Notes under the pieces: model-generated
The model's database searches: none
Told to the model about the DNA's origin: nothing
Seen by the model: the letters and a program-made list of their open reading frames with translations, nothing else
Made by a program: the position numbers and the translations under genes
Assembly (NCBI GenBank): GCA_018822105.1
Contig: JAHJLB010000006.1
Location: 1-51,839 of the forward strand
DNA length: 51,839 bases
Origin: Pseudomonadota bacterium
Lineage (GTDB): Bacteria; Desulfobacterota; Desulfovibrionia; Desulfovibrionales; Desulfovibrionaceae
Reading direction: 5' to 3'
Part shown: positions 1-51,839 of the stretch, piece after piece
How the letters are laid out: each line of letters starts with the position of its first letter
How positions within the stretch are numbered: position 1 is the first letter of the stretch

Positions 1-336
1 ATCGCCGCGCGCGGCCAGGCGCTCGCAGCCCTCGGCCTCGGCATTGGGGCGGGCCTGGCGGACCAGGGCGGCGAGGGCCGGGCCCAGCGGCCCGGCCGAG
101 ACGTCAGGAGACAGGGCCAGAAGCTGTCCGGCCAGTCCGGCATCCAGCGGGTCGGCCTCGAAGGCGGCCTGCAGCAGGTCGAGGCCCAGGGGCCGCGACA
201 AGACCGCCCCGGCCCCGGCGTCCGGCCCAGCGTCCAGGCAGAGCCTGGCCAGGCGCAGGAGGTGCAGCTTGCCTGAGCCGCCGACGCACAGCCCCTCGAG
301 CACAGGTTCAGGCAGGCGGTCCCAGGCGAAATCCAT
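1..336 (-). CDS. N-terminal part of an unidentified protein (runs off the left edge)
   Basis: An open frame of 112 codons on the minus strand begins with ATG at 336 and continues past the window edge without a stop. A very strong Shine-Dalgarno run (GGAGGGAGGG) lies just before the ATG, which decides the start. The visible protein begins MDFAWDRLPEPV and is rich in Leu, Ala and Gly, with alternating helical-looking stretches. It has no signal peptide or membrane segment, and I recognise no domain. It is divergent from the glycosyltransferase at 441, so a function in surface polysaccharide or glycan assembly is possible but unsupported. Confidence 0.6.
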   Translation of the reverse strand, partial: MDFAWDRLPEPVLEGLCVGGSGKLHLLRLARLCLDAGPDAGAGAVLSRPLGLDLLQAAFEADPLDAGLAGQLLALSPDVSAGPLGPALAALVRQARPNAEAEGCERLAARGD

Positions 337-361
337 GCTCCCTCCCTCCTCCGGGCGCGCC

Positions 362-390
362 TTGACATCCCAGACGGCGCCGGATAACCG
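362..390 (+). promoter_or_regulatory. possible sigma-70 promoter for the glycosyltransferase
   Basis: A perfect -35 hexamer TTGACA (362-367) is followed after 17 bases by TAACCG (385-390), a weak -10. It lies in the divergent gap 50 bases before the ATG at 441. The -35 is convincing; the -10 is not. Confidence 0.35.
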
Positions 391-440
391 TAAACTGTGT
401 AAAAACATCGCATATACCTGCACGCGCAGGCAAGACCAAA

Positions 441-1157
441 ATGCCGGAAACCTCCCTCGCCATAGTCATCCTGCATTACGGGCCCGCGGCCCGCACCGCG
501 GCATTGCACAGGCAGCTCCTGGCGAGCGACGCGCCCTTCAGCCGGGACATCCTGGTCCTGGACAACGCCTCCCCGGAGCCCTACCCGGACGCCTGGCGGC
601 GCACCGGGGCCAACCTCTACTGGGCCGGGGCCCTGGACTACGCCCTCAGGGCCTGCGCTGACCAGGGAGCCACGCACCTGTGGTTCCTCAACAACGACCT
701 GCTCTTCGACTCCCCCGCCCCGCACATCCAGCGGGCCTGGGGCCGGCTTGCGCACATGGAACGGGAGGCCGGCCCGGTGGGCGTATACTCCCCTTCGACC
801 CTGGCCAACCCCTACCACGCCCAGATGGTGCGGCGGCCAGGCTCGCAGTGGCGCAGGGCGGCCTATGTGGACGGCATCGCCCCGCTGCTGCGCCTGGACT
901 GCGTGCGGGAGCTGGGCGGGCTGGACTGCGCGGACAACGGATTCGGCTACGGCGTGGACATCTGGCTGTCCTGGCGGGCGCAGCAGGCCGGCTGGGGCGT
1001 GGTGGTGGACGACCAGGTGGTGGTGCGGCACCGCTACCATTCCACCGCCCGCGAGCAGGAGGGCTTCCTGGCCCGGGCCGCGGCCGCCGAGGAGTCGTAC
1101 ATGGCCAAGCGCTTCGGGCCGGACTGGCGCGCCGCGCTCAAGGCCCAGCAGGGCTGA
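441..1157 (+). CDS. glycosyltransferase family 2-like protein
   Basis: The 238-residue protein has the GT-A fold layout of small bacterial GT2 enzymes. An N-terminal beta strand (SLAIVILHYG) is followed by LVLDNASP, which matches the nucleotide-binding VDNxS segment. FLNNDLLF near residue 90 sits where the metal-binding DxD-type motif lies in rhamnosyl- and related transferases. A late GFGYGVDIWLSWR segment resembles the ED-type catalytic-base region. It has no membrane segment, so it is probably a cytoplasmic enzyme that transfers a nucleotide-activated sugar to a glycan or lipid acceptor. Donor and acceptor cannot be read from the sequence. The ATG at 441 has only a weak ribosome site. It stands alone between a divergent gene and the mprF-like operon. 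Confidence 0.8.
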   Translation: MPETSLAIVILHYGPAARTAALHRQLLASDAPFSRDILVLDNASPEPYPDAWRRTGANLYWAGALDYALRACADQGATHLWFLNNDLLFDSPAPHIQRAWGRLAHMEREAGPVGVYSPSTLANPYHAQMVRRPGSQWRRAAYVDGIAPLLRLDCVRELGGLDCADNGFGYGVDIWLSWRAQQAGWGVVVDDQVVVRHRYHSTAREQEGFLARAAAAEESYMAKRFGPDWRAALKAQQG

Positions 1158-1216
1158 ACGGCCCATTTTACCGGGACATTTTCTCCGCGCCCGGCAACCC
1201 TGGCCCTGCGAATAAA

Positions 1217-1245
1217 TTGACGGCCCGAGAGCCCGCGTGATAGCC
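1217..1245 (+). promoter_or_regulatory. possible sigma-70 promoter of the mprF-acvB operon
   Basis: TTGACG (1217-1222) is followed after 17 bases by ATAGCC (1240-1245) in the 197-base gap before the ATG at 1355. The -35 is good and the -10 poor. No other promoter-like element stands out in this gap. Confidence 0.3.
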
Positions 1246-1354
1246 CTTCCGCTGGCACGGGGCCTCGGCTCCGGGCACACCCCCCGGAATCGGACACCAT
1301 GCGCGCACTGAACCGACACTGCCTCACAGGGCACCCAGCCCGCCGGGAGCGGCC

Positions 1355-3910
1355 ATGCTGAGCCGTCTGCGCCCCTTCCTCGGCCCCGCCCTGGCCCTGG
1401 CCCTGCTCGCCGCGGCGGGCTGGGCCCTCTCCGCGCAGCTGGCAGGCCACAGCTTCCAGGAGATCCTGGACACCCTGGCCTCGGAGACCGAGCGCAACCT
1501 GCTTCTGGCCTTCGGGCTCACGGCGGTGAACTTCGCCGTGCTGGCGGGCTACGACATCCTGGCCCTGCGCTACATCGGCCACCCCCTGCCGCACATGCGC
1601 GCGGCCTTCGCCTCGTTCGCGGGCAACGCCTTCAGCAACACCATCGGGCTCTCCACCCTGGCCGGCAGCTCCGTGCGCTATCGGCTGTACTCCTCCTGGG
1701 GCCTCACCCCAGGGGAGATCGCCAAGATCGTGGTCTTCACCACCCTGACCCTGTGGCTGGGGCTGTTCGCCATCGGCGGCATCACCTTCACAGTCAAGCC
1801 CCTGCCCCTGCCCGACTGGATCAGCCTGCCCTTCCACACCACCCGCCCCCTGGGGTTCATCCTGCTCCTGCCGCCCGCCATCTATCTCCTGGCCGCCTCC
1901 CGGAAGGAGCCCACCTGGAGCATCGGCAAGTACGAGCTGCTGCTGCCGCAGTTCCCCAGCGCGCTATTGCAGGTGGCCATCGCCTCCCTGGACTGGGCCC
2001 TGGCCGCGGCGGTGCTCTACGCCCTGCTGCCGCCCTGGGCCAACGTGAGTTTCCCCCTGGTGCTGGGAGCCTTCCTGCTGGGGCAGATCGCGGGCCTCGT
2101 CAGCCAGGTGCCCGGCGGCCTGGGCGTGTTCGAGTCCTGCCTGATCTTCCTCTTGACCCCGCGCATCCCCGCGCCCACGCTCTTCGCCGCCCTGGTGGCC
2201 TACCGCCTGGTGTACTACGCCGCGCCCCTGGCCGTGGCCGGCGCCCTGCTGGGCATCCGCGAGACCATCGCCGCCAAGAACACCCTCAAGGGCATCCTGG
2301 GCTTCCTGGCCGACTGGCTCCCGGTGCTGGCCCCGCGCCTGCTGGCCGTGACCACCTTTCTGGCCGGGGCGCTGCTGCTCTTTTCCGGCGCAACGCCCAC
2401 GGTGCATGCGCGGCTGGAATGGCTGCGCCACATCCTGCCCCTGGGCGTGCTGGAGGCCTCACACTTCATGGGCAGCCTTGCGGGCCTGGGCCTCCTGATC
2501 CTGGCGCGCGGCCTGCACAAGCGCCTGGACGCGGCCTACTACGTCACCGCCGTGGTGCTCTTCATGGGCATCATCGCCAGCCTGCTCAAGGGTCTGGACT
2601 ACGAGGAGGCCTTTTTCCTCACCGTGCTCCTGCTGGCGCTGCTGCCCTGCCACAAGTTCTTCTACCGCAAGGCCTCACTCTTGTCCGAGGGCTTCACGCC
2701 GGGCTGGATCGGAGCCATCGTGCTGGCCCTGGGCTGCACCCTGTACCTGGGCTGGCTGGCTTACGGCGACGCCACCCTGGACCGCGACCTGTGGTGGCAG
2801 TTCACCTTTGAGGACGAGGCCAGCCGCTTCCTGCGCGCCACCGTGGGCATCCTGGTGGGCGTGGTCTTCGTGGCCGGCCTGCGCCTCATGCGCTCGGCCC
2901 GTCCGCGCTACGCCCCGGCAAGCGAGGGCGACATCCTGACCGTGCGCGGGCTGGTGGCCAAGTCGCCCCACACCTACGCCCACCTGGCCATGCTGCGCGA
3001 CAAGAGCTTCCTGCTGAGCCGCGACGGCGCGGGCTTTCTCATGTACGCCGTGGCCGGCCGCAGCTGGGTCTGCATGGGCGACCCCGTGGGCCCGCCCGCC
3101 GCGCGCGCGGAGCTGGCCTGGCGCTTCCGGGAGATGGTGGACCTCTACGCCGGCTGGACGGCGTTCTACCAGGCGGGCCGGGAGAACCTGCCCCTGTACC
3201 TGGACCTGGGGCTCACCATCACGAAGATCGGCGAGGAGGCCCGCGTGCCCCTGCAGGAATTCTCCCTGGCCGGGCAGGCGCGCAAGGGCCTGCGCTACAC
3301 GCGCAACATGGTGGAAAAGGAGGGCTGCGTCTTCGAGCTTGCCCCCGCCAGCGCCGCCCCGGGGCTTCTGCCGGAGCTGCGCCGCGTCTCCGACGCCTGG
3401 CTGGCCTCCAAGAACGCGCGCGAGAAGAAGTTCTCCCTGGGCTTCTTCCAGGAGGAATACCTGAGCGGCTGCGCCATGGCCCTGGTGCGCCGGGAGGGCA
3501 GGATCGTGGCCTTCGCCAACCTCTGGGAGTGCGAGGGACGCCAGGAGCTTTCCGTGGACCTCATGCGCTACGCCCCGGACGCGCCCACCAGCGTCATGGA
3601 ATACCTGTACATCATGCTCATGCTCTGGGGCCGCGAGCAGGGCTGCCAGTGGTTCAACCTGGGCATGGCCCCCTTCTCCGGCCTGGAGCGGCACTTCCTC
3701 GCGCCCACCTGGACGCGCCTGGGCGGCCTGCTGTACAGCTACGGCGGCACGCTGTACAATTTCCAGGGCCTGCGCCGCTTCAAGGACAAGTTCGATCCCG
3801 TCTGGGAATCCAAATACCTGGCCTGCCCAGGCGGCACCGTGCCGCCGCGAGTGCTGGCCAACATCGCCACCCTGGTTTCGGGCGGCATGCGCGGAGTCAT
3901 GGTCAAATGA
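1355..3910 (+). CDS. mprF: MprF-like bifunctional phosphatidylglycerol aminoacyltransferase/flippase
   Basis: This 851-residue membrane protein matches MprF (LpiA) in length and domain order. Roughly residues 1-520 form a polytopic flippase region with about a dozen hydrophobic helices, including the QVPGGLGVFES segment typical of the UPF0104/flippase domain. Residues from about 545 to 840 form the cytosolic DUF2156 synthase domain (GNAT-like fold) with GDPVGPP and FNLGMAPFSG motifs. The family transfers lysine or alanine from aminoacyl-tRNA to phosphatidylglycerol and flips the product outward, lowering envelope negative charge and raising resistance to cationic peptides and acid. GGGAG before the ATG at 1355 supports the start. 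Its stop overlaps the next gene in an ATGA, so the two are translationally coupled. Which amino acid is used cannot be told. Confidence 0.9.
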   Translation: MLSRLRPFLGPALALALLAAAGWALSAQLAGHSFQEILDTLASETERNLLLAFGLTAVNFAVLAGYDILALRYIGHPLPHMRAAFASFAGNAFSNTIGLSTLAGSSVRYRLYSSWGLTPGEIAKIVVFTTLTLWLGLFAIGGITFTVKPLPLPDWISLPFHTTRPLGFILLLPPAIYLLAASRKEPTWSIGKYELLLPQFPSALLQVAIASLDWALAAAVLYALLPPWANVSFPLVLGAFLLGQIAGLVSQVPGGLGVFESCLIFLLTPRIPAPTLFAALVAYRLVYYAAPLAVAGALLGIRETIAAKNTLKGILGFLADWLPVLAPRLLAVTTFLAGALLLFSGATPTVHARLEWLRHILPLGVLEASHFMGSLAGLGLLILARGLHKRLDAAYYVTAVVLFMGIIASLLKGLDYEEAFFLTVLLLALLPCHKFFYRKASLLSEGFTPGWIGAIVLALGCTLYLGWLAYGDATLDRDLWWQFTFEDEASRFLRATVGILVGVVFVAGLRLMRSARPRYAPASEGDILTVRGLVAKSPHTYAHLAMLRDKSFLLSRDGAGFLMYAVAGRSWVCMGDPVGPPAARAELAWRFREMVDLYAGWTAFYQAGRENLPLYLDLGLTITKIGEEARVPLQEFSLAGQARKGLRYTRNMVEKEGCVFELAPASAAPGLLPELRRVSDAWLASKNAREKKFSLGFFQEEYLSGCAMALVRREGRIVAFANLWECEGRQELSVDLMRYAPDAPTSVMEYLYIMLMLWGREQGCQWFNLGMAPFSGLERHFLAPTWTRLGGLLYSYGGTLYNFQGLRRFKDKFDPVWESKYLACPGGTVPPRVLANIATLVSGGMRGVMVK

Positions 3911-5346
3911 AACGCTTCCCCCCTGCGTCCCTCCACGCGTCCGCCCTGGCCCTGCTTTTGCTGGCCCTGTGCCTTGCTGCGGCAGCCTGCGCCAAACCGG
4001 AGAAGGCCCCGGAAAAGCTCAGCTTCGGCGTGTTCGGCGAGGTGCTCATCTACCGCAACGCCCCTGAACCCGGCCGCACCGTGCTGCTGCTCTCCGAGGG
4101 CGCCTGGGACCAGCGCATGGACAGGGCCGCCCGCGCCATGGCCGACATGGACGCCGCCGTGGTGGGCATCGACACCAGCCGGCTCCTGGCCCCCCTGCGC
4201 GGCAGGGCCGAGGGCTGCTTCTACCAGGCCTGGGAGTTCGAGGGCCTGAGCAAGATCGTGCAGAAGACCCTGGACTTCAAGGGCTACCACCTGCCCGTGC
4301 TGGCAGGCTTCGGCGAGGGCGCGAGCGTGGCCTACGCCACCTTCGCCCAGGCCCCCAAGGAGACCTTCGCCGGGGCCATCACCCTGGGCTTCTCCCCGCG
4401 CCTGGCCCTGGGCAAGCCCTTCTGCGCGGCCAACGGCTACCGCTTCGACAACGCCACCGGGGCCGCCCCCGGCGTGGTCATGAAGCCCGTGGAAAGGCCC
4501 TTCGGCCTGCTTGTGCTGCTCCAGGGCGACAAGGACGAGATCTTCGGCCCGGACGAGACCAAGGCCTTCGCCAGCCAGATCCCCGCCGCGCGCGCCGTGT
4601 CCCTTCCCGGCCAGGGGCGGGCCTTGGCCGATCCCGGCCAGTGGCGCGCGGCCTTTCTGGAGGCCCTGAACACCCTGGCTCCGGCCAGGGCCGCCGCCGG
4701 CGCGGCCCCATCGGACGTGGGCGACCTGCCCCTGGTGGAGGTGCCCGCAAAGCGCCCCGGCCAGACCCTGGCCGTCATCGTCACCGGAGACGGGGGCTGG
4801 GCCGGCATCGACCAGCAGATCGGCGACATCCTGGCGGCCCACGGCGTTTCTGTGGTGGGCTTCAACTCGCTCAAATACTTCTGGAACAAGCGCGAGGCCG
4901 ACGAGATGGCCCGCGACCTGGAGCGCACGCTCACGCACTACGCGCACCTCTGGGGCGCGCAGCGCTTCATCGTGGTGGGCTACTCCATCGGCGCGGACGT
5001 GCTGCCCTTCATGGCCGGGCGCATGAGCCAAGCCACGCGCGACCGCCTGGCCCTGGTGGCCATGCTGGGCCCGGGCACGCACACGGAGTTCGAGTTCCGC
5101 CTGTCCAACTGGCTCACCGAGGAGAACCGGCCCGAAGGGCACGCCCTGATCCCGGAGATGCCGAAGCTGGCCCTAACCCCGGTGCTGCTCATCTGCGGCA
5201 GCGAGGAGGACGGCACCCTGTGCCAGAACTACCGTGCGCCCAACGTGAAGAGCCTGGTCCTGCCCGGCGGGCACCATTTCAACAAGCAATACCAGGAGAT
5301 CGCCTTGACCATCCTGCGCGAGGCCGGCATCCCGGCGCAGGACTAG
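3907..5346 (+). CDS. acvB: AcvB/VirJ-family lipoprotein hydrolase
   Basis: The 479-residue protein starts at the ATG overlapping the mprF stop (ATGA at 3907-3910). It opens with a Lys/Arg-flanked hydrophobic signal ending LAAAAC, a plausible lipobox with Cys near residue 24, so it should be a periplasm-facing lipoprotein. Two alpha/beta-hydrolase-like halves follow. The C-terminal VirJ half (about 270-479) has VTGDGGWAG, a nucleophile elbow GYSIGAD near residue 357, an acidic SEEDG segment and the final GGHHF histidine. In Agrobacterium and Rhizobium, AcvB hydrolyses aminoacyl-phosphatidylglycerol made by LpiA/MprF, and the gene pair is conserved there. The tight coupling here implies the same synthesis/hydrolysis pair. 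Function is by family and context. Confidence 0.87.
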   Translation: MKRFPPASLHASALALLLLALCLAAAACAKPEKAPEKLSFGVFGEVLIYRNAPEPGRTVLLLSEGAWDQRMDRAARAMADMDAAVVGIDTSRLLAPLRGRAEGCFYQAWEFEGLSKIVQKTLDFKGYHLPVLAGFGEGASVAYATFAQAPKETFAGAITLGFSPRLALGKPFCAANGYRFDNATGAAPGVVMKPVERPFGLLVLLQGDKDEIFGPDETKAFASQIPAARAVSLPGQGRALADPGQWRAAFLEALNTLAPARAAAGAAPSDVGDLPLVEVPAKRPGQTLAVIVTGDGGWAGIDQQIGDILAAHGVSVVGFNSLKYFWNKREADEMARDLERTLTHYAHLWGAQRFIVVGYSIGADVLPFMAGRMSQATRDRLALVAMLGPGTHTEFEFRLSNWLTEENRPEGHALIPEMPKLALTPVLLICGSEEDGTLCQNYRAPNVKSLVLPGGHHFNKQYQEIALTILREAGIPAQD

Positions 5347-5371
5347 CCGCGGGCGCCGGGGGGAGCAGGAC

Positions 5372-6601
5372 GTGAACGCAGCAGCGCAGCCCGCCAGGCC
5401 GGCCAACCGCCTGGCCTACATCGACAACGTGCGCATCGCCCTGTCCATGCTCGTGGTGGCGCACCACGCCGGGCAGCCCTACGGCAGCGACGGCTGGTGG
5501 CTGTTCCAGAGCCCCCTGCGCTCGCACTGGATCGGCCTGTTCTTCGGCGTCAACGAGGCCTTTTTCATGGGCCTGTTCTTCCTCATGGCCGGGTATTTCC
5601 ATCCCGGCAGCGTGGACCGCAAGGGGCCGGGCCGCTTCGTGGCCGACCGCCTCTGGCGCTTCGGCGTGCCCATCGCGGTCATGGTCCTGGGGCTCACCCC
5701 CATCTTCATCTACTTCCACGCGGTGAATTTCAAGCACCTCCCCTTCCATTCCTACTGGGAGTTCTATTCCGGCGTGTACCTGGGCCTTGCGGACAAGCCC
5801 GCCGCCTGGGCCGGGGCGGCCGGTCCGAACCTGGAATTCGTCCACCTCTGGTTCATCCAGAACCTGTTCATCTACGGCTGCGTCTACGCCCTGTTCCGGG
5901 CCCTGTTCCGGGCCCTGTTCCGGGCCCCGTCACGGCCCGCTGGCCGCGAGGCCGCGCCCGCCGCGCCGCCACGTGAGCCCCTGGCCCCGGCCGCGGCCTG
6001 GAGGTTCCTGCTCGCGCTCACGCTCTGGCTGAGCGCCGCCACCTTCCTCATCCGCATCTGGAAGAGCGTGGACGAATGGACGACCCTGTTCGGCTTTTGG
6101 GAGATGGAATTGGCGCACCTGCCGCAGTACGTGACCATGTTCATCCTGGGCATCGTCGCGGCGCGCAGGAACTGGTTCCAGCGCCTTCCGGCCTCGGTGG
6201 GCTTCGCCTGGCTGTGGCTGGGCCTGGGCTGCGTGGCGGTCTGGATGGCGCGCGGGGCCGGGCTGGACGTGCCCTTCTGGAACGGCGGGCTGGCCTGGCA
6301 GGCGCTCATCCGCCCCGTGTGGGAGAGCCTGCTCTGCGTGGGCTTCTGCGCGGGCCTGCTGACCCTGGCCCGGGAGCGCTTCCCGCGGCAGACACGGCTC
6401 ATGAAGATCCTGTCGGACAATTCCTTTGCGGTGTACATCTTCCACGTGCCCGTGGTGACGCTTTTGCAATACGCCCTGGCCGGCTCCGGCCTCGGGCCCG
6501 TCGAGTCCTTCCTCCTGGTGACCGCCCTGGGCCTGGGCCTCACCTTCCCGCTGACGCACTTCGTCCTGCGCCGCCTGCCCCTGCTGAAGCAGGCGCTCTA
6601 G
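5372..6601 (+). CDS. membrane acyltransferase family 3 (OpgC/OafA-like)
   Basis: The 409-residue protein begins at GTG (5372) behind GGGGGAG. It starts with RLAYIDNVRIALSMLVVAHH, the usual first helix of acyltransferase-3 proteins, in which the His pair is thought catalytic. About ten hydrophobic helices follow, ending with a YIFHVPVV segment seen near the end of this family. These enzymes O-acylate sugars, glucans or lipids at the cytoplasmic membrane; the substrate here is unknown. Only 25 bases separate it from the acvB-like gene, so it probably belongs to the same operon and suggests an envelope-modification theme. A 12-base unit (5888-5923) is repeated in tandem and encodes ALFR three times in a cytoplasmic linker. 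Confidence 0.85.
   Translation: MNAAAQPARPANRLAYIDNVRIALSMLVVAHHAGQPYGSDGWWLFQSPLRSHWIGLFFGVNEAFFMGLFFLMAGYFHPGSVDRKGPGRFVADRLWRFGVPIAVMVLGLTPIFIYFHAVNFKHLPFHSYWEFYSGVYLGLADKPAAWAGAAGPNLEFVHLWFIQNLFIYGCVYALFRALFRALFRAPSRPAGREAAPAAPPREPLAPAAAWRFLLALTLWLSAATFLIRIWKSVDEWTTLFGFWEMELAHLPQYVTMFILGIVAARRNWFQRLPASVGFAWLWLGLGCVAVWMARGAGLDVPFWNGGLAWQALIRPVWESLLCVGFCAGLLTLARERFPRQTRLMKILSDNSFAVYIFHVPVVTLLQYALAGSGLGPVESFLLVTALGLGLTFPLTHFVLRRLPLLKQAL
5888..5923 (+). repeat. three tandem copies of a 12-base unit inside the acyltransferase
   Basis: The unit GCCCTGTTCCGG occurs three times without mismatch, keeps the reading frame and encodes ALFR repeats next to a Pro/Ala-rich linker. Copy number could vary by slippage without breaking the frame. 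Confidence 0.9.
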
Positions 6602-9162
6602 GCGGGCTGGAGCCTCTTGCAGCCCTGCCCGCCCCTGCGGGCGCCCAGGGCGCGCTCCAGGCTCCGGGCCAGGTCGGCCTGGGGCACGGGCTTGGACAGA
6701 ATCTCGGCCACGCCCAGGATGGCCGCAGCCTCCCTGGCGGCCACATCGCCATACCCCGTGCAGAGGATCACCGGCAGGCCGGGCCGCAGGGCCAGCGCGC
6801 CCTGGGCCAGCTCCGTGCCGGACATGCCCGGCATGATCTGGTCCGTGAGCAGCAGGTCGAACTCGTCCGGGGCCTTGGCGAAAAGCGCCAGGGCCTCCTC
6901 GCCGCTGCCCGCAGCCGTGACCCGGTAGCCCAGGCCCGAGAGGGCCTCGCTCCAGATGGCCAGCAGCGCCTGCTCGTCGTCCACGAGCAGGATGCGCGCC
7001 TGGCCTGCGGGCAAGGTCTGGTGCAGTTCCTCCGCCGGAGCTTCGCCGCCGCGCATCCTCGGCAGCAGCACGCGCATGGTGGTGCCCAGGCCCGGCACAC
7101 TGTCCACGCCGATGACCCCGCCGAGCTTGCGCACGATGCCGTGCACCACGGCCAGGCCCATGCCCGGGCCCTCGCCGGGGCGCTTGGTGGTGAAGAAGGG
7201 ATCGAAGATGCGCCCGGCGATGGCCGCCGGAATGCCCGGGCCGGTGTCGCGCACGCGCAGCCGGACATAGGTGCCCTGGGCCAGGGCCGCATATTCCGGC
7301 TCGCGCTGCTCGCCCAGATACACCTCGTCCACGGCCACCTCCAGGATGCCGCCGGTGTCGCGCATGGCCTGCACGGCGTTGGTGCACAGGTTCATGACCA
7401 CCTGGTGCACCAGGGAGGGGTCCGCCAGCATCAGGTCCGACTCGGTGTCGAACCGGCGGCGCACGCTGATGCCCTGGGGCATGGTCACCAGCAAATGCTG
7501 CAGCACCTCCTTGACCAGGGGAGTCAGGCGCAGGGGCGCCAGGCTGCCCACGCCCTGGCGGCTGAAGGCCAGGATCTGGGCGATGAGCTCCTTGGCGCGG
7601 CCCCCGGCGCGCAGGATCTCCTCCACGCGGCGCTCCTGCGGCCCGCCGCGCGTTGCGGCCTCAAGCATCTCCGCATAGCCCAGCATGACCCCGAGGATGT
7701 TGTTGAAGTCGTGGGCGATGCCCCCGGCCAGGGTGCCCAGGGCCTCCAGGCGGCGGGCCTGCTCCAGCTGGCGCTCCAGCTCCTTCCAGCGCGAGATGTC
7801 GTGGGCCACCACGATGGTCCCGGTGCGCGCCGCGGCGCGGTCGTGGAAGGGCGACACGGCCACCAGGAAATGTCCGCCCCAGCGGGCGATGGTCAGTTCC
7901 TCCGTGGCGCTGGCCGAGCCGGCGGCCATGGCCCGGATGCGCGCCGCGGCGATCTCCGCGGCCTCCCCGGAGCCCCCGCCGGCAGGGTCGAGGAGCTCCT
8001 CCAGAAAGCGGCCCACCAGGCTGCGCGGATGCACCCCCAGGCGGCTGCCCAGGGCCATGTTCAGCCGCCGCGCGCGCATGTCCCCGTCGAGGATGAGGAT
8101 GGGGTCGGGCACGGAGTCGAAGGTGCGCTCCCACTCCTGCTTGGCCTGGATCACGGCCTGCTCCACCAGCAGGCGCTGGCTCATGTCCACGCCGATGCGC
8201 CAGGCCTTCCAGCCCGGCAGCGGGTATTGGCGGGAGATGTCGGACCAGGCGATGACGCGCGTGCCGCCGTCCTTGCAGGCCAGGCGGCTTTCGAGGTCGC
8301 GGTGGTCCTGTCCGCGGCCGCGCAGGGAGCGGCGGAAGGCCTCGTCCGGGAACAGGCGCTCCAGGGCCGCGCGGTCGTGCAGCACCTCCTGGGCCGCGTG
8401 CCCGGACACGCGCTCGCACTCGCGGTTCCAGAAGACGATCTCGCCCCGGGCGTCAAAGGCCACCACGAGCACGGGCATGTTCTCCACCATGCCGCGCAGG
8501 GCCTGGGCCCCGGCCAGCAGCGCGGCCTCGGCGCGCTCCCGGCCCACCTGGCCGCCCAGGAGATCGGCCAGCACCCGCAGCAGGGCCAGATCCTCCTGCG
8601 TCCAGCGGCGCGCAGGCGGGGCGTCGATGCGCAGGAAGCCCAGCCAGGCGCCGTTGTGGCGCACGGGCAGAAGCGCCGTGGACACGACGGCCCCGCCCTG
8701 CTCCAGGAACGGGCGCTCGGCCTCCGGGAAATCCGCGGACAGGCCCTGCAGGGCGTTGCCCTTGAACATGTCCTGGGCCAGCCGGCCCAGGCCGAGGGCG
8801 GTATACGTGACGGGCCGGCCCGGCGCCGGGCTGGCCAGGGGCGCGCTGCCGGCGGCCGGGGACTCGGCGGCCAGGCTCAGGCCCAGGCCGTGTTCCGGAT
8901 CCTCGTGGTTCAGGAACAGCGCGACGCGGGACAGCCCGGCCACGCGCACCAGGGCCTTGAGGATCCGGCCCAGGCCGCCGGAGCGCTTGGCCCCGTGCAG
9001 CAGGTCGGAGCAGGCCGCCAGCCCCCGCGCCAGGCGCAGCGTGGCCTCGCGGCCCTGGGCCCTGCCCGCCTTGGGCGCGGCATGGTCCAGGCTGGTGCGT
9101 TGCGGAGGTTTCGGCATGGGGGAGGGCCTTCGGGGCTCGAGTTGTTGGTCCAGAAACAGCAT
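6598..9162 (-). CDS. hybrid sensor histidine kinase (GAF-PAS-PAS-HisKA-HATPase-REC)
   Basis: The 854-residue protein has no membrane span, so it is a cytoplasmic sensor. Domains in order are: a GAF-like region (about 60-230), two PAS domains (about 230-345 and 350-480), a HisKA helix with LGTLAGGIAHDFNNIL whose phosphorylatable His is near 486, a HATPase with DTGPGIPA and GMGLAVV, and a C-terminal receiver with phospho-acceptor Asp in LLLTDQIMPG near 772. GAGGTGG stands about 7 bases before the ATG at 9162. It lies 66 bases downstream of tadD on the same strand, so it may be the last gene of the Tad transcript and could signal to the NtrC-type regulator at 20779. Its stop overlaps that of the convergent acyltransferase (CTAG at 6598-6601). 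Confidence 0.88.
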   Translation of the reverse strand: MLFLDQQLEPRRPSPMPKPPQRTSLDHAAPKAGRAQGREATLRLARGLAACSDLLHGAKRSGGLGRILKALVRVAGLSRVALFLNHEDPEHGLGLSLAAESPAAGSAPLASPAPGRPVTYTALGLGRLAQDMFKGNALQGLSADFPEAERPFLEQGGAVVSTALLPVRHNGAWLGFLRIDAPPARRWTQEDLALLRVLADLLGGQVGRERAEAALLAGAQALRGMVENMPVLVVAFDARGEIVFWNRECERVSGHAAQEVLHDRAALERLFPDEAFRRSLRGRGQDHRDLESRLACKDGGTRVIAWSDISRQYPLPGWKAWRIGVDMSQRLLVEQAVIQAKQEWERTFDSVPDPILILDGDMRARRLNMALGSRLGVHPRSLVGRFLEELLDPAGGGSGEAAEIAAARIRAMAAGSASATEELTIARWGGHFLVAVSPFHDRAAARTGTIVVAHDISRWKELERQLEQARRLEALGTLAGGIAHDFNNILGVMLGYAEMLEAATRGGPQERRVEEILRAGGRAKELIAQILAFSRQGVGSLAPLRLTPLVKEVLQHLLVTMPQGISVRRRFDTESDLMLADPSLVHQVVMNLCTNAVQAMRDTGGILEVAVDEVYLGEQREPEYAALAQGTYVRLRVRDTGPGIPAAIAGRIFDPFFTTKRPGEGPGMGLAVVHGIVRKLGGVIGVDSVPGLGTTMRVLLPRMRGGEAPAEELHQTLPAGQARILLVDDEQALLAIWSEALSGLGYRVTAAGSGEEALALFAKAPDEFDLLLTDQIMPGMSGTELAQGALALRPGLPVILCTGYGDVAAREAAAILGVAEILSKPVPQADLARSLERALGARRGGQGCKRLQPA

Positions 9163-9228
9163 CCAGGTTCCACCTCTTCACTCTAGCATGGCCGCAGCCA
9201 GGGCCACAAGGCCGCCGGCGCGGGGCGC

Positions 9229-10275
9229 TCAGCGCGCAGGTGCGCTATTATCCAGCAGGCTCGCCGGGCCAAAGCGCAAGGCCGTGCCGGACTGCCGGTC
9301 CAGGGACAGCCGTGGAGCGACCAGGCCATTGGCGCCAATGCCGGCCGCAGACGCCGCGGGAGCGGCCGGAGCCTGGCCCCCGACCGCAGGCTCGGGCGCA
9401 GCCTGCACGGCCCGCTTCAGGTTCTCGCCGGCGGTCTCGTAATAGGCCGGGGACAGGTCCAGGGCCTTCTCGAACAGGGCCTGGGCCCGGGTGGCCTTGC
9501 CCTGGAGGTACAGGGCGTAGCCCAGGTTGTTCAGGGCGCGGGCATCGTTGCCGGCGGCGCGGAAGGCGTTCAGGGCCTCGGCCGGGCGGCCCAGGCGCAC
9601 CAGGAGCAGCCCGAGGTTGTTGGCGCTGCGTTCCGGATCGCGGGACTGCTCCACCGCCAGGCGGAAGGCCGCCAAGGCGGCCTCGGTGTTGCCGGCCAGG
9701 ACCTGGGCCAGGCCCAGGTTGTTCAGGAGATCCCCCCGCCCGGCGAAATCACGGGCCTGGACCTGGGGCAGGGCCAGGGCTGCCAGGAACTGGTCGCGGG
9801 CCTGCTCCGCTTGCCCCGTGTTCATGAGCAGCACGCCGAGGAAGCCGCGGCCGCGCCAGTTGTCCGGGGCCAGGGCCACGGCGCGCTCAAAGGCCTCGCG
9901 GGCGTCGGGCTTTCGGCCCAGGCGCAGGCTGGCCTCCCCTGCCCCGCGGTATGCGGCGGCCAGCTCCGGGCTGGCGGCCTGGGCCGCGCGGAACTCCGCC
10001 AGGGCGGTTTCGACCTGGTTCAGGCGCAGGAGCGCGCGGCCCTTCTTGACGCGCAGGGAGGCGTCGCCGGGGCGCGCCGCAAGGGCCTTTTCATAGCCCT
10101 CCACGGCCAGGTTGACGCGCCCGGCCTCCAGCAGCACATCGGCCAGAAACTCCTGCCAGGCGGAGGTCTCAGGCCCGCCCTGGGCGGCGCCGTCGCCCTG
10201 AAGCGCGGCGCAGGCCGGAAGCAGAAGCGCGGCCAGGCTGAGCAGCAGGAGCGGGCGGATGAGGCGCGGGCGCAT
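9229..10275 (-). CDS. tadD: Tad pilus TPR lipoprotein TadD
   Basis: The 348-residue protein begins with a lipoprotein signal ending LLPAC (Cys about 22) and then carries a run of tetratricopeptide repeats from about 40 to 290, recognisable by repeated A-G-L and ALALAPDN/NNLGLAL patterns. TadD proteins are small TPR lipoproteins that help localise or assemble the secretin of the Tad apparatus in the outer membrane. The position as the last tad gene, 12 bases after tadC, supports the call. GGGAGG precedes the ATG. The Pro/Ala-rich C-terminal 60 residues look disordered. Confidence 0.85.
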   Translation of the reverse strand: MRPRLIRPLLLLSLAALLLPACAALQGDGAAQGGPETSAWQEFLADVLLEAGRVNLAVEGYEKALAARPGDASLRVKKGRALLRLNQVETALAEFRAAQAASPELAAAYRGAGEASLRLGRKPDAREAFERAVALAPDNWRGRGFLGVLLMNTGQAEQARDQFLAALALPQVQARDFAGRGDLLNNLGLAQVLAGNTEAALAAFRLAVEQSRDPERSANNLGLLLVRLGRPAEALNAFRAAGNDARALNNLGYALYLQGKATRAQALFEKALDLSPAYYETAGENLKRAVQAAPEPAVGGQAPAAPAASAAGIGANGLVAPRLSLDRQSGTALRFGPASLLDNSAPAR

Positions 10276-10287
10276 TTCGGCCTCCCC

Positions 10288-11250
10288 CTATTGGCCCATG
10301 CCGGCGAAGACGTGCATGAGCTGGATCACGGCCGGGCCGATGAGCACCACGAAGAGCACCGGGAAGATGCACAGCACCAGGGGGAACATGAGCTTGGTCG
10401 GCAGCTTGGCCGCCGTCTCCTCGGCGCGCTGGAAGCGGCCGGTGCGCATTGTCTCCGAGTAGACGCGCAGGGTGCGGGCCACGCTGATGCCGAAGGTGTC
10501 GGCCTGCACCAGCAGGGTCACCAGGCTCTGCACGTCCTCGATGCCCGTGCGCTCGGCCAGGTCCTTCAGGGCCTGCTGGCGCTGGCGCCCGGCGCGCATC
10601 TCCAGGGTCATGGTGCGCAGCTCGGCGCTGATGACCGGGGCGGACTCGCGCAGCTCCTCGCTGACGCGGTGGATGGCCTGGTCCAGCCCCATGCCCGACT
10701 CCACGCAGACCACCAGCAGGTCCAGGGCGTCGGGCAGCTCGCAGAGCAGCGTCTCCTTGCGCTCGGCCATGCGGCGGCGCAGCCACATCCCCGGCAGCAG
10801 GGTGCCCAGGCTGGCCAGGGCCAGGGCCCCGATGACCACGAGCTGGAACGAGGGCGCCTCGGGCAGGATCCAGACCACGCCCAGGAACAGGCAGGGCGGG
10901 ATGAGCATGAGCCCGGCCTTGGCCCCGTGGAAGGCCTGCACCGCGTTCGGGCCGCGCAGGCCCGCGCGCACGAGGTCCAGCTTCGTCTGGTCCAGGCTCT
11001 CCTGCTCCTTGGGCCCCAGGCGCGCGCCCAGCCGGCGCAGCAGCTCCGCCAGGCTGCGGCCAAGGCCCGCCAGCGCGGATTCCTGGGGGCCGGCCGCGCC
11101 GTTCAGGCCCGCGAACCCCGCCACCTTGCCGCGCAGGCGCAGGGAGCGCTCGGACTCGCGCCGGATGCTCAGCAGGCCGAAACCCAGAAGCAGCACCGAG
11201 GCGAAGGCCAGCGCGGAGGCCAGGATGGGAACGAGCGTGCTCTGCTCCAT
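10288..11250 (-). CDS. tadC: Tad pilus inner-membrane protein TadC
   Basis: The chosen start is the ATG at 11250 (MEQSTLVPILA), with GGAGG six bases upstream and no overlap with tadB; a longer frame to 11298 would run into tadB. The 320-residue protein has an N-terminal membrane helix, a central pair of helices around LVVIGALALASLGTLLPG, a T2SSF (GspF) domain with LPDALDLLVVCVESGMGLD, and a C-terminal helix. TadC pairs with TadB as the platform that couples the TadA ATPase to Flp pilin assembly. Confidence 0.9.
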   Translation of the reverse strand: MEQSTLVPILASALAFASVLLLGFGLLSIRRESERSLRLRGKVAGFAGLNGAAGPQESALAGLGRSLAELLRRLGARLGPKEQESLDQTKLDLVRAGLRGPNAVQAFHGAKAGLMLIPPCLFLGVVWILPEAPSFQLVVIGALALASLGTLLPGMWLRRRMAERKETLLCELPDALDLLVVCVESGMGLDQAIHRVSEELRESAPVISAELRTMTLEMRAGRQRQQALKDLAERTGIEDVQSLVTLLVQADTFGISVARTLRVYSETMRTGRFQRAEETAAKLPTKLMFPLVLCIFPVLFVVLIGPAVIQLMHVFAGMGQ

Positions 11251-11260
11251 GACGGGCCTC

Positions 11261-12226
11261 CTAGACCTTGAAGTTGACCATGCGGCGGATGACCACATAG
11301 CCGACGGCCATGGACACCAGGGCCGCCTTGATCATGAGCCGCCCCAGGTCCTCGGTGAACAGCAGCGACATGTACTCGGGCTTGATGAGGTAGAGCGTGC
11401 CCGCCGCGGCGAAGGGCAGGGCCAGGAGCACGATGGCCGAGATGCGGCCCTCGGCGGAGAGGATGCGGATGCGGCCGTGGATCTTGAAGCGCTCGCGGAT
11501 GAGGCTGGCCGTGTTGCCGATGATTTCCGAGAGGTTGCCGCCGGTCTCGCGCTGGATGTTCACCGAGACCACGAAAAACTTGAGGTCCAGGGAGTCCACG
11601 CGGTCCATGAGGTTGTGCAGGGCCTTTTCCACATCCATGCCGAAGTTGATCTCGTCCAGGGTGGTGGCGAACTCCGGCCCGATGGGGTCGCTGAACTCGT
11701 CGGCCACCATGCGCATGCCCCCGGCAAAGGTGTTGCCCGACTTGAGCGCCCGGGCGATCAGGTCCAGGGCGTCGGCCAGCTGGCGCTGGAAGGCCGCCAT
11801 GCGCGCGGCCCGGCGGCGGTACACGCGCACGATGGGCAGCGGCCCGAGGACGGCTCCGGCCAAGAACGCGGGCAGAAGCGCCCCGGTGAAGAGCTCGGCC
11901 ACGAGGATGGCCACGGCGCCCAGCACCGCGGAGAGCAGCAGGTACAGGCCCGGGGTGCCCTGCATCCTGGCCTGGCGCAGCACGCGCTCGAAATTCCGCG
12001 TCCAGTGCAGGTCCGCAAGCAGGCGGTGGAACCAGGGCACCTCGCTGAAGACCGTGTGGCGCACGATGTCCTGGGCGGAGACCTCCGGCCCGGCCAGGGA
12101 AAGGGCCTTGAGCCTCGCCTCCACGCGCTCGTGGCGCGCCCGCGCCGTAGCGCCCGCCGCGTTCATGACGAAGAGGATGAAGAACAGGGTGGCCAGGGCC
12201 AGGATGAGGGCGATGAGGCCGGGCAT
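11261..12226 (-). CDS. tadB: Tad pilus inner-membrane protein TadB
   Basis: The 321-residue protein has a leading membrane helix (LIALILALATLFFILFV), a mid-protein helix pair around 110-150, a T2SSF domain with QLADALDLIARALKSGNTF and two C-terminal helices. This is the usual TadB layout: the second GspF-like platform subunit alongside TadC. It lies 10 bases after cpaF/tadA and 10 before tadC in a compact run. Confidence 0.92.
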   Translation of the reverse strand: MPGLIALILALATLFFILFVMNAAGATARARHERVEARLKALSLAGPEVSAQDIVRHTVFSEVPWFHRLLADLHWTRNFERVLRQARMQGTPGLYLLLSAVLGAVAILVAELFTGALLPAFLAGAVLGPLPIVRVYRRRAARMAAFQRQLADALDLIARALKSGNTFAGGMRMVADEFSDPIGPEFATTLDEINFGMDVEKALHNLMDRVDSLDLKFFVVSVNIQRETGGNLSEIIGNTASLIRERFKIHGRIRILSAEGRISAIVLLALPFAAAGTLYLIKPEYMSLLFTEDLGRLMIKAALVSMAVGYVVIRRMVNFKV

Positions 12227-12236
12227 GGCGCCCTCC

Positions 12237-13643
12237 TTACACGGTCCCGCCGAGCGGGGCGAAGAGGTGCTGGTCCAGGAGGACGCCCCGGGCCGCCAGG
12301 CGGTCGGAGAACTTGGGCCGGATGCCGCGCGAGGTGAAACGGCCCTGGACCTTGCCGCGCTCGTCCAGGCCGGTCTGCTCGAAGGCGAAGATCTCCTGCA
12401 TGGTGATCATCTCGCCCTCCATGCCGGTGATCTCCTGGAAGCTGATGAGCTTGCGGCTGCCGTCCATGAGGCGGGAGACCTGGATGATGACGTCGATGGC
12501 CGAGCTGATGTAGCGCTTGAGGGAGATGTCGGAGATGTTCAGGCCGGCCATGGCCACCATGGTCTCCAGGCGCATGAGGGCGTCGCGCGGGGTGTTGGCG
12601 TGGATGGTGGCCAGCGAGCCGTCGTGGCCGGTGTTCATGGCCTGGAGCATGTCCAGCGCCTCGGCCCCGCGCACCTCGCCGATGATGATGCGGTCCGGGC
12701 GCATGCGCAGGCAGTTCTTCACCAGCTCGCGCTGGGTCACCTCGCCCCGGCCCTCGATGTTCATGGGGCGGGTCTCCAGGCGCACCACGTGGGCCTGCTT
12801 GAGCTGCAACTCGGCGGCGTCCTCGATGGTCACGATGCGCTCCTCCTCGGGGATGAAGCGCGAGAGCACGTTCAGCATGGTGGTCTTGCCCGAGCCCGTG
12901 CCCCCGGAGATGAGCACGTTCAGGCTGCAGTGCACGATGCCCTTCAGGACCTCGCCGATCTCCGGGGGCAGGGCCTTGAAGCGGATCAGATCGTCCAGCT
13001 CAAGGGGGTCCTTGGAGAACTTGCGGATGGACAGGGACGGCCCGTCGATGGCCAGGGGCGGAATGATGGCGTTGACGCGGGAGCCGTCGGCCAGACGCGC
13101 GTCGACCATGGGCGAGGACTCGTCCACGCGCCGGCCCACCCGGGAGACGATGCGGTCGATGATCTTGCGCAGGTGGTCGTCGTCCTTGAAGCGGGCCGTG
13201 GTGAGCTCCAGGATGCCCCGGCGCTCCACGTAGATGTTGCGGTAGCCGTTGACCAGGATGTCGTTCACCGTGGGGTCCTTGATGAAGGGCTCCAGCGGGC
13301 CCAGCCCCAGCACCTCGTCCTCGATCTCGCTCAGGAGGCTCTTGCGCTCGCTCAGGTTGAGGGGGGCCTGGGCGAAGTCCTCGCGCAGGATGCGCTCCAC
13401 CACGCGGTTGATCTCCACGCGCATCTCGTCCGCGCTGAGGGAATCCAGCAGGGACAGGTCCAGCACGTCGATGAGCCGGCTGTGGATGCTGTTCTTGATC
13501 TCGTGGTACTGGTCGCTCTGGGCGCGGGCCTGGGGCTCGGCCCGCTGGGCGGGCTCGGGCATGCGCGGGCGGGACGCCGGCAGGGCCGGGCCGGAGGCGG
13601 GCTGGGCCTGGGCGGTCTTGTGCAGTCTGGCGGCAAGGTCCAT
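12237..13643 (-). CDS. cpaF: Tad pilus assembly ATPase TadA/CpaF
   Basis: The start chosen is ATG 13643 ([10 protein letters not shown]), with GAGGTGG just before it; the frame is open further upstream but that would overlap cpaE. The 468-residue protein is a PilT/GspE-type secretion ATPase. It has Walker [14 protein letters not shown], an Asp-box region with EDAAELQL, Walker [16 protein letters not shown], and [13 protein letters not shown] (His box). An N-terminal Ala/Pro-rich linker of about 50 residues precedes the conserved N-domain. It powers assembly, and in Caulobacter also retraction, of Flp pili from the cytoplasmic face. Confidence 0.95.
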
Positions 13644-13651
13644 GGTCCACC

Positions 13652-14869
13652 TCAGGCGTTGCGCTGGGTCAGGGAATGGCCCAGCGGGGTGTTGCGCAGG
13701 CGCGCCCAGAGCGAGCCGGAGGCCTTGGCCTGGGAGACCTGCGGGGCGATGTCGCGGCACAGGTCGCGGGCCATGGCGCTCATGCCCTTGGCGATGGCCG
13801 TGCGCGGATCGGCCTCGGCCAGGGTCTTGCCCTGGTTGATGGCCGAGAGCGCGGACTGGTAGTCGTTGACCACGGCCCAGGCAATCTCCTGCTGCAGGAT
13901 GCCCTCCGCCTCATTGGTGCCGATGTCGGACTCGGAGGTCTTGCGGTTGGCCACCAGGCGCAGGCGGGGCAGCAGGCGCGGGCTTGAGACGCGCACGGCC
14001 TCCATGAAGCGCTTGGCCCGGGCCAGGCACGGCAGGGAGAGATCCAGGACCAGGAGCACCTCGTCGGCCATGTCCAGGGCCTCCAGGGCGGCCTCGTCGT
14101 GCCCGGTGCCGGCGTCGATGACCACCTGGGCATAGCCCCGGCGCAGCAGCTCCAGGATCCGGCGCAGCACCGCCGGGTCCAGGGCGTCCTCCGGGCTGAA
14201 GCCCGGCGCGGGCAGCACGGCCAGGCCCGAATGGTGCCGGGCCATGACGCTCTCCAGATAGGTGGCGTCCAGGCGCTCGATGTTTCGGGCCACATCGGCC
14301 CAGGTGTAGGTGTGCTCAAGGTCGAGAAAGATGGGCGTCTCGCCCTGGGGCTGGGCCAGGTCCAGCAGGGCCGTGCGGCCGGTGCCCAGGCGGCACATGG
14401 CGTCGGCCAGGTTCACGGCCACGGTGGTGGTGCCGATGCCGCCCTTGGCGCCCAGCACCAGGATGATGCGCCCGCCCTGCTCCTTGGCCTGGGCCTGGGC
14501 CACGGGCGGGGACACCGGGCAGCGGCGGCCCAGCAGGCGCTCCAGAACGGACAGCAGATCGGCCTCAACCACGGGCTCGGGAAGATATTCGGTGATGCCC
14601 GCGCGCATGGCCGCAAGGAGCAGCTCCGGAGCCGGGGTCGGCCCGGCCAGGACCACCGGCGCGACCGCGCCGGGACCGGCCAGCCTGTCGGCCAGGGCCA
14701 TGTCCGCATGGACGTCCGCGCCCAGGGCCAGCAGGGTCAGCTCAGGCCGCCCGCCCTCGTCCCGGGGCAGGACCTCGACGCCTTCCAGGGCGGCCAGGCC
14801 CGAGATCATGGCCTCGCGCCGGGCTTCCTCCACGGCCTCCACGCTGATGGCGATCTTCTGGCTGCTCAT
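13652..14869 (-). CDS. cpaE: Tad pilus ParA-like localisation protein CpaE/TadZ
   Basis: The 405-residue protein has an atypical receiver-like N-domain (about 1-125) and a ParA/MinD-type ATPase domain. The P-loop is [18 protein letters not shown], followed by [12 protein letters not shown] and [18 protein letters not shown]. CpaE/TadZ proteins mark the cell pole or site where the Tad machine is built. The N-domain here lacks an obvious phospho-acceptor Asp in a receiver context. It lies 8 bases upstream of cpaF and 39 bases after the TadG-like gene. Confidence 0.9.
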
Positions 14870-14908
14870 GACGCGTCTCCTTGTCTGTCCTATATAACCT
14901 GTATCCGG

Positions 14909-16096
14909 CTAATTGCCAGCGCCCCGGCTGGAATCCTGGATGAGCCGGACCACGGAGAGCATGCCGTTGCCGCTGCCCGTGTCCTTGGGCGAATGGGGCA
15001 CGACCTTGAGGAACCGCCCCGTGACGTTGCTCTGGCAGTCGATGCCCTCGATGAACACCGCGCCCAGATGCACCACCGTGACGTAGCTGCGGCCGGAGGT
15101 CGGGGGGTAGCGCGGGTCGTAGAAGGGGATCAGGGCCACGCGCGGGCTCGACAGCGGGTCCTTGAAGGCGCTGCCCTTGATGGACCTGGTGCCCGCATCC
15201 CAGTAGGCGCCGGAATCCTCGGCGATCAGAGCGCCGACGCCCTGCTTGGTGGGGCCGGTCTTGTTGCCCGGCTCGGTCTGCAGCTGGTCGCCGGGCTCCA
15301 CCACCACGGAGTTGGAGCCGCCGCCGCCATCGATGTTGGCGCGGTATTCCGCCGCGCCGGTCACCGGGTTGCCCTTGTTCAGGGGCGGATAGTCGATGGC
15401 GTTGAACTGTCCGGGCACGATGGTCTCGTGGGGGTCGCCCACCTTGAGCACGATCCGCACGCCCAGGTCCGAGGAGTCGTAGCCCTGCACCGCAATGGAG
15501 GCCATCTCCGCGGCGCTGGCCACATCGAGCTCGCCGTTGTTGTAGTAGCCGGACTTCGGGGCATCGGCCTTGTCGTTCCAGGTGAACTTGGTGGCCACGC
15601 TCCAGGGCTTGAGGTCCCGGCTGGAGGCGGCGTTGACGATGCCCGCCCGGGCCGTGGCCGAGAGGTCGGCCTGGCCCACGTCCACCACCCTACCAAAGAA
15701 CAGGCTCATGGGGTTGCCGCGGGCCTGGACCCGGCGCACCGTGACCTCCACCTGGTTGGGCGAGGTGGTGCTCGGCGCGCCGTCCCTAAAGAAGACGATG
15801 TCCGAGGACTGGACCGCGATGTCCGGCTGGTCCTGGCTGTCCAGGTTGGCCTTGGCGTATTCCAGGATGAGGCTGCGCACCTTGGTTAGGTCCGAGCCGT
15901 AGGAGATGAGCCCATTGGCACCGGCCAGGGCGGCGGAGTCGGCCGAGGTCTGCAGGCTGCTGCGGCGCACGTGCATGGCCCCCAGGTCCAGGGCCAGGGC
16001 GGCGACGCCGGCCAGGGCGGCCAGGGCCAGGGCCACGATGACGCCCGTGGTGCCGCGCTCGTTGCGGTACAGGGATGACGTTGTCAGAGCGTCCAT
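14909..16096 (-). CDS. tadG: TadG-like pilus assembly protein (TadE/TadG family)
   Basis: The 395-residue protein begins with a short basic stretch and a single membrane anchor (GVIVALALAALAGVAALALDLG). QTSADSAALAGANGLI follows, the typical start of the TadG N-terminal domain (DUF2134/pilus assembly TadE-TadG). The rest is a periplasmic domain with many Ser, Gly and charged residues and no known enzyme motif. TadG is thought to be a minor pilin-like or adapter component of the Tad machine. It is somewhat shorter than typical TadG proteins, and no vWA MIDAS motif is evident. Confidence 0.8.
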   Translation of the reverse strand: MDALTTSSLYRNERGTTGVIVALALAALAGVAALALDLGAMHVRRSSLQTSADSAALAGANGLISYGSDLTKVRSLILEYAKANLDSQDQPDIAVQSSDIVFFRDGAPSTTSPNQVEVTVRRVQARGNPMSLFFGRVVDVGQADLSATARAGIVNAASSRDLKPWSVATKFTWNDKADAPKSGYYNNGELDVASAAEMASIAVQGYDSSDLGVRIVLKVGDPHETIVPGQFNAIDYPPLNKGNPVTGAAEYRANIDGGGGSNSVVVEPGDQLQTEPGNKTGPTKQGVGALIAEDSGAYWDAGTRSIKGSAFKDPLSSPRVALIPFYDPRYPPTSGRSYVTVVHLGAVFIEGIDCQSNVTGRFLKVVPHSPKDTGSGNGMLSVVRLIQDSSRGAGN

Positions 16097-16109
16097 ATTG
16101 TCCTCCCGC

Positions 16110-16499
16110 CTACTCGTGCCGCGCCGTGGCCTTGGTGGAGAGGGCCTGGGGGAAGAGCCCTCCCCACGTGGCCAGGGCGTAGCCGGTGAGATTATAGGAT
16201 ACGGTGATCTGCATGGGCGTGCCCCGTGCGGCCGCGCCCAGGGCCGGGCTCAGGCTCACGCTGACCTTGGCCGGGTCCAGCCCGGCGGAGGCGACGTGGC
16301 TCTGCACGATGGGCAGGGGCTCGTGACCGCGCGCGGCCTCGAACACGCCCTCGTGGGCGGCGCGGGACACCGCGTGGCTCACGTCCAGGTAGCGGCTGAA
16401 GTCCACCAGGCCCAGCAGCAGCGGGGCCAGCACCAAAGACACCGCCAGGGCGAATTCCAATGTGGCCGAGCCCTTTTCACGCGCGTTCTTGTGGTTCAT
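16110..16499 (-). CDS. tadE: TadE-like minor pseudopilin
   Basis: The 129-residue protein has the pseudopilin layout: a short basic leader (MNHKNAREKG), then SATLEFALAVSLVLAPLLLGL, where the Glu five residues after the presumed Gly cleavage site matches TadE/TadF proteins cleaved by the TadV-type peptidase. A periplasmic domain of about 90 residues follows. It is one of two adjacent TadE-type genes; which plays the TadE and which the TadF role is not decidable. Spacing to the neighbours is 10-13 bases. Confidence 0.82.
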   Translation of the reverse strand: MNHKNAREKGSATLEFALAVSLVLAPLLLGLVDFSRYLDVSHAVSRAAHEGVFEAARGHEPLPIVQSHVASAGLDPAKVSVSLSPALGAAARGTPMQITVSYNLTGYALATWGGLFPQALSTKATARHE

Positions 16500-16509
16500 G
16501 GCGTCCTCC

Positions 16510-16917
16510 CTAGGGTTGGTGGACCATGACGGAGGTTGAGGAAAGGATCCTGTGGCTCGTCACATCCGGCATCAGGTCGGCCAGCACCAGAAAGTCGAAG
16601 CCCACGCTCACGGTGACGGACACCGGCTGGTTCGCAGTCCTGGCCCCCACGACCACCGTGGGCAGCGTCTTGATGCCGCCGCCCGCCACACGCTGCACGG
16701 CCAGGCTGGCCACGGCGGCATCGCTGGGCTCGGCCAGCACGGCCAGGCGGCTGGCCTCGGCCGCTGCGGAGTTGATGACGGTCTGGGTCCACATGAGCCT
16801 GCCGAGGTCCACAAAGGCCAGCATCAGGGCCATGAGGATGGGCAGGAGCAGCGCGGCCTCCACGGAGATGCTGCCGCGCTGGCCGTTGCGGCGTGCGTTG
16901 CGAGGTGCGGCGTTCAT
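16510..16917 (-). CDS. tadF: second TadE/TadF-like minor pseudopilin
   Basis: The 135-residue protein starts MNAAPRNARRNGQRG, then SISVEAALLLPILMALMLAFVD, a class of N-terminal helix with Glu five residues after the Gly cleavage point as in TadE/TadF. The periplasmic part includes SAAAEASRLAVLAEP, also typical. The ATG overlaps the stop of the upstream lipoprotein gene by one base (TGATG), so translation is coupled. It is likely processed by the prepilin peptidase encoded at 19516. The symbol is assigned by position, not by a diagnostic residue. Confidence 0.72.
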   Translation of the reverse strand: MNAAPRNARRNGQRGSISVEAALLLPILMALMLAFVDLGRLMWTQTVINSAAAEASRLAVLAEPSDAAVASLAVQRVAGGGIKTLPTVVVGARTANQPVSVTVSVGFDFLVLADLMPDVTSHRILSSTSVMVHQP

Positions 16918-17219
16918 CAGTTTGCCCCCTTGGTTACGAGGATCGCGTCATACTTGGGATCCCTGCTCTTGCCCGCCTGGGGGTCGTATTCCGAGCCCTT
17001 GCGGTAGGCGTCCAAGGCGTTCTTGGCGAACACCCCGTCCTGGCCGGTCACCGGGCGGTCGCCGCCCAGGCTGGGATCAAGCTTCTGGTTCTCCACGGCC
17101 ATGCGCACGGACAGGCCCCAGGTGGCGTCCAGCGGCGGGCGGCTCTGCCCCAGGCCGCAGCCGCCGAGCAGCAGGCTGGCCGAAAGCGCGGTGGCGATGA
17201 TCAGAATGCGCGTGTTCAT
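16917..17219 (-). CDS. small lipoprotein of the Tad locus
   Basis: The 100-residue protein starts with a clear lipoprotein signal, ALSASLLLGGC, with the lipidated Cys near residue 21. It is followed by a short hydrophilic region (LDATWGLSVRMAVENQKLDP) and no recognisable domain. In many Tad loci a CpaD lipoprotein follows the secretin; this protein sits in that slot but is far shorter than CpaD and lacks its conserved Cys motifs. It could be a reduced CpaD-like pilotin or an unrelated secretin partner. It starts 19 bases after cpaC. Confidence 0.75.
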   Translation of the reverse strand: MNTRILIIATALSASLLLGGCGLGQSRPPLDATWGLSVRMAVENQKLDPSLGGDRPVTGQDGVFAKNALDAYRKGSEYDPQAGKSRDPKYDAILVTKGAN

Positions 17220-17238
17220 GGCGTTCTCCTTGCCTTGT

Positions 17239-18681
17239 CTACTCGCCTGCTGGCAGGGCCGAGCCGAAGCGGCCGTCGAAGCCCGACTTGCCGTCCTTGG
17301 CCGGGGCGGGCGCCGGCTGCGGCTTCTGCGCCGCGCCGTCCTTGCCCTCCATCTGCCCCAGGAGGAAGAACTCGCTGGGCGTGGGCTCCTTGAAGCCGTC
17401 CGTGGGCAGGGTCTGCTTGGCCATGTCCAGGGGCTTCACCAGGTGCGGGGTGACGATGATCACCAGTTCGGTCTCGTTCTTGCGGAATTCGCTGCTGCGG
17501 AACAGGGCGCCCAGCACGGGCAGGTCGCCCAGGCCGGGGAACTTCTTGACGCTCTCGCGCGTGGAGTCCTTGATGAGCCCGGCGATGGCGAAGCTCTGGC
17601 CGCTGCCCAGCTCCACGGTGGTGCTGGCCCGGCGCGTGGTCAGGCCCGGAATCTGCCAGCTGTTGATGGTCACGCCGAGGGAGTAGTCCAGCTCGGAGAC
17701 CTCGGGGTTCACCTGGACGCTGATGCGCCCGGACTCCAGCACCGTGGGCGTGAAGTTGAGGCCCACGCCGAAGGGCTTGAACTCGATGGCCACGGTGCCC
17801 AGCGCCTGCGGGATGGGGATGGGGATCTCCCCGCCGGCCAGGAAGCTGGCGCTCTTGCCCGAGAGGCAGATGAGGTTCGGCTCGGCCAGGACCTTCACCA
17901 GCCCCTGGTCCTTGAGGGCGTCGATGAAGGTGGTCAGCGAGGTGGCCCCGCCCAGGTTGGGGGCGACCACCGCGCCCACGTTGGCCGTGGGGGAGAGCGC
18001 GCCGTTGGCCAGGGTGGTCAGGCCGCCGAGCATGGAATGGATGATGGTGCCGCTGTTGATGAGGCTGAAATTGATGCCGAAGCGCTGCAGCACGTTCCTG
18101 CTCATCTCGGCCACGCGCACCTCCAGCATGACCTGCTGCACCCCGCCCACGCTGAGCAGGTTCTGGACCTTGCCCGGGGCGAAGGTCTCGGCCAGGGACA
18201 GGGCCGTGGCCAGGCTGGGCGCGCTGGACACGCTGCCCGTGAGCAGGATGGTCTTGCCGCTGGTGACCACGCGGATGCCGCGCTCATTGGGCAGCACCGT
18301 GGAGAGCATGCGCTTGAGCTGGGTCTGGTCCGGGGAGACGTCCAGGTCGAACACGGCCATGACGGCCTCGCCCTTGCCCCAGAGGGTCAGGTTGGTGGCT
18401 CCCGGGGCCTTGCCCGTCAGGTAGACCTGGCGCGGAGAGAGCAGGAGCACGTCGGCGGTGTCCGGCGCGGCCAGGGAGATGCGCCGGATGTCCTGGTCGG
18501 CGTTGACGATGAGCGAGCGGCCCACGGCCAGCTCCAGGGCCTGCGGGGCCTGGGACACCGTGACGTTCGGAGTGCCCTGGGTCCTCTGCGGCGCTTGGGG
18601 CTGGGCCGGGGCTGCCGGGGCGGCCAGGGCAAGGATCGCCAGGGCGGCGAGGACGGTGCGGAGTGTGGTCTGGGCGCGCAT
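17239..18681 (-). CDS. cpaC: Tad pilus secretin CpaC/RcpA
   Basis: The 480-residue protein has a cleavable signal peptide (LRTVLAALAILALAAPAAPA), an N-terminal N0/BON-like part with LELAVGRSLIVNADQDIRRI, and a secretin domain with EVSELDYSLGV and a C-terminal VIIVTPHLVKPL, the standard final secretin strand. It forms the outer-membrane channel through which the Flp pilus leaves. The C-terminal 50 residues are Pro/Lys-rich and probably flexible. It lies between cpaB and the small lipoprotein, as in most Tad loci. Confidence 0.93.
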   Translation of the reverse strand: MRAQTTLRTVLAALAILALAAPAAPAQPQAPQRTQGTPNVTVSQAPQALELAVGRSLIVNADQDIRRISLAAPDTADVLLLSPRQVYLTGKAPGATNLTLWGKGEAVMAVFDLDVSPDQTQLKRMLSTVLPNERGIRVVTSGKTILLTGSVSSAPSLATALSLAETFAPGKVQNLLSVGGVQQVMLEVRVAEMSRNVLQRFGINFSLINSGTIIHSMLGGLTTLANGALSPTANVGAVVAPNLGGATSLTTFIDALKDQGLVKVLAEPNLICLSGKSASFLAGGEIPIPIPQALGTVAIEFKPFGVGLNFTPTVLESGRISVQVNPEVSELDYSLGVTINSWQIPGLTTRRASTTVELGSGQSFAIAGLIKDSTRESVKKFPGLGDLPVLGALFRSSEFRKNETELVIIVTPHLVKPLDMAKQTLPTDGFKEPTPSEFFLLGQMEGKDGAAQKPQPAPAPAKDGKSGFDGRFGSALPAGE

Positions 18682-18697
18682 GGTGGACCTGCTTTGG

Positions 18698-19507
18698 TTA
18701 GAACGTCACCTGGCTGCGGCTTGAGCCGGTGATTATCTCTACGGTGTTGGCCGCGCCGCGCGAGCCGCGCACGGCCCGCTGCGTCCGGTAGGAGGCGAAG
18801 GCTGCGCGGGCGTCCGCGCCCTCGGTGAGCACGGTCTCGGTGTCCGCGGGATTGCGCAGGGCGAAGTGCAGGGACCCCTGGGTGGAGGCCAGGGCGACCT
18901 TCTCGCTCTCGTGCGGGGAAAGCTCCAGGGTGTAGATGTCGGCCATCTGCGCGGCCTCGTCCTTGTCCGAGGCCAACTGGCTGCCGGCGGCCAGCACCGG
19001 CACGTTCTCCAGCACCACCTTGGTCATGGAGCGCTGGCTCTTGTCGTCCAGGGGCAGGGTCACCAGCACGTCGACCATGTTGCCGGGGCGGATCAGGCCC
19101 GCCAGGCCCATGACCTTGTTGCCCTTGACGGCCATGGCCCGCTTGCCCGGGGTGATGACGGCGCTGATGCCGCCGCTGGCGGCCTCGCCCGCCAGGCGCG
19201 AAGGCGTCAGGGGCTCATTGGCCGACATGCCCGAGGCCAGGATGCGGCCTTCCACTTCCTTGACCGTGGCGTAGCGCTGGGCCGGGAGCATGGCCTCGGG
19301 ATAGTTCTGGGTGCGCAGCATGTCCGGGGTCAGGCGCGCGCCGGCGGACAGATCGCGCGCCGCCACCACCAAAGGCGCGGTCCGCACGGCCTGGGCGCGG
19401 CCGGCGCCGGCCTTGGCCTGCATCCATTGGTAGACGAGTATGCCCGCGCTGAGCGCGAGCAGCAGGGCCAGACCCAGTTGGACGAAGGACTTGAGCGAGC
19501 CGTTCAT
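18698..19507 (-). CDS. cpaB: Tad pilus assembly protein CpaB/RcpC
   Basis: The start is set at ATG 19507 (MNGSLKSFVQLG), which follows AGGGGG and leaves an 8-base gap after the peptidase gene; upstream codons in frame would overlap that gene. The 269-residue protein has an N-terminal membrane anchor (LGLALLLALSAGILVYQW), a SAF/beta-clip domain with VVAARDLSAGARLTPDML, and the RcpC C-terminal region with PGNMVDVLVTLPL. CpaB/RcpC is a periplasmic partner of the secretin. Confidence 0.9.
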   Translation of the reverse strand: MNGSLKSFVQLGLALLLALSAGILVYQWMQAKAGAGRAQAVRTAPLVVAARDLSAGARLTPDMLRTQNYPEAMLPAQRYATVKEVEGRILASGMSANEPLTPSRLAGEAASGGISAVITPGKRAMAVKGNKVMGLAGLIRPGNMVDVLVTLPLDDKSQRSMTKVVLENVPVLAAGSQLASDKDEAAQMADIYTLELSPHESEKVALASTQGSLHFALRNPADTETVLTEGADARAAFASYRTQRAVRGSRGAANTVEIITGSSRSQVTF

Positions 19508-19515
19508 GGCGCCCC

Positions 19516-20058
19516 CTATTGGACCAGCCAGCCGGCAACGAGCACCTGGCGCGTCATGGCGGCCACGGCGCCCAGGGCGATGGCCAGGCCGTAGCACAGC
19601 TTCGGCAGGCCGGCGCCTTCAGGGGCGGGCTGGTAGAAAAATTCGCCTGTGGCGCTCACGGCGTACAGGGCCGCGCGCAGGCGCGCGAGCACGCCGGCAA
19701 GCAGGCCCGAGCGCCGGGCCAGCACCAGCAGGGCATAGGCGCCGCCAGCCAGGCTGGTCAGCAGAAATGCGATCAACACGGTCTGCGGGCCCACGAAGGC
19801 GCCCACGGCGCCCATGAGCTTGACGTCGCCGCCGCCCATGACCCCGAAGAGGAAGGGCCCGAGCATGAGGGCCAGCCCCAGGCCCAGACCGGCAAGACTG
19901 AACCAGAGGCCTTGCGGCCCCTGGGTCAGCAGGTGGTAGGCGAGGGCGGCAAGGGCGGCGGGCATGGTGAGGAGATTGGGGATGCGCTGGCTGCGCAGGT
20001 CGATGACCGAGGCCACCATGAGGGAGAGGGTGAGGCTTGCGAAAATGATGGGGTCCAT
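19516..20058 (-). CDS. cpaA: type IV prepilin peptidase CpaA/TadV
   Basis: The 180-residue membrane protein is an A24 aspartic prepilin peptidase of the short TadV/CpaA type, lacking the methylase domain of PilD. The first catalytic Asp lies in SVIDLRSQRIPN and the second in the GxGD motif MGGGDVKLMGAVG. It should cleave the Flp leader and those of the TadE/F-like proteins, after Gly and before the Glu-containing helix. The start has GGGAGAGC upstream. Confidence 0.93.
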   Translation of the reverse strand: MDPIIFASLTLSLMVASVIDLRSQRIPNLLTMPAALAALAYHLLTQGPQGLWFSLAGLGLGLALMLGPFLFGVMGGGDVKLMGAVGAFVGPQTVLIAFLLTSLAGGAYALLVLARRSGLLAGVLARLRAALYAVSATGEFFYQPAPEGAGLPKLCYGLAIALGAVAAMTRQVLVAGWLVQ

Positions 20059-20098
20059 GATGCTCTCCCGCGTGTCCTTTTAGGGTGGGGCCTTGGGC

Positions 20099-20140
20099 CC
20101 GGGCGGGGCCGTGGGTTCTCTCCCCACGTCCCGCGCCCGG
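20099..20140 (-). other. strong hairpin between flp and cpaA
   Basis: Read on the minus strand, a long imperfect inverted repeat of about 16 pairs can form, CCGGGCG pairing with CGCCCGG at the base and CGTGGG with CCCACG at the tip, around a purine-rich loop. No T-run follows, so it is not a simple rho-independent terminator. Placed between the abundant pilin message and the assembly genes, it could act as an attenuator or a 3' stabiliser of flp mRNA. Confidence 0.6.
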
Positions 20141-20218
20141 TTCCTGCGGTCCGCCCGCCTGTTGTGCCTCGTTCTGGCCATGAGCCTGAAGATTCGTGCG
20201 ACAATGGGCCGGACAGGC

Positions 20219-20395
20219 TTAGCCACCGGCGCCGGGCATGGCGTTGGTGATGGTCTGGAAGGTCCCCTGCACACGGGTTCCCAGCGCGGTGACCGCGCCC
20301 ACGATGACGGCGGCGATGAGGGCGGCGATAAGTCCATACTCAAGGGCGGTGGCGCCTTCCTCGTCACGGGTCAGCTGCATCAGTCTGGTCAACAT
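20219..20395 (-). CDS. flp: Flp-type pilin
   Basis: The start is ATG 20395, with AGGAGG six bases upstream; longer in-frame starts have no ribosome site. The 58-residue prepilin carries a leader ending DEEG, then the mature N-terminus ATALEYGLIAALIAAVIVG. This is the Flp signature, with Glu at +5 and Tyr at +6 after cleavage and a long hydrophobic helix, followed by a short C-terminal tail. It is the major structural subunit of Tad/Flp fibres, used in adhesion and biofilm formation. It heads the tad operon and has a sigma-54 promoter 70-85 bases upstream. Confidence 0.95.
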   Translation of the reverse strand: MLTRLMQLTRDEEGATALEYGLIAALIAAVIVGAVTALGTRVQGTFQTITNAMPGAGG

Positions 20396-20462
20396 GGCGT
20401 CCTCCTGGGGTTTGTGTTGCGATTTCTTGTCCGGTCTGGCGACCGCGTCCTGACCTCTCTTG

Positions 20463-20479
20463 AGCAACCCACGTGCCAA
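20463..20479 (-). promoter_or_regulatory. sigma-54 promoter of the flp-tad operon
   Basis: On the minus strand the sequence reads TTGGCACGTGGGTTGCT, matching the -24/-12 consensus TGGCAC-N5-TTGCW with correct GG and GC spacing. Transcription should start near 20451, leaving a leader of about 55 bases before the flp ATG. Two sigma-54 activator genes lie immediately upstream, which fits. Confidence 0.85.
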
Positions 20480-20778
20480 GTTTCGGCATTCAGGAAACGC
20501 AACAGGCAGAATATATTTTTAATGAGTTAATTAAGCGTAGTAGACAGATTTATAGTCCGCAGGACAAGGACTATCGCTTTGAAGGGCGAGCCTAAATAAT
20601 CCATAATTAATGTATCCGCTCCAGCCAAAGCAGGGGAATATTCCTGGACTGCGGTCCAGACTTCCTCTGAGCATGGCGGCTGAACCCTAGTGATGCAACG
20701 GAATGCTCTTAATCCACAATTAGTGAACCGATGAGGCTAGAAAGGGCATGAATCCATCAATAATGGACCAGGCTTGGG
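20480..20778. promoter_or_regulatory. A+T-rich upstream region of flp with two dyads (candidate activator sites)
   Basis: This stretch is clearly richer in A and T than its surroundings and contains no gene. Two inverted repeats stand out: ATAGTCC/GGACTAT (20552-20558 and 20568-20574) and CTGGAC-tgcg-GTCCAG (20644-20659). Their centres lie about 85 and 175 bases upstream of the flp -24 element, the range expected of enhancer-type sites for sigma-54 activators. Both share a GTCC/GGAC half-site. Binding by the regulator at 20779 is inference. Confidence 0.5.
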
Positions 20779-22173
<1,395 letters not shown>

Positions 22174-22375
22174 GGCTTACGTCCTCCAGGGCCAGGGGCC
22201 GCCCTGGCGCAACCTACCTGAGGGCCCGGAAAAAGGCAAAGCGGCCCGCAGGGCCGGGGGCGGCTCAGGCATCTGGAGGGCCCTGGGGACAGGGCAAGGA
22301 GGGAGATGGGCCGACCGGCCGAGCCAGAGCCGGGCGCGGACCGCTCCTTTAGGAGCAGGGCCGGGGCTGGCGCGC

Positions 22376-23449
22376 CTAGAGCTTCAGCCCGTACTGGGCC
22401 AGCTTGTGCCGCAAGGTGCGCGGGCTGATGCCGAGCAGTTCCGCCGCGTGCTGCTTGCTTTGTCCGGCGGCCTTGTAGGCACCGAGCATGGCGGCCACCT
22501 CCGCCCGGCGGACCACGGCGTCCAGGTTGAACCCGCCGGCCTCCCCGCCCGGGTCGATCCCGGCCAGGCCTTCGCGGCGGATGGCCAGGGGCAGCTCCTC
22601 GCCCAGCTCCAGGCGCATCTCCAGGGGCAGCTCCTCGGCCCTGACCGGGGCCTCGCCCTTGTGCAGCAGGGCCACGCGCTCCATGAGGTTCTTGAGCTCG
22701 CGCACGTTGCCCGGCCAGTGGTGCCGGGTGAGCAGCTCCAGGGCCGGGGCCGAGAGGCGCAGGTTCGGGCGGTGGTAATGGTGCCCGAAGAGCCAGAGGA
22801 AATACTCCGCCAGGGGCGGGATGTCGTCGCTGCGCTCGCGCAGAGAGGGCAGGGCGATGGGGATGACGTTCAGGCGGTAGAAGAGGTCGGCGCGGAAATG
22901 CCCGCTGCGCACCATGTCCGGCAGGGAGCGGTTGGTGGCGGTGACGATGCGGGCGCGGAAGCCCAGGTCCTTCTCTCCGCCCAGGCGCTTGAAGGTGCGC
23001 TCCTCCAGCACGCGCAGGAAATCCACCTGGTTGGCCAGGGGTATCTCCCCCACTTCATCCAGAAACAGGGTGCCGTCCGCGGCCAGTTCGAAGCTGCCCT
23101 TCTGCAGGCGCAAGGCTCCGGTGAAGGCGCCGGGCTCGTGCCCGAAGAACTTGTCGGCAAAGAGCTCGCCCGAGAGCACGCCGCAATTCACGGGCACAAA
23201 GGGCCGCCCGCTGCGGTTGCTCAAGGTGTGCAGCAGCCGGGCGAAGAGCTCCTTGCCCGTGCCGGACTCGCCCGTCAGGAGCACCGGGGCGTCGGACCCG
23301 GCCACCTGCACGGCCACGCGGTACAGGGCGCGCATGGCGTCGGAGCGGAAGAGCAGCCCGGCCTCGTTCATGGCGGCGCGCGCCTCGGGATCGGCGTCCA
23401 GGTCTTGCGGCAAAAGCTTGCCGCCGTACGCCCGTGGGTCCATGCTCAT
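22376..23449 (-). CDS. sigma-54-dependent Fis-family regulator without a sensory domain
   Basis: From ATG 23449 (GAGGA seven bases upstream) the product is 357 residues; an alternative ATG at 23515 lacks a ribosome site. After a short 40-residue lead the protein is almost all AAA+ domain, with Walker A LTGESGTGKELF, GAFTGA intact in PGAFTGALR, and Walker B LFLDEVGEIP. A Fis-type HTH ends it (KQHAAELLGISPRTLRHKLAQYG). With no receiver or PAS domain it resembles PspF-like activators, which are controlled by a partner protein or by abundance. It is divergent from the TSUP-transporter operon, whose upstream region carries a palindrome and a sigma-54-like element, so that operon is its likely target. 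Confidence 0.88.
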   Translation of the reverse strand: MSMDPRAYGGKLLPQDLDADPEARAAMNEAGLLFRSDAMRALYRVAVQVAGSDAPVLLTGESGTGKELFARLLHTLSNRSGRPFVPVNCGVLSGELFADKFFGHEPGAFTGALRLQKGSFELAADGTLFLDEVGEIPLANQVDFLRVLEERTFKRLGGEKDLGFRARIVTATNRSLPDMVRSGHFRADLFYRLNVIPIALPSLRERSDDIPPLAEYFLWLFGHHYHRPNLRLSAPALELLTRHHWPGNVRELKNLMERVALLHKGEAPVRAEELPLEMRLELGEELPLAIRREGLAGIDPGGEAGGFNLDAVVRRAEVAAMLGAYKAAGQSKQHAAELLGISPRTLRHKLAQYGLKL

Positions 23450-23788
23450 GGGCCGGTCCTCGCCAGTTAAAGGTATCCTGCTCGCATCGTTGACATAAGC
23501 GGCTACGGCAGGCATGCATCCATCTGCGCCTGCGCGGAGCGGACCCGGATCCGCACCCGTTCAAGCGGTCCAGGCGACCCTGGGACGCGTTTCGGCCGCG
23601 CTCCGGCGCATCCTTGCCGCAAGAGCGGCAAGTTCTTGCCGTTTACCCGCTCTCGGTCTGAAGGTCAAGCCTATGATTCCAGACAGTTAGGCTAAGGCAC
23701 GGATATTGATAAGAAGAGGGGTCCACTGCGCAGCCCGGGGGGCTGGCCAGGCAGGCTGGGCAATCCAGAGACGATCAGAGGAGCGGGA
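23450..23788. promoter_or_regulatory. divergent regulatory region upstream of the TSUP operon
   Basis: This stretch holds no convincing gene. Its main feature is a perfect 8-base inverted repeat with 4-base spacer, CTTGCCGC-aaga-GCGGCAAG (23613-23632), followed at once by a third half-site CTTGCCG (23635-23641). About 74 bases further lies a sigma-54-like element (23695-23710). The arrangement looks like an enhancer for a sigma-54 activator. Confidence 0.55.
23695..23710 (+). promoter_or_regulatory. sigma-54-like promoter for the TSUP operon
   Basis: AGGCACGGATATTGAT has the -24 GG of a GGCACG box and a TTGA box at exactly the -12 spacing, but the usual GC of the -12 element is GA. It is therefore an imperfect match. 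It lies 79 bases before the ATG at 23789. Confidence 0.42.
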
Positions 23789-24814
23789 ATGAAGATGGAT
23801 AGACTGAGTCACCCGGCGAAAATCGCATTGTTTATTATGTTCGGCGTGCTGCTCTTTGCCGTGGCCGCCTATGCCTCCGGCGCCGCCACTGACGGCTCCG
23901 CGGTGCAGAACGCCGTGGCCGGCGCGGGACACGACGTGGCCGACGCGGCCGTGCAACTCGGCAAGGACACGGGCGTGGCCTGGTGGGTATGGCCCCTGGT
24001 GCTGCTGTTCTTCTGCTTCGTGCTGGGCATCATCGCGGTGCTGGCCGGCGTGGGCGGCGGCGTGCTCTACGTGCCCCTGGTCAGCGGCTTTTTCCCCTTC
24101 CACCTGGACTTCGTGCGCGGCGCGGGCCTCATGGTGGCCTTGGCGGGCGCCCTGGCGGCCGGACCCGGCCTCCTGAAGCGCAACTTCGCCAGCCTGCGCC
24201 TGGCGTTGCCGGTGGCGCTCATCGCCTCCAGCTGCGCCATCCTGGGCGCCTTCCTGGGCATGGCCCTGCCCACCAATGTGGTGCAGCTCTTCCTGGGCAT
24301 CACCATCATGGGCATCGCCATCCTGCTGCTGTGCTCCAAGAACACCGCGCACCCCGTCGTCACCAAGGCCGACGCGCTGGGCATGGCCCTGGGCATGAAC
24401 GGCGCCTACAACGACCCCGCCACGGGCGAGCTGGTGCAGTGGAAGACCCACCGCACCCTGCCGGGCCTTTTGATGTTCATCATCATCGGCATCATGGCCG
24501 GCATGTTCGGCCTGGGCGCGGGCTGGGCCAACGTCCCGGTGCTGAACCTGATGATGGGCGCGCCCCTCAAGGTGGCCGTGGGAACCAGCAAGTTCCTGCT
24601 CTCCATCACCGACACCTCCGCCGCCTGGGTCTACCTGAACAAGGGCTGCGTCATCCCGCTCATGGCCATCCCGAGCATCATCGGCCTCATGCTGGGCTCC
24701 TTCGTGGGCGTGCGGCTCCTGGCCAAGGCCAAGCCCACCTTCATCCGCTACATGGTCATCGGCGTGCTGCTCTTCGCGGGCGGCAAGGCCCTCCTCAAGG
24801 GCCTGGGCATCTAA
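23789..24814 (+). CDS. TSUP/TauE-SafE family anion exporter
   Basis: The 341-residue protein begins with a membrane helix (IALFIMFGVLLFAVAAYASG) that may be a cleavable signal or a first span. The TSUP pattern follows: LAGVGGGVLYVPL in the first half and MFGLGAGWANVPVLN in the second, the internally repeated glycine motif of the TauE/SafE fold. About eight further spans are visible. The family exports or imports sulfite, sulfonates and related anions; in a sulfate reducer sulfite or thiosulfate would be plausible but is not shown by sequence. GAGGAG precedes the ATG. It heads a plus-strand run with a small membrane partner and the regulator at 25338. Confidence 0.85.
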   Translation: MKMDRLSHPAKIALFIMFGVLLFAVAAYASGAATDGSAVQNAVAGAGHDVADAAVQLGKDTGVAWWVWPLVLLFFCFVLGIIAVLAGVGGGVLYVPLVSGFFPFHLDFVRGAGLMVALAGALAAGPGLLKRNFASLRLALPVALIASSCAILGAFLGMALPTNVVQLFLGITIMGIAILLLCSKNTAHPVVTKADALGMALGMNGAYNDPATGELVQWKTHRTLPGLLMFIIIGIMAGMFGLGAGWANVPVLNLMMGAPLKVAVGTSKFLLSITDTSAAWVYLNKGCVIPLMAIPSIIGLMLGSFVGVRLLAKAKPTFIRYMVIGVLLFAGGKALLKGLGI

Positions 24815-24851
24815 TCCGCGGCACACTGCACGCATCATTTCGGAGGATTTT

Positions 24852-25277
24852 ATGAGCGACATCATTCATACCGGAAAGGCTTCCCCGGAGCAGGTCACCT
24901 ACGCCAACATGCTGTTCTACGGCTGCTGGGGCGGCCTGGGGCTCATGGCCGTGACCTATCTCCTGTACGTCTTCGGCATCATCACCCCGCACATCCCCCT
25001 GTCCCAGGTGCCCCTCATGTGGTCGGAGCCGGTGGGCACCTACCTCCAGCTGGGCAAGGTGCCCACCGGCTGGGGCTGGTCCGTGCTCATCCTGAAGGGC
25101 GACTTCATCAACTTCCTGGGCATCGTGCTTCTGGCGGGCATGACCATTGTCTGCTACATCCCACTCATTCCCGTGTTTCTGAAGCGCAAGGAATTCGTCT
25201 TCGCCGCGCTGGCCCTGGCGGAGATCATCGTGCTCCTGTTCGCCGCCTCCGGCATCGTGGGCGGGGGCGCGCACTAG
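24852..25277 (+). CDS. small integral membrane protein, partner of the TSUP transporter
   Basis: The 141-residue protein has three predicted spans: LFYGCWGGLGLMAVTYLLYV, FINFLGIVLLAGMTIVCYIP and FVFAALALAEIIVLLFAAS. It has a hydrophilic loop with a LSQVPLMWSEPVGTYLQLGK segment. Small DUF1634-type proteins often lie beside TauE/SafE genes and this one is in that position, though I cannot confirm family membership. CGGAGGA precedes the ATG, 37 bases after the transporter. Its likely role is as an accessory subunit of the exporter. Confidence 0.78.
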   Translation: MSDIIHTGKASPEQVTYANMLFYGCWGGLGLMAVTYLLYVFGIITPHIPLSQVPLMWSEPVGTYLQLGKVPTGWGWSVLILKGDFINFLGIVLLAGMTIVCYIPLIPVFLKRKEFVFAALALAEIIVLLFAASGIVGGGAH

Positions 25278-25337
25278 CACCCCCTTCCCGGGGGCCGCGC
25301 CAGTGCGCCTGAGACACATCCCCTGGGAGGACGCGCC

Positions 25338-26564
25338 TTGCACCAGAACATCCTCATGAACATAGACGGCCTGGACCGTGCCGACCTGCCCCGCGTCCTG
25401 AGCGAGCTGCCCTTCGGGGTGGCCGCTCTGGACGGGGAGCGGCGCACCCTGTTCATGAACCGCGCCCTGGAGGGCCTGACCGGCTACTCCACCGCCGAGG
25501 TGCGCGGCGTGCCCTGCCGGCATGTGCTGCGCGGCAGCTTCTGCCTGCATGGCTGCCCGCGCACCGCCTGCCCCGGCGCAGAGCCGTGCAGCGTCGAGGG
25601 AACCCTCATCAACCGCCATCGACGCAAGGTGCCCGTGCGCCTGACCTCCGTGCCGGTGTTGGACCGCGACGGGGCCTTTCTGTGCAGCCTGGACGTCATC
25701 GAGGACCTCTCCGCCCTGAAGGACCTGGAGGCGAGGCTGTCGCGCACCGCCGGGCCGGGGCAGATGGTGGGCCGCTCCGCGCACATGGAGCACCTGCTGC
25801 GCATCCTGCCCGCCGTGGCCCAGAGCGACGCCACGGTGCTTTTGACCGGCGAATCCGGCACGGGCAAGGACCTTTTGGCCGAGGCCCTGCACCGGGCCAG
25901 CCCCCGGGCCCGGGAGAGCTTCGTGCGCGTCAACGCCACGCCCATGCCCGAGGCCCTGCTGGACGTGGAGCTCTTCGGCCAGTCCGGCGGCCAGGCCGAC
26001 GGCGGCGGCGCGCGGCCCGGCAAGTTCCAGCTGGCCCAGAACGGCACCATCTACCTTTCCGAGATCGCCGACATGCCCCTGGCCCAGCAGGGCCGCCTGC
26101 TGCGCCTGCTGGACGAGAAGGCCGTGCTGCCCGCCGGCGGCGACCGGCCCATGCGCCTGAACGTCCGCGTCGTGGCGGCAACCAACCGCGACCCCGAGGC
26201 CCTGGTGCATGCCGGGCTGCTGCGCGAGGACCTCTTCCACCGCCTGAACGCCGTGCGCCTGCACCTGCCCCCCGTGCGCGAGCGCGGCGAGGACGTGCAG
26301 TTCCTGCTCACCCATTTCCTGAACATCTACGCAGCCAAGTTCCGCAAGCAGGTGCAGGGCTTCTCCGAGGACGCCCTGAACCAGCTCTCGGCCTACGACT
26401 ACCCCGGCAACGTGCGCGAGCTGCGCAACATGGTGGAGTACGCGGTGATGGTCTGCGCGGGCGAACAGGTCCTGCCGGAACACCTGCCGCCGCACGTGCG
26501 CCTCCCCTCGGAACAGGGCTCCAGCCCCGCCGCGGCGCGCAAGAGCGCCCGGAAAAAGGCTTAA
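25338..26564 (+). CDS. PAS-AAA+ regulator lacking GAFTGA, Walker B Asp and HTH
   Basis: A TTG start at 25338 is chosen because GGGAGG lies seven bases upstream; the ATG at 25356 has none. The 408-residue protein has a PAS domain (about 15-130) with five cysteines at 60, 69, 73, 78 and 84. The AAA+ domain follows, with intact Walker A LTGESGTGKDLL. Where sigma-54 activators have GAFTGA, this one reads ELFGQSGGQADGGGARPGKF. Walker B reads IYLSEIADMP with Ser for Asp. The arginine-finger region LREDLFHRL is kept. After the AAA+ domain there is only a basic tail (ARKSARKKA), with no Fis HTH. It descends from a sigma-54 activator but is unlikely to contact sigma-54 in the usual way. Possible roles are a regulatory ATPase or an antagonist of a neighbouring activator. 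Confidence 0.85.
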   Translation: MHQNILMNIDGLDRADLPRVLSELPFGVAALDGERRTLFMNRALEGLTGYSTAEVRGVPCRHVLRGSFCLHGCPRTACPGAEPCSVEGTLINRHRRKVPVRLTSVPVLDRDGAFLCSLDVIEDLSALKDLEARLSRTAGPGQMVGRSAHMEHLLRILPAVAQSDATVLLTGESGTGKDLLAEALHRASPRARESFVRVNATPMPEALLDVELFGQSGGQADGGGARPGKFQLAQNGTIYLSEIADMPLAQQGRLLRLLDEKAVLPAGGDRPMRLNVRVVAATNRDPEALVHAGLLREDLFHRLNAVRLHLPPVRERGEDVQFLLTHFLNIYAAKFRKQVQGFSEDALNQLSAYDYPGNVRELRNMVEYAVMVCAGEQVLPEHLPPHVRLPSEQGSSPAAARKSARKKA

Positions 26565-26574
26565 GGGGGCGGCC

Positions 26575-26925
26575 ATGGGCAGAAAAATCCTGGTGACCCT
26601 CTACCGCGACGAAGTCTCCCCGCGCTTCGACCTGTGCTCCGAGGTGCTGCTGGTCAGCGTGGACGCCACGGGCCACGAGGTGCGCCGGCAGGATCTTGTG
26701 CTGGCCCACTCCAGCGCCGACGACCTCTGCGACCTCATCCTGGACCGCGAAGTGTCCGCGGTGCTCACCGGCGGCATCGAGGAGGAGCATTACCACTACC
26801 TGCGCTGGAAGCGCGTGGAGGTGGTCGACGCCGTGGCCGGGCTTGCCGGAGAGGCCCTGGGCAAGTATCTGAAAGGCGAACTGGCCTCTGGCGACATCCT
26901 TTTTGCGAGGCTCCCCGATGCGTAA
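26575..26925 (+). CDS. NifX/NifB C-terminal-like (dinitrogenase Fe-Mo cofactor family) protein
   Basis: The 116-residue single-domain protein matches the small ribonuclease-H-like fold of the NifX/NafY/NifB-tail family (PF02579). The pattern is an initial ILVTLYRDEVSPRFDLCSEVLLV, then an exposed TGGIEEEHYHYL loop and a C-terminal helix. NifX-type members hold iron-molybdenum cofactor precursors; others outside nif clusters have unknown roles. Here it lies between the degenerate AAA+ regulator and a histidine kinase, 8 bases overlapping the kinase start, and about 11 kb from nifH. A sensory or metal-cluster-binding role in signalling is possible. Confidence 0.82.
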   Translation: MGRKILVTLYRDEVSPRFDLCSEVLLVSVDATGHEVRRQDLVLAHSSADDLCDLILDREVSAVLTGGIEEEHYHYLRWKRVEVVDAVAGLAGEALGKYLKGELASGDILFARLPDA

Positions 26926-28642
26926 ACTCGTCGCCCTCATCCAAAACCCCCTGCGCGAGCTGCAAAGCGACGTCGACGAGGCCGTGAGCCCCGAGCGCTA
27001 CACCCTGCTGCGCCGCAAGATCATCGGCATCATGGCCGCGGCCATGCTCATTCCGCTCACGGTCATGGCCGTGCTCAACTACTATGAGCACCAGAACGCC
27101 ATGACCCGGGAGATCCAGAACCCCTTGCGCGTGCTGGTGAACAAGACCAAGAACTCCTTTGAGCTCTTCCTCACCGAGCGCTCGTCCACGGTGAGCCTTT
27201 TGGCCTCGGCCTATTCCTACCAGGAGCTCTCCAACGAGCGGAACCTGGCGCGCATCTTCAATGTGATGACCAAGGAGTTCGAGGGCTTCGTGGACCTGGG
27301 GCTGATCAACGACCAGGGGCTGCAGGTGAGCTACGTCGGGCCCTATGCCCTGAAGGGCAAGAACTACGCCGAGCAGCGCTGGTTCCAGGAGGTCCGCCTC
27401 AAGGGCAAGTACGTCAGCGACGTGTTCATGGGCTTCCGCAATTTCCCCCACGTCATCATCGCCGTGCAGCACAGGAGCGAGGACGGCCAGACGTGGATCC
27501 TGCGCGCCACCCTGGACACCCGCCAGTTCGAGCGCCTCATCGCCTCCATGAGCCTGGAGCCGGACGCCGACGCCTTCCTCGTGAACAGCAAGGGGCTCAT
27601 GCAGACGAACTCCAACGCCTATGGCAAGATCCTGGAGCGGCTGACCCTGGCCCTGCCGCCCAAGACCTTCGAGCCTGCGGTGCTGAGCATCACCGACCCC
27701 CTGGGGCGCGAGGTGTTCCTGGCCTACGCCTACTTCCCGGAGGCGGACTTCGTGCTCATGGCCGTGAAGCCCAAGGCCTCGGTGCTCAAGACCTGGTACA
27801 CCGTGCGCGGCGACCTCCTGTTCATCTTCGTGCTGGGCGTGGCCGCAGTGCTCCTCGCCGCCGTGCGCGTCACCGACGTGCTCATCCGGCGCATGAAGGA
27901 GTCCGAGGAGCGGCGCGAGCTGGCCCTGCGCCATGTGGAGCATTCGCAAAAGCTCTCCAGCATCGGGCGGCTGGCCGCCGGCGTGGCCCACGAGATCAAC
28001 AACCCCCTGGCCATCATCAACGAGAAGGCCGGGCTCATGAACGACCTGCTCGCGGGCCAGCCCAACTTCCCGGTGCGCGACCGCATCCTGGCCCAGGTGG
28101 AGAGCATCCTGCGCGCGGTGGACCGCTGCCGGGGCATCACCCACCGCATGCTCGGCTTTGCCCGGCGCATGGATGTGAGCATCGAGGAGCTGGACGTCGG
28201 CGAGATCATCAAGGAGACCATGGGCTTCCTCTCCAACGAGGCCATGCACCGCCAGATCGAGCTGCACCTGGAGATCGACCCCAAGCTGCCGCGCATCCAC
28301 TCCGACCGCAGCCAGCTCCAGCAGGTGTTCCTGAACCTCTTCAACAACGCCCTGGCCGCCGTTGCAGACGGCGGGCGCATCACGGGCACGGCCCGGGAGG
28401 TCGGGGACAACGTGGAGGTCAGCGTGCGCGACAACGGCTGCGGCATGTCTGATGAGACCCTGAAGCACATCTTCGAGCCCTTCTTCACCACCAAGAAGGG
28501 CAAGGGCACGGGCCTCGGCCTGTCCATCACCTACGGCATCATCAAGCGCCTGGGCGGCGACATCACCGTCGAGAGCGAACAAGGCGCGGGCACCACGCTC
28601 ACCATCACCCTGCCCATCGGGCAGCGGGAGGTACAGGCATGA
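26918..28642 (+). CDS. membrane sensor histidine kinase with periplasmic sensor domain
   Basis: ATG 26918 has GAGG seven bases upstream and is preferred over a TTG at 26903. The 574-residue protein has a span near 35-60 (IMAAAMLIPLTVMAVLNYY), a periplasmic double-Cache-like region (about 60-295) with FVDLGLINDQGLQVSYVGPY, and a second span near 300-325. A HisKA helix follows with AAGVAHEINNPLAIINEK (His near 357), then a HATPase with DNGCGMS and GTGLGLS. The Cache fold usually senses small ligands. Its stop overlaps the next start (ATGA, 28639-28642), so it is coupled to the receiver protein. Confidence 0.92.
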   Translation: MRKLVALIQNPLRELQSDVDEAVSPERYTLLRRKIIGIMAAAMLIPLTVMAVLNYYEHQNAMTREIQNPLRVLVNKTKNSFELFLTERSSTVSLLASAYSYQELSNERNLARIFNVMTKEFEGFVDLGLINDQGLQVSYVGPYALKGKNYAEQRWFQEVRLKGKYVSDVFMGFRNFPHVIIAVQHRSEDGQTWILRATLDTRQFERLIASMSLEPDADAFLVNSKGLMQTNSNAYGKILERLTLALPPKTFEPAVLSITDPLGREVFLAYAYFPEADFVLMAVKPKASVLKTWYTVRGDLLFIFVLGVAAVLLAAVRVTDVLIRRMKESEERRELALRHVEHSQKLSSIGRLAAGVAHEINNPLAIINEKAGLMNDLLAGQPNFPVRDRILAQVESILRAVDRCRGITHRMLGFARRMDVSIEELDVGEIIKETMGFLSNEAMHRQIELHLEIDPKLPRIHSDRSQLQQVFLNLFNNALAAVADGGRITGTAREVGDNVEVSVRDNGCGMSDETLKHIFEPFFTTKKGKGTGLGLSITYGIIKRLGGDITVESEQGAGTTLTITLPIGQREVQA

Positions 28643-29037
28643 ACACCAAGGACTGGAAGATACTTCTCGTGGACGACGAGCACGAGTTCATCACCACCCT
28701 GGCCGAACGGCTGGACCTGCGGGGCATCCCGGCCCGCGTGGTCTTCGACGGGGAAAGCGCCCTGGAGGCCATCGCCGCAGATGAGCCCCAGGTGGTGGTG
28801 CTCGACGTGCTCATGCCCGGCATCAAGGGCCTGGAGGTGCTGGAGCGGGTGAAGCGCAGCAATCCGCACGTGCAGGTGCTGCTGCTCACCGGCCACGGCA
28901 GCACCCGCGACGGCATCGAGGGCATGCGCCTGGGCGCCTACGACTACATGATGAAGCCGCTGAACATCGACACCCTCATCGAGAAGATGGAGTCGGCCAT
29001 CGACTACGCCCGCAAGTCCGCCAAGGCCGGGCAGTAG
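28639..29037 (+). CDS. single-domain response regulator
   Basis: The 132-residue protein is a bare receiver with acidic pocket LLVDDEHE, phospho-acceptor Asp in VVVLDVLMPG, the conserved Thr in LLTGHGS and Lys in MMKP. No output domain follows the last helix. Translational coupling to the preceding kinase (4-base overlap) marks it as the direct phosphate acceptor. Such single receivers usually act as relay elements or through protein contacts. Confidence 0.93.
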   Translation: MNTKDWKILLVDDEHEFITTLAERLDLRGIPARVVFDGESALEAIAADEPQVVVLDVLMPGIKGLEVLERVKRSNPHVQVLLLTGHGSTRDGIEGMRLGAYDYMMKPLNIDTLIEKMESAIDYARKSAKAGQ

Positions 29038-29052
29038 GGAGGGACAGGCAGC

Positions 29053-29679
29053 ATGCGTGACGCGCTGTTCATGGGCAAGCTGACGGCCTCGGCCACCCAT
29101 GAGATGCAGAACATCCTGGCCACCATCCGCGAGTCCTCGGGGCTCATGGAAGACCTGCTGGCCATGGGCGGCGAGGACTTCAAGCATGCCGAGCGCTTCA
29201 AGAAGGGCCTGCGGGTCCTGGCCGAGCAGGTGGAGCGCGGCATGGCGTTGTCCGAGCAGCTCAACTACTGCGCCCATGCCCCGGAGGCAGGCCCCGCCGG
29301 GGCCGATGTCAACGAGGCCTTGCGCGCCCTGACCGGGCTCATGCACCGGCAGGCCGCCCGCAGCAGGGTCGGACTCGAGCTTTCGCCCGGCCGCACGGGC
29401 CTGCGCACCGCCCTGCGGCCCGTGGAGGTCATGGAGGCCGTGGCCCTGGCCGTGGAGGCCGCCCTGGGGCTGCTGCCCCCGGGCTCGCAGCTCAGGCTCT
29501 GCGTCGAGGAGCAGGGAGGGCTCGCCGTGGTGCGCCTTTTTGCCCCCGGATTTGAGGCCCTGCGCGAGACCCCGGCCTGGACCGGACTTTCGGCCCAGGC
29601 CAGGTCCCTGGGCATCGGCCTCTCCCCCGGCCCGGGCGGCCTGGGCGCGGTGCTGGCCCTGCCCAGGCCCGTGGCCTGA
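29053..29679 (+). CDS. degenerate histidine-kinase-like protein (DHp helix with reduced ATPase domain)
   Basis: The 208-residue protein begins almost at the phosphorylation helix: LTASATHEMQNILATIRESS with His at residue 16 in an H-box-like context. A second helix follows. The remaining 110 residues sit where a HATPase domain should be, but the N, G1 and G2 boxes are not recognisable (no DxGxG, and the GxGLGL equivalent reads GLGAVLAL). It resembles a histidine phosphotransferase derived from a kinase, which would suit a relay between the receiver upstream and those downstream. It could alternatively be a non-catalytic phosphatase module. Confidence 0.75.
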   Translation: MRDALFMGKLTASATHEMQNILATIRESSGLMEDLLAMGGEDFKHAERFKKGLRVLAEQVERGMALSEQLNYCAHAPEAGPAGADVNEALRALTGLMHRQAARSRVGLELSPGRTGLRTALRPVEVMEAVALAVEAALGLLPPGSQLRLCVEEQGGLAVVRLFAPGFEALRETPAWTGLSAQARSLGIGLSPGPGGLGAVLALPRPVA

Positions 29680-29696
29680 GGCTTCGCAGGGGGGGC

Positions 29697-29724
29697 TTGA
29701 TTTCTGGAGGAAGACGTGTAGCAT
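29697..29724 (+). promoter_or_regulatory. weak sigma-70-like promoter before the 96-residue protein
   Basis: TTGATT (29697-29702) and TAGCAT (29719-29724) are separated by 16 bases, in the 120-base gap before the ATG at 29800. The match is modest. A GC-rich inverted repeat (TGCGGG/CCCGCA, about 29755-29780) lies just downstream in the leader. Confidence 0.3.
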
Positions 29725-29799
29725 TCTAAAAGCAGCTTATCTTCACAAGGTCCTTGCGGGCGGAGTGCACGCCCCCGCAGACGACACAAGGAGGGAGTC

Positions 29800-30090
29800 A
29801 TGTTTGGAATGCTGAGTAAATCGCTTGAGGACACCTTCGCGGCCCTGGCCTTTGCCGAGGCCGGGGAGCGGCAGACGGCCATGCAGATGGCCGGGGTGAG
29901 GGAGACGACGGCGTCCGTTTCGGACGTGTTCGCCGCCGTGGCTTTCGCCGAAGCCGGATGCGAGGCCGAGGCCCGCGAGCTCATGGGGCTGCGCCCCGTC
30001 CGGCTCGTGCCCACGCCAAGGGTCTGCGGGTTCCTGGAATCCGTCGGGCTCACAGGGGTGAGGGTGGCCTACGGATTGGCTGAAGCCTAG
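29800..30090 (+). CDS. small protein with two FAxAG modules
   Basis: The 96-residue soluble protein has no recognised family. It contains a duplicated helical module: LEDTFAALAFAEAGERQTAM (residues 9-28) and VSDVFAAVAFAEAGCEAEAR (40-59), separated by a short linker. A C-terminal segment without Cys-rich or membrane features follows. The same module recurs once at the C-terminus of the response regulator encoded at 30181 (MVAATFAQAGDFDDA). AAGGAGGGAG before the ATG is a strong ribosome site. A role as a docking or titration partner in the surrounding phosphorelay is inferred only from the shared motif and position. Confidence 0.8.
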   Translation: MFGMLSKSLEDTFAALAFAEAGERQTAMQMAGVRETTASVSDVFAAVAFAEAGCEAEARELMGLRPVRLVPTPRVCGFLESVGLTGVRVAYGLAEA

Positions 30091-30106
30091 CTGAGGAAGC
30101 CTAAAA

Positions 30107-30163
30107 CCGGGGGTCTGGGCCCCAAAACGTTCAGGCCCCCGGAACTGGGCGCAACGAGCGCCC
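30107..30163 (+). other. two tandem hairpins in the leader of the response regulator
   Basis: The first inverted repeat can pair 13 bases (30107-30119 with 30130-30142, starting CCGGGGG/CCCCCGG), and the second six (GGGCGC 30147-30152 with GCGCCC 30158-30163). The second ends 17 bases before the GTG start. Neither is followed by a T-run, so they look like an intercistronic processing or attenuation element rather than a terminator. Confidence 0.6.
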
Positions 30164-30180
30164 GAAACAAGGAGTGCACC

Positions 30181-30639
30181 GTGAGCAAGAAGATCAAGCT
30201 GCTGCTGGTCGATGACGAGGAAAATTTCATCAACACCCTGGCCGAGCGCATGAAGATGCGCGACCTGGGCTCCGACGTGGCCCATGACGGCGAGACCGCC
30301 CTGGAGATGGTCAAGGACGAGGCGCCCGACGTCATGGTCCTCGACCTGCGCATGCCCGGCATCGACGGCGTGGAAGTGCTGCGCAAGGTCAAAAAGGCCC
30401 ACCCGCATGTCCAGGTCATCATCCTGACCGGCCACGGCTCGGAGCAGGACCAGGAAGTCTGCATGCAGCTCGGCGCGTACGAGTACCACAAGAAGCCCGT
30501 GGACATCGACCGCCTGGTGAAGAGCATCAAGGGCGCCTACCGCCAGAAGATGGAAGACATGATGGTGGCCGCCACCTTTGCCCAGGCCGGGGACTTCGAC
30601 GACGCCGACCAGGTCATCCACGAGCACGACAAAAAATAG
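30181..30639 (+). CDS. response regulator with FAxAG tail
   Basis: Translation starts at GTG 30181 behind AAGGAG. The 152-residue protein is a receiver (LLVDDEEN, Asp in VMVLDLRMPG, Thr in ILTGHGS, Lys in HKKPV) followed by a tail of about 30 residues. That tail contains VAATFAQAGDFDDAD, the same module seen twice in the preceding 96-residue protein. It has no DNA-binding domain. It lies 12 bases before a receiver-kinase hybrid, so it is probably part of a relay. Confidence 0.92.
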   Translation: MSKKIKLLLVDDEENFINTLAERMKMRDLGSDVAHDGETALEMVKDEAPDVMVLDLRMPGIDGVEVLRKVKKAHPHVQVIILTGHGSEQDQEVCMQLGAYEYHKKPVDIDRLVKSIKGAYRQKMEDMMVAATFAQAGDFDDADQVIHEHDKK

Positions 30640-30651
30640 GCCGGCACAGCC

Positions 30652-31803
30652 ATGAACGCTGTCCTGCTGGTGGATGACGAGCGCGATTTCGCCGACCTTC
30701 TGGCGGAGCGGCTCCAGGCGCGGGGCTTTGCGGTGCGCACCGCATACGACGCCGAAGAGGCCCTGCGCCTGGCTGCCGGGCACGACCTGGACGTGGCCGT
30801 GCTCGACGTCAACCTGCCGGGCATGAACGGCCTGGACCTGCTGCGCGAGCTCAAGCTGCTGCGGCCCCAGGCCGAGGCCCTCATGCTCACCGGCCAGAAC
30901 GACCTGGCCACGGCCGTCCTGGGCATGAAGCTCGGCGCCACGGACTACCTCGTCAAGCCCGTGCCCATCGAAGGGCTGGTGGAGGCCATCGGCCGCGCCC
31001 TGGACCGCCGGCAGACCCGGCTGGAGGGCGTGCGCATGGCCGAGACGGCCAAGATGGCCGCCCTGGGCCAGATGGCCGAGGGCGTGGCCCACGAGATCAA
31101 CAACCCCGTCAATGTCATGGTTTCCCTGGCCGGGTGGATGGGCGACCTGGTGGCCGACCTGGGAGACCAGGCCAAGGGCAGGCCCGGCGACAAGACCTCC
31201 GGCACCCTGACGGAGCTCGCCCAGAGCGCGGCCAAGCTCCACGAGCAGGGCCAGCGGGTGAAGCGCACCACGGCCAAGCTGCTCTGCCTGTGCCACAAGG
31301 CCCGGCTTGACGGCTCGGCAAGGCCCAAGGCCGCTGCCGGCTTCACCGCCAAGGTTGACCTTGAGGCCCTGGTGCAGGCCCTCCTCGCCGAACGCACCGG
31401 GCGCATGAGGCGGCGGGGGGTCAGCGCCGAGTTGGACATCCCCCCGGACCTGCCGGGGCTGATCCTGCCGGCCCAGGACCTTCCCGGCGCAGACCTGGGG
31501 CTGGCCCTGGGCAACATCCTGGACAACGCCCTGGACGCCATGCCATCCGGCGGCCGCCTGTCTGTCCGCGCCAGCGCCCTTGACCATGAGCTGCGCATCG
31601 AGATCGAGGACACGGGCCAGGGCATCAGCCCGGCGCACCTGCCGCGCGTGTTCGAGCCCTTCTTCTCCACCAAGGAGGTGGGCCAGGGCGCCGGCCTGGG
31701 CCTGTCGGTCAGCTACGGCACGGTCAAGTCCCTGGGCGGGGACATCCTCATCAACAGCCCCCCGGGCCAGGGCGCGCAGGTCCTCGTCACCCTCCCCTGC
31801 TGA
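30652..31803 (+). CDS. receiver-histidine kinase hybrid
   Basis: The 383-residue soluble protein has an N-terminal receiver (LLVDDERD, Asp in VAVLDVNLPGMNG, Lys in LVKPV), then a HisKA helix with MAEGVAHEINNPVNVM (His near 147) and a HATPase with EDTGQGIS and GAGLGLSVS. The REC-HK order means kinase activity is likely set by phosphorylation of the receiver from an upstream kinase such as that at 26918. It is the last gene of the signalling run, with no DNA-binding output domain anywhere in it. Confidence 0.92.
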   Translation: MNAVLLVDDERDFADLLAERLQARGFAVRTAYDAEEALRLAAGHDLDVAVLDVNLPGMNGLDLLRELKLLRPQAEALMLTGQNDLATAVLGMKLGATDYLVKPVPIEGLVEAIGRALDRRQTRLEGVRMAETAKMAALGQMAEGVAHEINNPVNVMVSLAGWMGDLVADLGDQAKGRPGDKTSGTLTELAQSAAKLHEQGQRVKRTTAKLLCLCHKARLDGSARPKAAAGFTAKVDLEALVQALLAERTGRMRRRGVSAELDIPPDLPGLILPAQDLPGADLGLALGNILDNALDAMPSGGRLSVRASALDHELRIEIEDTGQGISPAHLPRVFEPFFSTKEVGQGAGLGLSVSYGTVKSLGGDILINSPPGQGAQVLVTLPC

Positions 31804-32035
31804 CCCCCGCCGGCGGTCGCTCCGGGGCTCGGACAGGCGTCCGGGCCTGCGCCGGGCGCCAGATCCTCAGGCAAGACGACCCAACACACAGCCAGACAGC
31901 CCCAGCGGCGGCAGAAAACCGTGGCCTTGCCGCCCACTGCGGCGTATGCCTTGCACAGTCGGGCCGACGGCCCAGGACCTCCCGTTTGCGCCCTGGCCAC
32001 AGGGACGCCCCTGGGCACAACCAAAGGAGCCGGAC

Positions 32036-32317
32036 ATGCAGATCGACGCATTGGATTCCTTGCGCCAGCTGTGCCAGAACAGCCCGGACTACGGCCCAGG
32101 CTATGGCCCCTACGGCGGCTTTCACATGATGTCCCCCCTCGGGGGCGGGCTGCTCATGGTGCTCTTCCTGGCCGCGGTCTTCATCGTGCTCACCAGGGTC
32201 ACGCGCCGCAGCATGGGCCAGCCGGAATCCGCCCTGGACATCCTCAGGAAGCGCTACGCCAAGGGCGAGATCAGCCAGGAGGAGTTCCTGCGCATGAGGC
32301 AGGAGATCAAGGACTGA
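32036..32317 (+). CDS. small SHOCT-domain membrane protein
   Basis: The start at ATG 32036 follows AAGGAG. The 93-residue protein has a Gly/Tyr-rich lead, one membrane helix (GGLLMVLFLAAVFIVLTRV) and a C-terminal SHOCT motif (ALDILRKRYAKGEISQEEF). SHOCT segments are short helical oligomerisation motifs found at the ends of many membrane proteins. Nothing more specific can be said. The 232-base gap upstream holds no other gene; an unremarkable GC-rich hairpin lies there. Confidence 0.85.
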   Translation: MQIDALDSLRQLCQNSPDYGPGYGPYGGFHMMSPLGGGLLMVLFLAAVFIVLTRVTRRSMGQPESALDILRKRYAKGEISQEEFLRMRQEIKD

Positions 32318-32469
32318 GGCCCCACCAGGGCCTTCAGCCAGGGCGGGCCCTGGCGAAGCGACAAGATGAGCGCTCCCCAGCGGCGGGTTCGCCTCCGCAC
32401 GCTCCGGCACGTTCCCGAAACCCGGCTCGCACGGCGCGGGTCCGCCGCCACCGCGGATGCGCCGGGAAT

Positions 32470-32490
32470 GCCGGCGCACCAGGCGCCGGC
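32470..32490. other. perfect hairpin 3' of nifA in the convergent gap
   Basis: GCCGGCGC-accag-GCGCCGGC lies 14 bases beyond the nifA stop in the convergent gap with the SHOCT gene. A second palindrome, CCAGGGC-gg-GCCCTGG (32338-32353), lies just past the SHOCT stop. Neither has a T-run, so factor-dependent termination or 3'-end protection is more likely than intrinsic termination. Confidence 0.5.
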
Positions 32491-32503
32491 CGCTTCCCTT
32501 GCG

Positions 32504-34096
32504 CTAGAGGCCCTCAGCTGATCCGCCCCGCCCCGGCGCAGGCGACCCCTGCCTCTCCAGAATCCTGGACAGGCCGTACTTCTTGATGCGGTAGCCGATC
32601 TGGCGCGGGGTGATGCCCAACTCCTCGGCGGCCTTGTACTGCACCCAGCCGTTGCGCCTAAGCGCATTGATGACCTCGTTGCGCTCCAAGGTCCGCAGCG
32701 GTGTGCTGCCCGCGGCGTGGGCCCCCTGAGCCCGCTCGACAGGGCCTGAGCCCTGCAGCCCTGAGGGGTTCAGATAGGGCTTGAGGAACACCGCGTCCAC
32801 GCGCTCGCCGTCGCTCATGATGACCAGCCGTTCGATGAGGTTCTCCATCTCACGCACATTGCCCGGCCAGTCGTACATGGTCAGGTCTGACAGCGCCCTG
32901 GAGGTGAAGGCCAGTGTGCGGCCATACTCGCGCGAGACCATGTCGATGAAGTGGTTGAGCAGGGCCGGAATGTCGCCCTTGCGCTGGCGCAGGGCCGGCA
33001 CCTGGATGGGGAACACGGAGAGGCGGTAGAACAGGTCGGCGCGGAAGCCGCCGTGCTCGGCCAGGTCGTTCAGGTCGCGGTTGGTGGCGGCCACCACGCG
33101 CACATCCACCTTGCGGGTCCGATTCGACCCCAGGCGCTCGAACTCCTTCTCCTGCAGGACCCTGAGCAGCTTGGCCTGGATGCTCAAGGGCAGTTCGCCG
33201 ATCTCGTCGAGGAAGATGGTGCCCTGGTGGGCGTCCTCGAAGCGGCCGGGCTTGGAGCCCGTGGCCCCGGTAAAGGCCCCCTTCTCGTAGCCGAACAGCT
33301 CGCTCTCCAGCAAATTCTCGGGGATGGACGCGCAGTTCATCTTGATGAAGGGGTGGTCCTTGCGCTCGGAATATTCGTGGATGATGCGCGCGATGAGGGT
33401 CTTGCCCGTGCCGGATTCACCCAGCAGCAACACGCTGGCCCGCGTGGGCGCCACCTTGAGAATCTGCCGCTCCACCTCCTGCATGGCCAGGCACTTGCCC
33501 ACGATATACGGCCCGCGGCGTTCGCGGGTGATCTGCGAGCGCAAGGAGACGTTCTCGCGCACCAACGCCTGCTCGCGGGCCTTGACCTTCTCGTTCAGGG
33601 ACAGGAACTGGCCGATGAGCGTGGCCACCACCGTGAGGAAGCTCAGGTCCTCGTCATAGCTCACCTCGTCGCCAAAGAGCCGGTCCACGTTGAGCACGCC
33701 CAGGCAGCGGCCGTGGGAGGCGATGGGCACGCCGATGAAGGACACCCGGCCCTTTTCCAGGTGCCGCGAGCCGGTCTTGTCCAGAAACAGCGGCTCGTGG
33801 CGGATGTCCGGCACCACATAGGGCTTGGCGGTCTGGAAGATGAGCCCGGTGACGCCCTCATCCAGGTCATACACGCCGCGTTCGCGCTCCTCCGGGGTCA
33901 GCCCGTGGGAGGCGCTGATGACCAGCATCTCGCTTTCCGGGTCCATGAGGGTGATGGTGGCGCGCTTCATGCTCAGGGATTCGGACAGGATGCGCAGCAC
34001 CTCGGACAGGGCGCGCTCAAGGTCAAGGGCCGTGTCGATGATCTGGCAGATGGACGAGAGCACCTGGAGCTTGAGGTTGCCGAGCAGGATTGTCAT
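32504..34096 (-). CDS. nifA: nitrogen fixation transcriptional activator NifA
   Basis: The 530-residue protein has the NifA layout: an N-terminal GAF domain (about 20-170), a linker, a sigma-54 AAA+ domain with Walker A LGESGTGKTLI, intact GAFTGA, Walker B IFLDEIGELP, and a Fis-type HTH (QYKAAEELGITPRQIGYRIKKYG). The linker between AAA+ and HTH contains no cysteine. The Cys-X4-Cys oxygen-sensing motif of rhizobial NifA is therefore absent, and control must come from the GAF domain or from partners. No nifL lies beside it. The ribosome site is weak. It is transcribed from its own promoter, separate from the nifV-mod operon upstream, and should activate the two sigma-54 promoters between nifV and nifH. 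Confidence 0.95.
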   Translation of the reverse strand: MTILLGNLKLQVLSSICQIIDTALDLERALSEVLRILSESLSMKRATITLMDPESEMLVISASHGLTPEERERGVYDLDEGVTGLIFQTAKPYVVPDIRHEPLFLDKTGSRHLEKGRVSFIGVPIASHGRCLGVLNVDRLFGDEVSYDEDLSFLTVVATLIGQFLSLNEKVKAREQALVRENVSLRSQITRERRGPYIVGKCLAMQEVERQILKVAPTRASVLLLGESGTGKTLIARIIHEYSERKDHPFIKMNCASIPENLLESELFGYEKGAFTGATGSKPGRFEDAHQGTIFLDEIGELPLSIQAKLLRVLQEKEFERLGSNRTRKVDVRVVAATNRDLNDLAEHGGFRADLFYRLSVFPIQVPALRQRKGDIPALLNHFIDMVSREYGRTLAFTSRALSDLTMYDWPGNVREMENLIERLVIMSDGERVDAVFLKPYLNPSGLQGSGPVERAQGAHAAGSTPLRTLERNEVINALRRNGWVQYKAAEELGITPRQIGYRIKKYGLSRILERQGSPAPGRGGSAEGL

Positions 34097-34198
34097 GCCT
34101 TGGTCAAAGCAATATCAGTGCCGTCTGCGCAAGGGGCGAGGCTGCTGATGCAACACGCTGAAATTCCAGAAGATAGCGCTACACACCGACCCAAGCCC

Positions 34199-34232
34199 CT
34201 TTATGCCGAAATACTCAATTTTGTCAATTTTG
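34199..34232 (-). promoter_or_regulatory. sigma-70 promoter of nifA with a tandem 9-base repeat
   Basis: On the minus strand a perfect TTGACA (34222-34227) is followed after 16-17 bases by CATAAA/ATAAAG (34199-34205). The -35 overlaps two abutting copies of TCAATTTTG (plus strand, 34215-34223 and 34224-34232), which could be an operator. The leader to the nifA ATG is about 100 bases. Confidence 0.6.
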
Positions 34233-34286
34233 CCCTTTTGTATGCCGCAGTCCTCACGGAATTGGAGAACGCTGCAAACCAGCTTC

Positions 34287-35042
<756 letters not shown>

Positions 35043-35052
35043 GGAACCGCCC

Positions 35053-35814
35053 TCAGGGCTTCTTGAACCCAAAAGCGCCAAGGATGCGCTGGGCTTCCGC
35101 GCTCAGCAGATAGTCCGCAAAGACCTTGGCAGCCGGTTTTTTGCAGGGTGCAACCAGGGCCACCGGGTACAGGGCCGGGGTCCTGGTCGCGGCCTCGCAC
35201 ACCACACGCACCTTGGCCCCGGCCGTCCGGGCGTCGGTGGCGAAGATGAAGGCCGCGTCCACCTCGCCGCGCGCAACGTAGTCCAGCACCTGGCGCACGT
35301 TGTTGCCATAAATGTACTTGGTCTTCAGGGCCTCCCACAGCCCGACGGCGGCAAGGGACTCCTTGGCGTAGCGCCCGGCGGGAACGATCTCCGGATTGCC
35401 GAGGGAGATGCGCTCCACTCCGGCCCGGGCCAGATCGGCCAGATCCCTCAGACCCAGGGACGAATCCGCCGGGACCACCAGCACAAGCCCGTTTCTGGCG
35501 AAGTCGCGGCGGCTCGCCGGGATGATGAGCCCCTTGGCCGCGGCCTCGTCCATGGTCTTCTGGTCCGCGCTGGCGAACACATCCGCGGGCGCTCCGCTTT
35601 CCATCTGCCTGAGCAGCGCCCCGGAGGCCGCGTAGTTGCACGCCACGGTGAACCCGGGGTGCGCGGCCTCAAAGCCCTTTTTCACGGCGTCGAAGGCGTT
35701 GGTCAGGCTGGCGGCGGCGGAGACGATGACCTCCTCGGCCAGGACCGGGGCGGCCGGGGCAAATAGCAGGGCAGTCAGGGCCAGGATGCCCAAGGCGAGG
35801 CGCGATGTCCGCAT
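35053..35814 (-). CDS. modA: molybdate ABC transporter substrate-binding protein ModA
   Basis: The 253-residue protein has a Sec signal (LALGILALTALLFAPAAPVLA), then VIVSAAASLTNAFDAVKKGFE, the usual ModA start where Ser side chains bind the oxyanion. SGALLRQMESGAPADVFASAD also matches the family and again provides Ser/Ala ligands. It captures molybdate in the periplasm for ModB/ModC. It lies 16 bases after modB and 10 before modC. Confidence 0.93.
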   Translation of the reverse strand: MRTSRLALGILALTALLFAPAAPVLAEEVIVSAAASLTNAFDAVKKGFEAAHPGFTVACNYAASGALLRQMESGAPADVFASADQKTMDEAAAKGLIIPASRRDFARNGLVLVVPADSSLGLRDLADLARAGVERISLGNPEIVPAGRYAKESLAAVGLWEALKTKYIYGNNVRQVLDYVARGEVDAAFIFATDARTAGAKVRVVCEAATRTPALYPVALVAPCKKPAAKVFADYLLSAEAQRILGAFGFKKP

Positions 35815-35830
35815 GTCGGTCTCCTTTGAC

Positions 35831-36538
35831 TCAGGTTGGGGTGCGGGAGGTGAATAATCTGCCGGAGGCCAAAAGCAGCGCCACGCAGACCAGCGAGGTC
35901 AGGGCCACCAGGAAGGCCGCGTCAGTGTCGCGCCCGGCCTGCACGGCCTCGTACACAGCCAGCGACAATGTCTGCGTGCGGCCCGGCAGGCTTCCGGCGA
36001 TCATCAGCGTGGCCCCGAACTCGCCCATGGCCCGAGCCAGGGCCAGCATGGTCCCGGCCAGCACCCCGCGCCAGGCCAGGGGCAGGCTTACGCGCAGGAA
36101 CACGGAGATTTCGCCGGCCCCCAGGGAGCGGGCGGCATGTTCCAGGTTCGTATCCACGCCCTCGAAGGCCGTGCGAGCCGCCTTGCAGACCAGCGGGAAG
36201 GCCACCACGCTGGCGGCCAGGGCCGCCCCCTGCCAAGTGAAGATGAGGCTCAGGCCGAAGGTCTCCAGCAGCCACTGCCCCAGCAGGCCGCGCCGGCCGA
36301 AGAGCACCAGCAGGTAATAGCCGATGACCGTGGGCGGCAGCACCAGGGGCAGGGTGCACAGGGCATCCAGCAGCTCGCGGCCGGGCAACCCCCGGCCGGA
36401 TAAGCCAGGGCGGGACAGGGCGAAGCCCGCCCCCACTCCAGACACGAAGGCGCCCAGGGTGGCGCTGAGAGCCACCTTGAGGGTCAGCCCAAGGGGGACT
36501 AGCGCCGGGACGAGCAGTTCGAGCAGGGAATTGTGCAC
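35831..36538 (-). CDS. modB: molybdate ABC transporter permease ModB
   Basis: The GTG at 36538 is preceded by GGAAGG. The 235-residue protein has about five membrane helices and the coupling-loop motif AARSLGAGEISVFLRVSLP (EAA-type) through which ModC contacts the permease. GYYLLVLFGRRGLLG matches ModB proteins. The gene's start lies inside the small reading frame at 36499-36699, which may couple its translation. Confidence 0.92.
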   Translation of the reverse strand: MHNSLLELLVPALVPLGLTLKVALSATLGAFVSGVGAGFALSRPGLSGRGLPGRELLDALCTLPLVLPPTVIGYYLLVLFGRRGLLGQWLLETFGLSLIFTWQGAALAASVVAFPLVCKAARTAFEGVDTNLEHAARSLGAGEISVFLRVSLPLAWRGVLAGTMLALARAMGEFGATLMIAGSLPGRTQTLSLAVYEAVQAGRDTDAAFLVALTSLVCVALLLASGRLFTSRTPT

Positions 36539-36699
36539 AGCTCACCTTCCTGCGTGGCGCCCTGGCCCTGGGCCGCCAGCGGGCGGCCAGCGCCTCGGGG
36601 GGACTCGAAGTCCTCCAGGCCGAGGTCCGCTGCGGCCCCGATGCCGCCCACGGCCCACAGCCCGTCCAGAACATGCTTGATCAGGTGTGCGAGGCTCAT
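36499..36699 (-). CDS. small ORF between nifV and modB
   Basis: This 66-residue frame starts at ATG 36699 behind a near-ideal AAGGAG, seven bases away, and overlaps the modB start by 40 bases. The protein begins MSLAHLIKHVLDGLWAVGG and ends in a Cys-containing tail (ELCTIPCSNCSS). It has no recognisable domain. The strong ribosome site argues that it is translated, either as a genuine small protein of the Mo-uptake operon or as a leader that couples modB translation. The overlapping tail may be non-functional. Confidence 0.5.
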   Translation of the reverse strand: MSLAHLIKHVLDGLWAVGGIGAAADLGLEDFESPRGAGRPLAAQGQGATQEGELCTIPCSNCSSRR

Positions 36700-36728
36700 G
36701 ATTGTCTCCTTCCGCCACCTGGGGCGGG

Positions 36729-37841
36729 TTACAGGACTCCCAGCAGTTCAAGGTCCGTGAGCGGGCGGCCCAGGCGGCCAGCCAAGGAACGCACGCGCTC
36801 CATGAGGCTCGCATCGCGCCCAGCATCCTGGGCAAGCGGCTTGCGCATGCGGCAGAGGGCCGAGCCGACAGCCGCGTGCCCGCTTTTGGCGCCCACGCCC
36901 ACGCGCCGGGCAGCGCCCACGCGCTCCGGGGCAAAAGGCTCGAACAGGGCCGGGTCGCGCAAGAGGCCGTGCACGTGGAGCCCGGATTCGGCCGCGAACA
37001 CGTCCTCGCCGGCCACGGCCTTGTTGCGGGCCACGGGCACCTTTGCGGCATCCGCCGCCACGCGGCACAAGCCCCGCAGCGCCGGGAGATCATAGGCCCG
37101 CGCCTCCGGAGCGCGCAGGGCCAGCCAGGCGGCCACCTCCTCCAGGGCGGCGATGCCCGCCCGCTCGCCCAGGCCCAGAACCGAGACATCCACAAAGGAC
37201 GCCCCGCATTCGAGCGCAGTAACCGCGTTGGCCGTGGCCATGCCCAGGTCGTTGTGGCCGTGGAAGGCCACCGGAGCCGCAAGCTCGAGCACAAAGGTCT
37301 TGACCAGCCGGGCCGTGGACAGGGGCGTGAGCACGCCCACCGTATCCGACAAGCGTATGCGCGCTGCTCCCGCCCGGAGCGCGGCGCGGGCCAGGGCCAG
37401 GGCTTCGGGCAGAGCGGCTCGCGAAGCGTCCTCCAGCCCCACGGAAATGTAGGGAACCATTCCGGCCCTGGCCGTGGACACCACCACGCGCACACGCTCG
37501 CGCATCTCGTCCAGGGACAGCCCCAGGCGCTTCTGACGGTGCGCGGCCGAGGACGGCGCGCCGATGTTCAGGCGGTCCAGGCCAAGGCTTGCGGCCTCGC
37601 GCACGTCGGCCTCGCGGCAGGGGCACCACGCGGACAGGGCCGGCCCCCCCCCTTCCATTGGCAACAGGGCTGCCCTGGCCCAGCGGACGAAGTCCGCCAG
37701 CCCGTCCTGGCCCACCCAGCCGCACTCGATCTCGTCCACCCCGGACGCAGCCAGGATCAAGGCCATGCGCCGCTTAAACGCCGGAGCGAAATAGATTCCG
37801 AACGCCTGGGCCCCTTCCCTGAGTGTGCTGTCGATGAGCAT
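36729..37841 (-). CDS. nifV: homocitrate synthase NifV
   Basis: The start is ATG 37841 behind GGGAGG; further upstream codons lack a ribosome site and would include the promoter. The 370-residue enzyme belongs to the HMGL-like/LeuA family: IDSTLREGAQ at the start, a GAPSSAAHRQKRLG segment and the metal-binding VAFHGHNDLGMATANAV. It condenses acetyl-CoA with 2-oxoglutarate to give homocitrate, the organic ligand of FeMo-cofactor. It heads an operon that continues into the molybdate transporter, so two FeMoco ingredients are supplied together. Confidence 0.93.
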   Translation of the reverse strand: MLIDSTLREGAQAFGIYFAPAFKRRMALILAASGVDEIECGWVGQDGLADFVRWARAALLPMEGGGPALSAWCPCREADVREAASLGLDRLNIGAPSSAAHRQKRLGLSLDEMRERVRVVVSTARAGMVPYISVGLEDASRAALPEALALARAALRAGAARIRLSDTVGVLTPLSTARLVKTFVLELAAPVAFHGHNDLGMATANAVTALECGASFVDVSVLGLGERAGIAALEEVAAWLALRAPEARAYDLPALRGLCRVAADAAKVPVARNKAVAGEDVFAAESGLHVHGLLRDPALFEPFAPERVGAARRVGVGAKSGHAAVGSALCRMRKPLAQDAGRDASLMERVRSLAGRLGRPLTDLELLGVL

Positions 37842-37869
37842 GGTTCCTCCCGTGTCTTGCGGGGGGGAT

Positions 37870-37886
37870 TGCACCTTGGGTGCCAG
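37870..37886 (-). promoter_or_regulatory. sigma-54 promoter of the nifV-mod operon
   Basis: On the minus strand, CTGGCACCCAAGGTGCA carries TGGCAC at -24 and GTGCA at the correct -12 spacing (one mismatch from TTGCA, invariant GG and GC kept). The start point would be near 37858, giving a short leader before the nifV ATG that still includes GGGAGG. Confidence 0.75.
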
Positions 37887-37955
37887 TTGCCTTCGGCACG
37901 ACTAAAACGGCGTGAATTCAGCACCTTGCCAACTTCCTGGGCGCCCGGACAAATC

Positions 37956-37995
37956 GCCTACGAAAACGTTGTTCCTACAAAATTGAAGCGTAGGC
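37956..37995. promoter_or_regulatory. nested dyad between nifV and nifH (candidate activator site)
   Basis: An outer perfect inverted repeat, GCCTACG (37956-37962) and CGTAGGC (37989-37995), encloses an inner one, TTGT-tcct-ACAA (37969-37980), and the two centres coincide within one base. The centre lies about 90 bases from the nifV -24 box and about 105 from the nifH -24 box. No TGT-N10-ACA NifA site is visible in 37842-38078. Confidence 0.5.
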
Positions 37996-38078
37996 CGCTG
38001 TCGGCAGCATAGCCGATATCTGCGTGCATGGCGAGAAATATATGGGAATATCACGATGTTGCAAGAATGCGTGTGTGT

Positions 38079-38094
38079 TGGCACAGCCCTTGCC
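38079..38094 (+). promoter_or_regulatory. sigma-54 promoter of the nifH operon
   Basis: TTGGCACAGCCCTTGCC contains TGGCAC and TTGC with exact -24/-12 spacing. Transcription would start near 38106, 35 bases before the nifH ATG, leaving a leader that holds only the ribosome site. Confidence 0.88.
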
Positions 38095-38098
38095 CTAG

Positions 38099-38980
<882 letters not shown>

Positions 38981-39007
38981 CCACCGCAAAACATGGAGGA
39001 AACATAT

Positions 39008-39352
39008 ATGATCATGGTAAGAGCAATCGTCCGTCCCGAGAAAGCCGACGACGTCCTGGCAGCCCTCATGGATGCCGGGTTCCCCGCGGTGACCAAGTTC
39101 TCCGTGGCCGGGCGCGGCAAGCAGCGCGGCATCAAGATCGGCGAGGTCACCTACGACGAGATCCCCAAGACCATGCTCATGAGCGTGGTCAAGAACTCCG
39201 ACCGCGACTTCGTGGTGGAGACCATCATGAACGCCGCCCGCTCCGGCAAGAAAGGCGCCTTTGGCGACGGCAAGATCTTCATCTGCCCCGTGGACGAGGT
39301 CTACACCGTGAGTTCCGGAGTCTGCGAAACGGCCACACCCGAGGAGGCGTAG
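39008..39352 (+). CDS. nifI1: PII-like nitrogenase regulator NifI1
   Basis: ATG 39008 is eight bases after GGAGG; the ATG at 39014 would be too far. The 114-residue protein is a GlnB-family regulator with N-terminal MVRAIVRPEKADDVLAALMD, a T-loop region around GRGKQRGIKIGEVTYDEIPK, and the C-terminal IMNAARSGKKGAFGDGKIFI pattern. The gene between nifH and nifD is typical of NifI1, which with NifI2 binds and inhibits the NifDK protein when ammonium is available and is relieved by 2-oxoglutarate. Confidence 0.94.
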   Translation: MIMVRAIVRPEKADDVLAALMDAGFPAVTKFSVAGRGKQRGIKIGEVTYDEIPKTMLMSVVKNSDRDFVVETIMNAARSGKKGAFGDGKIFICPVDEVYTVSSGVCETATPEEA

Positions 39353-39357
39353 GCTCT

Positions 39358-39732
39358 ATGAAGGAAGTCATCGCGGTGGTGCGCATGAACATGATGAACC
39401 GCACCAAGCAGGCCCTCACCGACGCCGGCATTGACGGATTCTTCGCCCACGAGGCCCAGGGCCGCGGGGTGGGCCTGGCCAATCCCCACGTGCTGCAGGG
39501 CGCGGCCAGCGGCTACGAGGAGGCCGTGGCGCTCCTGGGCGAGCGCGGCAAGCTCTACCCCAAGCGCATGATCTCCGTGGTGGTGCCGGACAAGGCCGTG
39601 AAAGCCGTGGTCAAGACCCTCATCGAGGTGAACCAGACCGGCAAGCCCGGCGACGGCAAGATCTTCGTCCTGCCGGTGAGCGACGCCGTGCGCGTGCGCA
39701 CCGCCGAATCCGGCGAGAAGTCCATCCTCTAA
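39358..39732 (+). CDS. nifI2: PII-like nitrogenase regulator NifI2
   Basis: The 124-residue PII protein has MKEVIAVVRMNMMNRTKQAL at the start, a T-loop region around GRGVGLANPHVLQG, and the C-terminal NQTGKPGDGKIFVLPVSDA. The longer T-loop distinguishes it from NifI1. The gene begins 5 bases after nifI1 and precedes nifD by 32 bases. Together the two form the hetero-oligomer that switches off nitrogenase activity. Confidence 0.94.
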   Translation: MKEVIAVVRMNMMNRTKQALTDAGIDGFFAHEAQGRGVGLANPHVLQGAASGYEEAVALLGERGKLYPKRMISVVVPDKAVKAVVKTLIEVNQTGKPGDGKIFVLPVSDAVRVRTAESGEKSIL

Positions 39733-39764
39733 CGGCCCATCATAAACGCAAGGAGCCGCCAGTC

Positions 39765-41399
39765 ATGGCCATAGCAAACAAGCCAACGCAGTGGACCCCC
39801 GCCGAGGTCAAGGAGGAGATGCTCAAGAAGTATCCCCCCAAGGTGGCCCGCAAGCGCGCCTCGTCCATCCTCATCAATGAGGCATTAGGAAACACCACGC
39901 CGGAGATACAGGCCAACGTGCGCACCATCCCCGGCATCATCACCATGCGCGGCTGCACCTACGCCGGCTGCAAGGGCGTCATCATGGGCCCCACGCGCGA
40001 CATCGTGAACCTGGTGCACGGCCCCATCGGCTGCAGCTTCTACGCCTGGCTCACCCGCCGCAACCAGACCGACGCCGGGGAGAACGGCGAAAACTACATG
40101 ACCTACTGCTTCAGCACGGACATGCAGGACTCGGACATCATCTTCGGCGGCGAGAAGAAGCTCAAGGCCGCCATCCAGGAGGCCTACGACCTCTTCCACC
40201 CCAAGGGCATCGCGGTGTTCGCCACCTGCCCCGTGGGCCTCATCGGCGACGACATCCACGCAGTGGCCAAGGAGATGAAGGAGAAGTTCGGCGACTGCAA
40301 CGTGTTCGCCTTCTCCTGCGAAGGCTACAAGGGCGTCTCCCAGTCCGCCGGCCACCACATCGCCAACAACCAGGTCTTCAAGCACCTGGTGGGCCAGAAC
40401 GACGGCGCAAAGCCCGGCGAGTACAAGATCAACCTGCTGGGCGAGTACAACATCGGCGGCGACGGGTTCGAGATCGACCGCATCCTCAAGGCCTGCGGCA
40501 TCACCGGGATCTCCACCTTCTCCGGCAACTCCACCTACGACCAGTTCGCCAGCGCGCACAAGGCCGACCTGTCCTGCGTCATGTGCCACCGCTCCATCAA
40601 CTACGTGGCCGACATGCTGGAGACCAAGTACGGCATCCCCTGGATCAAGGTGAACTTCATCGGGGCCGAGGCCACGGCCAAAAGCCTGCGCAAGATCGGC
40701 CAGTACTTCGGCGACAAGGACCTCATCGACCGCATCGAGGCGGTCATCAAGGAGGAGATGCCCGCGGTGAAGGCCGCCTTGGGCGACGTCCTGCCCCGCA
40801 CCCAGGGCAAGACGGCCATGCTCTTCGTGGGCGGCAGCCGCGCGCACCACTACATGGAGCTCTTTGGCGAGCTGGGCATGAAGACCGTGAGCACGGGCTA
40901 CGAGTTCGGCCACCGCGACGACTACGAGGGCAGGCACGTCATCCCGACCCTCAAGGTCGACGCCGACTCCCGCAACATCGAGGAGATCGAGGTCGAGGCC
41001 GACCCCGAGCGCTTCGCCCCGCGCAAGACCGAGGAGGAGATGCAGGCGCTCACGGACGCAGGCTTCGAGTTCAAGGACTACAAGGGCCTGATCCCGGACA
41101 TGGACCAGGGCACCTTGGTCATCGACGACCTCAATCAGTACGAGGCCGAAAAGCTGGTGGAGCTCATCAAGCCCGACCTGTTCTGCGCGGGCATCAAGGA
41201 GAAGTACTCCATCCAGAAGCTCGGCATCCCCTTGAAGCAGCTGCACAGCTACGACTACGGCGGACCCTATGCGGGCTTCAAGGGCGCGGTGAACTTCTAC
41301 AAGGAGATCGACCGCCTGGTGAACAGCAAGGTCTGGGGCTACATGAAGGCCCCCTGGCAGGAGAACCCCGAACTCTCGGCCACCTACGTCTGGGAATAG
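39765..41399 (+). CDS. nifD: nitrogenase molybdenum-iron protein alpha chain NifD
   Basis: The 544-residue subunit carries P-cluster cysteines in MRGCTYAG (Cys64), GPIGCSFY (Cys90) and FATCPVGLIGDD. The FeMoco ligands are the Cys in VMCHRSINY and the His in LHSYDYGGPY. An insertion of about 50 residues before the C-terminal region (around ADSRNIEEIEVEADPERF) is shared with clostridial and other strict-anaerobe NifD proteins and absent from Azotobacter-type ones. AAGGAG precedes the ATG. All metal ligands are present, so the enzyme should be active. Confidence 0.98.
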   Translation: MAIANKPTQWTPAEVKEEMLKKYPPKVARKRASSILINEALGNTTPEIQANVRTIPGIITMRGCTYAGCKGVIMGPTRDIVNLVHGPIGCSFYAWLTRRNQTDAGENGENYMTYCFSTDMQDSDIIFGGEKKLKAAIQEAYDLFHPKGIAVFATCPVGLIGDDIHAVAKEMKEKFGDCNVFAFSCEGYKGVSQSAGHHIANNQVFKHLVGQNDGAKPGEYKINLLGEYNIGGDGFEIDRILKACGITGISTFSGNSTYDQFASAHKADLSCVMCHRSINYVADMLETKYGIPWIKVNFIGAEATAKSLRKIGQYFGDKDLIDRIEAVIKEEMPAVKAALGDVLPRTQGKTAMLFVGGSRAHHYMELFGELGMKTVSTGYEFGHRDDYEGRHVIPTLKVDADSRNIEEIEVEADPERFAPRKTEEEMQALTDAGFEFKDYKGLIPDMDQGTLVIDDLNQYEAEKLVELIKPDLFCAGIKEKYSIQKLGIPLKQLHSYDYGGPYAGFKGAVNFYKEIDRLVNSKVWGYMKAPWQENPELSATYVWE

Positions 41400-41412
41400 C
41401 GAGGATCACACA

Positions 41413-42786
41413 ATGTTGCTCAGACACACTCCCAAGGAAATCACGGAGCGCAGCGCCCTGGTCATCAACCCGGCCAAGACCTGCCAGCCCATCGGGGCCA
41501 TGTACGCCGCCCTCGGCATCCACGGCTGCCTGCCGCACAGCCACGGATCCCAGGGCTGCTGCGCCTACCACAGAAGCGCGCTGACCAAGCACTACAAGGA
41601 GCCCATCAGCGCCGCCACCAGCTCCTTCACCGAGGGCGCCAGCGTCTTCGGCGGCCAGGCCAACCTGCTCCAGGCCATCGAGAACATCTTCACGGTCTAC
41701 GAGCCGGAAGTCATCGCCGTGCACACCACCTGCCTGTCGGAGACCATCGGCGACGACATCAAGCAGATCCGCGACAAGGCGGAGAAGTCCGGCGTCGTGC
41801 CGGGGGGCAAGCATGTCATCTACTGCAACACGCCGAGCTACATCGGCTCCCACGTCACGGGCTTCTCGAACATGGTCAAGGGCATGACCGAGATAGCCGA
41901 GTCCACGGGCCGGAAGAACGGCAAGGTCAACGTCATTCCCGGCTGGGTCGAGCCCTCGGACATGGAGGAATTGAAGCGCCTGGCGGTGCTCATGAACGTG
42001 CCCATCACGCTCTTCCCGGACACCTCCGGCGTCTTGAACGGCCCGCTCTCCGGCGAGTTCAAGATGTTCCCAGAGGGCGGCGTGACCATGAAGGAGCTTA
42101 GAGAGGCCGGCGACGCCCTGGGCACCCTGGCCCTGGGCGAATGGTGCAGCGCCGACGCGGCGCGCAGCCTGGACACCCGCTGCAAGGTGCCCTGCCGCGT
42201 GCTGGACATGCCCTTTGGGCTCAAGGCCACGGACCGCTTTGTCGACGCCCTGCGGACCATCGCCGGCACGTCCGTGCCCGAGGAGATCACCCGCGAGCGC
42301 GGCCAGCTGGTGGACATGATCAGCGACTCCCACCAGTACTTCTACCAGAAGAAGGTGGCGCTCTTCGGCGACCCGGACCAGCTCATCAGCATGACCGAGT
42401 TCCTGGTGTCCATCGACATGTGGCCCATGCACCTGGTCACCGGCACCCCGGGCAAGAAGTTCGAGAAGCGCATAAATGAGCTCACCGCCCACCTGCCCTA
42501 TGAAGTCAACGTCCAGGCCGGCGGCGACATGTTCCTGCTGCACCAGTGGATCAAGAACGAGCCCGTGGACCTGCTCATGGGCAACACCTACGGCAAGTAC
42601 ATCGCCCGCGACGAGGACCTGCCCTTCCTGCGCTGGGGCTTCCCCATCCTGGACCGCGTGGGGCACCAGTACTTCCCCACGGTCGGGTACAAGGGCGGCC
42701 TGCGCCTCCTGGAGAAGATCCTGAGCCTGCTCCTGGACCGCAAGGACCGCGACGACTCCGAGACCGTGTTCGAGCTGACCCTGTAA
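41413..42786 (+). CDS. nifK: nitrogenase molybdenum-iron protein beta chain NifK
   Basis: The 457-residue subunit lacks the roughly 50-residue N-terminal extension of Azotobacter-type NifK, matching the short clostridial form and agreeing with the NifD insertion. P-cluster cysteines lie in NPAKTCQPIG, GSQGCCAYHR and HTTCLSETIGDD. It begins 13 bases after nifD and is followed by a 78-base gap with a very stable hairpin. It forms the alpha2-beta2 MoFe protein with NifD. Confidence 0.97.
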   Translation: MLLRHTPKEITERSALVINPAKTCQPIGAMYAALGIHGCLPHSHGSQGCCAYHRSALTKHYKEPISAATSSFTEGASVFGGQANLLQAIENIFTVYEPEVIAVHTTCLSETIGDDIKQIRDKAEKSGVVPGGKHVIYCNTPSYIGSHVTGFSNMVKGMTEIAESTGRKNGKVNVIPGWVEPSDMEELKRLAVLMNVPITLFPDTSGVLNGPLSGEFKMFPEGGVTMKELREAGDALGTLALGEWCSADAARSLDTRCKVPCRVLDMPFGLKATDRFVDALRTIAGTSVPEEITRERGQLVDMISDSHQYFYQKKVALFGDPDQLISMTEFLVSIDMWPMHLVTGTPGKKFEKRINELTAHLPYEVNVQAGGDMFLLHQWIKNEPVDLLMGNTYGKYIARDEDLPFLRWGFPILDRVGHQYFPTVGYKGGLRLLEKILSLLLDRKDRDDSETVFELTL

Positions 42787-42791
42787 CCACT

Positions 42792-42834
42792 CGGCCCCCC
42801 GGCCTGGGCACGCACTGCCCCGGCCGGGGGGCCG
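42792..42834 (+). other. very stable hairpin after nifK
   Basis: CGGCCCCCCGGCC (42792-42804) pairs perfectly with GGCCGGGGGGCCG (42822-42834). Past one mismatch, GGGCA pairs with TGCCC to leave a five-base loop. No T-run follows and the downstream genes continue in the same direction. It fits a processing or protection element that keeps nifHDK mRNA above the level of the cofactor-assembly genes. Confidence 0.75.
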
Positions 42835-42864
42835 GACAACCTTCTCCACAAACAGGAGCCGCCA

Positions 42865-44040
42865 ATGTCCGATGCCCGTCCCCACCCCTGCTTCGCCGCG
42901 GATGCCCGCGCGTCCGCCGGGCGCATCCACCTGCCCGTGGCCGCCAAGCACACCATCCGCCGCCGCTTTGGCGAGCCCGAGACCCCCGGCCGCGCCCTGT
43001 CGCCCAAGGACGTGGTCCAGTGGCTGGACCGCGTGCTGGCCGAGGGCACGAGCATAGCCATGGTCGGCGTCAGCGGCCCCGGCGAGCCCCTGGCCGAGCC
43101 CGGCCCGACCTTTGAGGCCCTGCGCGCCGTGCGCGAGAAGCACCCGGAGCTGGCCCTGACCCTGGCCACCAACGGCCTTTCCGCGGCACAGCACGCGGCC
43201 GGGCTGGCCGAGTTGGGCCTGTCCCATGTCACAGTGCTGGTGGACGCAGTGGACCCCCTCATCGTGGAGCAGCTCTATGCCTGGATACGCCCCGGCACGC
43301 GCACCCTGCCCCTGCCCGAGGCCGCGCGCCTGCTGGTGGACGAGCAGGCGCGCACCATCCGCGCCTTCCGCGAGGCCGGGCATTTCGTCAAGGTGAACAT
43401 GACCGTCATCGCAGGCATCAACGAGGAGCACGTGGCCGACGTGGCCAGCGTGGTGGCCACCCTGGGCGCGGACATGCTGGCCCTGGTGCCCTTCCACCCC
43501 GCCTGCTGCGACCCGGCCGCCCCCAAGGCCCCGGACGCCGCGCGCATGGAGGAGCTGCGCCGGGAGGCCAAGCGCTACATCGCCATCATGCCTGCCTTTG
43601 ACTCATGCGGTCAGAGCATTGTCGGGCTGGAGCGCGGCGGTCTCGACCTTTCCCCGGCGGACGCGGCCCTGCCCAGGCCACTGGGCGCTCGGATCAACGT
43701 GGCCGTGGCCAGCGCAAACGGCCTGGATGTGGACCTGCACCTGGGCCAGGCCATCCGCTTCCTCATCTTCGGCCCCCGCGAGAGCGACGGCCTGCCGAGC
43801 CTGCTGGGCTCACGCGAGGCTCCGGAGCCTGGCGGCGGGGACACCCGCTGGGAGGCCCTGGCCGAGTCCCTGCCCGACTGCTTCGCCATCCTGGCCGCCA
43901 GCGCAGGGGCGCACCCCCGCGAGCTTCTGGCCGCGCACGGCCTCACCGTGCTCACCGGCGAGGCCCAGATCCAGGGCGCGGTGGACGCGCTCTTCGGCGG
44001 GGGCAAGAAACAGTGCAAGAAACGCGTGAAGGCCAATTGA
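42865..44040 (+). CDS. NifB paralogue lacking the radical-SAM cysteines, with NifX-like tail
   Basis: The 391-residue protein aligns with the true NifB at 47842 over its length: HPCF near the start, GRIHLPVAAK, GVSGPGEPLAEP, LALTLATNGLS, VKVNMTVIAGINEEHV, and a C-terminal NifX-like domain (about 275-385). But the three [4Fe-4S] cysteines of radical-SAM enzymes (Cys34, 38 and 41 of NifB) are replaced by His29, Arg33 and Gly36. The CRRC segment of NifB is reduced to one Cys. It is therefore unlikely to cleave SAM, while the barrel and cofactor-tail domain remain. It is an intact frame with a strong ribosome site (AGGAG). Possible roles are a NifB-co or precursor carrier or scaffold, in place of a missing nifX gene. 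Confidence 0.88.
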   Translation: MSDARPHPCFAADARASAGRIHLPVAAKHTIRRRFGEPETPGRALSPKDVVQWLDRVLAEGTSIAMVGVSGPGEPLAEPGPTFEALRAVREKHPELALTLATNGLSAAQHAAGLAELGLSHVTVLVDAVDPLIVEQLYAWIRPGTRTLPLPEAARLLVDEQARTIRAFREAGHFVKVNMTVIAGINEEHVADVASVVATLGADMLALVPFHPACCDPAAPKAPDAARMEELRREAKRYIAIMPAFDSCGQSIVGLERGGLDLSPADAALPRPLGARINVAVASANGLDVDLHLGQAIRFLIFGPRESDGLPSLLGSREAPEPGGGDTRWEALAESLPDCFAILAASAGAHPRELLAAHGLTVLTGEAQIQGAVDALFGGGKKQCKKRVKAN

Positions 44041-44099
44041 CCAAGGCATTTCCGACCAAGACCCAAAACAGCCAACCCTCAGCCACAAGGAGCACCGAC

Positions 44100-44402
44100 A
44101 TGGCCCTGCCCGAAACACTCATCCTCGTCTGCCAGAGCTTCCGCCTGGGCAAGGAGCCCAAGGGCATCTGCCACAAGCAGACCGACGGCCTGCTGCAATA
44201 CATCGAGGAAGGCATCCTGGACCGCGGCCTGGACGTGCAGGTGGCCACCACCGGCTGCCTCAAGCAGTGCGAAAAGGGCCCCATCCTTGTCATCCAGCCG
44301 GACAACCTCTGGTTCAAGGGCGTGAACAGCGAAGAGGCCATCGACGCCATCCTGGACGGCCTGGAGGCGGGCGAGCCTGCCGCCGAGTACCTGCTGTCCT
44401 AG
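44100..44402 (+). CDS. thioredoxin-like [2Fe-2S] ferredoxin of the nif operon
   Basis: The 100-residue protein has the four cysteines of the thioredoxin-like ferredoxin family: C-X12-C (Cys11 to Cys24 in LVCQSFRLGKEPKGICHK) and C-X3-C in TTGCLKQCEKGP. Members from Clostridium pasteurianum and Azotobacter (FeSII and FdI-type) bind nitrogenase, in some cases protecting it or passing electrons. Its position between the NifB paralogue and nifE suggests electron supply to cofactor assembly or nitrogenase. CAAGGAG precedes the ATG. Confidence 0.92.
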   Translation: MALPETLILVCQSFRLGKEPKGICHKQTDGLLQYIEEGILDRGLDVQVATTGCLKQCEKGPILVIQPDNLWFKGVNSEEAIDAILDGLEAGEPAAEYLLS

Positions 44403-44437
44403 CCGGTCAAGCCTTCAACCACAGCGAGGAGCCCACA

Positions 44438-44905
44438 ATGCCTGCCGCCGTAATCATCCGCGAAGCCCGCCTGGGCGACCTGGACACCCTGGTCGGACTG
44501 CTGGGCCTGCTCTTCGGCCTGGAGGCGGACTTCGCGGCGGATGCGCGGCGGCAGCGCAGCGGGCTGGAGCAGATGCTCGGCAAGGGCCCGCGGGCGGTGC
44601 TGGTGGCGGAGGTCGACGGCCAGGTGGTCGGCCTGGCCACGGCCCAGGTGCTCATCTCCACGGCCGAGGGCGGCCCGGCGCTCCTGGTGGAGGACGTGGT
44701 GGTCCGGCCCGAGTCCCGGGGCCTGGGCATCGGCCGGGCGCTCCTGGCCCGCATCGAGGCCTGGGGCCTGCGCCTGGGGGCCACGCGCCTGCAACTGCTG
44801 GCCGATCGCGACAACGCGCCGGCCCACGCCTTCTACCGCGCCTGCGGCTTTCATCCCACCAACCTCGTCTGCCTGCGGCGCACCGTGCCGACAGCGGGAA
44901 AGTGA
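44438..44905 (+). CDS. GNAT-family N-acetyltransferase in the nif operon
   Basis: ATG 44438 follows GCGAGGAG. The 155-residue protein is a complete GNAT domain: the N-terminal IIREARLGDLDTL, the acetyl-CoA binding V-x-PESRGLGIGRALL motif and the C-terminal NAPAHAFYRACGF. The substrate is unknown. It lies between the ferredoxin and nifE with 35- and 7-base gaps, so it is co-transcribed with nif genes. It could acetylate a protein of the pathway or a small metabolite. Confidence 0.9.
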   Translation: MPAAVIIREARLGDLDTLVGLLGLLFGLEADFAADARRQRSGLEQMLGKGPRAVLVAEVDGQVVGLATAQVLISTAEGGPALLVEDVVVRPESRGLGIGRALLARIEAWGLRLGATRLQLLADRDNAPAHAFYRACGFHPTNLVCLRRTVPTAGK

Positions 44906-44912
44906 GTCCGCC

Positions 44913-46379
44913 ATGACCGAGACAGCCAAGGCCATCACCAGCGAATGCCCAGAGACATTAGAAGAGCGCCCGGCCATCCCGGCGGGGCGTGAGACTATTT
45001 TCGAGGAGCGCAAGGACCAGATCCACCGCATCGGCGAGGGCGAATTCGCCATGGCCTGCAACCGCGACTCCCTGGCCGGGGCCGTGAGCCAGCGCGCCTG
45101 CGTGTTCTGCGGCTCGCGCGTGGTGCTCTACCCCATCGCCGATGCCCTGCACCTGGTGCACGGGCCCATCGGCTGCGCGGCCTACACCTGGGACATCCGC
45201 GGCGCGCTCTCCAGCGGGCCGGAGCTGCATCGGCTGTCCTTCTCCACGGACCTGCAGGAGCTGGACGTGGTCTTCGGCGGCGAAAAGAAGCTGGCCAAGG
45301 CGCTGGATGAACTCATCCCGCGCTACGGGCCCAAGGCCGCCTTCGTCTACTCCACCTGCATCGTGGGCCTCATCGGCGACGACCTGGCCGCCGTGTGCAG
45401 GGCCGCTGCGAAGCGCCACGGCATCCCGGTGATCCCGGTGCAGAGCGAGGGCTTCAAGGGCAACAAGCGCGAGGGCTACCTGGCCGCGTGCAAGGCCATG
45501 CGCACCCTTGTCGGCACCGGCGACACAAGCGGCATCTCCAAGCTGTCCGTGAACATCATGGGCGACTTCAACCTGGCGGGGGAAACCTGGATCATCAAGG
45601 ACTACCTGACGCGCATGGGCGTCGAGGTGGTGGCCGGAATCACGGGCGACGGCCGGGTGGACTCCTTGAGGCGCGCCCACGGCGCGGGCCTGAACCTCGT
45701 GCAGTGCTCCGGCTCCACCCAGGACCTGGCCAGGATGATGCGCGAGGACTTCGGCATCCCGTTTCTGCGCGTGTCCTGGATCGGCATCGAGGACGTGGCC
45801 GAGAGCCTGTACGCCGTGGCCGAGCATTTCGAGCTGACCCAGCCGGAGCTGGCCGGAAACATCGTGGAGCGCACGGCCGAGCTGGTGCGCGCGGAGCTGG
45901 CCGTGCTCATGCCGCAATTGAAGTCCCTGCGCCGCGACCTGGAAGGCAAGAAGGCCGCCGTGTACGTGGGCGGCAGCTTCAAGGCCTTCTCCCTGGTCAA
46001 GGCCTTCCGGCACCTGGGCATGGAGGTGGTCATCGTGGGCTCCCAGACCGGCACCGAGGAGGACTACCGCGAGCTGGCCGCCATCTGCGCGCCCGGCACC
46101 ATCGTGGTGGACGACGCCAACCCCCTGGAGCTCTCGGCCTTCCTCAAGGAGAAGGACGTGGACATCTTTGTGGGCGGCGTGAAGGAGCGGCCCATCGCCT
46201 TCAAGCTGGGCGTGGGCTTCTGCGACCACAACCACGAGCGCAAGATCGCCCTGGAAGGCTTCGTGGGCATGCTGAACTTTGCCAAGGAAGTGCACGCCTC
46301 GGTCTTAAGCCCCATCTGGCGCTTCGTGCCCCGGCGCAATCTCCACAACAGCCCCATGAACGCGGGCGAGGAGGCGTAG
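44913..46379 (+). CDS. nifE: FeMo-cofactor biosynthesis scaffold NifE
   Basis: The start is ATG 44913, 7 bases after the GNAT stop. The 488-residue protein is a NifD homologue with cluster cysteines in QRACVFCGSR, GPIGCAAYTWD and YSTCIVGLIGDD. Later EGFKGNKREGY and DNHERKIALEGF-like regions (here DHNHERKIALEGF) match NifE. It pairs with NifN as the scaffold on which NifB-co is matured with Mo and homocitrate. Its stop lies 3 bases before the nifN ATG. Confidence 0.96.
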   Translation: MTETAKAITSECPETLEERPAIPAGRETIFEERKDQIHRIGEGEFAMACNRDSLAGAVSQRACVFCGSRVVLYPIADALHLVHGPIGCAAYTWDIRGALSSGPELHRLSFSTDLQELDVVFGGEKKLAKALDELIPRYGPKAAFVYSTCIVGLIGDDLAAVCRAAAKRHGIPVIPVQSEGFKGNKREGYLAACKAMRTLVGTGDTSGISKLSVNIMGDFNLAGETWIIKDYLTRMGVEVVAGITGDGRVDSLRRAHGAGLNLVQCSGSTQDLARMMREDFGIPFLRVSWIGIEDVAESLYAVAEHFELTQPELAGNIVERTAELVRAELAVLMPQLKSLRRDLEGKKAAVYVGGSFKAFSLVKAFRHLGMEVVIVGSQTGTEEDYRELAAICAPGTIVVDDANPLELSAFLKEKDVDIFVGGVKERPIAFKLGVGFCDHNHERKIALEGFVGMLNFAKEVHASVLSPIWRFVPRRNLHNSPMNAGEEA

Positions 46380-46382
46380 ACC

Positions 46383-47810
46383 ATGAACATCGACGCCGTC
46401 ATGGATTCCCCGACTGTGGCCGCAGCCGTTGCCCCCGTTGCGCCTGCCAGCGAGTACAAGGGCCCAAGCAACGTCTCCACCACCAACGCCTGCAAGCTCT
46501 GCACCCCGCTGGGCGCCACCCTGGCCTTCAAGGGCGTGGAGGGCGCCGTGAGCTTCCTGCACGGCTCCCAGGGCTGCGCCACCTACATGCGGCGCTACAT
46601 CATCAGCCATTTCCGGGAGCCCATGGACATCGCGTCGAGTTCCCTGGGCGAGAAGAACGCCATCTACGGCGGCGGACCGAACCTCAAGAAGGGGCTCCTC
46701 AACGCCATGCAGAAGTACGGGGCCAAGGTCATCGGCGTGGCCACCACCTGCCTCACCGAGACCATCGGCGACGACGTGCCGCGCCTCTTGGCCGAATTCC
46801 GCGAGGAGTTCCGCGACCTGCCCCTGGCCGAGCTGGTGCACGTGTCCACGCCCAGCTATTCCGGCACGCACATGGACGGGTTCCACGGCGCGGTAAAGGC
46901 CATCGCCAACCAGCTCTGTGTGGATGCAGCCCCGCAGAACGCCCGCGTGAACGTGTTCAGCGGCATGGTCAGCCCGGCGGACATCCGCCACCTGAAGGAG
47001 ATCTGCCTGGCCTTCGGCGTGGAGCCCATCGTCCTGCCGGACTACTCCGAGACCCTGGACGCCCCGGCCCTGCTGGATTACGAGAACATCCCCTCCGGGG
47101 GCACCCCGCTCTCCGACCTCCGGGCCATGAGCGGCGCGCGCGCCTCAATCGATCTGGGCCGGGCCATCAGCGCGCAGGAGACCGCCGGCACCTCCCTGCA
47201 CGGGCGCTTCGGGGTGCCCCTGTTCCGCCTGGGCCTGCCCGTGGGCATCCGCGAAACCGACGCCTTCTTTGAGGCCCTCAAGGCCATCACCGGCGTGGAG
47301 ACCCCGCGCGAGCTGGCCCTTGAGCGCGGCCGCTACATCGACTCCCTGGTGGACGGGCACAAGTACGTCTCGGGCCTGAGGGCCGTGGTCTACGGCGAGG
47401 AGGACCTGTGCATCGGGCTCACCAGCTTCCTGGCCGAGATCGGCGTGCAGCCCGTGCTCGTGGCCACGGGCGCGCGCAACCGCGACCTCGCCGCACACAT
47501 CCAGGCCGCCTGCGGTGACGTGCTGCGCCGGATGCCCATCGTGCGCGAAGGCGCGGACTTCTTCGACATCGTGGAGCAGGCGCAGGGCCTGGCCCCGGAC
47601 CTGCTGGTGGGCCACAGCAAGGGCCAGCGCGCGGCGCGCGACTGGGACATCCCGCTTTTGCGCGTGGGCTTCCCCATCCATGACCGCTTCGGCGGCCAGC
47701 GACTGCTGCACCTGGGCTACCGGGGCGCGCAGAGCCTCTTCGACCGCCTGGTGAACCTCGTCCTGGAAAAGAAGCAGAACGATTCCGACATCGGCTACGG
47801 ATACCTCTAG
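46383..47810 (+). CDS. nifN: FeMo-cofactor biosynthesis scaffold NifN
   Basis: The 475-residue protein is a NifK homologue with cysteines in NACKLCTPLG, GSQGCATYMRRY and ATTCLTETIGDD. The FREPMDIASSSLGE segment is typical of NifN. A 30-residue Ala/Val-rich lead precedes the conserved part. No NifX domain is fused at the C-terminus, unlike the NifN-B or NifN-X fusions of some anaerobes. With NifE it forms the cofactor maturation scaffold. Confidence 0.95.
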   Translation: MNIDAVMDSPTVAAAVAPVAPASEYKGPSNVSTTNACKLCTPLGATLAFKGVEGAVSFLHGSQGCATYMRRYIISHFREPMDIASSSLGEKNAIYGGGPNLKKGLLNAMQKYGAKVIGVATTCLTETIGDDVPRLLAEFREEFRDLPLAELVHVSTPSYSGTHMDGFHGAVKAIANQLCVDAAPQNARVNVFSGMVSPADIRHLKEICLAFGVEPIVLPDYSETLDAPALLDYENIPSGGTPLSDLRAMSGARASIDLGRAISAQETAGTSLHGRFGVPLFRLGLPVGIRETDAFFEALKAITGVETPRELALERGRYIDSLVDGHKYVSGLRAVVYGEEDLCIGLTSFLAEIGVQPVLVATGARNRDLAAHIQAACGDVLRRMPIVREGADFFDIVEQAQGLAPDLLVGHSKGQRAARDWDIPLLRVGFPIHDRFGGQRLLHLGYRGAQSLFDRLVNLVLEKKQNDSDIGYGYL

Positions 47811-47841
47811 CGCCCGCGATCCCTACGCAAAGGAGCCGACC

Positions 47842-49140
47842 ATGCAGACGATACTCGCGCCTTCCTCCGTCAAGCACCCCTGCTTCAACAAGGAGTCTTC
47901 CGGCACCTGCGGCCGCGTACACCTGCCCGTGGCGCCCAAGTGCAACATCCAGTGCAACTACTGCAACAGGAAGTACGACTGCGTGAACGAGTCGCGCCCG
48001 GGCGTCACCAGCGGCGTCCTGAAGCCCTTCCAGGCCCTGGAGTACACCCGCCAGGTGCTGGACAAGGAGCCGCGCATCACGGTGGTCGGCATCGCCGGAC
48101 CCGGCGACCCCATGGCCAATCCGGCGGAGACGCTGGAGACCATGCGCCTCATCCGCCGCGAATACCCGCACATGCTCTTCTGCCTGTCGTCCAACGGCCT
48201 GGCCATGCCCGAATATCTGGACGACCTGGCCGAACTCGGCGTGACCCACGCCACGGTGACGCTGAACACAGTGGACCCGGCCATCGGCGCGCAGGTCTAT
48301 TCCTGGGTGCGCGACGGCAATGTGGTCTACCGCGGCCAGGCCGCGGCGGAGCTCATCCTGGACCGCCAGCTCAAGGCCATCGCCGGGCTCAAGGCGCGGG
48401 GGCTGGCCGTGAAGGTGAACACCATCGTCATCCCCGGCGTCAACGACCAGCCCGGGACCTCCGGGAACATCCTGGCCGTGGCCAAGGCGGCCTGCGAACT
48501 GGGCGTGGACCTCATGAACCTCATGCCCATGCACCCCAACGAGGGCACGCCCTTCGGGCACCTGAGCGAACCCACCAAGGCCCAGATCGACCAGCTGCGC
48601 GCCGAGGCCGGGCCCCTGGTGCCCCAGATGACCCACTGCCGCCGCTGCCGGGCCGACGCCGTGGGCCTGTTGTGCGCCGACCGCTCCGGCGAGCTGGGAG
48701 GCGTGCTGGCCGCCTGCGGCAAGCTGCCCCCTCAGGCCCAGAACGACCGCCCGTATATCGCCGTGGCCAGCCGCGAAGGGCTCCTGGTGAACCTGCACCT
48801 GGGCGAGGCCAAGCGCTTCCATATCTGGGGGCTGGCCGAAGGCGGCGGCTTCCGCATGATCGAAGAGCGCCAGGCCCCGTCGGCGGGCTGCGGCCCCTCG
48901 CGCTGGGAGGATCTGGCGCGCCTGCTGGGCGACTGCCGGGCCGTGCTGGTCAGCGCCCTGGGCGATGCCCCGCGCAGGATCCTGACCGAGCGCGGCGTGC
49001 AGCCCGCCACCTGCTCCGGGTTCATTGAGGACGCCCTGGCCCTGGCCTTTGGCGAGGACGGCCTGGCGCGATTGGAGACGCTCAAGGCCCGGAACGGAGG
49101 CCTTGGCAAGTCCTGCTGCGGCACGGGCGACGGCTGCTAG
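47842..49140 (+). CDS. nifB: nitrogenase cofactor biosynthesis radical-SAM enzyme NifB
   Basis: The 432-residue protein has the complete radical-SAM motif CNIQCNYC (Cys34, 38, 41), the SAM-binding GIAGPGDP, and the NifB-specific HPCF and HCRRCRADAVG cysteines that help hold the K-cluster precursors. A C-terminal NifX-like domain (about 300-420) follows, ending in a Cys/Gly tail (CCGTGDGC). It fuses two [4Fe-4S] units with carbide insertion to make NifB-co, which goes to NifEN. It is the last gene of the nif run. AAAGGAG precedes the ATG. Confidence 0.97.
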   Translation: MQTILAPSSVKHPCFNKESSGTCGRVHLPVAPKCNIQCNYCNRKYDCVNESRPGVTSGVLKPFQALEYTRQVLDKEPRITVVGIAGPGDPMANPAETLETMRLIRREYPHMLFCLSSNGLAMPEYLDDLAELGVTHATVTLNTVDPAIGAQVYSWVRDGNVVYRGQAAAELILDRQLKAIAGLKARGLAVKVNTIVIPGVNDQPGTSGNILAVAKAACELGVDLMNLMPMHPNEGTPFGHLSEPTKAQIDQLRAEAGPLVPQMTHCRRCRADAVGLLCADRSGELGGVLAACGKLPPQAQNDRPYIAVASREGLLVNLHLGEAKRFHIWGLAEGGGFRMIEERQAPSAGCGPSRWEDLARLLGDCRAVLVSALGDAPRRILTERGVQPATCSGFIEDALALAFGEDGLARLETLKARNGGLGKSCCGTGDGC

Positions 49141-49641
49141 CAGCGGCCTTTGGCAACAGCCTTGCCTGGCTCGAGTTGCAAGGGGGGCATGGGCTCGCCG
49201 ACGCTGTCCAGGCCGGCGGGTCCTGATTGCGGGACGCGCACCGCCCCTGCCCTGCGGGCACACGCCAAACAGACACACCCGAAGACCGGCCTCGCCGCCT
49301 CGTGAATTAATGGCAAGGGATGGCTGGGATGCGAATCAGAGAGAAGGCCGCGGACGCCTGTCGTGGGGGAGGCGCCAGGAAGGCTGTGCCAAGAAACCGG
49401 GCAGCCCCCCCACGCGGCGCGACTCCGTAGTCCCAGACGTTCCTGACTGCCTTAGCGGAGGATCCGCGGCAGCGGACCCTGCGAAAGGGTTTGACAAATG
49501 CACCAGATTGTCAAATAAGATTGCGGAACATTTCTTTGCGCAGGCTTGGGGAACGCGATGGCGCGTCTCGGCAACGCAAGAGGACGGCCGTGGTCCGAGG
49601 GAAAGCGACGGGAACCGGCGTACAACATTGAGGGGGGTCAT
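49141..49641. other. gene-free interval after nifB with promoter of the cytochrome gene
   Basis: I see no convincing gene in this 500-base stretch. The first half has short GC-rich inverted repeats (for example TGCCC-tgc-GGGCA near 49251) but no clear T-tailed terminator for the nif operon. The second half holds the promoter and dyad annotated separately and a leader of about 120 bases before the cytochrome GTG. Confidence 0.6.
49490..49522 (+). promoter_or_regulatory. sigma-70 promoter with overlapping dyad, upstream of the cytochrome
   Basis: A perfect inverted repeat TTTGACAA (49490-49497) and TTGTCAAA (49508-49515), with 10 bases between, overlaps a perfect -35 TTGACA (49491-49496). AATAAGAT follows at roughly -10 distance (17-19 bases). 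The overlap suggests an operator for a dimeric repressor or FNR/CRP-class factor, although it is not their exact consensus. Confidence 0.55.
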
Positions 49642-50244
49642 GTGAAGAAAGTGCCTGTCTTGCTGCTTATTGCCGGGTTCATTGTGTGCCTTGCGGGGGT
49701 TGCGGCTGCGGAAGGCCCGCACGACATGCAGTGCATGGACTGCCACACCACCCACTATTCCAAGGGCAGCTATGCCTTCGGCGTGCAGCCCAAGGTCGAG
49801 ATGAACCCCGCCCGGACCAGAACCAGCTCGGATGTCGACGCCATCGACGCCCTCTGTCTGGGCTGCCACAACGAGGAAACGGGCATCAAGCCCATCAAGA
49901 TGCACACCTCCCACCCGACCAGCGTCAGGCCCATCTTTGCCAAGGTTCCGCCCAAGCTGCTCTGGGACGGCAAGTTGACCTGCGTGAGCTGCCACAACCC
50001 CCATCCGTCGAATGCCAACCACAAATACCTGGTGGTCCCGACGAGCAAGGGCAGCAGCATGGGCACCTTCTGCGCCGTGTGCCACCCCGACCAGTCGAGC
50101 TCCGAGACCATGAAGATGGCCGCTTCGGTCACGATCAAGTCCGACCCGGCCCAGGCCCCGATCGTGTTGGTGACCGGGAAGGCTTCCCCGAAGCCGGCCC
50201 CGGCCGTGAAGAAGCCCAGCACCGCTCCGGCCAAGATGCCATAA
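49642..50244 (+). CDS. periplasmic tetraheme cytochrome c
   Basis: Translation starts at GTG 49642 behind AGGGGGG; upstream in-frame ATG codons have no ribosome site. The 200-residue protein has a Sec signal (VPVLLLIAGFIVCLAGVAAA) and four CxxCH heme sites: CMDCH, CLGCH, CVSCH and CAVCH. Extra His residues supply distal ligands. It resembles the doubled-CxxCH/c3-like multiheme group, with a Pro/Lys/Ala-rich C-terminal tail of about 30 residues. It is probably a periplasmic electron carrier. It is monocistronic, with a clear terminator. A link with nitrogen fixation is not evident beyond position. Confidence 0.88.
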   Translation: MKKVPVLLLIAGFIVCLAGVAAAEGPHDMQCMDCHTTHYSKGSYAFGVQPKVEMNPARTRTSSDVDAIDALCLGCHNEETGIKPIKMHTSHPTSVRPIFAKVPPKLLWDGKLTCVSCHNPHPSNANHKYLVVPTSKGSSMGTFCAVCHPDQSSSETMKMAASVTIKSDPAQAPIVLVTGKASPKPAPAVKKPSTAPAKMP

Positions 50245-50271
50245 CCCGGACCGGACCGATACCGAACCAGA

Positions 50272-50305
50272 CCCCGCGGCGAGAACTCCCGTCGCGGGGT
50301 TTTTT
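50272..50305 (+). terminator. rho-independent terminator of the cytochrome gene
   Basis: CCCCGCGGCG pairs with CGTCGCGGGG (10 pairs, one G-U) around an 8-base loop and is followed by TTTTTT. It lies 28 bases after the stop codon. Confidence 0.92.
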
Positions 50306-50421
50306 GCGGTCAGCGTTGGGCGCCCGCGACCGGGGCCATGCCGGTGCCGTGTGCAGTCTAGGCAAAAATGAAGGCTTCACAGCCGCACGTACCATGCGCC
50401 TGCAAAGCCTTGACATCCTAG

Positions 50422-50480
50422 TGGTACGGGAGGGGGAATCGAACCCCCAAGGCCTTGCGACCGGTGGATTTTGAGTCCGC
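50422..50480 (-). tRNA. tRNA-Leu(CAA) 3' fragment: attachment-site scar of an integrated element
   Basis: On the minus strand one reads an anticodon loop CTCAAAA (anticodon CAA), a long variable arm, a T-arm GGGGG-TTCGATT-CCCCC and TCCCGTACCA at the 3' end. The 5' half (acceptor and D-arm) is absent: sequence beyond 50480 does not pair with the acceptor, the anticodon stem has a C-A mismatch, and the acceptor strand looks one base short. It is therefore a partial copy, as left at one end of an element integrated into a tRNA-Leu gene. The intact gene should be at the other end, right of the window. Confidence 0.65.
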
Positions 50481-50522
50481 CGAATGCGTCTTCACTTGTG
50501 CTCACATATTGCCTCAAAGCCA

Positions 50523-50551
50523 TTGACACCACACCTTTTTATAGGCATTAT
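50523..50551 (+). promoter_or_regulatory. sigma-70 promoter of the integrase
   Basis: TTGACA (50523-50528) is followed after 17 bases by CATTAT (50546-50551), about 100 bases before the integrase ATG in an A+T-richer stretch. Confidence 0.55.
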
Positions 50552-50654
50552 ATCTTCATCTGCATTCACCCAAAATAACCATGTATCTGGGGCCAAGTGG
50601 GGAGAGGATGGGGAGAGAAATTCTGCCCACCAGAGTAGACGGGAGAACAAAATC

Positions 50655-51731
50655 ATGGCTGTAATGTGGCATAAAACGAGCTTCGCAGGGGTCCGATACT
50701 ACGAGCATGAATCTCGAAAACATGGCATCCAGCGTGACAAATACTTTGCCATCCGCCACCAAGCTAACGGTGTGCGCAAAGAAGAAGGCCTAGGCTGGTC
50801 CAGCCAGGGCTGGACAGCACAGAAAGCCGCAATGCAGCTAGCCAAGATCAAGGAAGGCCAACGCCTTGGAGAAGGCCCCCAGAGCCTAGCTGAGAAAAGA
50901 ACCTTCGTCAGGAAAGCCAAAGAAAGCGAAGCCAAGGCCAATATCCCGTTTGCCGAGTTCTTCACGGAGCACTATCTCCCCCACGCCAAGCTGAGTAAGC
51001 GCCTCGGAACATGGAGGGTGGAAGAGATTCATTTCCGCTTGTGGCTGTCGCCATTGCTAGGCGAACGACCCATGCGAGAAATCGACGTGGCGGATATGGA
51101 GAAGGTGCGGCACAAGCTCATGGAGGCTAACCGCACCAAGAGAACCGTACAGCACGTATTCTCCACATTTCGCCTGTGCTGGAATCACGCGAAAGCCCGA
51201 AGTATCGTTAAGATTGATTCGCCTACCAAGATCATCCGCCTGGGACGCATCGACAACGCCCGCGTACGCTTTTTGACTCCCGCTGAGGTTGCGGATCTTT
51301 TGGCCGAAGTCCGCGCCACGAGTGAGTCCGCCTTTCGCCTCACAGCCGGAGCGGTCTATACTGGGGCGCGACTGGGAGAACTGTCAGCCCTAACCTGGGG
51401 CAATGTGGACTTGGCGGCCCGCGACCTAACTCTTTTGCACACCAAAACAGGCAAACCGCGCACTGTGCCTATTACGCCTCAACTCCATGAGATCTTGGCG
51501 GGACTGCCCAAAGGCGGACCAGGGGATCTTGTGTTCACCGATGCCAAAGGCGGTGCCCATCGTGAGCAACCTTGGGCCTTTCGCAAGGCCGTGCGCAACC
51601 TAAAGCTGAACGAAGGCCGGGAAGATCGGCGAGAATGGATATGTTTCCACTCCTTAAGGCACACCGCAGCCTCTCTGCTGCTTTCTGCAGGAGTGGACAT
51701 GACCCTACCCCGCCGAGTATACCACCCGTAA
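50655..51731 (+). pseudogene. int: tyrosine recombinase (phage-type integrase), 3' end lost to an IS element
   Basis: The ATG at 50655 has GGGAGA upstream; an earlier in-frame ATG at 50484 lies within the att region and lacks support. The visible 358 codons encode an N-terminal arm-binding part, a SAM-like core-binding domain (about 95-190), and a catalytic domain with the first Arg in TGARLGELSALTW, the Lys in HTKTGKPRTVP and HSLRHTAASLLLSAGVD. The frame then runs into unrelated sequence (TLPRRVYHP, stop), so the LGH motif and the tyrosine nucleophile are missing. It should be inactive. Lower GC and different codon use from the nif genes mark it as foreign. It is next to the tRNA-Leu fragment, as expected for its attachment site. 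Confidence 0.85.
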
Positions 51732-51839
51732 GTTTGGGCTCTGGTGGTTCAGGTTTTCCTCATTCATGGCTCTTCCGTATTCCTCTGGGGCCAATCCGCC
51801 AAGCGAGGTGTGGGGCCGGGCCGTGTTGTAGTCCTGCCG
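51700..51839 (-). mobile_element. end of an IS3-family insertion sequence
   Basis: The integrase homology stops at about 51700, where TGACCCTACCCC begins, an end of the TGA-type seen in IS3-family elements. The sequence from there to the window edge encodes the tail of an IS3 transposase on the minus strand. The other end and any target duplication lie outside the window. Confidence 0.7.
51705..51839 (-). CDS. C-terminal 44 residues of an IS3-family transposase (OrfB, rve core)
   Basis: The minus-strand frame entering from the right edge reads RQDYNTARPHTSLGGLAPEE and ends at a TAG (51705-51707). YNxxRPHxSLGxLxPxE is the conserved C-terminal signature of the IS3 OrfB integrase core. Only this end is in the window, so subgroup and intactness cannot be judged. 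Confidence 0.85.
   Translation of the reverse strand, partial: RQDYNTARPHTSLGGLAPEEYGRAMNEENLNHQSPNLRVVYSAG

Follow-up and report, generated by a model that had tools for sequence, protein, structure and literature searches.

NifB is the known source of NifB-co, and it is counted among the marker genes of diazotrophy. The two-domain bacterial protein (TIGR01290), whose barrel is represented by the structures 6y1x, 7bi7 and 7jmb, is held to have arisen by fusion with nifX (PMC3733012). In the M. acetivorans enzyme the SAM cluster is held by Cys50, Cys54 and Cys57, K1 by Cys30, Cys63, Cys129 and His43, and K2 by Cys264, Cys274 and Cys277 (PMC7145814). Carriers of the NifX type use a histidine: the cryo-EM structure of NifEN with NifX shows His35 of NifX as the ligand of NifB-co (PMC13128457), the cofactor being bound by this residue and not by the conserved Cys82, while NafY uses His121 (PMC11938142). 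In A. vinelandii nifX is dispensable, and the C terminus of its product binds a positive patch of NifE (PMC13128457).

Sequences that look like NifB and lack its radical-SAM motif have left traces in earlier work. Among 390 putative NifBs in one survey, 28% were removed, most of them without CxxxCxxC and taken as NifX (PMC5715403). The nif clusters of Pseudodesulfovibrio have been listed with nifB_1 and nifB_2, each described as a NifB protein for scaffold and assembly, and the accessible text mentions neither a lost site nor its conservation (PMC11505543). Since Pseudodesulfovibrio loci belong to the set assembled below, one of these two genes is very likely the paralogue described here. Our literature search, which extended mainly over open papers and over main texts as far as accessible, returned no description of a NifB without the radical-SAM site in nif operons. 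Such a twin is easily annotated as NifB, and is the sort of sequence that is filtered from NifB surveys. We found here that the nif operons of many sulfate reducers, judged by their sequences, hold a second NifB copy which has lost its catalytic metal site and is kept by selection.

The paralogue, its operon and the site of the lost cluster

The window is the whole stretch of DNA analysed, 51,839 nucleotides from a Desulfovibrionaceae genome, and coordinates given without a locus name refer to its forward strand. Its nif operon runs nifH-nifI1-nifI2-nifD-nifK, then the paralogue, a [2Fe-2S] ferredoxin-like gene, a small ORF, nifE, nifN and nifB. The paralogue (42865..44040, 391 aa) combines an N-terminal barrel of the NifB type with a C-terminal NifX-like domain. 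Upstream lies nifK (41413..42786); downstream is the ferredoxin-like gene (44100..44402), which has an NCBIfam match at E 5e-10, under the family cut-off, and whose N. vulgaris counterpart is annotated as a (2Fe-2S) ferredoxin. The true nifB, with CxxxCxxC intact, follows at 47842..49140. The first-pass annotation had described a NifB paralogue with a destroyed radical-SAM site, an intact frame, a good ribosome site and resemblance to NifB from end to end, and each of these points is upheld: the frame is unbroken from its ATG, with AGGAG upstream, the two proteins are 35% identical over 395 aligned columns (E 7e-73), and the columns of NifB C34, C38 and C41 hold His29, Arg33 and Gly36 (42949..42972), leaving no CxxxCxxC. 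Both Pfam Radical_SAM and Nitro_FeMo-Co score the paralogue above their cut-offs. Against the NifB model TIGR01290 it reaches 165.8 bits, under the cut-off of 343.65, and the true NifB 375.4.

For the other ligands we mapped the M. acetivorans numbering onto the window's NifB by motif and spacing, which places the SAM-cluster ligands at C34, C38 and C41, K1 at C14, C47, C114 and H27, and K2 at C266 and C269; no counterpart of M. acetivorans Cys264 was found in the window's NifB by this mapping. In the paralogue C47 is deleted together with the ExRP stretch, C114 has become Thr99 and C266 Phe245. NifB C14, H27, C269 and H319 are retained as C9, H22, C248 and H292. The first of these cysteines lies in an HPCF segment (H7-F10, 42883..42894) that preserves the HPC motif as H7-P8-C9, and by our mapping it stands at the K1 ligand Cys30 in the numbering of the M. 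acetivorans enzyme (PMC7145814). C248 (43606..43608) is the second cysteine of the NifB CxxC, near NifB residue 266, the first being Phe245, so that Cx2CRxDAxG reads FDSCGQSIVG. TxTxN is likewise broken, and the GPGEP loop (residues 71-75, 43075..43089) has kept GPG and lost the alanine of AGPG, reading SGPG. The NifX-like domain (residues ~276-378, 43690..43998) matches PF02579. Within it H292 (43738..43740) falls on NifX His35, the NifB-co ligand, in the PDB alignment, and C339 (43879..43881) on Cys82 by our count.

An AlphaFold2 model of the window's protein, built with the family alignment (mean pLDDT 88), recovers the NifB barrel: residues 4-243 superpose on 6y1x_A with a Z score of 30.6 and an rmsd of 2.2 over 237 residues, and the best other radical-SAM enzyme reaches Z 19.2. 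Foldseek matched NifX 9ian_F with a TM-score of 0.60 by target. The model of a Desulfobulbia member (pLDDT 81) gave Z 28.0 and rmsd 2.0 over 226 residues of 6y1x. Both models thus retain the NifB fold, although a common fold does not show function, and because GPG and the barrel are kept, SAM or another ligand could still bind.

The gene therefore shares with NifB the barrel fold, the GPG(D/E)P loop, the order of domains, the NifX-like C-terminal domain and the nif operon, and differs from it in the lost motifs, in the score and in a tail that is basic rather than Cys-rich. With NifX (9ian) it has in common the NifX fold, the counterparts of His35 and Cys82 and a VDxH motif. Unlike NifX, it has a NifB barrel of 270 residues ahead of this domain and a basic tail, and it groups beside NifB in trees built without free-standing NifX from outside these operons. 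NafY and NifY have a comparable plan of a docking domain followed by a NifX-like cofactor domain (His121 in NafY; PMC11938142), but the first domain here is predicted to be a dead NifB barrel instead of a sterile-alpha-motif domain.

The spacer behind nifK (42787..42864) contains the ribosome site and a GC-rich hairpin of -49.9 kcal/mol (z -6.2) without a T run. Relatives have hairpins of differing sequence at this place, 61 of 71 at or below -20 kcal/mol with length and GC content uncontrolled. Perhaps the structure acts as an mRNA stabiliser behind nifHDK.

Distribution among sulfate reducers and cable bacteria

A NifB-like match, either true NifB or paralogue, occurs in 149 of 288 genomes of the family. 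From the family hits we picked 92 stretches in 89 genomes, in most cases because two matches were present. With the window and two plasmid stretches of N. vulgaris added, they yielded 73 paralogue ORFs, namely 68 of full length (window included), four with the NifX domain only and one contig-edge fragment excluded from the full-length counts. That fragment (L150 3-503) comes from another genus (g36) and is 67% identical to the window's paralogue, possibly through transfer or contamination. A draw of 395 genomes from the phylum gave 114 with a match, and at least 14 from other classes show a further match of the paralogue type; the figure is a lower bound, as the examined stretches leave out G352 and perhaps other genomes with one high-scoring match. 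All 14 show the order nifK-paralogue-ferredoxin. Scanning genome contigs with a single protein as query found no relatives, and a family-profile scan of 84,980 species genomes found 140, of which 80 were analysed. In 75 of these 80 loci nifK precedes and the ferredoxin gene follows. The five others end at a contig edge (L215, L180), have no recognised gene upstream (L231), or have nifI2 before (L237) or nifD after (L241). After removal of 16 duplicates, the 68, 14 and 80 sequences make 146 distinct full-length paralogues, which we compared with 112 NifBs (11 duplicate NifBs removed).

Four classes are represented, Desulfovibrionia, Desulfobulbia (including cable bacteria), Desulfarculia and Desulfobacteria, with the genera Pseudodesulfovibrio, Humidesulfovibrio, Desulfobulbus, Desulfopila, Desulfosediminicola, Desulfocarbo and Desulfamplus and the cable bacteria Electronema and Electrothrix. 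Among five genomes examined from a related family, f4, four have only a NifX domain (112-128 aa) in the slot and the fifth has nothing there. The paralogue was absent from the nif stretches on the plasmids of N. vulgaris RCH1 and DP4, the two of three N. vulgaris records examined among the 30 listed of 244 in a plasmid search that also supplied three ordinary NifBs as an outgroup. D. vulgaris Hildenborough, a strain of the same species, grows on N2 with its nif cluster and needs DVUA0007-DVUA0016, one of them without data, to do so (PMC10102598). Since nif clusters without the paralogue occur also in an N2-fixing species, the paralogue is not universally needed.

The first-pass annotation had further suggested that the protein replaces a missing nifX. 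The sequences do not establish this. nifX is mostly not seen in the examined nif stretches of sulfate reducers and cable bacteria, and a full-length paralogue and a small NifX-domain ORF occur together in only two genomes (G637, G488) among these stretches. Clusters with neither gene exist, however, and PF02579 has seven further matches in the window's own genome. One further PF02579 protein (26608-26871) lies in the window outside the nif operon, and its translation lacks the NifX-type H-x-G histidine. Small free NifX-like ORFs stand right after nifB at L157 814-1128 and L174 855-1175, in two genomes that both have the paralogue.

Residues, selection and descent

All nine cluster-ligand residues checked are present in 111 of the 112 NifBs and in none of the 146 paralogues. 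Radical-SAM cysteines number none in 127 paralogues, one in 17 and three in two (L051 and L052), which lack other ligands. E50 of ExRP falls in a gap in 136, and the T140 column of TxTxN is Leu in 114. K1- and K2-type residues fade: C14, the HPC cysteine, is kept in 110 (the HPC histidine in 52), H27 in 65, C114 in 57 and C269 in 64. By contrast with these losses, the GPG of the SAM loop is retained almost throughout (G 144, P 144, G 145), as are the NifX histidine (146) and the Cys82 counterpart (145). Two residues before that histidine the paralogues have Asp in 140 cases, whereas 111 of the 112 NifBs have Asn, so that the usual reading is a carrier-like VDxHLG instead of VNxHLG; NifX itself reads VDQHFG. 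Asp is also present in the four NifX-only proteins and in L051 and L052, and the six paralogues of the Asn type are L056, L120, L127, L128, L141 and L205. As two outgroup NifBs have Asn and one has Asp, the DxH mark is strong in the phylum and not absolute. The tails differ as well: at least four Lys/Arg occur among the last 15 residues of 139/146 paralogues and 0/112 NifBs, and at least two Cys in 1/146 and 109/112, respectively. In nearly all of 64 paralogues 33 of 106 NifB-invariant columns are gone, while 20 columns are invariant among the 68 paralogue rows, with R142 invariant and W140 and P143 nearly so.

The sole NifB without the full ligand set, B_L064, is a split frame. At L064 6011-7407 a second nifB of genome G006, split into two overlapping frames near distant nifDK-like genes, has Asp and not Asn before the NifX histidine. 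Seven genus members (L041, L042, L043, L044, L045, L046 and L047) lack HPCF. In the loop that follows barrel strand 204-209, which reads PACCDP in the window, they carry a long Cys-rich insert with four to six cysteines (for example CxxxCASCG).

Selection was gauged by Nei-Gojobori counts on 15 pairs of our own choosing, some sharing a member, so that the values are rough. The paralogue gave dN/dS of 0.07-0.43 in all 14 pairs that returned a value, with a range of 0.08-0.51 in the barrel and of 0.03-0.29 in the NifX domain, which was the more constrained in 13 of the 14. Only the window with its nearest relative departs from this (NifX domain 0.29, barrel 0.26), a pair in which paralogue (0.27) and NifB (0.28) are about equal; elsewhere the paralogue mostly exceeds NifB (12 of 14 pairs, or 13 of 14 for the barrel alone). 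Four of five pairs from other classes gave 0.18-0.23 and the fifth was saturated. Sequencing error and recent pseudogene formation were rejected, as the three cysteines are missing from all 11 further full-length members of the genus that were examined, which with the window makes 12 of 12, and their frames are intact. Close relatives with intact cysteines under relaxed selection were looked for and not found. The view of the first-pass annotation that this is a non-catalytic NifB is thereby supported, as are its conservation and selection: 127 of the 146 paralogues have none of the three cysteines, none has all nine ligands, and dN/dS is below 1 wherever computable, in keeping with purifying selection.

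In three quick trees, which sampled 38/68, 22/68 and 48/146 paralogues and have several long rows that make the inner order less sure, the paralogues fall on one side of a branch with support of 99-100. Members from Desulfobulbia, Desulfarculia and Desulfobacteria nest within the diversity of the Desulfovibrionaceae paralogues, which suggests from the sequences that the operon spread horizontally. The NifX-only genes of f4 are placed among the paralogues and not beside their own NifBs; tree and operon place favour reading them as truncated paralogues, although approximately unbiased (AU) tests rejected none of three alternatives (full-length paralogues as their own clade, p 0.42; NifX-only genes with all NifBs, 0.44; NifX-only genes with their own NifBs, 0.09). 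Simple stepwise decay from ancestors with the radical-SAM site intact was also considered and discarded, because L051 and L052 have its cysteines with other ligands gone, meaning that the losses differed from line to line. Asn before the NifX histidine persists in L056 and L141, which likewise lie near the base, where the branch order is only partly supported.

Readings of function

On balance we lean towards the view that a nifB duplicate lost cluster assembly and was retained as a nitrogenase cofactor chaperone. It would be an old, catalytically dead NifB paralogue that chaperones NifB-co or FeMo-co, either of which may be the cargo, in the manner of NifX or NafY. nifY adjoins nifDK, and the slot of the paralogue recalls nifY, just as its two-domain plan recalls NafY and its DxH motif NifX. 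The NifX-like domain would bind the cofactor through H292, as NifX does through His35 and NafY through His121, and the empty NifB barrel would, by analogy with two-domain NafY, serve for docking and so deliver the NifX-like domain to NifB, NifEN or apo-NifDK. The proposal of a NifB-co carrier in the first-pass annotation is strengthened in so far as H292 is invariant and the DxH motif prevails, with the function itself still read from sequence. Against a carrier, however, stand the nif clusters that lack the gene, the dispensability of nifX in A. vinelandii, the six paralogues with Asn and the outgroup NifB with Asp, the nearest pair of the window, in which constraint on the NifX domain does not exceed that on the barrel, and a basic tail unlike the C terminus of A. 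vinelandii NifX. Moreover, the NifX-domain histidine is invariant in true NifB too, and so is by itself no proof of a free carrier.

For a carrier the NifX domain would suffice, as four f4 genomes show, yet the full barrel is under purifying selection (dN/dS 0.08-0.51) and its fold persists in a distant class. These points speak for a pseudoenzyme whose inactive barrel forms a pair with the active NifB (or with NifEN) to tune or stabilise this partner, and for which binding of the cofactor is a secondary matter. We think this unlikely, given that the NifX domain is more constrained in 13 of 14 pairs and that the f4 genes manage without a barrel. Less probable again is a carrier of Fe-S precursors, in which half a K1 site (C9, H22, the C114 column and C248) would hold a [4Fe-4S] or 8Fe cluster and feed NifB. 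The four residues occur together in 43 of 68 family members, and genus members that lost some of them have new Cys-rich loops. The half-site convinced as a conserved function within the family but failed in the wider set, where all four are found in only 46 of 146 and none in 26; together with the Thr of the window at the C114 column, this means that Fe-S carriage cannot be the general function, and we retain it as a rival only.

Two further readings carry very little weight with us. The loss of 33 of 106 NifB-invariant columns and a dN/dS higher than in NifB for 12 of 14 pairs (13 of 14 for the barrel) would suit a slowly decaying duplicate retained only through operon structure, but the intact frames of 146 members from several classes, the invariance of 20 columns among 68 rows, dN/dS below 1 wherever computable and the new conserved marks, DxH and basic tail, make that highly improbable. 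No more credible is another chemistry in the barrel, an enzyme using the GPG(D/E)P loop without an Fe-S cluster: GPG persists in 144-145 of 146 and R142, W140 and P143 are invariant or nearly so, yet all of these may stabilise the fold, and there is no recognisable cofactor site.

If the paralogue is indeed a cofactor chaperone, it would supply a missing step in the way anaerobic sulfate reducers and cable bacteria move their cofactor, show a route from enzyme to carrier and offer a natural docking module for the engineering of nitrogenase assembly. More speculatively, and with rather less confidence, we can imagine that nitrogen fixers of an entire branch derive their cofactor carrier from a NifB that is no longer active. 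Its NifX domain would have turned to the carrier type, with the radical-SAM and cluster sites lost, and the dead barrel would address the protein to NifB, NifEN or NifDK, one family having shed this barrel to leave a free NifX-like protein. If true, this would be a living series that shows how NifB can give rise to chaperones of the NifX type, opposite in direction to the accepted fusion of nifB and nifX (PMC3733012).

Another arrangement of NifB was noticed alongside. Proteins of 907-959 aa at L255 6033-8756, L256 4891-7650 and L257 2437-5316 have NifN as their first half and NifB as their second, and they sit in two family genomes of genus g44 and in genome G600 of the phylum; in the accessible text of an earlier survey, NifN-NifB fusions are said to be confined to Firmicutes (PMC5715403).
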